From: Alphaproteobacteria bacterium
GTDB lineage: Bacteria; Pseudomonadota; Alphaproteobacteria; Caulobacterales; Maricaulaceae
Assembly: GCA_018222865.1 (NCBI GenBank)
Contig: JAAEZM010000016.1
Coordinates: 1-41,155 of the forward strand
Direction of reading: 5' to 3'
DNA: 41,155 bases
In this document: piece by piece, positions 1-41,155 of the stretch
Layout of the letters: every line of letters begins with the position of its first letter
Position numbering within the stretch: position 1 is the first letter of the stretch
Program-made: the position numbers and the translations under genes
Notes under the pieces: generated by a model
The model's input: only the letters and a program-made list of their open reading frames with translations
Told to the model about the DNA's origin: nothing
The model's database searches: none

Positions 1-1
1 C

Positions 2-78
2 GGGCCTGTAGCTCAATTGGTTAGAGCCGGCGGCTCATAACCGCTTGGTTGGGGGTTCGAGTCCCTCCGGGCCCACCA
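2..78 (+). tRNA. tRNA with anticodon CAT, probably tRNA-Ile2 (lysidine-dependent)
   Basis: A full cloverleaf is visible: the 7-bp acceptor stem starts at 2, the anticodon CAT is at 36-38 in the loop CTCATAA, the T-loop is TTCGAGT, and CCA is encoded at 76-78. CAT can be elongator Met, initiator Met or Ile2. The GGCGG/CCGCT anticodon stem with a G-T closing pair and the following TTGGTTG variable region resemble E. coli ileX more than metT, so I favour Ile2, whose C34 is converted to lysidine by TilS to read AUA. The 3' end overlaps the tail of the serine recombinase on the other strand, so this tRNA is the likely attachment site of the island. Confidence 0.85.
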
Positions 79-1636
79 AATTTTTGTTTTGACCCATTTC
101 TCCGATCATAGCTTCTCCTAACTGTCTGAAGGGTAAAGATAATTGGGCGGTTCTATAGCCGTGTTTTCGGCACCATTTCAGCCTGTCTTCCAGAAGGTAC
201 TTTACCGCCGCGCGTTGGCATTCGATCCGCCCGGAACGCCATAGTTCATGCGGTTTCTCGATGAAATTCATAACGGTTCTATAAGCCCGCTCGAAATCGG
301 TCTCTTTTCGGCCTTTTTGGGTGTCGAACGCTGCTAGCTTCTCTTTCTTGACGACACGCTCATTTTCAAGCTCAGCAATTTTGGATTCATAAGCAGCAAC
401 GACGCTCGCTTGCTGAACATCCAGCAGCATTTTCAGATACCTATCGATTTGTTCTTCGATTTGCCTGAGTCTGCCCTGAATGACGCGCTTCTGTTTGTCA
501 GCCTCGGCCTTATTCAGCTTCCAAGCTTTGTGGACCATCTTTTCCACGATCCGCAGGATTTCCGGGCGAATGCGCGCCTTGACCAAAATTTTATCAAATG
601 AGCCCTCGATTTCAGCTTTGGGAGTGGACTCGCCATAAGAAGAACAGCCCTTTGTCTGGCAGACATAATAAGCGTAGCGCTTGCTTCTTCCGGTGGTCCA
701 ACCGGCTTTCATAGGCTTTTCACAGTTTGCACAATCGACGCAGCCCCGTAGCGGAAAGTCTGGATTGATACTCTTGCGAATGGGAAACTTCGGCTTGCCG
801 TCTAAACGCTCCTGAATCTTGAGATACGTCTCATAGGAAATGATTGGTTCGTGGGCCGCTTTCGTCAGAGGCACATCCCACGGCTGATATTCGAGATATC
901 CAGCATGGAGCTTGTTGACGAGGAGACGCCGGATATTCTGTTTGGGCACTTTGCCTGACTTGCCCTTCGGGTAATCAGGATGGTTTTGAAGGAAGCGACG
1001 TAGTTCGCTTTGAGTCTGAATCCTGCCACTCGCGAAGCCATTGAGAGCATCCGCTAGAACGGAAGCAATCGGCTCTCTTCGAACAAGGAGTTTGCCGTTA
1101 TGTCCTTTTGCGGCGACGTATTCATAGGCAGGACCGGGCGCGAGCGTCCAATAACCGTTGAGCATCCTCGCTCGTTGACGCGATGCGGCGCGCCTTGCAT
1201 TGCTGAGGCGTTCATGTTCGACGATTACGGCTTGAAGTTTTTCCGGTAGCTGCGCAACGGGATCGTCTGAAAACTCAATCGACGGTGACATGAGCACACC
1301 GCCAGCAGCGCTGATCTCGGCCCTCAGGGCGGTGTGGCTGACTATGTCGCGGGCAAGCCTGGCAATATCGTGAACCAAAACAGCATAAGTCTCGTCCGGC
1401 TGGTCACGGAGAAACTCCAGCATGGCGTCCATTCCGGGCCGGGAAGCATATTTGCCGGAGATGACATCGGAGAATATCTCGACAACCTCCATACCTTTGT
1501 AACGCGCATAGTCCTCCAATGAACGAGACTGGGACCGCAGACCATCACCTTCCTTGGCCTGTTTCCTTGAGCTGATCCTCACATAGGATACGGCCTTTTT
1601 AGGCAGGTCCTTTTGCTGATCGTATTCTGGCTTCAT
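35..1636 (-). CDS. Large serine recombinase (integrase of the island)
   Basis: 533 aa. The N-terminal resolvase domain has the catalytic serine in RISSRKQ (Ser22, with Arg20) and the arginine motif HDIARLARD near residue 90. A recombinase domain follows, then a zinc ribbon with CVDCANC and a second Cys pair (about residues 300-335), and a long coiled coil (about 375-440). This is the architecture of integrases that insert and excise elements at att sites. The start ATG overlaps the stop of the upstream 123-aa gene by ATGA, implying translational coupling. The last residues (GPEGLEPPTKRL) are encoded by the antisense of the tRNA 3' end, a hallmark of an integrase lying at its own tRNA attachment site. 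The pre-integration C-terminus would have depended on the attP sequence. Confidence 0.93.
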   Translation of the reverse strand: MKPEYDQQKDLPKKAVSYVRISSRKQAKEGDGLRSQSRSLEDYARYKGMEVVEIFSDVISGKYASRPGMDAMLEFLRDQPDETYAVLVHDIARLARDIVSHTALRAEISAAGGVLMSPSIEFSDDPVAQLPEKLQAVIVEHERLSNARRAASRQRARMLNGYWTLAPGPAYEYVAAKGHNGKLLVRREPIASVLADALNGFASGRIQTQSELRRFLQNHPDYPKGKSGKVPKQNIRRLLVNKLHAGYLEYQPWDVPLTKAAHEPIISYETYLKIQERLDGKPKFPIRKSINPDFPLRGCVDCANCEKPMKAGWTTGRSKRYAYYVCQTKGCSSYGESTPKAEIEGSFDKILVKARIRPEILRIVEKMVHKAWKLNKAEADKQKRVIQGRLRQIEEQIDRYLKMLLDVQQASVVAAYESKIAELENERVVKKEKLAAFDTQKGRKETDFERAYRTVMNFIEKPHELWRSGRIECQRAAVKYLLEDRLKWCRKHGYRTAQLSLPFRQLGEAMIGEMGQNKNLVGPEGLEPPTKRL

Positions 1637-2004
1637 GGGCGCTCTCTTTCGCCGCTCGCAGCAGCGCCAAAATCACTATTCGTTTTGAGAGGTGAGCCTA
1701 CCATGAGATTAGACGTTAGACGGTCCTCTTGTTTGCCCTCGCCAAGCGCATCAAGCGCCGGATCAAAGCCAAACTGAATCCTGACAAGGGTTTGCACGAT
1801 CTGCCAGAGCGTGTGGATAAGTTCGGCTTTTTTAGCCGGGTCCATGTCCACATCATCCAGTTCGGCCAAATAGGCCGCCATGTCATCGGCTTCGGGCGCA
1901 TCGCCGGAGACTAAAAGCGCCGCCAGCACATCGTATAACTCGCCACCATCTGCCGCTTTCGCTGGCGGTGGTCGTTTATCGGTCTGGCTGGAATCTTGGC
2001 GCAT
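1633..2004 (-). CDS. Small acidic protein coupled to the serine recombinase
   Basis: 123 aa, acidic, with a predicted helical middle section (about residues 22-80) and a low-complexity C-terminus. I do not recognise the family. Its TGA overlaps the recombinase ATG (ATGA at 1633-1636), so the two are co-translated. That position suggests a role linked to recombination, such as a directionality factor or regulator, but no DNA-binding motif is evident. No good Shine-Dalgarno sits just before the chosen ATG; an AAGGAG lies about 30 bp further upstream, so the start is uncertain. A 6-bp-arm inverted repeat at 2062-2079 lies in its upstream region. Confidence 0.65.
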   Translation of the reverse strand: MRQDSSQTDKRPPPAKAADGGELYDVLAALLVSGDAPEADDMAAYLAELDDVDMDPAKKAELIHTLWQIVQTLVRIQFGFDPALDALGEGKQEDRLTSNLMVGSPLKTNSDFGAAASGERERP

Positions 2005-2061
2005 GGGCGGCCTCTACTTTCTATTCTCTCGTTTCGTCTCCTTCTCATCTTGAAGAACATA

Positions 2062-2079
2062 ATAGGAACATTGTCCTAT
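2062..2079. promoter_or_regulatory. Inverted repeat, possible operator for the recombinase pair
   Basis: ATAGGA-N6-TCCTAT, perfect 6-bp arms, in the 99-bp gap between the 125-aa gene and the 123-aa/recombinase pair. On the minus strand a TATTAT hexamer overlaps the downstream edge of the repeat, so it could be an operator over the -10 of a recombinase promoter. No clear -35 is visible. Confidence 0.4.
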
Positions 2080-2103
2080 TTTTCCCAATTCTACAAGATG
2101 AAT

Positions 2104-2481
2104 TTAGCGATCCGGCTGGCGGTCGCGTACCCGCGTATTCTCGGGTTTCGACTGCTGCGGCTTGGGTGCCTGCGAGCGCGCTTCGTCACGCTGGCTTTCA
2201 AGACCCTTTTGAGGTTGGGCCGACGCAAAACTGCGGTCCATCGCGCGTTCCTGCGAGATGGTCTCATAGGCTTTACCGAGAAGCGGCTGCACCCTGAGAA
2301 TATCATCACCGCTTAGTGAGCGGCTCTCCCGTATCTCTCCGGTCTCGCGGTCCGTATATGTCCGGCCAATAGTGGCGTTATAAATCGCACCGTTCTCATG
2401 CTCGTTTTTCCAGATTTTCACGAATACTGCTCCGTCCCGATGAGTCATAATCGGCGGGTTGGCGGTTTGTTGATCGCTCAT
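2104..2481 (-). CDS. Small conserved protein of mobile elements, function unknown
   Basis: 125 aa from the ATG at 2481, chosen because AAGGAGA lies 5 nt upstream; a longer frame exists but lacks such a site. The N-terminal half (DGAVFVKIWKNE..GAIYNATIGRTY..SRSLSGDDILR) looks like a compact beta-rich domain that I have the impression of meeting often near phage and plasmid genes. No enzymatic motif is visible. The C-terminal third is rich in Q, R, S and P and probably disordered. It lies in the leftward transfer-like block between the 134-aa gene and the recombinase pair, separated from the former by about 40 bp. Confidence 0.75.
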   Translation of the reverse strand: MSDQQTANPPIMTHRDGAVFVKIWKNEHENGAIYNATIGRTYTDRETGEIRESRSLSGDDILRVQPLLGKAYETISQERAMDRSFASAQPQKGLESQRDEARSQAPKPQQSKPENTRVRDRQPDR

Positions 2482-2521
2482 GATGATCTCCTTTTCTTCT
2501 GAGCGTTGGCGAATAAGCGGC

Positions 2522-2926
2522 TTACCTTTCCGGTCCGCGCGAAGGGGCTGATCGCGTCCGTTCAGGCGACCGGATGTTGTGTTTCGGCGTTGGGGCAAGT
2601 TGCATGGCAACGTCGCGCTGAGCCGACAGCCAAGGCCCCCGCATGTGCGGAGGCGGTTTCAGCTCAGGCCTTGGCCTGTCGTTTTTGGTCGCGGACGAAC
2701 CGCCACCGTCACGCTCGCCTTCCAGATCGCGCACCTGTTTTGCAATAAGCGGGTCGCGGTTCATCTGAAAATCCCGCGCCATATTCGGAAGTCGGGCCAG
2801 TGTTTCCGGCTTGATCCATGGACCATCAAATGGCGCAGGCGTCGGGGTGAGCTTGCGCGTCTCGTTCAGCGCTTCATGGCTGAGATCGCTGTAACGAATG
2901 TCTGGCTTTTGAGAGCGCTCTACCAT
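2522..2926 (-). CDS. Hypothetical protein, disordered, in coupling-protein operon
   Basis: 134 aa from the ATG at 2926, which has a purine-rich GGGAGGGGG just upstream; the in-frame ATG 14 codons earlier lies inside the preceding gene and lacks this. The sequence is rich in P, R, E and N with no membrane segment or known motif. Its start overlaps the end of the 82-aa membrane protein gene by 7 bp. I do not recognise a family. Conserved order within the block would be the best argument for a role. Confidence 0.6.
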   Translation of the reverse strand: MVERSQKPDIRYSDLSHEALNETRKLTPTPAPFDGPWIKPETLARLPNMARDFQMNRDPLIAKQVRDLEGERDGGGSSATKNDRPRPELKPPPHMRGPWLSAQRDVAMQLAPTPKHNIRSPERTRSAPSRGPER

Positions 2927-3168
2927 TGCCCCCTCCCGCGTGTGTCGAGCAGGGCAATGAGCGGGCACGGCTCATGGCGATATTCATAGATGATGCCCCG
3001 CACCCCGCCATAGGCGCAGCTATGGCCTTCGGCGGCGGTCAGGCGATAGTGGGGGCTGACGGGCGAGACCAACGAAATGGCCACCACAAACACCGGCCAG
3101 CGCAGAGTGAGCCAGCTCAGCACGAAGCAGAGATTAGCGAGACGATTGAAGTCAGGGCGAAGGCTCAT
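2920..3168 (-). CDS. Small membrane protein downstream of coupling protein
   Basis: 82 aa. The ATG at 3168 forms an ATGA overlap with the stop of the coupling-protein gene, which fixes this start over longer alternatives. One hydrophobic segment (about residues 13-38, FVLSWLTLRWPVFVVAISLV) predicts a single membrane pass; the rest is short and polar with two Cys. No family recognised. Tight coupling suggests it acts with the membrane-anchored coupling protein. Confidence 0.6.
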   Translation of the reverse strand: MSLRPDFNRLANLCFVLSWLTLRWPVFVVAISLVSPVSPHYRLTAAEGHSCAYGGVRGIIYEYRHEPCPLIALLDTRGRGQW

Positions 3169-5000
3169 GAGCGCCTCCAGAAGCGGAGCGCCCGCAGAGC
3201 ATTCAGAACCAGCAGCGCCAGCTTGCCCGGCCACATATAGCGCCACAGACGGAGCCTCACCGGCAGGCGATAAGGCTTGCCGTAAAACGGATTGATGGCC
3301 TGCATATGTCGGAAAGGGGCGACTGCGGCGATACTTGGTAGATCGACCAAGGCCGGGCGGTTTTTCTTGAGCCAGAGGATGGCCTTGCCCGAACGGCGTA
3401 TCTGTTCAGCCGTCATGACGGGTCGCCCGGATTCGCGCATGCTGAAACCCGAAACGCTCAGCGGGCCTTTGCCCTGGCCGCTATAGTCGTATTCCATGAA
3501 AGACTGCTGGCCGAGATACTCTTCAAGCAGCTTGAGGGTTTCAGGCTCGGATTGGCCGGGCAGGACCAGAAACGCATCCTGCTCTGAAAACAGAGTATCG
3601 AGCGTTTCTTTTGAGTAAGCCGCGCGAAAGGCCGAGAGCGACTGAATATAGACACATATCTTGATCGAAAACGCTCTTGCCCACGTTAAGAGGGAGCGTA
3701 AATCTTTGATCAACAGGTTTGATCCTTCGTTCGCCTGATAATAGACCGGCTTGGATTTGTTGGGGTGGCGTTTCCATTCATTCATCATGCAGAACATGAT
3801 GAGCTCAATGACCTTCTTGTTGGCTTCAAGGCGGCTCGCATCCGCGACGAGGAACACAGATACCGTACGCCCCGGCTCTTTCTGATCGGAAAAGCGGAAC
3901 GTGCTGTCTTGCGTGATCTTGTGAGCGCGTGAGGTGCCGTTAAACGGCTCCATCGACTGGATTGAACCAGTGAGAAAGCTCTCGACAACGCGCTGGTCTT
4001 CACTTGTGAGAAGGTCCGCCACATTGGCGGCCATGCCGCGCAGATATTCTGCGAAGCGTTCAACGTCTTGCGGGTCTTGGCAATCGATCCACGGGCTTTC
4101 TTGGAGCGCAAAAGGAACCGGATTTCCGCCCTCGTCTATCAGGCGGTCCGCTATCCATTGTGCGGTCCACAGGAGCTGTTCGCGATCCTGTAAAAGCACA
4201 AGGCTATCATTGAGACAGGCCTCATAGCCCTTGACCAAAAGATTGGCGCAAAGGGCAAAGCGAATAAAAAGTCTGCTTCCGTCATCCCAGAAGCGATTGT
4301 TATTGCCGCCTTCGCCACCACTCTTGGGATCGGGATGGATTAGAACGGCGAATTCTTGCAGATCGTTCGCGACATCCTGAATGCCGCCGGGACGATAGAA
4401 GTTGTCAGCCAGAGCAGCGCTGGGATTGTAACGCGCTGAAGGCCCGAGAATGTCTTCGAAGATTGCTCCAAAGTTCAGCACGTGAACCTCTTCACCGCGA
4501 TCTTCGAGCGCCTTTTTATAGATGCAGGCCGAAGCCCCTTTCAGAGAGTTGATCGTTTTGCTCTCGCGGATTGAGAGTGTGTTGACGCCGTTGTGTCCGA
4601 CATCTTTTTTACTCCCGGACGGGCCAAGCACGCAGGCCATCGTGAAGTCTGCGAAAATCGCATCGCGGCCAAGCTTCCCCCAATAGGGGCCGGGATGAGG
4701 AAACGAGATCAGATCATGCGCGAGTTCGCGCTTGGATCTGACCCAGCCGCCCGTGCCCTTGTTGCCGCGCGGAATCTTGCGATCCAGCCAGCCGAAGGTT
4801 TCACCCAGCAGCCAGAAGCCCTCTGAGACAAGCAAGGTGCCCGTCACGGCCAGCGCGAGTGTTGCGCCCGCCGTGACAAATCCGAACTCACCCGACGCCC
4901 AGAAGACCGGACCGGAGTATCGCAGGGCGTAAGCACTGCCCGCCGCAACAGCGAGACGAGCGAGCGTGTGGCCCTGATTCCATTTTCGACGATACGCCAT
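3165..5000 (-). CDS. VirD4/TraG-like coupling protein with degenerate Walker motifs
   Basis: 611 aa, starting at the ATG of the TGATG overlap with the VWA gene (a longer frame to 5192 lies wholly inside that gene). Two N-terminal membrane segments (about residues 12-28 and 38-66) precede a cytoplasmic domain with VirD4/TraG signatures: a P-loop-like GPSGSKKDVG (126-135), VHVLNFG and YNP (about 173-193), a YIQSLSAF segment (451-458), and GKAILWLKKNRP near the C-terminus. Canonical family motifs are altered. The P-loop has Lys for the last Gly and Asp for Ser/Thr, the usual DPKGE is SLKGA (152-156), and the Walker B DE is NE (424-425). Type IV coupling proteins bring the relaxase-DNA complex to the secretion channel. 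This one may be a non-hydrolysing relative. Confidence 0.85.
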   Translation of the reverse strand: MAYRRKWNQGHTLARLAVAAGSAYALRYSGPVFWASGEFGFVTAGATLALAVTGTLLVSEGFWLLGETFGWLDRKIPRGNKGTGGWVRSKRELAHDLISFPHPGPYWGKLGRDAIFADFTMACVLGPSGSKKDVGHNGVNTLSIRESKTINSLKGASACIYKKALEDRGEEVHVLNFGAIFEDILGPSARYNPSAALADNFYRPGGIQDVANDLQEFAVLIHPDPKSGGEGGNNNRFWDDGSRLFIRFALCANLLVKGYEACLNDSLVLLQDREQLLWTAQWIADRLIDEGGNPVPFALQESPWIDCQDPQDVERFAEYLRGMAANVADLLTSEDQRVVESFLTGSIQSMEPFNGTSRAHKITQDSTFRFSDQKEPGRTVSVFLVADASRLEANKKVIELIMFCMMNEWKRHPNKSKPVYYQANEGSNLLIKDLRSLLTWARAFSIKICVYIQSLSAFRAAYSKETLDTLFSEQDAFLVLPGQSEPETLKLLEEYLGQQSFMEYDYSGQGKGPLSVSGFSMRESGRPVMTAEQIRRSGKAILWLKKNRPALVDLPSIAAVAPFRHMQAINPFYGKPYRLPVRLRLWRYMWPGKLALLVLNALRALRFWRRS

Positions 5001-5875
5001 CACTCGGCCCCGTGACGCAGACGCGTCAACTCGACACTGTCGGCACCGTTTTCGATGAACAGCGTGGACCAGAAGGCCCGTAGCTCGGCGTGGGTGATGA
5101 ATTCGAGGCCGGGTCCCGGAAGTGTTGTAGACTCGACCAGCAGCAGGTTTACATGAGTGCCCGTGAGAGAGTCTGGCCGAACGGCTTCCCACCTTGGCTG
5201 GGATGCAAAGATTTCATACGGTGGGGCTGAATTCCTGACCTGCCCGAAAAGTGCCGTCTCAGAAGCTTCGAGCCCATCTGTGAGGAACCAGAGCGTGCGT
5301 TGCTCACCATCGAAGAATTCACTTCTGGAAATGGCTTGAAGCGATGCGAGAATAGGACTCTCAAGAGCTCGCAATTCATCATCGCGCAAAGCACCGAGAA
5401 CATGCTCGACCATGGTGCGGTATGCTTCTCGCGCCTCCTGCGCCTGCCTCGCCAGATATTGCGGCGTTTGTGACGGGGCACCGATTTGAGCGAGTTCCAG
5501 CACTGTTTCTGGGGGACGGCATTGCGACCCTACCGGTGGCAGGAAGGAGCTCGCAGCATCGCGCGTGGTCGTGAAAATAGAAATTCGAGCATTTGGCGGC
5601 GCTTCATCATAAGCGCGCATCAGAGCCGTCTCGTAGTCGCGCCACTGAGCCGCCGACGATGACCTTGTAAATGAGGCGTCCGCAAAGAACGCGACCTGAT
5701 GCTGATCCGCACGGCTGAAACAGTATGTGGCCGTGTCGATACGCTCGGTTGAGAGATAAGCGCTCAGGCCAATGATGGCGGCGGTGATGACCGCGATTGG
5801 AATGACCGCAAGCGCCGCGATCATTGGCCAGTTTGGTCCGCCTCCATAGGACGGACTGTAGCTACCAAAACCCAT
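5000..5875 (-). CDS. Membrane-anchored VWA-like domain protein
   Basis: 291 aa. There is one N-terminal membrane segment (about residues 17-40), then an extracytoplasmic domain. FFADASFT (64-71) resembles the first metal-binding loop DxSxS/T of von Willebrand A domains, and LWFLTDG (195-201) resembles their later TDG strand, so a VWA-like fold is likely though the middle Thr loop is not obvious. The gene sits 2 bp after the 443-aa membrane protein and overlaps the coupling protein by TGATG, so the three are probably made together. I infer a cell-envelope partner for the coupling protein. No named family recognised. Confidence 0.7.
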   Translation of the reverse strand: MGFGSYSPSYGGGPNWPMIAALAVIPIAVITAAIIGLSAYLSTERIDTATYCFSRADQHQVAFFADASFTRSSSAAQWRDYETALMRAYDEAPPNARISIFTTTRDAASSFLPPVGSQCRPPETVLELAQIGAPSQTPQYLARQAQEAREAYRTMVEHVLGALRDDELRALESPILASLQAISRSEFFDGEQRTLWFLTDGLEASETALFGQVRNSAPPYEIFASQPRWEAVRPDSLTGTHVNLLLVESTTLPGPGLEFITHAELRAFWSTLFIENGADSVELTRLRHGAE

Positions 5876-5877
5876 AT

Positions 5878-7209
5878 CTAGGCTCCTTCCTTATTGTCTT
5901 CGGGGAATGGCGTGACGCCGATAGAGGCCGCCTCGAACTCGGCTTGCGCCGTTTCAAGGTCAGCGATGAGCGCATCGCGCGCTGCGGCAATGTCGTTGGC
6001 GACGGCTTTCAGTTCTTCGAGCTTGCTTTGCTCGCGGTCATCGCCGGCAATCGCTTCGCCGATTAAAGGCAAGGCCAACTTGTCGAGTTCACCCACGTCC
6101 GGGATGGAATGCCCTGTACGTCGGCGGTTGAGGACTTTTTCGCGATGATCTTCTTGGTTCGCGTGAGCCGCCAGAACGGATTGTTTTGCAACGCCCAGAG
6201 CCGCGTTGTGCGCCCTGATTTTGCCATTGATGGCGTGAACCTGTCTCGAGCGCGCCTTCTCGGCTCTGGCAGATTGTTTCAGGAATTTGTGGGTATCTGA
6301 CAGGAATGCGCCGACACGCCCCAGCACTGATCTGATAGCTTGGCCGGTGGCATTCCGCGAGGCGAACGTGATTTTGTCAGTGGCATTAACAAGCGCCTCG
6401 CTGGCGCCAATCACGAAATCTGAAAACCCGGTCGCGCCTTTCCATAGGTTAACGGCACTCGCCATCAGAGCCGTAGCGAGAATGGCCAACGAAACCCCGT
6501 TGTTGAGGCCTTCCCACAATCCCACCTCGGAGAAATCGAACGGGACATGGCTTCCCGTCGCCCTTATCCGGCTGGCCGCGAAAATCAGGATTCCCAGCAG
6601 GCCGCCGAATGCCGCAATACCGAGCTTGCCCATAATGCGAACGAAGCCATCGGAGCTTTTCGGCACAGGGCTCGCTTTGCGATGTGCGGCCATCCGCACA
6701 AAACTGAAGCCGGTCCAAAGGGCCAGCACCGAGTTAACGGCACTAAACACAAAGCCGAATCCGATTCCCTCAACGACGCCGATATGGCCGCCCTCAATAA
6801 GCATGGCTGCCATCAGGAGCGTCTCGGCGAGCACAAACACTTGCACCAGAAGCAGTGTTTTCAGCACGTTGGGACAGCGCGGTAGACGATCCATACCCGC
6901 TCGCCATTGAAGATCACGCAGCTCTTTCGCTTGCGCTTCACGCACCTTTTCCAGATTGGCAAGACGCCGCTTGTGTCGAGGCAAAGACTGTTCAAGGAAG
7001 ATCGAAACTACCACAGCGGTTTTGAGCAAACCCTCAGCTTCGTGGTCCGATACAGCTTCCGGCAGTGCCGCAATTTGAGCCTCGATGTCGGATTTTGACC
7101 CTGCCAAATCCGCGACCTTGGCCGCCATCAGCGCTTCGGTTGATGATGAATTCAGGAAACCCGATCCCATTCCCGCGATATGCGGGTTGCGTGACTCTTG
7201 GAATTTCAT
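5878..7209 (-). CDS. Multi-pass membrane protein with coiled coils
   Basis: 443 aa from the ATG at 7209, chosen because it overlaps the stop of the 57-aa gene (ATGA). About residues 1-100 are soluble and partly helical. Four or so hydrophobic segments follow (about residues 115-185, 205-225 and 240-270). The C-terminal 160 residues are charged and strongly helical, with heptad-like stretches. No known domain recognised. Position at the head of the VWA and coupling-protein genes suggests a shared membrane complex. It could be specific to this class of island. Confidence 0.75.
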   Translation of the reverse strand: MKFQESRNPHIAGMGSGFLNSSSTEALMAAKVADLAGSKSDIEAQIAALPEAVSDHEAEGLLKTAVVVSIFLEQSLPRHKRRLANLEKVREAQAKELRDLQWRAGMDRLPRCPNVLKTLLLVQVFVLAETLLMAAMLIEGGHIGVVEGIGFGFVFSAVNSVLALWTGFSFVRMAAHRKASPVPKSSDGFVRIMGKLGIAAFGGLLGILIFAASRIRATGSHVPFDFSEVGLWEGLNNGVSLAILATALMASAVNLWKGATGFSDFVIGASEALVNATDKITFASRNATGQAIRSVLGRVGAFLSDTHKFLKQSARAEKARSRQVHAINGKIRAHNAALGVAKQSVLAAHANQEDHREKVLNRRRTGHSIPDVGELDKLALPLIGEAIAGDDREQSKLEELKAVANDIAAARDALIADLETAQAEFEAASIGVTPFPEDNKEGA

Positions 7210-7379
7210 TGAGTTTCGCTTCCCTTCGGAGCTTTCGTAGGCACCAATGGGAACGTTGCAGCGGAGACGCAGCACCCGCGCAGTACGCTGCGATCAAATT
7301 GGTCGGCGCGAACATCTTTGAACTCTGGCGTGAGCTTGCGAACGGCGGCACTGATCGCTCTTTCAATTGAATAAGGCAT
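7206..7379 (-). CDS. 57-aa protein at the head of the leftward operon
   Basis: Reads MPYSIERAISAAVRKLTP at the N-terminus and ends in TGA overlapping the ATG of the 443-aa gene (ATGA), the same coupling used elsewhere in the block. That overlap, an ATG start and a GAGAGA purine run 8 nt upstream are the main support, as the gene is too short for length alone to count. The protein is basic and helical at the start with a Cys-Cys pair near the middle; no family recognised. It would be the first gene after the structured leader at 7388-7424. Confidence 0.5.
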   Translation of the reverse strand: MPYSIERAISAAVRKLTPEFKDVRADQFDRSVLRGCCVSAATFPLVPTKAPKGSETQ

Positions 7380-7387
7380 CGAAGATT

Positions 7388-7424
7388 TCTCTCGTTTTTG
7401 GGCGTTAATCGCCCGCGCGAGAGA
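7388..7424 (-). promoter_or_regulatory. Leader hairpin covering the ribosome site of the leftward operon
   Basis: Nested inverted repeats: outer arms TCTCTCG/CGAGAGA (7 bp, perfect) and inner arms GGGCG/CGCCC (5 bp, perfect, 5-nt loop). In the leftward transcript the outer 3' arm holds the GAGAGA that would serve as ribosome binding site for the ATG at 7379. Folding would hide it, so this may control translation of the whole block. Confidence 0.45.
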
Positions 7425-7584
7425 CCGCTAAATCAGGTTCATCTATTCGCTTGGAAGAAGAAGATTCCAGAAAGTGCGTTCAAAGGCTTTCTATGAAATT
7501 CTAGGCTCAAGAAACCCTGACAAATCCGGCAACAAAAAATAAATTAAATATATAATTTAATTATATTTTTTGATACTATGAATT
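7425..7584. promoter_or_regulatory. Divergent promoter region with AT-rich inverted repeat
   Basis: Intergenic stretch between the leftward block and the first rightward gene. Positions 7535-7570 are almost pure A/T and hold a perfect inverted repeat AATTAAAT-ATATA-ATTTAATT (7542-7562). Several TATATT/TATAAT-like hexamers exist on both strands, so I cannot assign one promoter. Such tracts are typical targets of xenogeneic silencers. Confidence 0.4.
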
Positions 7585-7905
7585 ATGCCGATGCTTATAG
7601 CTTATGGAGTTTATACAATCGAGTACATGGAGGACCCTGATGATGAGTTCCCCGGGTCGATCATGGAAACTTGGCGGGTCGGTGAAGCCATCCATCGCGA
7701 AAGCGGGCCTGCAAAAACGTGGCGCGATATCGTGACCGGCAATGTGCTTAAGCAAGAGTACCATCAACACGGTAAGCTCCACCGTACTGGTGCCCCTGCA
7801 GTCATCCTCTATGATCTTGAGACCGGCGATATAGCGGAAACCTCATTCTATGAATGGGGTGAAAAGAGAGAGGGGGCGCAGGACGCTCCGCACCCACCTT
7901 CCTAG
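7585..7905 (+). CDS. Small protein with HRxxGPA repeats
   Basis: 106 aa. Two copies of a motif, EAIHRESGPAKT and GKLHRTGAPAVI, about 30 residues apart, alternate with short beta-like stretches, resembling the loosely MORN-like HR-x-x-GPA repeats seen in many uncharacterised small proteins. It is soluble with an acidic N-terminus and no signal peptide. The start is uncertain: ATG at 7585, 7591 or 7627 all fit and none has a clear ribosome site. It is the first rightward gene after the AT-rich region and ends about 50 bp before the next gene. Function unknown. Confidence 0.55.
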   Translation: MPMLIAYGVYTIEYMEDPDDEFPGSIMETWRVGEAIHRESGPAKTWRDIVTGNVLKQEYHQHGKLHRTGAPAVILYDLETGDIAETSFYEWGEKREGAQDAPHPPS

Positions 7906-7955
7906 CAGAGGTTTTCACGCTATGCTTGCACCATCACCGAGACAGGATCGCAAGC

Positions 7956-8867
7956 GTGACAGAGAACGAAACAGACAGACAAACCGCCTACGTAGAGCTC
8001 GCCAACCGAATTAATGCGAATCTTGAAGCGGCAAAAAAAGCCGACGAAGACCCCGTAGCACGGGAAATTTTCGTGCGGCACCTAGAAGCGCTAAAACAAT
8101 ATCATGGCGGCGGCTGGGGGGAGATTTATACCAGAGCCGTTCCGATACTGGACGATCTGCTCAAGACCTACGAGCGGCAAGCCGACGCGAATAGCACCGG
8201 AAATGCGCATATCAGCTATCTTCGAACTAACAAGACCGGCAGGTATACACGCCCGTACCTAATTTTGCTTGCACATGACATTCCCGCATTCGCTAAGGCC
8301 GTATTTAAAGCTCATAAGATGGAGTTTGTGGAACCGCCTATAATTCTGGGATTCAAAGGTAAGGTTGATTGGTCATTTCGGCCCCAAAATGCGTTCTGGG
8401 AAATGCTGTTATCCTCCAATCTATCAAAACGATTGAAAAGTGCAGCTCCCTTATTGGCCGCAACATCGCTGGTTACGATAGCAATTCTGGAGATAGCTGC
8501 GGGATTTTATATTTTTCACCTCTACAATAAATTGGACCTTGGTTATCGCAATAGCATCGCTTCTTGTACCTTAACTACGATACCTGCGCCGGTAGAACCT
8601 GGCCTGCCAGAAACGCGCTATGGAGCCGGGTTGCTAAGGGCATTTGAGCAAGACTTAGAATCTGCGCTGAATGGCTGGTACTATACGCCTGAGGAAGCTC
8701 GCGAGTTGTATAACATTCTGCTCAATTATACTCCTATCGAGAGAGACATTGTTCGATCAAACTCTGAGCTACTCCGCAGTTTGGTCTTTTCGGATGGAGA
8801 CCCACTTTGGAGGGCCCGGCTTAATCAAGACATTTGCCAAGCAACAATTACTCATCTCCGACAATAA
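7956..8867 (+). CDS. Hypothetical single-pass membrane protein
   Basis: 303 aa if started at GTG 7956 (VTENETDRQ), which avoids an implausible His-rich leader; the ATG at 7926 would add 10 residues. Residues 1-150 are soluble, helical and charged. One hydrophobic segment (about residues 170-192, LAATSLVTIAILEIAAGFYIF) gives a cytoplasmic N-domain and a C-domain of about 110 residues outside, the latter with two Cys. No family recognised. A/T-rich codon use compared with the surrounding genes fits recent acquisition. Confidence 0.6.
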   Translation: MTENETDRQTAYVELANRINANLEAAKKADEDPVAREIFVRHLEALKQYHGGGWGEIYTRAVPILDDLLKTYERQADANSTGNAHISYLRTNKTGRYTRPYLILLAHDIPAFAKAVFKAHKMEFVEPPIILGFKGKVDWSFRPQNAFWEMLLSSNLSKRLKSAAPLLAATSLVTIAILEIAAGFYIFHLYNKLDLGYRNSIASCTLTTIPAPVEPGLPETRYGAGLLRAFEQDLESALNGWYYTPEEARELYNILLNYTPIERDIVRSNSELLRSLVFSDGDPLWRARLNQDICQATITHLRQ

Positions 8868-9372
8868 GTGTGTTCCTGAACACACGACACTAGTTTCTGT
8901 GTTTACAAACGGTTTGCGCAAGCTGTGCATTGTCATGACGTGTTTCACAAAACTGTCACACAATGCGCTTGGCAAGGGACCCGCTGCGCGTCCCGTTGCA
9001 TCCCTCAGCTGTGGCGCGGATAAGGACCGTCGAGACCCATCCGCACCATCTCACCGTATCGCCGGTGAACCACTCGCAGGGCTTGGAGAATGACCTCTCC
9101 ACCTGCACCGAACCATGTCAGAACGAATGCGCGTTCTATCCGCAATCGGGGGAGCGCCCCTCGCTGCCCCCGATACCCCCACGGCAAACGGTCTGGCCCG
9201 TTTAAGCGCCATTCGGGGAGCGTTCCTGCTACCCCGAAACCCCATGACCATTTCATGGAGACGCCTTCAGCGGGACCAACAAAGCGTGTTGGACCGCATT
9301 TACCCACAGGCGCATAGACAGACTTGAACGCTTCTCTTTGACCCCAGCGCATTTGCACCGTCATGCTTCCCT
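8868..9372. other. 505-bp noncoding stretch with strong hairpins, possible oriT
   Basis: No convincing gene on either strand. The left part has an interrupted hairpin with arms CAAGC(tgt)GCATTGT (8919-8933) and ACAATGCGCTTG (8960-8971). Directly after it comes a second, CAAGGGAC...GTCCC(g)TTG (8973-8998). Two adjacent hairpins in noncoding DNA of a mobilizable island are what an origin of transfer looks like. The minus strand reads CTTATCCGCGCC near 9018-9029, only loosely like the IncP nic core. The part from about 9050 to 9372 shows nothing I can name. Confidence 0.35.
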
Positions 9373-9807
9373 ATGGCGAGGGTCACACTGACAGATGACA
9401 TCATAGGCGAGCTGGAACGCTTGAAGCGTGAAACCGGGCTTGGGCCAATGAAGCTTCTGGCGCGAAGCGATAACGTGCCTCAAGGGCTCAATTCTGCAAT
9501 CATCAATACATGGCTCAATCGCAAGACGGAATCGGCACGTGCCGATCATCTTGAGTTCGTGTTGGCGGCCTATCGCGCCGTGCCGCCCGTTATCCCTATC
9601 ACCGATGAGTTACGGGCCCAATTGAACGAAGAACTCGCCCGGACTGGCCACACACCCACATCATTGCTCAATGCGCTGCGGCCTTATCCCAAGGCTCTAA
9701 ATGCGGCGCTTGTTTCCCGCTGGTCAACGGGCCGAACGGTATCTGCGAAAGGTGAGTTATGGCGCTTCGTCATGGACGGCCTGAAAGCGCTTCCTAACGC
9801 CAAATAA
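9373..9807 (+). CDS. Protein of two tandem copies of one small domain, possibly DNA-binding
   Basis: 144 aa. Residues about 4-70 and 73-141 are clearly repeats of one another. Both carry (V/I)x(L/I)TD(D/E), a TG..P..LL stretch, P..LN.A, a W followed by a T.SA motif, then FV....AxP. Each unit looks like four or five helices, consistent with a helix-turn-helix-like DNA-binding domain, but that is inference. There is no clear ribosome site before the ATG at 9373. It lies between the hairpin region and the acidic protein gene, and a dimer-like double domain would suit recognition of an inverted repeat. I have the impression of similar single-domain proteins in other alphaproteobacterial islands. 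Confidence 0.65.
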   Translation: MARVTLTDDIIGELERLKRETGLGPMKLLARSDNVPQGLNSAIINTWLNRKTESARADHLEFVLAAYRAVPPVIPITDELRAQLNEELARTGHTPTSLLNALRPYPKALNAALVSRWSTGRTVSAKGELWRFVMDGLKALPNAK

Positions 9808-9883
9808 ATACATAAAATTTGAGCTAAATGCTGTGTATATTTAAGGGGTTAGCAAACATATCCTTGTATCATAAAAGCACTAA

Positions 9884-9901
9884 TCGAAGCAAAGACTTCG
9901 A
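9884..9901 (+). promoter_or_regulatory. Short inverted repeat in leader of acidic protein gene
   Basis: TCGAAG-N6-CTTCGA, perfect 6-bp arms, 25 bp before the ATG at 9926. It could be a small leader hairpin or an operator. The upstream stretch from 9808 is A/T-rich and may hold the promoter. Confidence 0.3.
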
Positions 9902-9925
9902 GACACAAAAACATGGTGTGAGGAA

Positions 9926-10705
9926 ATGGAACGGGGGCAACTCTCTAATATGCAGCGTGATACCGCTTGGGAAGGCATCGGCCTTGCCGAGCGTTCACAA
10001 TTGAGCGTGCTGCCAGATGGCAGCGATCCGAATAATCCCACGCCGGAACAGCTGGCGTTCCAGAAGCGATTGGAGCGTGAACGCGAGCTGGATGAGAACT
10101 TTGGACGGGGCGACATAGCCCAAGACGTTGGCCGTGTCGCTACAGGTGCCGGCGCTGCCCGCCAGACAGAGCTTCGCATTGAAGAAGCGCGTCGCAAAGA
10201 CCGCAAAGAGCAAACTGACCGGGCTATCCTTCTATCGACGTTATCTAATATGGAGGCCGACCTGTCCGCTCGCTACGGCGAACACTTTGCCGATAACCTT
10301 TTTGCAGACCTGCGTGAAGACGGATTGATCGAAGACGATGAATACCAACGCATCATGGGAATTGAAGATGTCGAAGAACGCCGCCGTGCGATTGCGGCAG
10401 CGATTCAGGAGGGGATAGATGAAGGCCGCATCCAGCCAGATGACTTGGAAGGTCACGAATGGGCGCAAGACTGGCTAGAGGCTCACCGCGCTGCTGCGGC
10501 GGAGCGTGACTTAGAGGTCGAGCGCGGCCTGTCTGGTGAGCTCAGCGCTGATCAAATGACCGTTGCCGCGCAAGATGAGGCGGCTTTAGCGAGCATCTCA
10601 GAAACACCTGATCGAGAAAGCGATTTCGAGGCCGCGACCGTGGATACCGAACGAGATAATGCTTTGGACAACAATCAAGGAGGCTTCAATCTCGGCGGAT
10701 TGTAG
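9926..10705 (+). CDS. Acidic, helical hypothetical protein
   Basis: 259 aa, very rich in E, D, R and A, with long helical stretches (about residues 45-60 and 75-200) and a Gly/Asn-rich tail ending GGFNLGGL. It has no membrane segment or signal peptide, and no enzymatic motif. GAGGAA precedes the ATG very closely; an in-frame ATG at 9950 is an alternative start. The protein could be a structural or scaffold component or a secreted substrate of a mating channel, but nothing in the sequence decides. It converges on the secreted-protein gene with only 5 bp between stops. Confidence 0.65.
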   Translation: MERGQLSNMQRDTAWEGIGLAERSQLSVLPDGSDPNNPTPEQLAFQKRLERERELDENFGRGDIAQDVGRVATGAGAARQTELRIEEARRKDRKEQTDRAILLSTLSNMEADLSARYGEHFADNLFADLREDGLIEDDEYQRIMGIEDVEERRRAIAAAIQEGIDEGRIQPDDLEGHEWAQDWLEAHRAAAAERDLEVERGLSGELSADQMTVAAQDEAALASISETPDRESDFEAATVDTERDNALDNNQGGFNLGGL

Positions 10706-10710
10706 TTGCT

Positions 10711-11241
10711 CTATGGATTTGTGAACGGTGTGTCAGCCGAAGCAGTCAAAAGCATTCCGGCCGTTTTGGCTTCATCAGCCAAGGATTCAATCGTATCGAC
10801 GCTGTAAGCTTCCGAAATGCTATAGGATTCGCTCTCGGGGTAGGTAAGCCCTGCTATGTGGAAGCGTATCCCTGTCCCATTAGGCATAGGCTCGTGATGA
10901 ACGAAGCACTCAGCTTCAACTCCTCTATTGCGAAAAGAGTTCACCAGTGCCGTCCCAAGGAATTCAGGGCTGTATTCGCCCAAGTCCTGTCCAGCAAAGA
11001 TCGAAATTCCGACGTTCCCGGTATGCTCGCGAGCATAACTGTGGGCGCTGGTGGATGCGTTTATTTGACGACCCGTCGATGTTGTTAGCAGTTCCCCACA
11101 AGAAGCCTCTTCCCGAGGTTCAAGCCCGTTTTCGGCAGCAGAAGCAGATGCGTCGTTTGCACAAGCCGGAGCCGCGAAAAGCGTTGTCAACGCTACCGCT
11201 CCTGCTACTGCTCCACCTCTAACTCTTCCAAACGCTCCCAT
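10711..11241 (-). CDS. Secreted hypothetical protein
   Basis: 176 aa from the ATG at 11241 (MGAFGRVRGG), giving a basic start, a hydrophobic core VAGAVALTTLFAA and an ACA-ND cleavage site typical of signal peptidase I; the longer frame upstream would bury this signal. The mature part is about 145 residues, has two Cys (possible disulfide) and no recognised domain. It is the only leftward gene in this section and starts 109 bp left of the first arm of the 16-bp inverted repeat at 11350, so its promoter may lie in the flanked segment. Confidence 0.55.
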   Translation of the reverse strand: MGAFGRVRGGAVAGAVALTTLFAAPACANDASASAAENGLEPREEASCGELLTTSTGRQINASTSAHSYAREHTGNVGISIFAGQDLGEYSPEFLGTALVNSFRNRGVEAECFVHHEPMPNGTGIRFHIAGLTYPESESYSISEAYSVDTIESLADEAKTAGMLLTASADTPFTNP

Positions 11242-11349
11242 ATCAGCCAATAAAAATGCGTTAAATATAGGTGATTTATAGCAAGAATATTGCGAATTTG
11301 CAAGATTTCTATATTTGCTATTAAAAAGTCGAAAAACCGCCAATTCTCT

Positions 11350-11507
11350 TGAACAGAATGTATGATTTTGTTTATTATATTGACGTTATTATATTTTCTC
11401 TTAACGTGAGCGGCGCGCAAAGCCAGCGTGAGCGCGATTGAGGGGCCGGAATCCGGCGTGGAATCAGGGAGTGTGAGACGGTGAAACAGATTCATACATT
11501 CTGTTCA
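11350..11507. repeat. Perfect 16-bp inverted repeats flanking a 126-bp segment
   Basis: TGAACAGAATGTATGA at 11350-11365 and its exact reverse complement at 11492-11507. The match stops abruptly on both sides, and no target duplication flanks the arms, so this does not look like a transposon remnant. The enclosed DNA has an AT-rich left part with two TATAAT hexamers facing left and a TTGACG facing right. A 203-aa tyrosine recombinase starts 29 bp to the right and a leftward secreted-protein gene starts 109 bp to the left. The layout suits an invertible promoter switch. Confidence 0.7.
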
Positions 11508-11535
11508 GCCGACTTGCAGGAAAGGAGTGCCCGAT

Positions 11536-12147
11536 ATGCCACGCGATTCAAGCGCCTACAGGGGTATGACGCTATTCACCGATGTCGGTGAGCGCAAATA
11601 TCTGAACTCGGCAGAGCGCCAGACCTTCTATGACTGTCTGGGGATACTGGACGATCCCAAAGACCGTAGCTTTTGCGAAATGATCTTCTGGACCGGATGC
11701 AGACCGTCCGAAGCGCTGGCGCTCACGGCGCTTAATATCGATGTGGCCGAGCGGGTAGTTGTGATCCGGTCTCTGAAAAAGCGCGGTGAAATGAAGGGGC
11801 GGCATTATCGCCCGGTTCCGGTGCCCGATGAATTCATGGAACGTCTGGCTATGCTTCACGGTCTACGTGGTGAAGCCGCGCGCCGGGATGAGCGCCTGTG
11901 GAGCTTTAGCCGGACCACAGGCTGGGCGCGTATGAAAGTCGTGATGGAAGCCGCCGGTCTGCATGGAGAGAAGGCTTGCGCCAAGGGGCTACGGCATGGC
12001 TATGGCGTCCACGCGGCGGTGAACCGGGTGCCGGAAACCCGCATCAAAAAATGGCTGGGCCATGAGAGCCTTGCCACGACCGAAATCTATCTCGACATGG
12101 CCGCCCCCGAAGACCGCCACATGGCAGAGAGAATGTGGGCGGCTTGA
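11536..12147 (+). CDS. Short tyrosine recombinase (catalytic domain only)
   Basis: 203 aa from the ATG at 11536, with AAAGGAG 8 nt upstream (an in-frame GTG at 11527 overlaps this site and is rejected). Catalytic residues: Arg56 in TGCRPSEAL, Lys81/82 in SLKKRG, KGLRH (Lys150, Arg153), His176 in WLGHESLATT, and Tyr185 in IYLDM. Lys in the usual His position of the HxxR box is common in one group of plasmid and island recombinases. There is no room for the N-terminal core-binding domain of Xer-type enzymes, so the size matches FimB/FimE-like invertases. The 16-bp inverted repeat directly upstream is its obvious candidate substrate. It could instead help resolve the element. Confidence 0.88.
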   Translation: MPRDSSAYRGMTLFTDVGERKYLNSAERQTFYDCLGILDDPKDRSFCEMIFWTGCRPSEALALTALNIDVAERVVVIRSLKKRGEMKGRHYRPVPVPDEFMERLAMLHGLRGEAARRDERLWSFSRTTGWARMKVVMEAAGLHGEKACAKGLRHGYGVHAAVNRVPETRIKKWLGHESLATTEIYLDMAAPEDRHMAERMWAA

Positions 12148-12208
12148 ACAAGCCCGTTGCCCGCCGACTATTGCCAGCGGCTTCGCAGACACGTTAGGAG
12201 GGGCCTTA

Positions 12209-12229
12209 GTGATTTCTCCATGAAATCAC
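12209..12229. promoter_or_regulatory. Perfect inverted repeat upstream of the methyltransferase
   Basis: GTGATTTC-tccat-GAAATCAC, 8-bp arms, in the 140-bp gap between the tyrosine recombinase and the methyltransferase. There is no T-run after it, so an operator (for a controller or the methyltransferase itself) is at least as likely as a terminator for the recombinase gene. Confidence 0.45.
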
Positions 12230-12287
12230 GTTGCACTCAAACTTAGTTCTTGAAATGTTCCTCTAAAAATGAGAATCTTGGAGAACG

Positions 12288-13427
12288 ATGGGGAAGCAAT
12301 TTACATTTTACGAATTTTTCGCGGGCGGCGGGATGGCGCGAGCTGGTCTCGGCGACGGTTGGCAGTGTCTGTTTGCCAATGACTTTGACCGCAAGAAAGC
12401 AAAAACCTATGCAGCCAATTGGGGTTGTGAGGATTTTGTTTGCGACGATATTCGCAACCTTGCGCCTCCGGAGATGAGCGGACACCCTGATCTCGCATGG
12501 GGTTCTTTTCCTTGCCAAGACCTGTCGTTGGCTGGTGGCGGCGCCGGGCTGCGGGGTGATCGCTCAGGAACATTCTGGCCCTTTATCGCCCACATGCGTG
12601 AGCTGAGAGAGCTTGGCCGTGCGCCAAAAATTATTGCCCTCGAGAACGTGCTTGGAACGCTCACATCTCATAAGGGTGCAGATTTTCGGGCTATTTGCCA
12701 GACGTTGAAAGAGCTCGGCTATCGATTTGGCGCGGTTGTTGTGGACGCATCGCTATTTTTGCCTCAATCCCGACCGCGATTGTTTGTAATTGGAATTGAC
12801 AAGGGCCTATCACAGCCAGAAGCCCACACCATTCCTAATCCAACATGGCACACACCCGGCATCATGCGGGCCCACGAAGCGCTTCCGGAAAGACTTCAGG
12901 AAGATTGGATTTGGTGGTCTATGCCCGATCCGGCACCGCGGCGTCAGGATTTTATCGATATTATTGAAGAGAATCCGCGAAGCGTGTCTTGGCATACCAA
13001 GGCCGAGACTACTGCGCTTCTTTCCATGATGAGCGAAGTGAATCTGGCGAAGGTAGAGACGGCAAAACAAGCGGGTATTCCGATGGTGGGTGGCGTCTAT
13101 AAACGCACCCGCTACGAACATGGGATTAAAGTTCAGCGCGCCGAAGTGCGTTTTGATCGTGTTGCTGGATGCTTGCGGACGCCAGCCGGCGGGTCATCAC
13201 GACAGCTTATTTTAAAAGTCGAAGGCAATAAAATAAGATCACGGCTGATATCGGCGCGAGAGACGGCGCGCCTAATGGGTCTGCCGGACTCCTATGAATT
13301 GCCCACCGCATACAACGAAGCTTACCATCTTACAGGGGATGGTGTTGCCGTACCTGTCGTGCGACATTTAGCTGAGAATTTATTTGAGCCTGTGCTGAAG
13401 CTATGCCGGGTCAAGGAGGTCGCGTGA
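12288..13427 (+). CDS. DNA (cytosine-5) methyltransferase
   Basis: 379 aa. Motifs in order: I FFAGGGMARAGL (10-21, SAM binding), IV FPCQDLS with catalytic Cys76, VI ENV (119-121), VIII QSRPRLF (160-166), and X GDGVAVPVVRHLA near the end. It methylates C5 of cytosine in a specific DNA site, normally protecting host DNA from a partner nuclease. A GGAG lies about 6 nt before the ATG. The stop overlaps the GTG start of the next gene (GTGA), linking it to the PD-(D/E)XK-like protein. The recognition sequence cannot be read from the protein; the region between motifs VIII and IX (about 190-300) would define it. Confidence 0.95.
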   Translation: MGKQFTFYEFFAGGGMARAGLGDGWQCLFANDFDRKKAKTYAANWGCEDFVCDDIRNLAPPEMSGHPDLAWGSFPCQDLSLAGGGAGLRGDRSGTFWPFIAHMRELRELGRAPKIIALENVLGTLTSHKGADFRAICQTLKELGYRFGAVVVDASLFLPQSRPRLFVIGIDKGLSQPEAHTIPNPTWHTPGIMRAHEALPERLQEDWIWWSMPDPAPRRQDFIDIIEENPRSVSWHTKAETTALLSMMSEVNLAKVETAKQAGIPMVGGVYKRTRYEHGIKVQRAEVRFDRVAGCLRTPAGGSSRQLILKVEGNKIRSRLISARETARLMGLPDSYELPTAYNEAYHLTGDGVAVPVVRHLAENLFEPVLKLCRVKEVA

Positions 13428-14284
13428 GTGACGAGATTCCGTGTCAAAAAGATCCGGCACTAAAGCAGAGAATTGATGAGTATGCTGAAGACCTGAAAAC
13501 TCAAGGCCACCTTATAGGAAGTCACGGCCTTGATGAGGCAGAATTCTATGAAAGCGGAATTTTTGAGGGGGCAATTCAGCGGCTTAGGGGCCAGATATCA
13601 GCGTCTATGGGGCCAAAGAAAGCCTTTGTGCAGCACATCCTTAACCACATGCAGGATCAAGGGTTCATCTCGGACTGGCTCGAAGCAGGCAGTCAAAACC
13701 GCCACGATTATTCGGTGACATTGCCCTCTTCAAAAGTTGCAGCGATCGAACTCAAGGGCTGCTTAGACGGGAATAATACAAACATCTCAGAGCGGCCGCC
13801 TCACGCAGATGAGTTTGTTGTTTGGAGCGTTTGCCAGAATAAGGGCGCAGATCCGAGACACAATTTGTGGTCGGGCGTGCACGTTCGATTCTCTGCCGAC
13901 ATAATTGCCGAAGAAAAACGTGTTGATGGCTTAATCGTCTGGGATTGGCTGTGTAATACGGCGGCCCGCAAATGCCCCAAAGTTGCAAACAGGAAAGACC
14001 GGTTGGTCGAGGTGGGACCGTATCAGTTGCCACCTCCGTGCATCTATACGTTTCCAGCTACCATCACTAGCCCGCGGAACAATCCAAACCCGCCAACAAG
14101 AGACGTAAGTGATATTGGTTTTCTTGACGCCATGCACCGCTGTTTTGGCGGTGAAGACAGTGAGATAAATCAGGTCGAGTTTGAGGCGGCAATGGCTGGC
14201 GTTGATCTCGTTAGGACTACGACCATTTGGCGAGACGGCACCGTCCGCCGAAAATCTAAACCCACCCCTATTCGGCGCTCCTGA
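13424..14284 (+). CDS. Probable PD-(D/E)XK restriction endonuclease partner
   Basis: 286 aa from GTG 13424, with AAGGAGGT just upstream and a GTGA overlap with the methyltransferase stop. HDYSV (Asp95) followed 14 residues later by AAIELKG (Glu109, Lys111) matches the D-x(n)-E-x-K active site of PD-(D/E)XK nucleases. The N-terminal 80 residues are helical; the C-terminal part has PPPCIYTFP and no known motif. Co-translation with a C5 methyltransferase makes a type II-like cleavage role likely. I cannot name the family, so the nuclease call rests on the motif and context. Confidence 0.7.
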   Translation: MSDEIPCQKDPALKQRIDEYAEDLKTQGHLIGSHGLDEAEFYESGIFEGAIQRLRGQISASMGPKKAFVQHILNHMQDQGFISDWLEAGSQNRHDYSVTLPSSKVAAIELKGCLDGNNTNISERPPHADEFVVWSVCQNKGADPRHNLWSGVHVRFSADIIAEEKRVDGLIVWDWLCNTAARKCPKVANRKDRLVEVGPYQLPPPCIYTFPATITSPRNNPNPPTRDVSDIGFLDAMHRCFGGEDSEINQVEFEAAMAGVDLVRTTTIWRDGTVRRKSKPTPIRRS

Positions 14285-14409
14285 ATTAACGACAAATCAT
14301 GGACTAGAGCGTACCTAACCGGGCTGCGATGAAGCAGGCTCCGAACGATTACGTTTTGAAATTCCAAGTTCGTTGGCATTTGTCATTCATACACATTTTA
14401 TATTTCGTG

Positions 14410-14438
14410 TTGACACGTTACTGTGTACGTTGTACACT
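14410..14438 (+). promoter_or_regulatory. Strong promoter with palindromic operator for the Z1 helicase
   Basis: TTGACA (14410-14415), 17-bp spacer, TACACT (14433-14438). A perfect palindrome GTGTAC-gtt-GTACAC (14423-14437) covers the spacer end and the -10, so a bound repressor would block RNA polymerase. The HTH at the start of the downstream protein makes autoregulation plausible. The stretch 14285-14409 shows nothing else. Confidence 0.65.
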
Positions 14439-14473
14439 TGCGGAAAATAATAACTGTGAACACGAGGTCGATT

Positions 14474-16828
14474 ATGCAGGACATTGTTGGAATTAATGAA
14501 ATAGCGGACATGGCAGGCGTAACGCGTCAAGCTGTGACAAACTGGCGGAGCCGAACAGCTGATTTTCCGCAACCCATTGCCGATTTGGCATCAGGTCCGG
14601 TTTTTCGCCGCGCGCAGATTCGCGCTTGGCTGTTGCGCAATAATCGAAAACTTGGAGACTTAAACGATAGCCTTGGGTTCTATCCCCGGCTGAGAAGCTA
14701 TCGAAATGATGACGATGCGCTTGCGGCCTGCATTAATAATGTCGCTGACGAACTCGAAGCCTCTGCAACATCTGATCAGAAGCCGGGCATGCTTCTAGGA
14801 AAGATCCAATCCGGAAAAACGCGCGCATTCGTTGGTGTAATTGCGGCCGCATTCGACAAGGGGTTTGACTTGGCTCTCGTCCTAACAAAAGGGACGAAAT
14901 CATTGTCCGCCCAAACTGTGTCTCGTCTGGGCGCAGATTTTTCTGAGTTCATTGAGGAAGATGAGCTGCTTGTTCTCGACATCATGCACCTGCCCGGCAA
15001 GCTAACTCGTGCCGAGCTTCGGCGGAAAATTGTGATTGTGGCGAAAAAGCAGGTGAAAAACTTGGAGCGATTGATTGAATTCATCGACAAGCAGGAAGGG
15101 CTTCAAAAACGCAAGGTCCTGTTGGTTGATGACGAGGCGGATCTTGCGAGCATTCGTTTCGTCAAGGAGCGCGACAAAGACGCGCTCGCTCAAGGAACAA
15201 TCGCAGAGCAGATGGACAAGATCCGCGGCATGAGCAGAGAGGTGGCGTTCCTACAAGTTACAGCAACGCCATATTCGCTGTATCTCCAACCCGAAGACTA
15301 CGACGACTCTGCGTTGGCTGAATGCGTTTTTAAACCGAAGCGCCCTGCATTCACCGAATTGTTGCCTATTCATGGCGGTTATGTGGGGGGCGACGATTAT
15401 TTCGGGTCATTCGATGACGACGATCCGCGCAACTTCCTTATGTATGAGGTTGCAGAATCCGAGCAGGATGCTCTCCGCAAACCAGACCAGCGTCGGATTA
15501 GCCCAGTTCATATTCTCAACAATGCAAACACAACCGGTCTGGTCCGCTCAGTTGTTACTTTCATTGTGGCGTCGTCTACGCGGCAGGAACAGCAACGGCG
15601 ATTGGGCGAGAAGGCCAAAAAGTTCTCGATGGTCATTCACAATGACATCCAGCGCAAAGCCCATCAGTGGCAAAACGACGTAATCGACTGGATTTTTGAA
15701 GCGCTTAAGCAATCCGCCGAAAAGGCCCCTAACGAATTAAGACCTTTGTTCAACGCGGCTTACGACGATTTGAAGCGGTCCGTTTCGGCGCATGGTGATT
15801 ATATGCCACCGCGAGATGATTGCTTTGATATGTTTGTAGACGCGCTAATCAGCGAAGACGTCGTTGTTGAGAAGGTGAACTCAGATGCCGAGGTTATGAA
15901 CCTATTGGACGAGAAGTCTGAGCTGAAATTGCGTACGCCCTATAACATTTTTGTTGGCGGCAACATTCTTGATCGTGGAATTACAATTCCGAACTTGATC
16001 GCGTTTTATTATGGGCGAAACCCGAAAACGATGCAGGCCGACACCGTGCTGCAACACTCTCGGATGTACGGTAATCGCGATCGAAGCGATTTAGCGGTGA
16101 CGCGCCTATATACCTCCCGGCGGGTTTATGACCGCCTCTACGCAATCAACTCATTTGAGAATTCACTTCGCGGTGCCTTTGAGTCTGGTGCTCACGACCA
16201 AGGGGTCGTTTTCCTTCAGACGGACGATTCCAGCGGGCGGCGCCGGAAGTCTAATGAGCGGATCAAAGTGCGGCCGTGCGCGCCCAATAAGGTCCTTTTG
16301 AGCAACCTTGTCTCAGTGTCTCCCGGCGCGATGCTTCTTCCATCAGACTTTCAGACAAAAGCCGGTTCGCGCATGGCGTCGATACAAGCCAAGCTCGACA
16401 AAATCATTAAGCAAGAATGGCGCGATACCGGCGATTTCGTTGAAGTTTCTCGGGACACGGCATTCGAGATCATCGACGAGATTGCCAAAAGCATGGAATT
16501 CGACGCCGTTGATTTCGAATGGGACGCAATGCGCGGTTTGATCGACTACTATGCCGACAAGGAAGACGATGACACCATTTTACTGATCGCCGAAACAGGC
16601 CGCGCCCTTGATCGCGAAAAATCCGGCGACAAATCAGGGCGCTCCATCCTTGGTACGGTATTGCGCGAAAAGGTTTTGAATATTCCTCGCTCCAAACCTG
16701 CATTAGTACTTCTCCAACAGCTTGGCGGGCGAGAGCGGGGCTGGACGGCGCATCCGTTTTGGTGGCCCATTCTTGCGCCACCAACAGACTCTGAGCCATG
16801 TGTATTTGCAACTAAAGTGGCTTCCTAG
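14474..16828 (+). CDS. Z1-domain SF2 helicase-like ATPase with N-terminal HTH
   Basis: 784 aa from the ATG at 14474, with GAGG 6 nt upstream; a longer frame would start inside the promoter. Residues about 1-55 form a helix-turn-helix (IADMAGVTRQAVTNWR, then GPVFRRAQIRAWL). The helicase part has Walker A GKIQSGKT (109-116), VDDEAD (218-223), a VTATPY motif III, GGNILDRGITIPNL motif V, and QHSRMYGNR motif VI (from 527), the signature of Z1 proteins. These are known in restriction-type cassettes with C5 methyltransferases, often with MutL/MORC-like and Vsr genes, which are absent here. It probably acts as the ATP-dependent DNA-remodelling subunit of the defence cassette. It has its own promoter 190 bp after the nuclease gene. 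Confidence 0.85.
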   Translation: MQDIVGINEIADMAGVTRQAVTNWRSRTADFPQPIADLASGPVFRRAQIRAWLLRNNRKLGDLNDSLGFYPRLRSYRNDDDALAACINNVADELEASATSDQKPGMLLGKIQSGKTRAFVGVIAAAFDKGFDLALVLTKGTKSLSAQTVSRLGADFSEFIEEDELLVLDIMHLPGKLTRAELRRKIVIVAKKQVKNLERLIEFIDKQEGLQKRKVLLVDDEADLASIRFVKERDKDALAQGTIAEQMDKIRGMSREVAFLQVTATPYSLYLQPEDYDDSALAECVFKPKRPAFTELLPIHGGYVGGDDYFGSFDDDDPRNFLMYEVAESEQDALRKPDQRRISPVHILNNANTTGLVRSVVTFIVASSTRQEQQRRLGEKAKKFSMVIHNDIQRKAHQWQNDVIDWIFEALKQSAEKAPNELRPLFNAAYDDLKRSVSAHGDYMPPRDDCFDMFVDALISEDVVVEKVNSDAEVMNLLDEKSELKLRTPYNIFVGGNILDRGITIPNLIAFYYGRNPKTMQADTVLQHSRMYGNRDRSDLAVTRLYTSRRVYDRLYAINSFENSLRGAFESGAHDQGVVFLQTDDSSGRRRKSNERIKVRPCAPNKVLLSNLVSVSPGAMLLPSDFQTKAGSRMASIQAKLDKIIKQEWRDTGDFVEVSRDTAFEIIDEIAKSMEFDAVDFEWDAMRGLIDYYADKEDDDTILLIAETGRALDREKSGDKSGRSILGTVLREKVLNIPRSKPALVLLQQLGGRERGWTAHPFWWPILAPPTDSEPCVFATKVAS

Positions 16829-17047
16829 AGTTATGCCGAGGCCGGAGTCGCAGCCGCGCCATATCGTAGTGGGAAACAGACCTTCTTAGGGGCCAGCCCC
16901 TCAGCGCGCTTCGTAGAAAATAGGCGGTCTCCCGAGGCTCGGCTGCGCCTGCGCCCGCCGTCGATTTTCTACTCCGCTTGCACACCCCGTTTTCGCCAAA
17001 GGGCAGGTTTGCATGTGCAACCCATACCCAAGTGAGAGGGGAGAAAA
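16829..17047 (+). promoter_or_regulatory. Hairpin-rich leader of ardA, possible single-strand promoter
   Basis: 219 bp without a gene. Main structure: arms GTAGAAAAT (16913-16921) and ATTTTCTAC (16964-16972), perfect, with a further inner pairing GGCGG/CCGCC (16923-16927 with 16955-16959). A smaller hairpin AGGGG-ccag-CCCCT lies just upstream (about 16888-16901). GAGAGGGGAG precedes the ardA ATG. Known antirestriction genes of conjugative plasmids can be transcribed from folded single-stranded DNA on entry, and this layout would suit that. Confidence 0.45.
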
Positions 17048-17566
17048 ATGACAAATCACGAAGGAGATATCCGCATTTATGTAGCCTGTCTGGCAGCTTA
17101 TAATAATGGCGTCTTACATGGCCGCTGGATCGACGCCGCGCGAGATGCACGAGACATACACTCTGACATTCAAGCTATGCTCAAAGCCTCGCCGGTGCCC
17201 TGCGCCGAGGAATGGGCTATCCATGATTACGAGGGTTTCAATGGTGTTTCGATCAGCGAATATGAAGGCGTTGAGGATGTGTCAAAGCTAGCTGCCTTTC
17301 TAACTGATACCGGCGGGCTTGGTGCCGCGTTACTCGCCTATTGCTCCGACCTTGAAACCGCGCAAACGGCGATGGAGAATTTTTACGCGGGTGAATATTC
17401 CAGCGTTGCCGATTTCGCTGAAAGCCTGACCGAGGAAGCAAACGAGGTTCCTGAATCCCTGCGTCATTACATCGACTATGAACGCATGGGGCGGGACATG
17501 GAGTTAGACAGCATTTTCAGCATCGAGACCGGCTTTGAACAGGTCCATATATTCTGGCAGCATTAA
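17048..17566 (+). CDS. ardA: Antirestriction protein ArdA
   Basis: 172 aa with the full ArdA pattern: IRIYVACLAAYNNGVLHGRWIDA at the start, EEWAIHDYEGF, a Leu/Ala-rich middle, ENFYAGEYSSVADFAESL, and YIDYERMGRDMELDSIF. ArdA is an acidic DNA mimic (elongated dimer) that occupies type I restriction enzymes and so protects incoming DNA during transfer. The strong purine-rich site GAGAGGGGAG precedes the ATG. It lies between the restriction-type cassette and the relaxase, fitting a leading-region gene of the mobile element. Confidence 0.95.
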   Translation: MTNHEGDIRIYVACLAAYNNGVLHGRWIDAARDARDIHSDIQAMLKASPVPCAEEWAIHDYEGFNGVSISEYEGVEDVSKLAAFLTDTGGLGAALLAYCSDLETAQTAMENFYAGEYSSVADFAESLTEEANEVPESLRHYIDYERMGRDMELDSIFSIETGFEQVHIFWQH

Positions 17567-17628
17567 ATACCGGGTCATTTCTCTATCACTCCGATTGCAA
17601 ACGATAATCCGCAAAATTTTCGGTATCG

Positions 17629-18840
17629 TCAGGGTTCCGGGCCCCGCTCGTAGCGCTGGCGATCTTGTGCCAAGACGGCGCGGGTGCGCTCAAAACCTTC
17701 TGAAAGACGGTATTTGTAAAGCCGCAATCGTTGCCGTTCGGCCAGTTGATGAGAAATCAGCCGATCCAACTCATCCCGGTCACGTTTGAGCGCACGCTCT
17801 GCCTCTCTCGCATTGAAGTTCGCCGTCTTTCGATGCTCACCGCGCAACCGATCCCATAGGCCGCTCAGACCTTTGCGAAAGCGTGATTGGCGCAGCTTGT
17901 TTTCCAGCGCCTCCCGTTCGGCATGACGTTTCCTGAGCGCGGCCCTTTGCTTGCGTTGACGCGCGACTAGCGCCGTGCGACGTGCCTCAAATCTCTCCGC
18001 TGCCTTTGTATGCCGTTGGGTCACATCGTCAGCGATCCGATCCAGAGCGTTTTTCATGTCACGCGCCATTTGCGCCTTGGCATTATCGACAGACGGCAAT
18101 TCAACCTTGCCGAGGCGTTCCCGCACATCACGAACCTTGAGGCCAAGCCATTTGTGGAGGGCGTAAACTTCGAGATTGTGGTCAATCACCACGAAGGCAC
18201 GGCGATGCCCGCGCGCCAGCTTGAAGCCGCGCTCATCCAGAGCAGCCTTGAGGGCAGCGGGCGAGTCCGAAAGCGTCCAAGCGTCCTGTAGCGCCGCCTT
18301 TATGGCGCGCGGGTCTTTTCCCTGCCGCTTGGCATGTTGCCATTCAGCGAGCGTGAAATTGCGCGGATTGCGCCGGGCTGGATCAATCAAGCCGTCCGGC
18401 ATCTTCCAGCCATGTTCGACGAACAAATCGCGCGTCAACTCTACCAGCTTGCGCTTGGTAAAGGGCAGCGGAACGGCCTTCATTGTCTCCACGTCAATCC
18501 GAGACCAGACGACATGCGCATGGCGGCGGCCTTTCTTCTCGTGAAAAACGATGGCGCGGCTTTGACCATCAAGCCCCAGCGCCATTTCGGCTCGATCTAT
18601 GGCCTTGATAAAGTCCGTTGTGGCGACGCGCGCTTTCTCAGGAGGATTGACCGAGAGGCTATAGAGAAACTGACGGCATTTCGTGCCGCGTGACAGAGCG
18701 TAAGCCTCATTCAGTGCACCAGCGAGCGATTGCGCAGCAAATCCTCGCAACTCATATAGCTCAATATGCTCATTCTCGGGTTTCATGAGATGAACCGCCA
18801 GATCGCGCGCACCCCCGCGTTGATTTCCGACCAGCATCAT
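17629..18840 (-). CDS. Relaxase, MobA/VirD2-type
   Basis: 403 aa from the ATG at 18840, 4 nt after the MobC stop with GAGGG upstream; a TTG 5 codons earlier is less likely. The N-terminal nuclease domain has GNQRGGARDLAVHLM, RGTKCRQFLYSLS, and the metal site FHEKKGRRHAHVVWSR (His100, His107, His109). The C-terminal half is a charged coiled coil. Relaxases nick oriT and lead the strand through a coupling protein and channel. The metal motif is HE-x5-HxH rather than the common HxDx4HxH, and the first motif has His where VirD2-like enzymes have Tyr. It looks like a distinct alphaproteobacterial branch. Confidence 0.85.
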   Translation of the reverse strand: MMLVGNQRGGARDLAVHLMKPENEHIELYELRGFAAQSLAGALNEAYALSRGTKCRQFLYSLSVNPPEKARVATTDFIKAIDRAEMALGLDGQSRAIVFHEKKGRRHAHVVWSRIDVETMKAVPLPFTKRKLVELTRDLFVEHGWKMPDGLIDPARRNPRNFTLAEWQHAKRQGKDPRAIKAALQDAWTLSDSPAALKAALDERGFKLARGHRRAFVVIDHNLEVYALHKWLGLKVRDVRERLGKVELPSVDNAKAQMARDMKNALDRIADDVTQRHTKAAERFEARRTALVARQRKQRAALRKRHAEREALENKLRQSRFRKGLSGLWDRLRGEHRKTANFNAREAERALKRDRDELDRLISHQLAERQRLRLYKYRLSEGFERTRAVLAQDRQRYERGPEP

Positions 18841-18844
18841 GGCG

Positions 18845-19249
18845 CTAGCCCTCAACTTTGAGGCCCAGTGCCGTTATCAGTTCACGGCGCATGGTTCGGA
18901 TATCAAAACAAGCTTGGGTAAGCTCAGCGATCAGCTCATCTGTGACAGGCAGAGCACCCAAATTCGCCGCCTTGGCGATCTGGTTCATGTTTGAGGCCAG
19001 ACGAGATTGCCCGAGTGTTCCGAGCAGCTTTGCAAGCGTCTTGTCATCACGAGACGGGCGGCGGCTTTTGCGGCGAGGCTTAGCCTCATCACCCAGTGTC
19101 CGACGCCGGACATATTCGCTAACCGTCAAGTTTCCGGCGCGCTCTTTGAGAAGGGCTTTCTCTGACGGTGTAAGACGGATGCAGAATTGACCCGCGACTT
19201 CTCGTTTGGGCGCGGCTTTAGCAAATGAGCGGTTGAGATGAGTTGTCAT
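18845..19249 (-). CDS. mobC: MobC-like mobilization accessory protein
   Basis: 134 aa. RLTPSEKALLKERAG and TVSEYVRRRTLG form the ribbon-helix-helix-like N-terminal part, and LGQSRLASNMNQIAKAANLGALPV is the characteristic MobC motif. MobC proteins bind oriT, help open the strands and recruit the relaxase. It precedes the relaxase by 4 bp and its ATG overlaps the TGA of a short upstream frame. A GGAG lies about 11 nt upstream. Confidence 0.9.
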   Translation of the reverse strand: MTTHLNRSFAKAAPKREVAGQFCIRLTPSEKALLKERAGNLTVSEYVRRRTLGDEAKPRRKSRRPSRDDKTLAKLLGTLGQSRLASNMNQIAKAANLGALPVTDELIAELTQACFDIRTMRRELITALGLKVEG

Positions 19250-19422
19250 GGCCCAATCTCCGGGCCACGATTTCGCCTTGGCGTCTTCAGCTCTGGCGCA
19301 TCAAGCGCTTCTAGCTCCTTGTTCCACTCGGCTAATAAGTCGAGCAACTGGTTCGAGACTGGTCCCGCAGCCTCCACCATCATCCCTATGGCTTCCGCTC
19401 CACCTGGCGCGGCGTACTGCAT
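19246..19422 (-). CDS. Short reading frame coupled to mobC (possible truncated gene)
   Basis: 58 aa: starts MQYAAPGGAEAIGMM, continues with an amphipathic stretch VSNQLLDLLAEWNKELEALD and ends TPRRNRGPEIGP. Its TGA overlaps the mobC ATG (ATGA), and the helical composition looks protein-like, which are the only supports. An in-frame TAG lies 7 codons before the ATG and the frame is open beyond it for a while, so this could be the tail of a broken longer gene. No family recognised. Confidence 0.4.
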   Translation of the reverse strand: MQYAAPGGAEAIGMMVEAAGPVSNQLLDLLAEWNKELEALDAPELKTPRRNRGPEIGP

Positions 19423-19762
19423 CACCGACGGCGCCAGCGCCTATGCGCCCATGAAACGCGCTCGAGGCTTTGGGGTTCGAGCTTGATGCGGTCTGTTCCA
19501 ACATGCCCCGCTTGAAGCGGCGATTATGCTGCCTATGACCTTGCAGTCACTGACCCGTTTGCAAGAAATCACCGCTCGGATCAATCGCCAGGTTAAACGG
19601 AGTTAAGCTGCCGCGATCGCTGCTTCTATACGGCTGAAGAGAAATGGCGATCAGTTGGTCGGCGGGAGACTGTGGCATGGTCATAACGTCTTGACCGGCG
19701 GTAGCGATCTCGCGAGAACGAGGGCTGTAGCACTTGGCTATGACCTGCCGAAGGGTGAGTTG
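19423..19762. other. Intergenic stretch at the presumed island border
   Basis: About 340 bp with no convincing gene. I looked for a direct copy of the tRNA 3' end that would mark attR and found none; the best matches are GGGGTTCGAG at 19472-19481 and CTCCGGGCC at 19258-19266, neither followed by the rest of the tRNA end. It must hold the promoter of the glycan genes, but no clear hexamers stand out. Confidence 0.5.
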
Positions 19763-20452
19763 GTGAAGACCGTATCAATCATTCAGTCGAATTACTTGCC
19801 CTGGAAGGGGTATTTCGACTTGATTGCGGCGTCAGATGTTTTTGTCATCTATGATACGGCCCAGTACACACGGCGAGATTGGCGGAACCGTAACCGTGTT
19901 AAGACCCGAAATGGGCTGCGTTGGCTTACTGTGCCTGTTGAGGGAGGGGGGCTTCGCGGTCCCATAAAAGATGTTCGTATTGGCCGCAAAGCCTGGCAAG
20001 ACAATCATCTCGCGGTATTGCGAGAAGCTTATGCCGATTGTGCGTTCTTCTCGACAGCACTGAGCCGTATCGAGCCGATCTTGAGGCGATCATACTCGCA
20101 TCTTAGCCAACTCAATGAGGCCCTCATTCGAGAGATTTGCTCGATCTTGGAGATCAATACTCAGATCGCTCAGGCTCAGGCTTTCCCGTGCGAGCTATCT
20201 CCGACGATGAAGCTTGTCGAGACGTGTAAGAGTCTAGAGGCTACGCGATATCTCTCAGGGCCTGCCGCGCAAGCATATCTGGACGTCAGCCTCTTTGAAG
20301 AAGCCAATATAGAAGTGCAATGGTTCGACTATTCCGGTTATCCCACATACGAGCAGCCATGGGGGGAGTTTGAACATGGCGTATCCATATTTGACCTTTT
20401 GTGCTGTTCCGGCCCGGAGGCGCGGCAATTTATGAAGTGCGGCATGAAATGA
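19763..20452 (+). CDS. WbqC-like family protein
   Basis: 229 aa from GTG 19763 (KTVSIIQSNYLPWKGYFDLI); the upstream in-frame residues do not resemble the family. It shows the WbqC-like signature: QSNYLPWKGYFDLIAASDVFVIYD, Y.RRDWRNRN.VKT..G..WLTVPV, then a W..NHL..L..AYA.C.FF region. Members occur in O-antigen and other surface-polysaccharide clusters and are thought to modify sugars or their amino groups, but the reaction is not established to my knowledge. The stop overlaps the next gene by ATGA, so it heads a four-gene run with the glycosyltransferase, methyltransferase and membrane protein. Confidence 0.85.
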   Translation: MKTVSIIQSNYLPWKGYFDLIAASDVFVIYDTAQYTRRDWRNRNRVKTRNGLRWLTVPVEGGGLRGPIKDVRIGRKAWQDNHLAVLREAYADCAFFSTALSRIEPILRRSYSHLSQLNEALIREICSILEINTQIAQAQAFPCELSPTMKLVETCKSLEATRYLSGPAAQAYLDVSLFEEANIEVQWFDYSGYPTYEQPWGEFEHGVSIFDLLCCSGPEARQFMKCGMK

Positions 20453-21393
20453 AGACTTCCATCGTGACAACGCTCTACATGTCTGAGGATTATGTCTGTG
20501 AGTTTGTGGAGCGTGCGCGTGCAGCTGCGCAGCGCCTGAGTGATGAGTACGAGATTATTCTTGTTAACGACGGATCGCCCGACAAGGCTGGAGAACTCGC
20601 TCGAGAACTTGCAAGTGCTGCGCCTGACTTGGTGTTTGTCGATCTGACCCGCAATTTTGGTCATCATCCTGCGATGCTGGAGGGCGTGTTCCAGGCTTCC
20701 GGCGATCAAGTCTTCATGATCGATAGTGACCTCGAAGAGGACCCGGCATGGCTAGACCTTTTTGCCGAGCGTATGCGCAACGAGAATGCAGACATTGTCA
20801 TAGGCGTGCAGCGCGAGCGAAAAGGGAACTGGTTTGAGCAAGTGTCAGGGCACGCATTCTATGCCCTACACAGCCGATTTGCGGACGCACCCTATGCCCC
20901 GAACGAGACAACAGCACGTTTGATGTCTCGCCGTTTTGTTGAGGCGCTCAGGCTTTTCCCTGAGCGTGATGTTTGCTTCTCCTCGTTATGCAATCTCGCC
21001 GGGTTTCGGCAAGCCGTCATAACGGTAGATAAGCTGGCAAGTAGTCCGACGACCTATACGATGACGCGGAAACTGTCGCTGTTCGTCGATACCTTCACCG
21101 GCTATTCCACGGCACCGCTCAAGGCGATCTTTTATATCGGACTCGCAATCTCTTTGATTTCGGGTGTGGGACTCGTCTGGCTATTGCTCAACTGGTTCTT
21201 CGAACGCGACACCTTGGATGGCTGGACATCGCTCATGATGTCCATCTGGTTTATTGGCGGAGTGCTGGTGCTGAGTATTGGTACGATTGGCTGGTATGTC
21301 GGAAAAATGCTGAATGAATTGAAGCAGCGCCCGCGCACCCTGATTCGGGACATTGTGCGCCAGGGACAAAAAGGTCAGGACGCTCATGACTGA
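20449..21393 (+). CDS. Family 2 glycosyltransferase, ArnC/GtrB/DPMS-like
   Basis: 314 aa. The GT-A domain has VNDGSPDKA (nucleotide binding), TRNFGHHPAMLEG and the DSDLEEDP metal motif (DxD-like). Two C-terminal membrane segments (about residues 225-250 and 265-285) match the polyprenyl-phosphate glycosyltransferase type, which moves a sugar from a nucleotide onto undecaprenyl phosphate at the inner membrane. The start is set by the ATGA overlap with the WbqC-like gene. Its partner sugar may be the amino sugar made by the neighbouring aminotransferase. Confidence 0.9.
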   Translation: MKTSIVTTLYMSEDYVCEFVERARAAAQRLSDEYEIILVNDGSPDKAGELARELASAAPDLVFVDLTRNFGHHPAMLEGVFQASGDQVFMIDSDLEEDPAWLDLFAERMRNENADIVIGVQRERKGNWFEQVSGHAFYALHSRFADAPYAPNETTARLMSRRFVEALRLFPERDVCFSSLCNLAGFRQAVITVDKLASSPTTYTMTRKLSLFVDTFTGYSTAPLKAIFYIGLAISLISGVGLVWLLLNWFFERDTLDGWTSLMMSIWFIGGVLVLSIGTIGWYVGKMLNELKQRPRTLIRDIVRQGQKGQDAHD

Positions 21394-22036
21394 GAAAGCG
21401 GATGATGCGGCGCGCATGGCGGCTGCCGACCTCGGCGAGGTGGCAGATTACTTCAATGAGACCTTCGCGAAGTTCGGCGCGACCGCAAAGGGGCTCGACT
21501 GGAACGGGGAAGCGACGCAGTTACTGAGCATGGAGCAGTGCTGCAAGCTATTTGGGGACAAGACCGCGTTCAGTTTGATTGATCTTGGTTGTGGGTACGC
21601 GCCGTTCCTCGACTATCTTCGAAAACGGAAATATGAGCCCGATTACCTAGGCATCGATATCAGTGAGCCGATGATTGAGGAAGCGCGCAAGCGGTTCTCT
21701 GGCGATCGGAGAGCCCGTTTCGAGGTTGGTGCTCTACCCACCGAGGAAGCAGATTTTGTCGTAGCTAGTGGCATTTTCAATCTTCGTTTCGATCGATCTG
21801 ACGAAGACTGGCGGGCGTATATCCTGAGAACGTTAGACGCTATGAACGTTGCCGCAGTTGAGGGATTTGCATTCAACTGTTTAACCAAGTATTCGGACGC
21901 AGATAGAATGCGTCCCGACCTCTTTTACTCGGACCCGTGCTGGTTATTCGATCACTGTAAACAGTACTATTCGCGGAATGTCGCACTTCTACATGATTAT
22001 GAGAAGTATGAATTCACTATTATTGTTCGCCGCTAA
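21386..22036 (+). CDS. Class I SAM-dependent methyltransferase
   Basis: 216 aa from the ATG at 21386, which overlaps the glycosyltransferase stop by 8 bp. Motif I is IDLGCGYAPFLDYL (about residues 66-79), followed by YLGIDISEPMIEEARKRF, giving a standard Rossmann-like SAM site. The following FVVASGIFNLRF strand replaces the usual catalytic loop. The substrate is unknown; in this context a sugar or lipid-linked sugar is likely. Confidence 0.85.
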   Translation: MTEKADDAARMAAADLGEVADYFNETFAKFGATAKGLDWNGEATQLLSMEQCCKLFGDKTAFSLIDLGCGYAPFLDYLRKRKYEPDYLGIDISEPMIEEARKRFSGDRRARFEVGALPTEEADFVVASGIFNLRFDRSDEDWRAYILRTLDAMNVAAVEGFAFNCLTKYSDADRMRPDLFYSDPCWLFDHCKQYYSRNVALLHDYEKYEFTIIVRR

Positions 22037-22040
22037 GGAA

Positions 22041-22997
22041 ATGTGCGCGAACAGGTGTCCAGAGAAAAAGCCAGCCTTGTCAGCCGCGGCGGCGCTGCGG
22101 TGGGCGGGGGCTATCATCGTAACCGGGGTAAGCATTGCTTATCTCGCCACCCTCTTTGATGCGGAGGCTTTTATTGCGGGTTTCGCCGCAATGAATCTGT
22201 GGGTTCTGGTTTTTGGTCTTTCGGGCGTTATCATTCTCAACTGGGTGCTCCGAGGCCTTCGCTGGTATGCACTAAACCGCGACAGCAATCCCGAATACTC
22301 CCTTGAGCGGGCCTATTGTGACAATGCGGTAGCGCAAGCTGTCGCAGAAGTGACGCCCAGTCAGTCGGGCGAAGCGATCAAGATTGTACTCGCGGCCCGC
22401 AAATTTCCCGGTACGAGCCCGTCCTTCACTGCGGCATTTGCCGTGGAACGAGCTATGGACGGTTCTTTGTACGCTGCGATGGCGTTTGCCGGGCTCATAT
22501 TCGCGCCAGTACTCTCTGCACAGCTCGATTGGTGGGCCATGTTGGGCATTTTGGCTCTAGGGGGCGCCTTATGCGCCGCCTTTTTTGCATGGTGGATCAG
22601 AAAACGCCAAATCCCAAAGTATATTCAACAGGTTTTGGCGGCACTTGCGACACTGGAGCCAATGGTATTGGTAACGTCTATCGTTCTAACCGTGCTGCAA
22701 GTGGCAACGATCATCTTGCTGTGGTGGTGGAGTTTTATGATCGCCGGAGTGGAAGTGTCGTTGGTCATGACGATCTTTCTCATTCCGGTATCCATGATGG
22801 CGGGCATAATAAGCTTCCTGCCGGGTGGACTTGGGGCGTCAGATGTCAGCCTCGTCGCGCTCCTAGTGTTGAATGGTACCTCGCCGGAGGCGGCATTGCT
22901 CGCGGCTGCTGTTCTCCGTTTGACCAGCATATATGTGGCGGTTCTCGGCGGAGCCCATTACATGCTCCGCTTCTTTTTGGTCAGGCGTAGTGCTTGA
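22041..22997 (+). CDS. LPG-synthase-type transmembrane protein (UPF0104)
   Basis: 318 aa from the ATG at 22041, 4 bp after the methyltransferase stop with AAGGA immediately before it; earlier in-frame ATGs lie inside that gene. About seven or eight membrane segments, with NWVLRGLRWYAL, EVTPSQSGEAIKIVLAARK and SFLPGGLGASDVSLVALL, the three signatures of the lysylphosphatidylglycerol-synthase transmembrane family. In glycan clusters such proteins are suspected lipid-linked-sugar translocases, without proof. The 3' end overlaps the convergent aminotransferase gene by 17 bp. Confidence 0.85.
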   Translation: MCANRCPEKKPALSAAAALRWAGAIIVTGVSIAYLATLFDAEAFIAGFAAMNLWVLVFGLSGVIILNWVLRGLRWYALNRDSNPEYSLERAYCDNAVAQAVAEVTPSQSGEAIKIVLAARKFPGTSPSFTAAFAVERAMDGSLYAAMAFAGLIFAPVLSAQLDWWAMLGILALGGALCAAFFAWWIRKRQIPKYIQQVLAALATLEPMVLVTSIVLTVLQVATIILLWWWSFMIAGVEVSLVMTIFLIPVSMMAGIISFLPGGLGASDVSLVALLVLNGTSPEAALLAAAVLRLTSIYVAVLGGAHYMLRFFLVRRSA

Positions 22998-24123
22998 GGG
23001 CAGCGCTGAGCGCCTCACTGACGGTGACCGCATCTTCATTGGTCATCGCTGTCCATAACGGTAGTCGCAGGATCGCATTGGCGACCCGATCTGTAACTTC
23101 GAGCCCATCCGCCGCTCGCCCTAGACGTTGTCCTGCTTCAGAGCTGTGCAGCGGGACATAGTGAAAGACAGCATTCACGCCACTCTCTTCAAGTCTGGTG
23201 ATGACTTCAGCGCGCGCGCCCGGGTCCGCAAGCAGAATGTAGAACATGTGCGCATTGTGCCCGCATTCTGCCGGCACGGTTGGACGTTTCAAGTATCCTG
23301 CTGCCTCAAGCGGCGCCAACTGTCGATTGTAGATGTCCCAGAGTTCGAGACGACGTCGGGTTATTGCCTCTACATGATCAAGCTGGGCTTTGAGGAAGGC
23401 GGCAGCAAGCTCCCCAAGCAGAAAGGACGACCCGATGGACCGCCAGGTGTACTTATCCACCGCTCCGCGCAGAAACTGGGATCGGTCCGTTCCCTTTTCG
23501 CGCATTATTTCGGCCGCAATGGCGTCCGCGCTGTCGTTGATTAGGAGGGCTCCGCCTTCTCCGCACGTCGCATTCTTGGTCTCATGGAAGCTGAAGGCCC
23601 CAAATCTGCCGATGGAACCAAGAGGCCGTCCGAGATAGGTTGCGCAGATCGCTTGCGCTGCATCCTCAAGCAGAGCTAGGCCATGGGCTCTGGCAATGCG
23701 CTCTATTCTATCCATCTCGCAAGCGACGCCGGCATAGTGAACAACGCAGATCGCTTTTGTTTTCGAGGTGATCGCCTGCTCGATCTTGGACTCGTCGATA
23801 TTGAGCGTGTCCTCTCGGACATCAACAAATACGGGAGTAGCACCGCGCATCGCGAACGCATTGGCCGTGGAAACAAAAGTGTAAGAGGGCATGATGACTT
23901 CATCGCCGGGGCCGAGCTCGAGCAAAAGCGCCATCATTTCAAGCGCAGCAGTGCAGGAGTGCGTCAGCAATGCCCTGTCGCACCCAACACGGTGCTCTAG
24001 CAGGCGCTCGCAGGATTTCGAGAAAGCGCCATCTCCGGAAAGCATCCCCGCCTCATAAGCGACTTGAATATTGCTTAGCTCTGAGCCGGTTAGTGATGGC
24101 TTATTGAATGGAATCTGAGCCAT
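22981..24123 (-). CDS. wecE: dTDP-4-amino-4,6-dideoxygalactose transaminase
   Basis: 380 aa from the ATG at 24123 (AQIPFNKPSLTG), giving nearly the 376 aa of E. coli RffA/WecE. Family signatures are nearly intact: LSGDGAFSKSCE, LLTHSCTAALEM, GDEVIMPSYTFVSTANAFAMRGA, VHYAGVACEMD, EDAAQ, FSFHETKN with the PLP-binding Lys, GEGGALLIND and KYTWRSIGSSFLLGELAAAFL. It moves an amino group from glutamate to dTDP-4-keto-6-deoxyglucose, making a dTDP-Fuc4N precursor. It runs convergent to the other glycan genes and nearly divergent from the polytopic membrane protein. No dTDP-glucose synthesis genes are in the window, so those must lie elsewhere. Confidence 0.93.
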   Translation of the reverse strand: MAQIPFNKPSLTGSELSNIQVAYEAGMLSGDGAFSKSCERLLEHRVGCDRALLTHSCTAALEMMALLLELGPGDEVIMPSYTFVSTANAFAMRGATPVFVDVREDTLNIDESKIEQAITSKTKAICVVHYAGVACEMDRIERIARAHGLALLEDAAQAICATYLGRPLGSIGRFGAFSFHETKNATCGEGGALLINDSADAIAAEIMREKGTDRSQFLRGAVDKYTWRSIGSSFLLGELAAAFLKAQLDHVEAITRRRLELWDIYNRQLAPLEAAGYLKRPTVPAECGHNAHMFYILLADPGARAEVITRLEESGVNAVFHYVPLHSSEAGQRLGRAADGLEVTDRVANAILRLPLWTAMTNEDAVTVSEALSAALKHYA

Positions 24124-24246
24124 AGGGTCTCTTTCGACACGAGAATTTGACATTATCCAGACTAGGCGGCAAAGCAATGATTGAACGCGGGGCGGGGCTT
24201 AATTCACGGTGCCCAATCGCATCTGATTTCACCCAAGGAGTTAGAG

Positions 24247-25809
24247 TTGCAGCGGACTTTGTTTGAACGGGCTGGCGACTTTCGTGTTTCCGCCGCGCAG
24301 TGGCTGAAGGCCCACCCGTTCAATGCGGTCGCCTGGTTGTTGATTTCGTGCTCAGTGTTGCTGGTGCTTACGCTGCGCTATGACCAGTGGGACGGTGCGA
24401 TTATCGCGGACTTTCTCGAGACCCGCGATATCTCGGGTGTGAGCAACTGGCTTCTCGAAGGGCAAGGGCCTTTCCTGCTTGGCGTCTTGTGGGGCATCCA
24501 AATACTCGACGGTTGGCTGCACCTTGTTGACTGGCGCGTTTTCTCGAGCTTCGGCGTATTCATTGGTTTGTTTGGACTTTGGCGCGTTGCCCAGCTCATT
24601 TGGGAGTCAGAGCTTGCAGCAATGCTAAGCTTGGCTGTCTTCGCCCTGTCTCCCTTGGCGAGTTTGCACGCCTCCAGCATGCACGCCGCCATATTTCTTT
24701 TTGTCGGATTCGGGTTCCTCGGGCTGGTCGCATTCTACAAGGGGGGGCTATGGCGCTGGTGCGGCATAATTTTGATGGTGCTCAGCGTTGAGATTGCTCC
24801 GATGTGTCTGCTTTTGCCAGGCATTATTACGGTACTCGAAACACGCAAGTATGTGCTGACGCGGTCTTTTGATCGGTTTGCCCTTGTGGTCGCCATACTG
24901 CTCCCGATTGCCTATTATCTGCTTTATATGCAGGTGTTTACCGCCTATGGCATTTATTCGACCTACAACAATTTTGACGCGGCCGATGTCACGGCGCTTT
25001 TGAGCCGGTTGGTAGGGTCGACCTTGCTGGTGTACTTCGTCACACCGTTCGCCGTGTCTTGCTTGCTGCTGATTGCCTTGGCGTTTGCCGATGGAAACTT
25101 ATCTCGCGATCGAGTGATCAATAGCGTCCGGATGCTTCTTTTCGTGGGGCTAGGACTGGTCGTCGGCTTGCCCTATCTCCTGGTCAACAAGTCTCCGGAG
25201 ATTTATCTGGCACTCGACCCCGCAGGCTGGTTTTCTCCGGCTTTCCCAGTCTCGGATAACTCCAATCTCAGGCATGGTGTGTTAACGCATCTTTGCATGG
25301 CACTCGCGATCGGAGGTGCTGCAGTCCTCTCACGATCATTTTCGAAACACTTTTTGGTCGGCTTTACTGGATTGATTTTGCTGTCTCAGACTTCTTCCTT
25401 TGCTGTGGCTTGGGCGGAAAACTTCGCGCGCGATAACGATATCGATCGATTGGTCACAACCCTCTCAAACACACAATATGATCGGCATCATGCTTGTCGG
25501 ATCTCGCTTTCAGATTACCCAGTGTATGACGCGGACCGTTCGCGTTTCTATGAGTTGTCCTACTATGCCGGGCTTGCGGGATCGGACCGCTCGACATTCA
25601 TCTTCGATGACGCGACATCGAATAGGCTGTTGAACTTTGCCATTAATATCAGCTGCAGGTCGCCAGCCCATCAAGTCAAATACGGCGTCGGCAGGGCCCA
25701 GTGTGACGCTCTTGCGGATCGCGAGTGGGTGATGTCGGATTTACCCGATTGCATCCCTTTATTGGAAAACATCGAAAGCAGTCGCGACGGCGTTTCCAAC
25801 CCCACATAA
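24247..25809 (+). CDS. Large polytopic membrane protein, possibly GT-C glycosyltransferase
   Basis: 520 aa if started at TTG 24247, where AAGGAG sits 6 nt upstream; the frame is open to a TTG at 24181. About ten to twelve membrane segments fill residues 30-390, followed by a C-terminal extracytoplasmic domain of about 120 residues with four Cys. A YDQWDGA motif after the first membrane segment is where GT-C enzymes carry acidic catalytic residues, which is why I suggest that class. Its neighbours support a role in attaching a lipid-linked sugar to a surface acceptor. Family not firmly identified. Confidence 0.65.
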   Translation: MQRTLFERAGDFRVSAAQWLKAHPFNAVAWLLISCSVLLVLTLRYDQWDGAIIADFLETRDISGVSNWLLEGQGPFLLGVLWGIQILDGWLHLVDWRVFSSFGVFIGLFGLWRVAQLIWESELAAMLSLAVFALSPLASLHASSMHAAIFLFVGFGFLGLVAFYKGGLWRWCGIILMVLSVEIAPMCLLLPGIITVLETRKYVLTRSFDRFALVVAILLPIAYYLLYMQVFTAYGIYSTYNNFDAADVTALLSRLVGSTLLVYFVTPFAVSCLLLIALAFADGNLSRDRVINSVRMLLFVGLGLVVGLPYLLVNKSPEIYLALDPAGWFSPAFPVSDNSNLRHGVLTHLCMALAIGGAAVLSRSFSKHFLVGFTGLILLSQTSSFAVAWAENFARDNDIDRLVTTLSNTQYDRHHACRISLSDYPVYDADRSRFYELSYYAGLAGSDRSTFIFDDATSNRLLNFAINISCRSPAHQVKYGVGRAQCDALADREWVMSDLPDCIPLLENIESSRDGVSNPT

Positions 25810-25899
25810 TCTACAACCGCCGATAATGCTTGCCGGAGCGAGCGGTGATTGAAATCATCTAGGGGATTCGTTTCACACGCTCAGCGTTGGGATTCCGCC

Positions 25900-26205
25900 A
25901 TGCAATACACGACGTCTGCACTGCCTGCCCAGTTGACGATTGCCCTGTCCGGGACATTCCGGTTTGACGATCATGACGGTTTCAAGGGCGTCTTGAAGGC
26001 GATCGACGCATATGACGGCACTGTTGTTCATATCGATTTGAGCGGAACCGTTGCTATCGATTCTGCGGGTGTCGGCATGTTGTTGCTGGCTCATGAGCGA
26101 GCGAAGAAGCAGAGCAAGGCGTTAAGTCTCGGAGGGGCGTCGGGCCCGGTGCAGCAGGTGCTGGAGCTGACGCGGATCGCGACGATCATGGATGTGCGCT
26201 CTTAG
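25900..26205 (+). CDS. STAS-domain protein (anti-anti-sigma-like)
   Basis: 101 aa forming one STAS domain. LTIALSGTFRFDDHDGF is the first strand pair, and HIDLSGTVAIDSAGVGMLLLAH carries the conserved DSAG loop whose Ser is the phosphorylation site in SpoIIAA-like proteins. The ATG at 25900 is the first that fits the domain; no ribosome site is clear. It ends 29 bp before the hybrid histidine kinase, so the two may form one signalling unit. No anti-sigma kinase of the SpoIIAB type is nearby. Confidence 0.85.
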   Translation: MQYTTSALPAQLTIALSGTFRFDDHDGFKGVLKAIDAYDGTVVHIDLSGTVAIDSAGVGMLLLAHERAKKQSKALSLGGASGPVQQVLELTRIATIMDVRS

Positions 26206-26234
26206 CGCCATCAGGAACGGCGAATGGAGCACTT

Positions 26235-28043
26235 GTGTCCGCTGGGCGGAACAGTGTCAGGGAGGCTGAGCCGGTGTTTTGGACAAGAGTAGATCGCCTG
26301 CTCGATGTTGATCCTCGCGTGGATTTTCACGACGCGGTGCGTCATCGCATCGCCTTTGCCTTCACCAGTGCACTGGCCGTTGTTGCATTGATCAATGCCG
26401 TTTTGCTGGCGTTGAGCGAGCAATCCCGTCCATTCATGATGGAGCTTGGACTGGCGGGGTGCCTTTTTGCGCTTTTGCTCTTGGCGGCGCTTATTCGATA
26501 CAAAAGGCCCAATCTAATCATCGCGCTGGATGCGATCATTTTGATTCTTGTCTTCGCGGGCAGCGCCTGGGGTAATCGCGGGGCGTTTCCGCCCGCCACG
26601 CTCTACCTGCCGGGCATTCTGATGGGGATCCATATGGCCTGGGGCTGGCGTGCCTCACTGGCCGCACTTGTTCCCTTTGGTGCGTTTCTCGGTGCTGTGC
26701 TCTTCTATGGTGAGCAATTTGCGGATACGGCCTTGGCCTATGACGCGCAGCGCTATCTGCCCCTGTTGTCCATAGCTGCGGCGATGTCCGCCTTGTGGAT
26801 TATCTTTCTCGGTTCATTGTTGCGGACCGCTAATGATGAGGCCGCGCAAGAGCTTCAATCCACGAATGATGAATTGGCGAACATGGTCGAGAAAGCCGAA
26901 TCGGCCAGCCAGGCCAAGAGCGAGTTTCTGGCCAATATGGGTCATGAAATCCGCACACCGCTGAATGGCGTGCTCGGCATGGCCAATGTGCTTTTGCACG
27001 ATGATGATCTCAATGCCGACCAGAAACGCCGTCTCGAGCTGATCAATGAGTCGGGCGAGACCTTGCTGGAATTGCTCAACGACATCCTTGATTTGTCGAA
27101 AATCGAGGCGGGTGCGCTGGAGCTCGATCGGATCGGATTTGATCTGCGTGAACTGCTCACATCTGTCAGCGATACCTGGCGGGTACAGGCTGAAGCGAAA
27201 GGCCTGGCTTTTGCGCTCGACCTCGACGGTCTGCGTGTCGATGCGATCGAAGGTGACCCGGTGCGTTTGCGCCAGGTCCTGAATAATCTGATCGGCAATG
27301 CGGTGAAGTTCACAGCGCATGGCGAGATCATCGTGCGCGCCGTTCAAGAAGAGAATGACGCTCAAGTGCTCACCCGCTTGGCGATTTCGGATACTGGAAT
27401 TGGTATTCCGCCCGAGAAACAAGCGACAATCTTTGAGAGCTTCAGCCAGGCGGATGCTTCTATCCAGCGCCGCTATGGCGGAACGGGTCTGGGCTTGGCC
27501 ATCTCCCATCGTCTCGCCGGGAAAATGGGTGGAACACTGAAACTGAAAAGCCAGCTCGGCACCGGTTCAACCTTCTCCCTGAGCCTGCTCGCACCGAAGG
27601 CGGAGCTGACGGAGGTGCCGGAAGATGCGCCAAGGCCGGCTCCTGTTGCCGCAGTTCGAGCCTTGCGGATCTTGCTGGTTGACGATGTGCCGACAAATCT
27701 TCTGGTTCTCAGCGCCCTGATCAAGCAATCCATGACGGGGGTTGAGCCGGTAATCGAGACCGCGACCAGTGGCCGCGAGGCGGTGAATAAAGTCTCCAGC
27801 GCGGATTATGATGCCATCTTTATGGATATTCAGATGCCTGAAATGGATGGCGTTACGGCTATGCGTTGCATCCGGGAAATCCGGCGGGCTGCGGAGACGC
27901 GCATCATAGCGGTAACAGCGCTTACCTCAGAGGATAATCGCCGTGCACTGAATGCTGAAGGTTTCTGTGACTACTTGTCCAAACCTGTTGATGCGGGTGC
28001 ATTGCGTGATGTGCTTGAAGCCCATATCACAACGGAAGCCTAG
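26235..28043 (+). CDS. Hybrid histidine kinase with receiver domain
   Basis: 602 aa from GTG 26235 with GGAG 5 nt upstream. There are about six membrane segments in residues 40-195, then a short coiled coil. The HisKA domain has the phospho-acceptor His237 in NMGHEIRTPLNG. The HATPase domain has NNLIGNAVKF, DTGIGIP and GGTGLGLAI. The C-terminal receiver has LLVDDVPTN, phospho-acceptor Asp531 in FMDIQMPEMDG, and a Lys in SKP. The membrane part is a sensor of unknown ligand. No DNA-binding response regulator is adjacent, so a phosphotransfer partner elsewhere is expected. Confidence 0.93.
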   Translation: MSAGRNSVREAEPVFWTRVDRLLDVDPRVDFHDAVRHRIAFAFTSALAVVALINAVLLALSEQSRPFMMELGLAGCLFALLLLAALIRYKRPNLIIALDAIILILVFAGSAWGNRGAFPPATLYLPGILMGIHMAWGWRASLAALVPFGAFLGAVLFYGEQFADTALAYDAQRYLPLLSIAAAMSALWIIFLGSLLRTANDEAAQELQSTNDELANMVEKAESASQAKSEFLANMGHEIRTPLNGVLGMANVLLHDDDLNADQKRRLELINESGETLLELLNDILDLSKIEAGALELDRIGFDLRELLTSVSDTWRVQAEAKGLAFALDLDGLRVDAIEGDPVRLRQVLNNLIGNAVKFTAHGEIIVRAVQEENDAQVLTRLAISDTGIGIPPEKQATIFESFSQADASIQRRYGGTGLGLAISHRLAGKMGGTLKLKSQLGTGSTFSLSLLAPKAELTEVPEDAPRPAPVAAVRALRILLVDDVPTNLLVLSALIKQSMTGVEPVIETATSGREAVNKVSSADYDAIFMDIQMPEMDGVTAMRCIREIRRAAETRIIAVTALTSEDNRRALNAEGFCDYLSKPVDAGALRDVLEAHITTEA

Positions 28044-28070
28044 ACTTCTGCAGCGAACATGGCTGGTCCC

Positions 28071-29213
28071 TTAGGGGCGGCGAACAAAGTCCGCTGTCAG
28101 GTCTGATAGCTTTGAGACACCGGTCAAGGCCATGTCCCGCTCCAGGCTGGTCATCAGGAAGTTGAGCGCGTGGCTGACACCCGCTTCGCCGGCGGCGCCC
28201 AGCCCGTAAAGATAAGGCCGCCCCACGGCGACCGCATTCGCCCCCAGAGCCAGCGCCTTGATAATATCGGTACCGCGTCGAATGCCGCCGTCCAGAATGA
28301 TCTCGGCCTGGCCGCGGACAGCGGCGACGATGTCCGGCAGGGTATCGATCGTAGCAGGTGAGGTGTCGAGCTGGCGCCCGCCGTGATTGGAGATCCACAC
28401 AGCATCCGCACCAATCTCAACGCAGCGTTGCGCATCATCGGCGCGGCAAATTCCTTTCACGGCAAAGGGACCGCCCCAAATCTCCTTCATCCAGCGGGCG
28501 TCTTCCCAGGTCACGGATCGATCAAACTGCGAATTGAGGAATTCGATAATCCCCATTCCGCCTGTATCCATATCCGCCCAGTTGGCCGCGATGATCTCTG
28601 GTGTGCTAAGCATGTCAAAGAGGTAGCCCGGGCGCGCCAGCACCTGGCTGACCGTTTTCGCATTGATCTTGGGCGGTATGGTAAAGGCGTTCACGTGATC
28701 GCGTTCGCGATTTCCCGCAACCGGCACGTCCACAGTCAGGATAACGCCGGTAAAGCCAGCCTTGCGGGCGCGCTCCAGCGCTTTTTCGACAATCGCCTTA
28801 TCTTTCCAGACATAGACCTGGAACCATTTGGGGCCGTCGGTGAGTTCGGCGATGCGTTCGATCGAGGCCGAGCCAAGCGTGGACAGGCAATAAATCAGTC
28901 CGGCCTTCTGCGCCGCCCGGGCCACCGCGCTTTCGCCGCCGCGCGGGTGGAACAGGCGTTGCGCTGCGGTTGGTGTGACAATAATCGGCGCGGCGCTTTT
29001 GGCGCCCATCACCGTGGTGCTCATATCGATGCTGGCGACATCAACCAGCGTCTTGAACATCAGCTTGTAGTCGCTATAGCGCGATGGATTATCGCCAAGC
29101 GTGATCTCATCATCGGCGCCGCCATCGATGTAATCGAACACCATGCGCGGCAGGCGTTTCTTCGCCAGCGCTCTCAGATCGGCGATATTATTCGCTGTAG
29201 ACAAACTCCCCAT
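28071..29213 (-). CDS. lldD: FMN-dependent L-lactate dehydrogenase
   Basis: 380 aa, near the E. coli LldD length (396). It has the FMN alpha-hydroxy-acid dehydrogenase hallmarks: MVFDYIDGGADDE near the N-terminus, IIVTPTAAQRLFHPRGE-like FMN site, WFQVYVWKD, LTVDVPVAGNRERD, SNHGGRQLD with the catalytic His277, ILDGGIRRGTD, and AVGRPYLYGL. It oxidises L-lactate to pyruvate and passes electrons to the respiratory chain at the membrane. Related enzymes act on mandelate or glycolate, so the substrate is likely but not proven. The ATG at 29213 begins 2 nt after a strong hairpin that covers its ribosome site. Confidence 0.9.
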   Translation of the reverse strand: MGSLSTANNIADLRALAKKRLPRMVFDYIDGGADDEITLGDNPSRYSDYKLMFKTLVDVASIDMSTTVMGAKSAAPIIVTPTAAQRLFHPRGGESAVARAAQKAGLIYCLSTLGSASIERIAELTDGPKWFQVYVWKDKAIVEKALERARKAGFTGVILTVDVPVAGNRERDHVNAFTIPPKINAKTVSQVLARPGYLFDMLSTPEIIAANWADMDTGGMGIIEFLNSQFDRSVTWEDARWMKEIWGGPFAVKGICRADDAQRCVEIGADAVWISNHGGRQLDTSPATIDTLPDIVAAVRGQAEIILDGGIRRGTDIIKALALGANAVAVGRPYLYGLGAAGEAGVSHALNFLMTSLERDMALTGVSKLSDLTADFVRRP

Positions 29214-29215
29214 GC

Positions 29216-29244
29216 CCCGACCCTCGCGCGCTGCGAGGGTCGGG
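29216..29244 (-). terminator. Perfect 12-bp hairpin between RND operon and lldD
   Basis: Arms CCCGACCCTCGC and GCGAGGGTCGGG with a 5-nt loop. It ends 2 nt before the lldD ATG and lies 24 bp after the efflux-pump stop on the same strand. There is no U-tract, so either termination of the RND transcript or control of lldD translation is possible; the GAGGG in its 3' arm would be the lldD ribosome site. Confidence 0.5.
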
Positions 29245-29267
29245 TCAAGCGGTTGATCCTCGTCGTT

Positions 29268-32200
29268 CTAGGACGCTTTAGCCACAGGCGAAGGCGCCTT
29301 GATCCCGAAGAAGAGGGCGTAGAGCGTAGGCACCGCCAGCATGGTCAGAATGCTGGCGAAGGCGAGCCCGCCAATAATCGTCACAGCCATCGCCTGGAAG
29401 AAGGCGTCGAACAGCAATGGCGTCATGCCGAGAATAGTCGTCGAAGCGGCCAGCAAGACCGGACGCAAACGGCTTACCGACCCGTCGCGAATAGCATCAA
29501 ACCCGTCTGTGCCATCCGCGATACGCGTGTCGATCTCATCGACCAGAACAATGGCATTCTTGATCAACATGCCCGACAGCGAGAGCAGGCCCAGCAAAGC
29601 GGTGAAGCTGAAGGCCACATTTGTCGCCAGCAGACCGATCACCACGCCGTTTACTGACATGGGTACGATCGCCCAGATCAAGAGCGGCTGACGCACCTTG
29701 GCAAACAAGAGGAAGGAAATCGTCAGCATGATCACGAGGGTGATGGGCAGGGTCCCACCCAGACTCGCATTGGCATCACCGGAGCTCTCAATCTCACCGC
29801 CCCATTCCATCGTGTAGCCATGCGGGAGCTCAATTGCTTCAATGACCGGTGCAAACCGGATGAAGCCTTCGGCCGCCGTTTCGCCTTCAAGCGGATTGGC
29901 GCGAACGGAAATGGTCCGAACACGGTCGCGCCGCTGGATCAGCGCGTCCTCATAGACCGCCTCAAACTGTGAGACGACCTGGTTCATCGGGACATAAGCC
30001 TCCTGGCTGGGGCTCCAGACCAGTCGATCAATCAGCTCATTCACATCCCCGCGTTCATTGGCTGGCGCGCGGGCGATGATCGGGATCTGATCCTCACCTT
30101 CCCGGAAGACGCCAACCTGAGCGCCATCAGTGGCGAAGACCAGGGCATTGGCGATGTTTTCGCGCGTCACACCGATCGTCTGCGCTCGTTCTTCCACGAG
30201 AACGGGCCGCAGGCGCGTGGTCCGATTGCGCCAATTGGTGCGGATATCGAGGACGTTTGCTTCCGCATGCAGGCCGCTCATGGCTTCTTCAGCCAAAGCC
30301 CGGAGAACATCAGCATCGGGGCCGGAGAAGCGCGCCTCCAGCTTGGAGCCAGACGGCGGGCCAAAGACAATACGGTCTGCGCGCACCGTTGCATCCGGAT
30401 ACTCATTCCGCACGAAGCCGATAATGCGCTCTGCCAAGCCTGGTATCTCGTCCAGCGTAGCCGTTTGTACGATAATCTGACCATAGGAGGCGCTGGGTTG
30501 CTCCGCGTTGTATGTCAGCATGAAGCGTGTCGCACCGGCGCCAACGAAACTGTCAAACTGAACAGTTTCAGGTTGGTCCTGAACAAAGAAACCGACTTCC
30601 TGGATCACCTGGTCAACGGCGAGAATATCCGTGCCTTCCGGATACTCGATATTGACGAAGAACATGGGTGTATTGGTTTCCGGGAAGAAGGAATTTCTCA
30701 CCTGACCAAAGCCGACATAACAGGCCAGGGTCACAATCAGCAGGCCCGCCAGGACACGCCAGCGCCGCTTCAGGGCGTTGTCGAGAAGCGCGCGATAAGC
30801 AGAGAACATGCCGCCGGAATAGACGTGAGACTCGTCGAGCTCCTCTGTGCTGGCATGCTCTGCGGCCTGGCGCTGAGAGGCGAAAAGGTGAAATCCAACC
30901 ATTGGCACGACGGTCACCGCCAAGACCCAGCTCAACAGCAAAGAAATCGCGATCACGGCGAAGAGGGAGAAAAGGAACTCACCGGTGGAATCCGGGGATA
31001 GACCAATGCCGGCGAAGGCCATAATGCCGATCACTGTGGCGCCGAGCAGCGGCCATTGCGTGTTGTTGACCGCTTCTTCTGCCGCGTCGAGGCGACGCTT
31101 GCCGCGCATCACGCCTGTGAGCATGCCCTCTGTGACCACGATGGCGTTATCGACCAGCATGCCCATGGCAATGATCAATGCGCCAAGCGAGATGCGTTCC
31201 ATCTCCAGGCCCATAATATTCATGAAGAAGAAGGTGCCGGAGACCGTCAGCAACAGGACGGAGCCTACGGTCAGTCCCGCACGCCAGCCCATGAAGAGGC
31301 ACAGGACACCCACCACAATGCCCACAGACAGGGCGAGCGAGATGAGGAAGCTGTTGATCGCATCATCGACGACAACATGTTGCTGATAGATCGGGTGCAG
31401 CTCGAAGCCCAAGGGCAAGTCTGCTTCCAGGTCGGCAAGACGGGCCTCAACAGCGACGCCGACATCCACGATATTGGCCGTGGTCTGGCCCGCAATGCCC
31501 AGGGTGAAGGCACGCGTATTATTATGATAGATAAAGATATCCGGTCGATCGACGGTTTCCCGACGAATTGTCGCGATATCAGACAAATGGACCGCCTGCC
31601 CGGCATTTCTCGGAGTGATGAGCGTATTCTCAATCGCCTCCACACCACTGAGCGTTTGCGGAATGTCGATGCGGAGATATCGGCCACTTATCGCGGCTGA
31701 TCCCGCCGTGACGACAGAGTTTTCGCGACCAATAGCCTGCAGCAATCCTTCATAGGACAGACCCAGGCGCGACAATTCTTCCTGCGAGATCTCGATATAG
31801 ATCCGCTCCTCCGGCTCGCCATCGACAGCGACCTTGGCAACGCCATCGACGACAAGAAGTTCGCGTCTGAGCTGGCGGGCGACATCGCGGATGAGATCAT
31901 CGGAATATCCATCGGCGGTAACGGCGTAGAAAATGCCATAAGTGTCGCCGAAATCATCAAGCACGCGGGGGTTTAACGCACCGGGAGGCAATTCCGGCGC
32001 GGTGTCGCGGATCCGGGCGCGCAGGCGCGTCCAGATATCGGGCAATTCACTTCCGTCGAACGTATCCTCAATGACAACATGGATTTCCGACATGCCCGGT
32101 GAGGATTCCGAGCGGATCTCGCGCACTTCGGATAATTGCTGGATCGCGATCTCCAGCCTTTCAGTTACTTCGCGCTCTACCTCTTCCGCGCTCGCGCCGG

Positions 32201-32378
32201 GATAAGGCGTGAAAACAATGGCTTCCTTGATGGTGAAGGCCGGGTCTTCGAGTCGGCCCACATTCATGAAGCCGTGCAGCCCACCCAGCAGGCAGAACAA
32301 AATGATGATCCATGTGTAGACCGGTTTCTCGATCGACAGACGGGCGAGGGATGCGCTCGCGGAGGCGGCTTGGCTCAT
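29268..32378 (-). CDS. RND efflux transporter permease
   Basis: 1036 aa, the usual length. It starts with one membrane segment (PVYTWIIILFCLLGGL), then a periplasmic porter half, a bundle including GMLVDNAIVVTEGML (proton-relay region of helix 4), a second porter half, and a second bundle ending ILTMLAVPTLYALFFG. The AcrB-type DD in helix 4 reads DN here. It exports compounds using the proton gradient together with the membrane fusion protein encoded directly upstream with no gap. No outer-membrane factor is in the operon, so a TolC-like partner must be encoded elsewhere. It is probably controlled by the TetR at the operon head. Confidence 0.95.
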   Translation of the reverse strand: MSQAASASASLARLSIEKPVYTWIIILFCLLGGLHGFMNVGRLEDPAFTIKEAIVFTPYPGASAEEVEREVTERLEIAIQQLSEVREIRSESSPGMSEIHVVIEDTFDGSELPDIWTRLRARIRDTAPELPPGALNPRVLDDFGDTYGIFYAVTADGYSDDLIRDVARQLRRELLVVDGVAKVAVDGEPEERIYIEISQEELSRLGLSYEGLLQAIGRENSVVTAGSAAISGRYLRIDIPQTLSGVEAIENTLITPRNAGQAVHLSDIATIRRETVDRPDIFIYHNNTRAFTLGIAGQTTANIVDVGVAVEARLADLEADLPLGFELHPIYQQHVVVDDAINSFLISLALSVGIVVGVLCLFMGWRAGLTVGSVLLLTVSGTFFFMNIMGLEMERISLGALIIAMGMLVDNAIVVTEGMLTGVMRGKRRLDAAEEAVNNTQWPLLGATVIGIMAFAGIGLSPDSTGEFLFSLFAVIAISLLLSWVLAVTVVPMVGFHLFASQRQAAEHASTEELDESHVYSGGMFSAYRALLDNALKRRWRVLAGLLIVTLACYVGFGQVRNSFFPETNTPMFFVNIEYPEGTDILAVDQVIQEVGFFVQDQPETVQFDSFVGAGATRFMLTYNAEQPSASYGQIIVQTATLDEIPGLAERIIGFVRNEYPDATVRADRIVFGPPSGSKLEARFSGPDADVLRALAEEAMSGLHAEANVLDIRTNWRNRTTRLRPVLVEERAQTIGVTRENIANALVFATDGAQVGVFREGEDQIPIIARAPANERGDVNELIDRLVWSPSQEAYVPMNQVVSQFEAVYEDALIQRRDRVRTISVRANPLEGETAAEGFIRFAPVIEAIELPHGYTMEWGGEIESSGDANASLGGTLPITLVIMLTISFLLFAKVRQPLLIWAIVPMSVNGVVIGLLATNVAFSFTALLGLLSLSGMLIKNAIVLVDEIDTRIADGTDGFDAIRDGSVSRLRPVLLAASTTILGMTPLLFDAFFQAMAVTIIGGLAFASILTMLAVPTLYALFFGIKAPSPVAKAS

Positions 32379-33440
32379 TTAAGCGTCCTCCTCGAGCGGA
32401 CGGACACGCATGCCTTCTACAAGGGCGCTCACGCCGGCGGTCACGATACGCTCGCCGCGCTCCAGCCCTTCCAGGATGAGGACGCTTTCATCGCGCACAT
32501 CTCCGGTTTGAACCAAGCGCCGGGAAACCGTTTGGCCATCAAATACCCAGACGGACGGGTGGCCATCGGACGCATAGCTGATCGCACGGACCGGGACGCG
32601 AAGATTGGACATGTCCGTACGTGGGCGCTCGAACTCGGCGGTGACAGTAGCGGTCATGCCCGGCAGGAGATTGACCGGCAGGTCATTGGGCAGAGCCAGG
32701 ACTGCGCGATAGGTCTGAGACGCCGCATCCGGCTCGGTGATCATTTCGCGTGGTTCCAGCGCGAAGACTTCATCCGGCAGGAAGGGGAATACCGCCTGCA
32801 CTGAGATGAGGTCGTCTGCCTCTAGGGTTGCGATCATGTCCTCGGTGACCGGGACCGAAACGCGTAGCTCGCTGACATCGTAAAGCCGGACAATGGGTTG
32901 GCCGGGTGAAACGACCGTGAAGCTTTCCACCAGCTGACGGCTCAATAATCCATCAAAGGGCGCACGCATGCTGGCATAGCCGAGATTGCGGCGAGCGGTT
33001 TCCAGGGCAACCACGCGAAGCTCATAGGCTGTCTCCGCGCTGTCCAGCGCGGCTTGCGAAGCAATACCGCGTTCATTCAGGGTGCGCTGACGCTCAACAT
33101 CATTGCGCGCCTGTTGCAATTGCACACTCGCTTCGCGTTCTGCTCGGCGGAAATCCTCCAGATCGAGCTCGGCGACAAGTTCGCCCTGAGCGACTTCCTG
33201 GCCCTCTGGAATTGGCAGGCTGGCCAGCTGTCCACCGACCTGAAAAGCCATGTCGACGGTCTGGCGGGCCTCCACGCGTCCGACGAATTCAAAGCGCGAT
33301 TGCGGTTCGGCGGCGGTCACGGTTTCGATCATGACTCGGCGCGGTGCCGGAGCCATGGAGTCCTGTGGGGGAGAACAGGCGGCGAGAATGGCGGCGCTTA
33401 GCGTCGCGACGAATACGGTACGGGGGAAGAGGGCGCTCAT
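32379..33440 (-). CDS. RND membrane fusion protein (lipoprotein)
   Basis: 353 aa. The signal peptide ends in a lipobox ILAAC (Cys about residue 22), anchoring it to the inner membrane. A biotinyl-lipoyl-like domain (VDMAFQVGGQL..PEGQEVAQGELVAEL), a helical hairpin (about residues 95-155), and a beta-barrel part (RLYDVSELRVSVPVTED) match periplasmic adaptor proteins. It bridges the RND permease to an outer-membrane channel. The ATG overlaps the TetR stop by ATGA and the gene abuts the permease start. Confidence 0.93.
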   Translation of the reverse strand: MSALFPRTVFVATLSAAILAACSPPQDSMAPAPRRVMIETVTAAEPQSRFEFVGRVEARQTVDMAFQVGGQLASLPIPEGQEVAQGELVAELDLEDFRRAEREASVQLQQARNDVERQRTLNERGIASQAALDSAETAYELRVVALETARRNLGYASMRAPFDGLLSRQLVESFTVVSPGQPIVRLYDVSELRVSVPVTEDMIATLEADDLISVQAVFPFLPDEVFALEPREMITEPDAASQTYRAVLALPNDLPVNLLPGMTATVTAEFERPRTDMSNLRVPVRAISYASDGHPSVWVFDGQTVSRRLVQTGDVRDESVLILEGLERGERIVTAGVSALVEGMRVRPLEEDA

Positions 33441-33976
33441 GAATACATCTCCTGCATCATGCGGATAAGGCGGGCTTGGACGAGTTCACGCTGCTCGGGA
33501 GTAATATAATCAATTCCCAGCAGCTCATTGAAGTGAAGACCATCAATGGTCAAAAGGGCGATCAGGGCGGTGACAGGATCCGGTGCATCGCTGAGAACAT
33601 CGTTGACCTTGTTGCGAACATATTCGCGGGCCGGATCGAGTAATTCGGGCTGCTCGGCGGAGGCAGCGAGCAAGGCGACAGACACGGTCGCATCGGATTT
33701 GCGATGGGTCAGCAGGGCTTCGATAATGGCGGGGGCGAGTGGGCTTGCTTCGGCCTTGGCCCTGGTGGAGGCCGCGTCTACTTCGACTTCAACGCGCGCC
33801 AGCATGCGTTCCAGCATGGCCTCAAGCAGGGCGGTCTTATTGCGGAAGTGATAAAGGACGCCGCCCTTGGAATAACCGCTTTCTCCGACGACAGCATCAA
33901 TGGTCAGGCGTGCGCCGCCCTCACGGGCGACGACGCTTTCGGCGGCATCAAGGATGGAATCTCGTGTGGACGTCAT
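33437..33976 (-). CDS. TetR-family repressor of the RND operon
   Basis: 179 aa from the ATG at 33976 (TSTRDSILDAAESVV); the longer frame begins inside the promoter. The N-terminal HTH (IDAVVGESGYSKGGVLYHFRNKTALLEAML) is typical TetR, and the C-terminal domain (about residues 70-175) would bind the inducer. It is the first gene of the efflux operon and overlaps the fusion protein by ATGA. Two palindromes over the promoter are the likely operators. Confidence 0.92.
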   Translation of the reverse strand: MTSTRDSILDAAESVVAREGGARLTIDAVVGESGYSKGGVLYHFRNKTALLEAMLERMLARVEVEVDAASTRAKAEASPLAPAIIEALLTHRKSDATVSVALLAASAEQPELLDPAREYVRNKVNDVLSDAPDPVTALIALLTIDGLHFNELLGIDYITPEQRELVQARLIRMMQEMYS

Positions 33977-34012
33977 GGCTGGTTTCGTCACCTTACAACA
34001 TATTGTGCAATG

Positions 34013-34057
34013 CACATAAACCGTCCAGACGGTACAGTCAATACCGTCCAGACGGTA
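34013..34057 (-). promoter_or_regulatory. Efflux-operon promoter with two TetR operators
   Basis: On the minus strand TTGACT (34041-34036), 17-bp spacer, TATGTG (34018-34013). Two copies of ACCGTC-CA-GACGGT lie at 34020-34033 (inside the spacer) and 34043-34056 (just upstream of -35), centred 23 bp apart, about two helical turns. This is a textbook autoregulated TetR layout. Confidence 0.8.
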
Positions 34058-34216
34058 CAGTTGAGGGTTTTCGACGCTGACGAGGGGGGCGATAGAGAAA
34101 AACTTGCACCAAAACTATCCTTTTGCGCGAGATGTGAATCCGAAACGCTTTTAGGTTGGTGGTGTTGATGTCACGCTTGCCCTAGCTCTGCTCCAAATAC
34201 GGACTGGGAGCAGAAA

Positions 34217-35119
34217 ATGCGCATCACCATGGCTTTGAGCGCGGCGATCATCGCTATCGCACCGGCATCACTCTTTTCGGCTCCGGCAGATGCCTATGGC
34301 AGCGATGGTCACCGCATAGTCTGCGATTTGGCTTATCGCTATTTGTCGGACGAGGCGCGAGGCGAGGTCGACCGACTGGTCGAGCTGGACGAGGAATACT
34401 CGCATTTTCGCGATGTCTGCTCCTGGGCGGACCGAGTTCGCAACACCACTCATCGCTTCACGACCCCATGGCACTACACTGGACAGGAACGCGAAGACCG
34501 GGTCGTCGATGTGGAGGACTGCGCGCCCATGGGCTGTATCATCAGTGCCATTGAGCTTCATGCAGAGGCGTTGCGCAGTGATGAGACCAGCGCTGAAGAG
34601 CGTGTTGAGGCGTTGAAGTTCTACGCGCACTGGGTCGGCGATATTCACCAGCCCCTGCATGTTTCAATCAATGGGGACCGGGGCGGCAATGATATTGATG
34701 TGCTGTGGCGGGGCGAGCGTCACACCAACCTGCACCGCGTTTGGGATAGTGAAATCCTCTACGATTATATGGATGAAACTTGGCCGTTCGCACCGGAGGG
34801 CGATCGCTGGTCCTATCTGGCAGATGAGCTGGCGGCAGAGATTCCGCTTGCTGGATCATCGGTGGTGACACGCGTTGACCCGATCGCCTGGGCTCAGGAG
34901 AGCCACGATATCGCTCGAACACGAGGATTTGGTTATGTCTGGGCCCGCCCCGAGAACCCGATCGAGCCGGGCGAGGCGTATTACCAGCGTGGTCTGCGTA
35001 TCAGTCGCGAACGCCTCAAATTGGCGGCTGTGCGCCTGGCGGGGTCACTCAACTTGATCCTGGGACCAGATGAAGGCGCTCTCATAGCAGGACACGGGGC
35101 GTCTGCAGCCTTCGAGTAG
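34217..35119 (+). CDS. Secreted S1/P1-type nuclease
   Basis: 300 aa. A signal peptide (IIAIAPASLFSAPADA) leaves YGSDGH at the mature N-terminus, matching the WG..GH zinc site of the family with Tyr for the usual Trp. Other zinc ligands and signatures: VCSWADRVR, PWHYTG, ECAP-like DCAPMGC, LKFYAHWVGDIHQPLHV, DRGGNDIDV and NLHRVWDSE. Such enzymes degrade single-stranded DNA and RNA with three zinc ions in the periplasm or outside, supplying phosphate and nucleosides. GGGAGCAG lies before the ATG. Convergent/divergent context gives no operon partner. Confidence 0.92.
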   Translation: MRITMALSAAIIAIAPASLFSAPADAYGSDGHRIVCDLAYRYLSDEARGEVDRLVELDEEYSHFRDVCSWADRVRNTTHRFTTPWHYTGQEREDRVVDVEDCAPMGCIISAIELHAEALRSDETSAEERVEALKFYAHWVGDIHQPLHVSINGDRGGNDIDVLWRGERHTNLHRVWDSEILYDYMDETWPFAPEGDRWSYLADELAAEIPLAGSSVVTRVDPIAWAQESHDIARTRGFGYVWARPENPIEPGEAYYQRGLRISRERLKLAAVRLAGSLNLILGPDEGALIAGHGASAAFE

Positions 35120-35193
35120 ACCCTGCCTGTTGCACCAAAAGCGCGCTATTGCACAAAGCCTTAACATCGACCCCGCCATTGGGCGCTATTGGC

Positions 35194-35222
35194 TTGTGAA
35201 ATAAGACAAGTCTTGGTTAATA
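35194..35222 (+). promoter_or_regulatory. Promoter of the SDH-family proteinase gene
   Basis: TTGTGA (35194-35199), 17-bp spacer, TTAATA (35217-35222), 40 bp before the GTG start. A perfect short palindrome AAGAC-AA-GTCTT (35203-35214) fills the spacer and could be an operator. Confidence 0.45.
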
Positions 35223-35261
35223 TCGTGACGTGTTCCGATTGGCCGCTCGCGCGGGGGTGTT

Positions 35262-36290
35262 GTGCCGGAGTTTGAGACCAACCAGCTGATCATGATCGCA
35301 GCAGGCTTCCTGTTTGTGACCGTGATCCTGTGGTCTATCGCCACCTACATTAATTCGCGCATGACCGAGTCCGCCGATGAGCGGGCGATGGAAGCATTGC
35401 GCAATCGCCGTTTCCGAAAATATGGCGATGCGTCCAAGGCTTATAAAAAGGCGCGCAAGAAGATCGAGAATGGCAATACGGTGCTGATCGATCTCATCCA
35501 TGACCTTGGGGATGATTTCGTCGGGCGCGATCAGGCCGAGCAGCAAATCACCTTCGATGAAGCCTTTGAGGCTGTGTCCGCAATTCGCGGCGCAACCCCG
35601 CGCTCCAAGGTGGTCGTGGTCCTGCATACTTTGGGCGGTTATGCCCGGCCGGCGCATATGATCGCCCTGGCGCTGAAGCGGCATCTGAAAAAGTCGCGTC
35701 AGCATAATGCCAAGCGTGACCCGATGGTCGTCGCCTACGTGCCCTATGTCGCGATGTCAGGTGGAACGATGATTGCGCTGTCAGCGGACAAAATCTCCAT
35801 GGACGAGACCGCCTCGCTGGGACCGATTGATACGATTTACGGAGGCTTCCCGTCTGAAGCCTATGACGAATTGCTGAAGGCCAAAGGGGTCGAGGCGACG
35901 CAGGATGTGCTCGTCATGCTGGCTCATGAGGCCCAGAAATATGATCGCTATGCCGCCAAGGTCGCGCGCGACATCATCAACCCGGCACACAAGGCCAAGG
36001 CCGATGATCCCAATGCGCTCGCAGACTATCTGACGTCCGGCAAGCTTTCGCACTCAGAAGCGATCTCTCCAAAGGATGCGCGGGAATTGGGGATGAATAT
36101 CTCCACAAAAATACCTGAGGCGATCTATGCGCTTGTGGACGCTCGCATCCGCATGATCCAGACCCGTGTCGAGGAAGACGAGACGCAGGAGAAGGCCGAG
36201 AAGGCCGAGCGCGAGGCGGAAGTCCTCGAGCGTGAACAAATGCCGGAGCGCTTGAAGGCGCGGATGGTTCGCTCACGCACGCCCCTTTGA
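35262..36290 (+). CDS. Membrane-anchored SDH-family Clp-fold serine proteinase
   Basis: 342 aa from GTG 35262 with a GGGGGTG run upstream. One membrane segment (about residues 8-30) is followed by a ClpP/crotonase-like fold: VVVVLHTLGGYARPAH (oxyanion-hole region), then YVPYVAMSGGTMIAL with candidate nucleophile Ser166, then DETASLGPID. This matches the serine dehydrogenase proteinase (SDH) family related to signal peptide peptidase SppA. The tail (about 290-330) is a charged coiled coil. It probably cleaves membrane proteins or peptides. Substrate unknown. Confidence 0.85.
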   Translation: MPEFETNQLIMIAAGFLFVTVILWSIATYINSRMTESADERAMEALRNRRFRKYGDASKAYKKARKKIENGNTVLIDLIHDLGDDFVGRDQAEQQITFDEAFEAVSAIRGATPRSKVVVVLHTLGGYARPAHMIALALKRHLKKSRQHNAKRDPMVVAYVPYVAMSGGTMIALSADKISMDETASLGPIDTIYGGFPSEAYDELLKAKGVEATQDVLVMLAHEAQKYDRYAAKVARDIINPAHKAKADDPNALADYLTSGKLSHSEAISPKDARELGMNISTKIPEAIYALVDARIRMIQTRVEEDETQEKAEKAEREAEVLEREQMPERLKARMVRSRTPL

Positions 36291-36389
36291 TCGCAGGCGC
36301 GGCTGCCGCGCGGACTTGAAAAAACTTTTCTCTCTCCCACTTTGCGGTTTTCCGATCCGCTCCGGATCGCACCCGTGCAGGAGCCCTTT

Positions 36390-36863
36390 ATGAGTACGAA
36401 ATCCGAACTCTATGCTGATGTCCGCAAACAGATCCTTGCGGTTGTGGCCGGCGAGACCAGCGAGACCGCGCGCTATGCGACCGCGGCCTGCCTGCTGCGC
36501 GAGACCTTCGGTGACCGGTATTTCTGGACAGGGTTTTATGTCGTCGACCCGGCCAAGGGTGATGAGCTGGTGGTCGGACCCTATCAGGGCACGATGGGCT
36601 GTCTGCGTATTCCCTTCGGCAAGGGCGTGTGCGGCGCTGCGGCTGCGACCGGCGAAACCCAGCTGGTCGAAGACGTCCATGCTTTCCCGGGCCATATCGC
36701 CTGCGACAGCCGGTCCAACTCCGAGATCGTCGTTCCGGTTCCGGGCCGTGACGGAAAGCTGGCGGCGGTTCTTGATGTCGACAGCACCGAGTTCGGTGCC
36801 TTCGACACGGAAGACCAGGCCGGGCTGGAGGCGATCTGCGGCGCGCTTTTGACGGTCGACTGA
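36390..36863 (+). CDS. msrC: Free methionine-(R)-sulfoxide reductase (GAF domain)
   Basis: 157 aa from the ATG at 36390 with GGAG 6 nt upstream. It is a single GAF domain: YFWTGFYVVD, GPYQGTMGCLRIPFGKGVCGAAA, HIACDSRSNSEIVVPV, VLDVDS. Cys71, Cys81 and Cys105 have the same spacing (10 and 24) as the catalytic Cys84, Cys94 and Cys118 of E. coli fRMsr, which supports enzyme activity rather than a bare sensor domain. It reduces free Met-R-sulfoxide using thioredoxin. Confidence 0.9.
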   Translation: MSTKSELYADVRKQILAVVAGETSETARYATAACLLRETFGDRYFWTGFYVVDPAKGDELVVGPYQGTMGCLRIPFGKGVCGAAAATGETQLVEDVHAFPGHIACDSRSNSEIVVPVPGRDGKLAAVLDVDSTEFGAFDTEDQAGLEAICGALLTVD

Positions 36864-36888
36864 GATTGCTGGATGAATTTGCGAGATC

Positions 36889-36975
36889 CGGGCGGCGGCT
36901 AGCTTGGGTGAGCGGAAAATGCCGCCGCCCGCTCCATTCCTTCGGGCGCCGTCTCCTTCCTTGAGGCAGACGGCG
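36889..36975. terminator. Two hairpins between convergent genes (bidirectional terminator)
   Basis: Hairpin one: CGGGCGGCGGC (36889-36899) with GCCGCCGCCCG (36921-36931). Hairpin two: CGCCGTCT (36947-36954) with AGACGGCG (36968-36975). They lie between the stops of the reductase gene and the OmpA-like gene. U-tracts are absent, so termination strength is unsure. Confidence 0.5.
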
Positions 36976-36992
36976 GGCGGATATCTTGTGCG

Positions 36993-37895
36993 TTATCGGG
37001 CGACGATTTCGACCCTGCGGTTTAGCGCTCGACCCTCTTCGCCCTCATTGCTGGTTTCAGGGGCAAGAGGCCCGATGCCATGCGCGTCGAGGCGACGAGC
37101 GGGGATGGCGTAATCCTCGACGAGGGCGCGCACGACCGAAGCGGCTCGGCGTCGCGAGAGATCGAGATTGTATTCCAGCGAACCAGTCATATCGGTATGT
37201 CCGACGACATAGACTTCCAGTTCGGGACGTGAGCCGAGCAGATCCCGCAGGATTTCCAGCGAAGCAGACGAATCCGGCAGTAACTCGTCGCTGTCATGAG
37301 CAAAGAGCAGACCGTCGACGCGGACCCGCCCATTGGCATCGAGGCCGTCGGCCAATGAGTCCAGCGAGATAGAGACCATGCCGCGATCCATCTCATCGGT
37401 TTCGATAATGTCGATCGAGGTGCCGTGCCGCCCGGTGACGACAGCGATATAGGCGATACGGTCTTCATAGGTCAGTCTACCTACCGCGTAGCGTGAATTC
37501 GGGCCGTTATAGGCACGCATGCCATTGGCCTGGGTAAAGGCATTTCGCGAGGACCCGGTGGTGCAATCGCCATCGCCGGCGCATGCCCAGATTTCCTGAA
37601 AGCCTGCAGCATCCAGCGCTTCGCGATAATTCGTGAAGATTTCAAATTCTGAACGCTCGTCCGGACTTTCATAATAGAGCCGCGTCACTCGACCCTGGAT
37701 GGTCTCGGTGACAGCGCTACGCGCGTCGAAGTCGAATCCAACAATCATCCGGTATTCGTCAAAACTCCAAAACTCGCCGCCGCCCTGGGAGCCCTCGTAA
37801 GGCGTGATGAGGGGATGGCCTTCTACATCCTGTTGGGCCAAGGCGGTGGACGTCAGAGCTATGCTCGCGAGAGCAGAACAAATGAGAGTTCTCAT
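36993..37895 (-). CDS. DUF4892-like/OmpA-like outer-membrane-associated protein
   Basis: 300 aa. A signal peptide (LICSALASIALTSTALAQQ) precedes an N-terminal domain like DUF4892 (HPLITPYEGSQG, LYYESPDERSEFEIFTNYREALDAAGF). A C-terminal OmpA-like peptidoglycan-binding domain follows (FAHDSDELLPDSSASLEIL, YVVGHTDMTGSLEYNLDLSRRRAASV, RLDAHGIG, NRRVEIVAR). It probably ties the outer membrane or a periplasmic partner to peptidoglycan. It starts 5 bp after the stop of the secreted CARDB-like gene, so both are likely one transcript. Confidence 0.88.
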   Translation of the reverse strand: MRTLICSALASIALTSTALAQQDVEGHPLITPYEGSQGGGEFWSFDEYRMIVGFDFDARSAVTETIQGRVTRLYYESPDERSEFEIFTNYREALDAAGFQEIWACAGDGDCTTGSSRNAFTQANGMRAYNGPNSRYAVGRLTYEDRIAYIAVVTGRHGTSIDIIETDEMDRGMVSISLDSLADGLDANGRVRVDGLLFAHDSDELLPDSSASLEILRDLLGSRPELEVYVVGHTDMTGSLEYNLDLSRRRAASVVRALVEDYAIPARRLDAHGIGPLAPETSNEGEEGRALNRRVEIVAR

Positions 37896-37900
37896 TGATA

Positions 37901-39055
37901 TTATCCTTCGCAATTTGTCATGGCGGCAAATGTATTGGTGGGTGCATGATAGCAATGGAGGATGCGGTTATCCCCCTCTGCGATCTCGCGGATGCGATTA
38001 TTGGCGTCCAGGGTTACTTCGATCAGTACGTATTCGTAGGGCTCGTCCCATTCGCCCGGGAATTGATAGCCAGTGCCGTATAGATTGATATCGATCTCAA
38101 TAGGTTCGACCGCATTGGGCGCCAGGTCCGGAATATGTTGGCGCCAAGGGTTGGACCAGCCGTCCCCGGAGCGCATACCCGGGCCTTCATTCGTTCGCAC
38201 CCAGACATAGGACGGGCAATGATAGATACGGTTGAATTGCCTGCTACCTGCGTTTTCGACCAATATATGGGTTCGCAGCATATTAAGCGTCAGATCGCCG
38301 TTGCCGCCGGAATTGCGTCGTGCTTCTACGCGTAGATGGCTGTCGTTACTTAAGGGGCCAGGCTCGGACGGCATTTGTCCAAAACGGAATTCTATATCGC
38401 GCGCCAGGCGATGCGGCGCGCAATGATCGCGTTCGAAACGAGCGTTTGACGGATCCGGTCCGGGATTGTCTTCCCCCGACTCAAAGCCCGGCGCAGGCTC
38501 GATTGTTCCCGTCGGCAGGCTGTCATCAGGCGGCGGGCCATTGAGCTCGACAGGCGGTTCTGTGAGGCCTTCAATGAAAATGACACCCGGTCCTGCCCAT
38601 TCACCATCGATCACCAGATAACCGGCGGACGCGTTATGCGTCGGTATTGGCGCGAGCAGACCCTGATACTGATTGCCCGGACCGCTCATATTTCCTGCGT
38701 AGACGGTTCGCCATTGCATGCCGGTGTCGAGACTGCGGATCTGCACTTCGACCAAGCGGTTTGCCTGACACAAGGGGTCGGGAAAGGCATGCGTCGAGCG
38801 GATGGTTGCGAAACCCTGCGCATTGGTTCGGGTAGTTGGCCAGTTTACGGTATTCCAAAGTCCGTTTTGTGTTCGGACGCGGATACGCGTTTCCAGGCTG
38901 CCAATTTCCCAATAGCGGGCGGGTGAATTGAGGGCAGTATTACCGGGCCGGTAGCCGATCAGCCGGGTTGACACCTCCCAGAAGCAATTCGCCTGAGCCG
39001 GCGCTGTGCTCGCGAGCGCAGCAACGCTCATTGCCAGAATGAACAGAATCCTCAT
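37901..39055 (-). CDS. Secreted protein with CARDB-like domain
   Basis: 384 aa from the ATG at 39055, which places a clean signal peptide (ILFILAMSVAALASTAPAQA) at the N-terminus; the longer frame would begin in the divergent TetR gene. An N-terminal beta-rich domain with Cys pairs (about 25-170) and a Pro/Asp-rich linker (about 175-225) precede a C-terminal domain with ILVENAGSRQ and YEYVLIEVTLDANNRIREIAEGDN, resembling CARDB adhesion domains. Function is unknown; it could be cell-surface binding. The operator at 39113-39138 lies in its promoter region. Confidence 0.7.
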   Translation of the reverse strand: MRILFILAMSVAALASTAPAQANCFWEVSTRLIGYRPGNTALNSPARYWEIGSLETRIRVRTQNGLWNTVNWPTTRTNAQGFATIRSTHAFPDPLCQANRLVEVQIRSLDTGMQWRTVYAGNMSGPGNQYQGLLAPIPTHNASAGYLVIDGEWAGPGVIFIEGLTEPPVELNGPPPDDSLPTGTIEPAPGFESGEDNPGPDPSNARFERDHCAPHRLARDIEFRFGQMPSEPGPLSNDSHLRVEARRNSGGNGDLTLNMLRTHILVENAGSRQFNRIYHCPSYVWVRTNEGPGMRSGDGWSNPWRQHIPDLAPNAVEPIEIDINLYGTGYQFPGEWDEPYEYVLIEVTLDANNRIREIAEGDNRILHCYHAPTNTFAAMTNCEG

Positions 39056-39112
39056 CGATTTACTCCGTACGTCGTCCCACGCGGGATCGAGCGTAGTTTT
39101 GCTTGAAAATAA

Positions 39113-39138
39113 ATTCAATGAAAATATATTCATTGAAT
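39113..39138. promoter_or_regulatory. TetR operator between divergent genes
   Basis: ATTCAATGAA-N6-TTCATTGAAT, perfect 10-bp arms, in the 94-bp gap between the secreted CARDB-like gene (leftward) and the TetR gene (rightward). The AT-rich centre overlaps -10-like TATATT sequences, so a bound repressor could control both directions. Confidence 0.7.
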
Positions 39139-39149
39139 GTGAAGGTTTT

Positions 39150-39764
39150 GTGGAGCCACCTTTGGCGAAGTCGCGAAGTGAAAAGAAAGACGAGACCCGA
39201 TCGAAACTGATCACGGCCGGGGCAGGGGTCTTTGCGCGTAGAGGTGTGGAAGGGGCACGTATCGGCGATATCGCGAAAGAGGCGGGCGTCGCCATGGGCA
39301 CGCTCTATACGCACTTCGCTGACAAGGAAGCGCTCTTCGATGAGGTGATGCGAGCGGGAAAGACGATTGTGCTCGATGGTCTCGCTCAATCCCAGCAAGC
39401 GGATGGCGACAGAGCCATCAAGGATCGCGCGGCGATGGAGGGCGTTGTCGCCTTTGCGCAGATCTATGGCCCGCTTTTTCGGCTCCTCTTGAGCCGGGGT
39501 GCGGGCGATCAGCCTATGCAGCGCGAAGTTGTCGATGCGATCGCAGCCTTGCGCATCACTGAACTGGAACAAGGCAAGAAGGATGGCTGGGTCCGTGCCG
39601 ACATCAATCCCGACGCAGCGGCGCGCTGCGAAGTTGGAGCAGTCTTTCACCTGCTCGACTGGTGGCTCGACAACCCCGGCAAGATGACCGATGAGGAATT
39701 GATTGATCAGCTTTGTCGTGTGAGACGTTTCGGCGTCGAGGGCCTAATTCCGGAGCAGGGGTGA
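39150..39764 (+). CDS. TetR-family regulator
   Basis: 204 aa if started at GTG 39150 (EPPLAKSRSEKKDETRSKL), with GAAGGT upstream; the frame is open further back but runs through the operator. The N-terminal HTH is DIAKEAGVAMGTLYTHFADKEALFDEVM. The C-terminal ligand domain (about 70-195) ends in WWLDNPGKMTDEELIDQLCRV. It is divergent from the secreted-protein pair across a perfect palindrome and overlaps the metallopeptidase gene (TGATG), so it may control both neighbours. Confidence 0.88.
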   Translation: MEPPLAKSRSEKKDETRSKLITAGAGVFARRGVEGARIGDIAKEAGVAMGTLYTHFADKEALFDEVMRAGKTIVLDGLAQSQQADGDRAIKDRAAMEGVVAFAQIYGPLFRLLLSRGAGDQPMQREVVDAIAALRITELEQGKKDGWVRADINPDAAARCEVGAVFHLLDWWLDNPGKMTDEELIDQLCRVRRFGVEGLIPEQG

Positions 39765-40486
39765 TGAAAACGCAGACCATCCCCTTAGCCGGCCGAGACG
39801 TGGCGTACACGCTGAAACGATCCAGACGTCGCACGATCGGGTTTAGTATCGGCGCAGACGGGCTCTCGGTCACAGCCCCGACATTTGTTGGACAAGCCGA
39901 TATCGACGCAGCACTTCACTCCAAGTCTGGCTGGATCCTCTCCAAACTCGATAAATGGGCCGAACGTCCGGCGCCGCGTCAACCAAATTTTGAAAGCGGC
40001 GAGAACCTGCCCTGGCTCGGATCTGAACGGGTCCTCATCGTCGAGCCGCGTGGTGTGCGCACCCGGGCAAAGCTGGAAGCGGACGCGATCCGCATCTCGA
40101 TCGATCCGATGCTGGAGGGTGATCTTCGTGCCGCAACCGTTCGCAATGGGCTGGCCCGACTTTACAAGGCGGAGGGGCACAAGCTTATGGCTCCCAAGGT
40201 CGAGGCTTATGCCGGCCAGCTTGGAAAACGCGTCGCCAGGACGATTGTGCGAGAGCAAAAATCGCGCTGGGGCTCTTGCGCGCCGGACGGCACGATCAGG
40301 CTGAACTGGCGGCTGATGGGCTTTCCCGAGCCGTTGATAGACTATGTCTGCGCCCATGAGGCCGCGCATCTCGTTGAAGCCAATCACTCCCCCGCCTATT
40401 GGGCGGTGGTGGAACGTCTGATGCCGGATTGGAAAGCGCGGCGAAAATCCATGCGCGAGGACGCGCATTTATGGACATTTCCGTAA
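39764..40486 (+). CDS. YgjP-like (DUF45) zinc metallopeptidase
   Basis: 240 aa from the ATG at 39764, overlapping the TetR stop by TGATG. KSRWGSCAPDGTIRLNWRLMG and YVCAHEAAHLVEANHSPAYWAVV carry the YgjP/WLM-type signature: the HEAAH zinc motif with a third His 6 residues on. N-terminal KRSRRRTIGFSI is typical of the family. Probable protease or peptidase of unknown substrate. Confidence 0.9.
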   Translation: MKTQTIPLAGRDVAYTLKRSRRRTIGFSIGADGLSVTAPTFVGQADIDAALHSKSGWILSKLDKWAERPAPRQPNFESGENLPWLGSERVLIVEPRGVRTRAKLEADAIRISIDPMLEGDLRAATVRNGLARLYKAEGHKLMAPKVEAYAGQLGKRVARTIVREQKSRWGSCAPDGTIRLNWRLMGFPEPLIDYVCAHEAAHLVEANHSPAYWAVVERLMPDWKARRKSMREDAHLWTFP

Positions 40487-40705
40487 GGTCCTTCACGCTC
40501 ACGCGAGCCGGCTGAAACAGGCAAAACCTGACATGTACCCTGCAAAACACGCTCGCTAGCTTTCGCTCTTATCCGCGGGGAGCGGTGTGGCGGGGGTCAA
40601 GCCTGTGCGCTCAAAGATGACGTCTTGGTATGAAGGATTTCATCTGCAAGAAGGCTTACCCCCGTATTCTCTACCGGCATTATCCAGGTGCGGAGGGTGC
40701 GAGCG
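40487..40705. other. Intergenic region, nothing recognised
   Basis: 219 bp between the metallopeptidase and the regulator fragment. No gene with a plausible ribosome site, strong hairpin or promoter stands out. Confidence 0.4.
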
Positions 40706-41155
40706 ATGAATTGGGCGAGCCAGAAAATGATGGAAACGCAGCTGGAGCATGCCGTCAGGCCGATGCGCGATGTGAGGCTTTTACCCTTCTGCCCCCAAGC
40801 GGCCTTGCGCCCCTTTCACTGGGAGCCATCCCTGGTTCTTTGGGATAATGGTCCGACCCATGTGCCAAGCACACCGCCCCTTCTCTCCTTGAAGTGCGTC
40901 TTCGAGGGCGCAATGCATTACCGCGGTAGCGGGCGGCTTGATCTTCGCTCGGGCGATCTGGCGATTATCGGCCGGTCCCGCAGTATGGAGGGGGAGATCC
41001 CCAAAGGCCGGCGTGCCACGGGCTTCTCCATATTTGTGTCTGATGATGATCTTCCCGGCGGCTCTGAAGGCGCGCAAGCGCTTGAAGGCCTGATGTTGCG
41101 CGCTGATCCTCTAAAGGCACCTTTGCGCGAACCGCTGCAACAGCTTTCCGCGATG
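40706..41155 (+). CDS. N-terminal part of a probable AraC-type regulator (cut by window end)
   Basis: 150 codons open to the end of the window, starting at the ATG at 40706 with GGAGG 9 nt upstream. The sequence has PSLVLWDNGPTHV, a FEGAMHYRGSGRLDLRSGDLAIIGRS stretch and GRRATGFSIFVSDDD. These resemble the cupin-like sensing half of AraC-family activators, where a ligand pocket precedes two C-terminal HTHs. The HTH half is beyond the window, so the call is a guess from the N-terminus. Confidence 0.5.
   Translation, partial: MNWASQKMMETQLEHAVRPMRDVRLLPFCPQAALRPFHWEPSLVLWDNGPTHVPSTPPLLSLKCVFEGAMHYRGSGRLDLRSGDLAIIGRSRSMEGEIPKGRRATGFSIFVSDDDLPGGSEGAQALEGLMLRADPLKAPLREPLQQLSAM

Follow-up and report, generated by a model that had tools for sequence, protein, structure and literature searches.

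A putative invertible promoter and start codon shared by a small tyrosine recombinase and a divergent secreted-protein gene on an alphaproteobacterial island

We analyzed a stretch of 41,155 nucleotides from an alphaproteobacterium (contig JAAEZM010000016.1 of assembly GCA_018222865.1, positions 1 to 41,155; hereafter the window). Upstream of a gene for a small tyrosine recombinase it carries two inverted arms, which we propose, with a probability of roughly two in three, to be complete crossover sites of this enzyme, with the segment of approximately 130 bp between them acting as an expression switch. The paired sites, their matched overlaps, a conserved promoter-like element in the segment and a reading-frame relation with the divergent gene Y are directly visible in the DNA. 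The coordinates below are those of the window.

9926–10705, plus strand: gene X, an ORF convergent with Y and the second conserved neighbor
10711–11343, minus strand: gene Y, a divergent ORF with a signal-peptide-like start, of a family common to the loci L062 and L003
11350–11374, plus strand: left core recombination site, TGAACAGAA-TGTATGA-TTTTGTTTA (outer half TGAACAGAA; overlap TGTATGA at 11359–11365; inner half TTTTGTTTA), from the dyad scan and the matched overlap
11366–11491, no strand: segment predicted to invert, on the basis of the two inverted sites rather than of an observed inversion
11380–11407, plus strand: predicted promoter facing the recombinase, TTGACG (11380–11385), a 16-nt spacer and TAACGT (11402–11407), by consensus match only
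11467–11483, plus strand: predicted ribosome site GGGAG (11467–11471) and start codon GTG (11481–11483), followed by AAA CAG, from the alignment
11483–11507, minus strand: right core recombination site, inverted, TGAACAGAA-TGTATGA-ATCTGTTTC (outer half TGAACAGAA; overlap TGTATGA, the complement of 11492–11498; inner half ATCTGTTTC), from the dyad scan and the matched overlap
11536–12147, plus strand: gene for a 203-aa tyrosine recombinase made up of the catalytic domain alone (PF00589, E = 8e-16)

In the present state, the promoter in the segment would drive the recombinase, and Y would be off because it is left without a promoter, a ribosome site and a start codon. The recombinase presumably acts on both sites and inverts the segment in cells, which would turn promoter, ribosome site and start codon toward Y. 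A short MKQ... leader (in the window it begins VKQ and reads MKQIHTFCSRELAV) would thereby be joined in frame to Y, which is presumably exported. If the promoter works as predicted, the same event would sever the recombinase from it, and recombinase expression would be traded for expression of the secreted protein.

The initial annotation had described perfect 16-bp arms with 126 bp between them, beside a 203-aa recombinase, and both the arms and their coordinates were found again. The left arm, TGAACAGAATGTATGA, occupies 11350–11365 and its exact reverse complement 11492–11507, with 126 bp between the arms; the recombinase ATG at 11536 follows the right arm after 28 bases. This pair is the sole perfect inverted repeat of at least 13 bp within 400 bp in the whole window, and according to a repeat tool it stretches to 33 nt at 82%. 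The arms had also been thought to end sharply; instead, either arm sits within a core site of 25 bp in total, which the dyad scan resolves into two half-sites flanking a 7-bp overlap. In the window the overlap TGTATGA is identical in both sites and read in opposite directions, and strand exchange would fall inside 11359–11365 and 11492–11498. No exact copy of the 16-mer arm other than the window's own was found in the window and the 81 loci searched.

The recombinase is 203 aa long from the ATG at 11536 and 206 aa long from a GTG at 11527. Its sole Pfam match is Phage_integrase (PF00589, profile positions 21–169 of 172), which upholds its earlier description as a catalytic-domain-only tyrosine recombinase of 203 aa. 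Residues R56, K82, R153, H176, and Y185, which we take to be the catalytic residues, are invariant in alignment A2; the HxxR motif (residues 150–153 of the window protein) reads [KR]GLR in the rows of A2 shown, the first His being replaced by Lys or Arg. By profile, the nearest solved structures are XerD, XerA, and XerH; among annotated proteins, plasmid recombinases come closest, with at most 47% identity. A kinship with FimB and FimE is not supported by the tree, in which a very long branch sets both apart from the group, nor by the NCBIfam profile PRK09871 (tyrosine-type DNA invertase subfamily), for which the score is 16 bits and the cut-off 222. The family is nearer to XerD-like enzymes and small plasmid recombinases.

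Related recombinases turned up, at E values up to 1e-30, in 11 of the 149 relatives searched, in 17 of 398 genomes from the order and in 15 of 385 from the class, sets which overlap. Of five loci taken from genome contigs, three were useful and were added, and L002, L006, and L007 (weak or partial matches) were left out before counting. The widened genome searches yielded no further locus of the near clade (385 redrawn class genomes gave only two known ones), the viral contigs held no relative, and phage records gave no match at 1e-10. The layout of the window corresponds in the tree to one supported clade of ten (support 100/96). These ten near loci, which come from distantly related bacteria, are the window copy (L001) and L003, L004, L005, L008, L009, L020, L021, L029, and L030, the recombinases of the nine relatives being 51–68% identical.

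Within 300 bp upstream of each gene the two best dyads were picked by half-site score only, ignoring the overlap, with a half-site motif that was composed after some of the ten loci had been seen. A pair is present in all ten near loci, 123–135 bp apart, and the overlaps of the picked pair agree at 7 of 7 positions, in inverted orientation, at every one of them. Between loci the overlap varies, with nine kinds among the ten. When the left and right sites of the ten loci are compared, mismatches occur at 47 of 180 half-site positions and at 0 of 70 overlap positions; within single sites, the dyad halves agree at 135 of 180 positions. Tyrosine recombinases swap strands across the overlap and hence need identical overlaps, so that an overlap matched within pairs but varied between loci is the signature of strand exchange between two sites.

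Exactly matched inverted pairs, 100–750 bp apart, were present in 24 of 42 chromosomal loci (including a few near copies, L015/L016 and L025/L026/L027), and direct pairs in none; 840 dinucleotide shuffles contained no matched pair in either the inverted or the direct orientation. Looser limits added inverted pairs in five more loci (L013, L017, L018, L034, and L037), and 13 of the 42 gave no convincing pair even then. Two layouts are found: both sites lie upstream of the recombinase gene, 123–147 bp apart, or they lie on either side of it, 662–721 bp apart. The second layout is seen at L011, L012, L013, L015, L016, L034, L036, and L044, where the gene would invert with the segment.

The interior of the segment is conserved as well. 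A TTGA element facing the recombinase lies at offset 30 from the left site (31 in L004) in all ten near loci, and in nine a TA hexamer comes after it at a spacing of 16 nt. The alignment shows a conserved AGGAGTGTG...RTGAAACAG, and just inside the right site each of the ten loci has RTG or TTG followed by AAACAR, preceded in eight at 8–10 nt by GGAG or AGGAG (weaker in L005 and L030). Promoter and ribosome site are predictions. As sequenced, the segment start codon begins a short frame, out of step with that of the recombinase in all ten loci (offset 1 in eight, offset 2 in two). Two TATAAT hexamers had been reported to face the secreted gene: the strings do exist on the minus strand, but the promoter reading has to be reversed, since the conserved promoter is on the plus strand and faces the recombinase; in the sequenced state, no expression of the secreted gene is expected. 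Use of the hexamers as a promoter of Y in that state was rejected, as no promoter on their strand is conserved among the nine relatives.

The relation of the segment to Y was read after a virtual inversion, in which the segment was turned in silico between the overlap centers and the strand toward Y was translated. The segment start codon is then in frame with Y, without an intervening stop, in 10 of 10 near loci, and in the window an open frame of 221 codons results. The distance from the start codon to a landmark in Y ranges from 44 to 75 codons among the ten loci, and the agreement in frame is therefore not that of a fixed copied length. As sequenced, a stop in the frame of Y occurs 2–38 nt inside the left site in all ten loci. 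In-frame start codons do occur outside the site, but none of the ten has a ribosome site (at least four matching bases) at such a start ahead of the signal-like region of Y; in-frame starts with such a site occur only in L001 and L030, at or past the end of that region. At one in three each, agreement at ten of ten loci has a chance of about 2e-5 if the loci are independent, a figure that serves as a guide only, as the ten are of common ancestry and not fully independent. Together, overlaps and frame (10 of 10 loci each) support the earlier suggestion of an invertible segment that could toggle both of its neighbors, the recombinase and the divergent secreted gene. Among ten distant loci with an upstream pair that were tested, the start-codon arrangement is not general: in L025 and L026 the frame of Y is open in both states, and in L045 Y is open after inversion yet has a ribosome site of its own.

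Both X and Y are kept in all ten near loci while the other neighbors differ, and they form two family pairs that have diverged (c1/c2 and c11/c12). Neither the X nor the Y of the window matches a Pfam or PHROGs family, and their relatives have weak, uncurated Pfam matches only; no X or Y genes were found on plasmids. The signal-peptide-like stretch at the N-terminus of Y was judged by eye, and the product of Y, encoded on the mobile island, is probably secreted or periplasmic. A model of the c1-family Y is a small five-helix protein (pLDDT 92.3) without a Foldseek match at E ≤ 0.001, the best being HdeA chains (E = 2.9 and 3.8); the model of the window's own Y was poor (pLDDT 47.7) and was left out. 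Separately, in the distant relatives L068 and L069 (around L033 and L045), where this upstream pair is also present, the divergent secreted proteins share an N-terminal QxKFFSTPxRGG motif and look repeat-rich and fiber-like.

A comparison of relatives for both orientations, proposed in the initial annotation as a check, returned only one: all ten near loci are in the recombinase-ON orientation, an outcome with a chance of about 0.002 at equal odds. No flipped copy was seen among the closely similar loci that were aligned (L015/L016; L025/L026; the plasmid pairs L055/L059 and L053/L054, and L046 with L048, L050, and L052), each main match having a single orientation across the region. Either flipping is rare, strongly biased or induced only under certain conditions, or flipped cells are short-lasting.

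One tentative and rather unlikely elaboration is a one-way, self-silencing commitment switch, in which the recombinase would be made only in the resting orientation and a flip to Y would remove its promoter. Flipped cells could not easily return, and their lineages would last only briefly or be selected against; this would account for the resting state of 10 of 10 loci. Such a switch would amount to terminal differentiation driven by DNA inversion and serving an island; to our knowledge, switches of this kind are hardly described in Alphaproteobacteria.

The uniform orientation of the ten loci would also be expected of a control region that does not invert, at which a protein, the recombinase or another, binds the dyads as operators and loops out the promoter. 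The operators would then be derived from a plasmid dimer-resolution site and the matched overlaps would be left over from a duplication, which is consistent with the spacing held near 131 bp and with the Rhodobacterales plasmid homologues L058 and L061, where a single perfect dyad, TTAACACTA-N7-TAGTGTTAA, lies upstream of the recombinase, as a resolution site would, and is possibly a dimer-resolution site. We nevertheless consider this unlikely: operators need no identical 7-bp overlap, yet the overlap is matched at ten of ten loci as the half-sites drift, the segment start codon fits the frame of Y only after inversion, and in some relatives the inverted pair flanks the recombinase gene at 662–721 bp. 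By eye, two TGAATCA...TGATTCA dyads with unlike centers were seen upstream of the Shewanella plasmid homologues (L053, L054, L055, L059, and L060).

The window begins in what is marked as the end of an island by a tRNA-Met at the contig end (2–78), overlapped by a gene for a 533-aa large serine recombinase (35–1636); a search of the window for direct repeats of this tRNA end, 13 bp or longer, found none. TraG/VirD4-like and MobP-relaxase-like genes and a MobA-like accessory gene (3165–5192 and 17629–19249), whose matches are below the curated cut-offs, make the island look mobilizable. A restriction set at 12288–16828, beside the tyrosine recombinase, comprises a cytosine methyltransferase, a match to a type II restriction enzyme (REase_II, 399 bits) and a Z1-domain helicase. 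Neighbors at other loci include a PifA match (L005), an IetS match with an AAA protein (L063), a HipA match (L066), a TraG-like protein (L062) and efflux proteins (L067). That the site pair serves the integration or movement of the island, or of a module of X, Y and the recombinase, would fit the occurrence of this module among differing neighbors in different genomes and that of distant relatives on plasmids. This is very unlikely, as the sites are inverted (none direct at 42 loci), so that a crossover between them would turn the DNA around rather than cut it out, and the island has its own serine recombinase beside the tRNA-Met at its end. Least probable of all is one recombination site folded from the two arms in island DNA that becomes single-stranded in conjugation, in the manner of CTX phage attP and integron attC, where only the folded strand is a substrate and the center is unpaired or mismatched: the strand does fold as a long hairpin (−31.3 kcal/mol vs. 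−17.9 for shuffles, z = −4.6) and the island has relaxase-like and TraG-like genes, but any inverted repeat folds likewise, each arm is itself a dyad (with the half-site agreement given above) and so usable as double-stranded DNA, the mismatches cluster in the half-sites, where a hairpin site would need pairing, and the frame relation with Y is left unexplained.

If the proposed expression switch is real, it would be a compact switch of Alphaproteobacteria: recombinase and target would share a single promoter and start codon that can be inverted, and the state of the switch would control the enzyme that sets it. It predicts an in-frame MKQ... leader on Y and loss of the recombinase transcript after inversion. 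It would also offer a route to more switches, through a search for recombinase genes accompanied by two inverted sites with one and the same overlap, an overlap that changes from locus to locus, and may explain the role of several small recombinases near defense and mobility genes.

Among known systems, fimS with FimB and FimE, hyxS and ipuS likewise have a recombinase of about 200 aa adjoining a short stretch that contains a promoter and inverted repeats. The repeats measure 9 bp in fimS, 16 bp in hyxS, as here, and 7 bp in ipuS, the last spanning 260 bp against approximately 130 bp in the window (PMC6083910). Inversion of ipuS is described as changing the C-terminus of its recombinase (PMC6083910). 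The fim-type recombinases are only remotely related to the one studied here, and the mechanism would work like fim-type inversion without membership in the FimB/FimE family. Unlike in these systems, one promoter would face the recombinase in one state, and the start codon would travel with the promoter, giving Y a new N-terminus. The Hin flagellar switch of Salmonella resembles the proposed one in having a promoter in invertible DNA and a recombinase gene tied to the switch; Hin is a serine recombinase, unlike the tyrosine recombinase here, whose gene lies outside the segment in this clade. The hin gene lies inside the invertible segment (PMC5903667).

The small tyrosine recombinases of plasmids in Acetobacteraceae, Rhodobacterales and Shewanella belong to the same protein family (at most 47% identity) and often adjoin partition or replication genes. 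They differ in that none of the 16 plasmid loci examined has an inverted pair and X and Y are absent; their role is presumably dimer resolution. Whereas that type of system has a single site on a circular replicon and direct action, the window has an inverted pair on a chromosomal island. A likeness to ICEclc bears only on the speculative one-way reading; ICEclc uses regulators, and we know of no DNA inversion in it. This mobile island commits a few cells to a special, transfer-competent state (PMC3395598, PMC6812849). In one genome survey of inversion signatures, none of four Alphaproteobacteria samples was positive (PMC5903667). The literature searched, in part as excerpts, held no system with such a shared promoter and start codon, and one may be in print. 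Compared with the known switches, the variant features of the proposed one are a promoter that serves enzyme and target alike and a start codon that moves with the segment.
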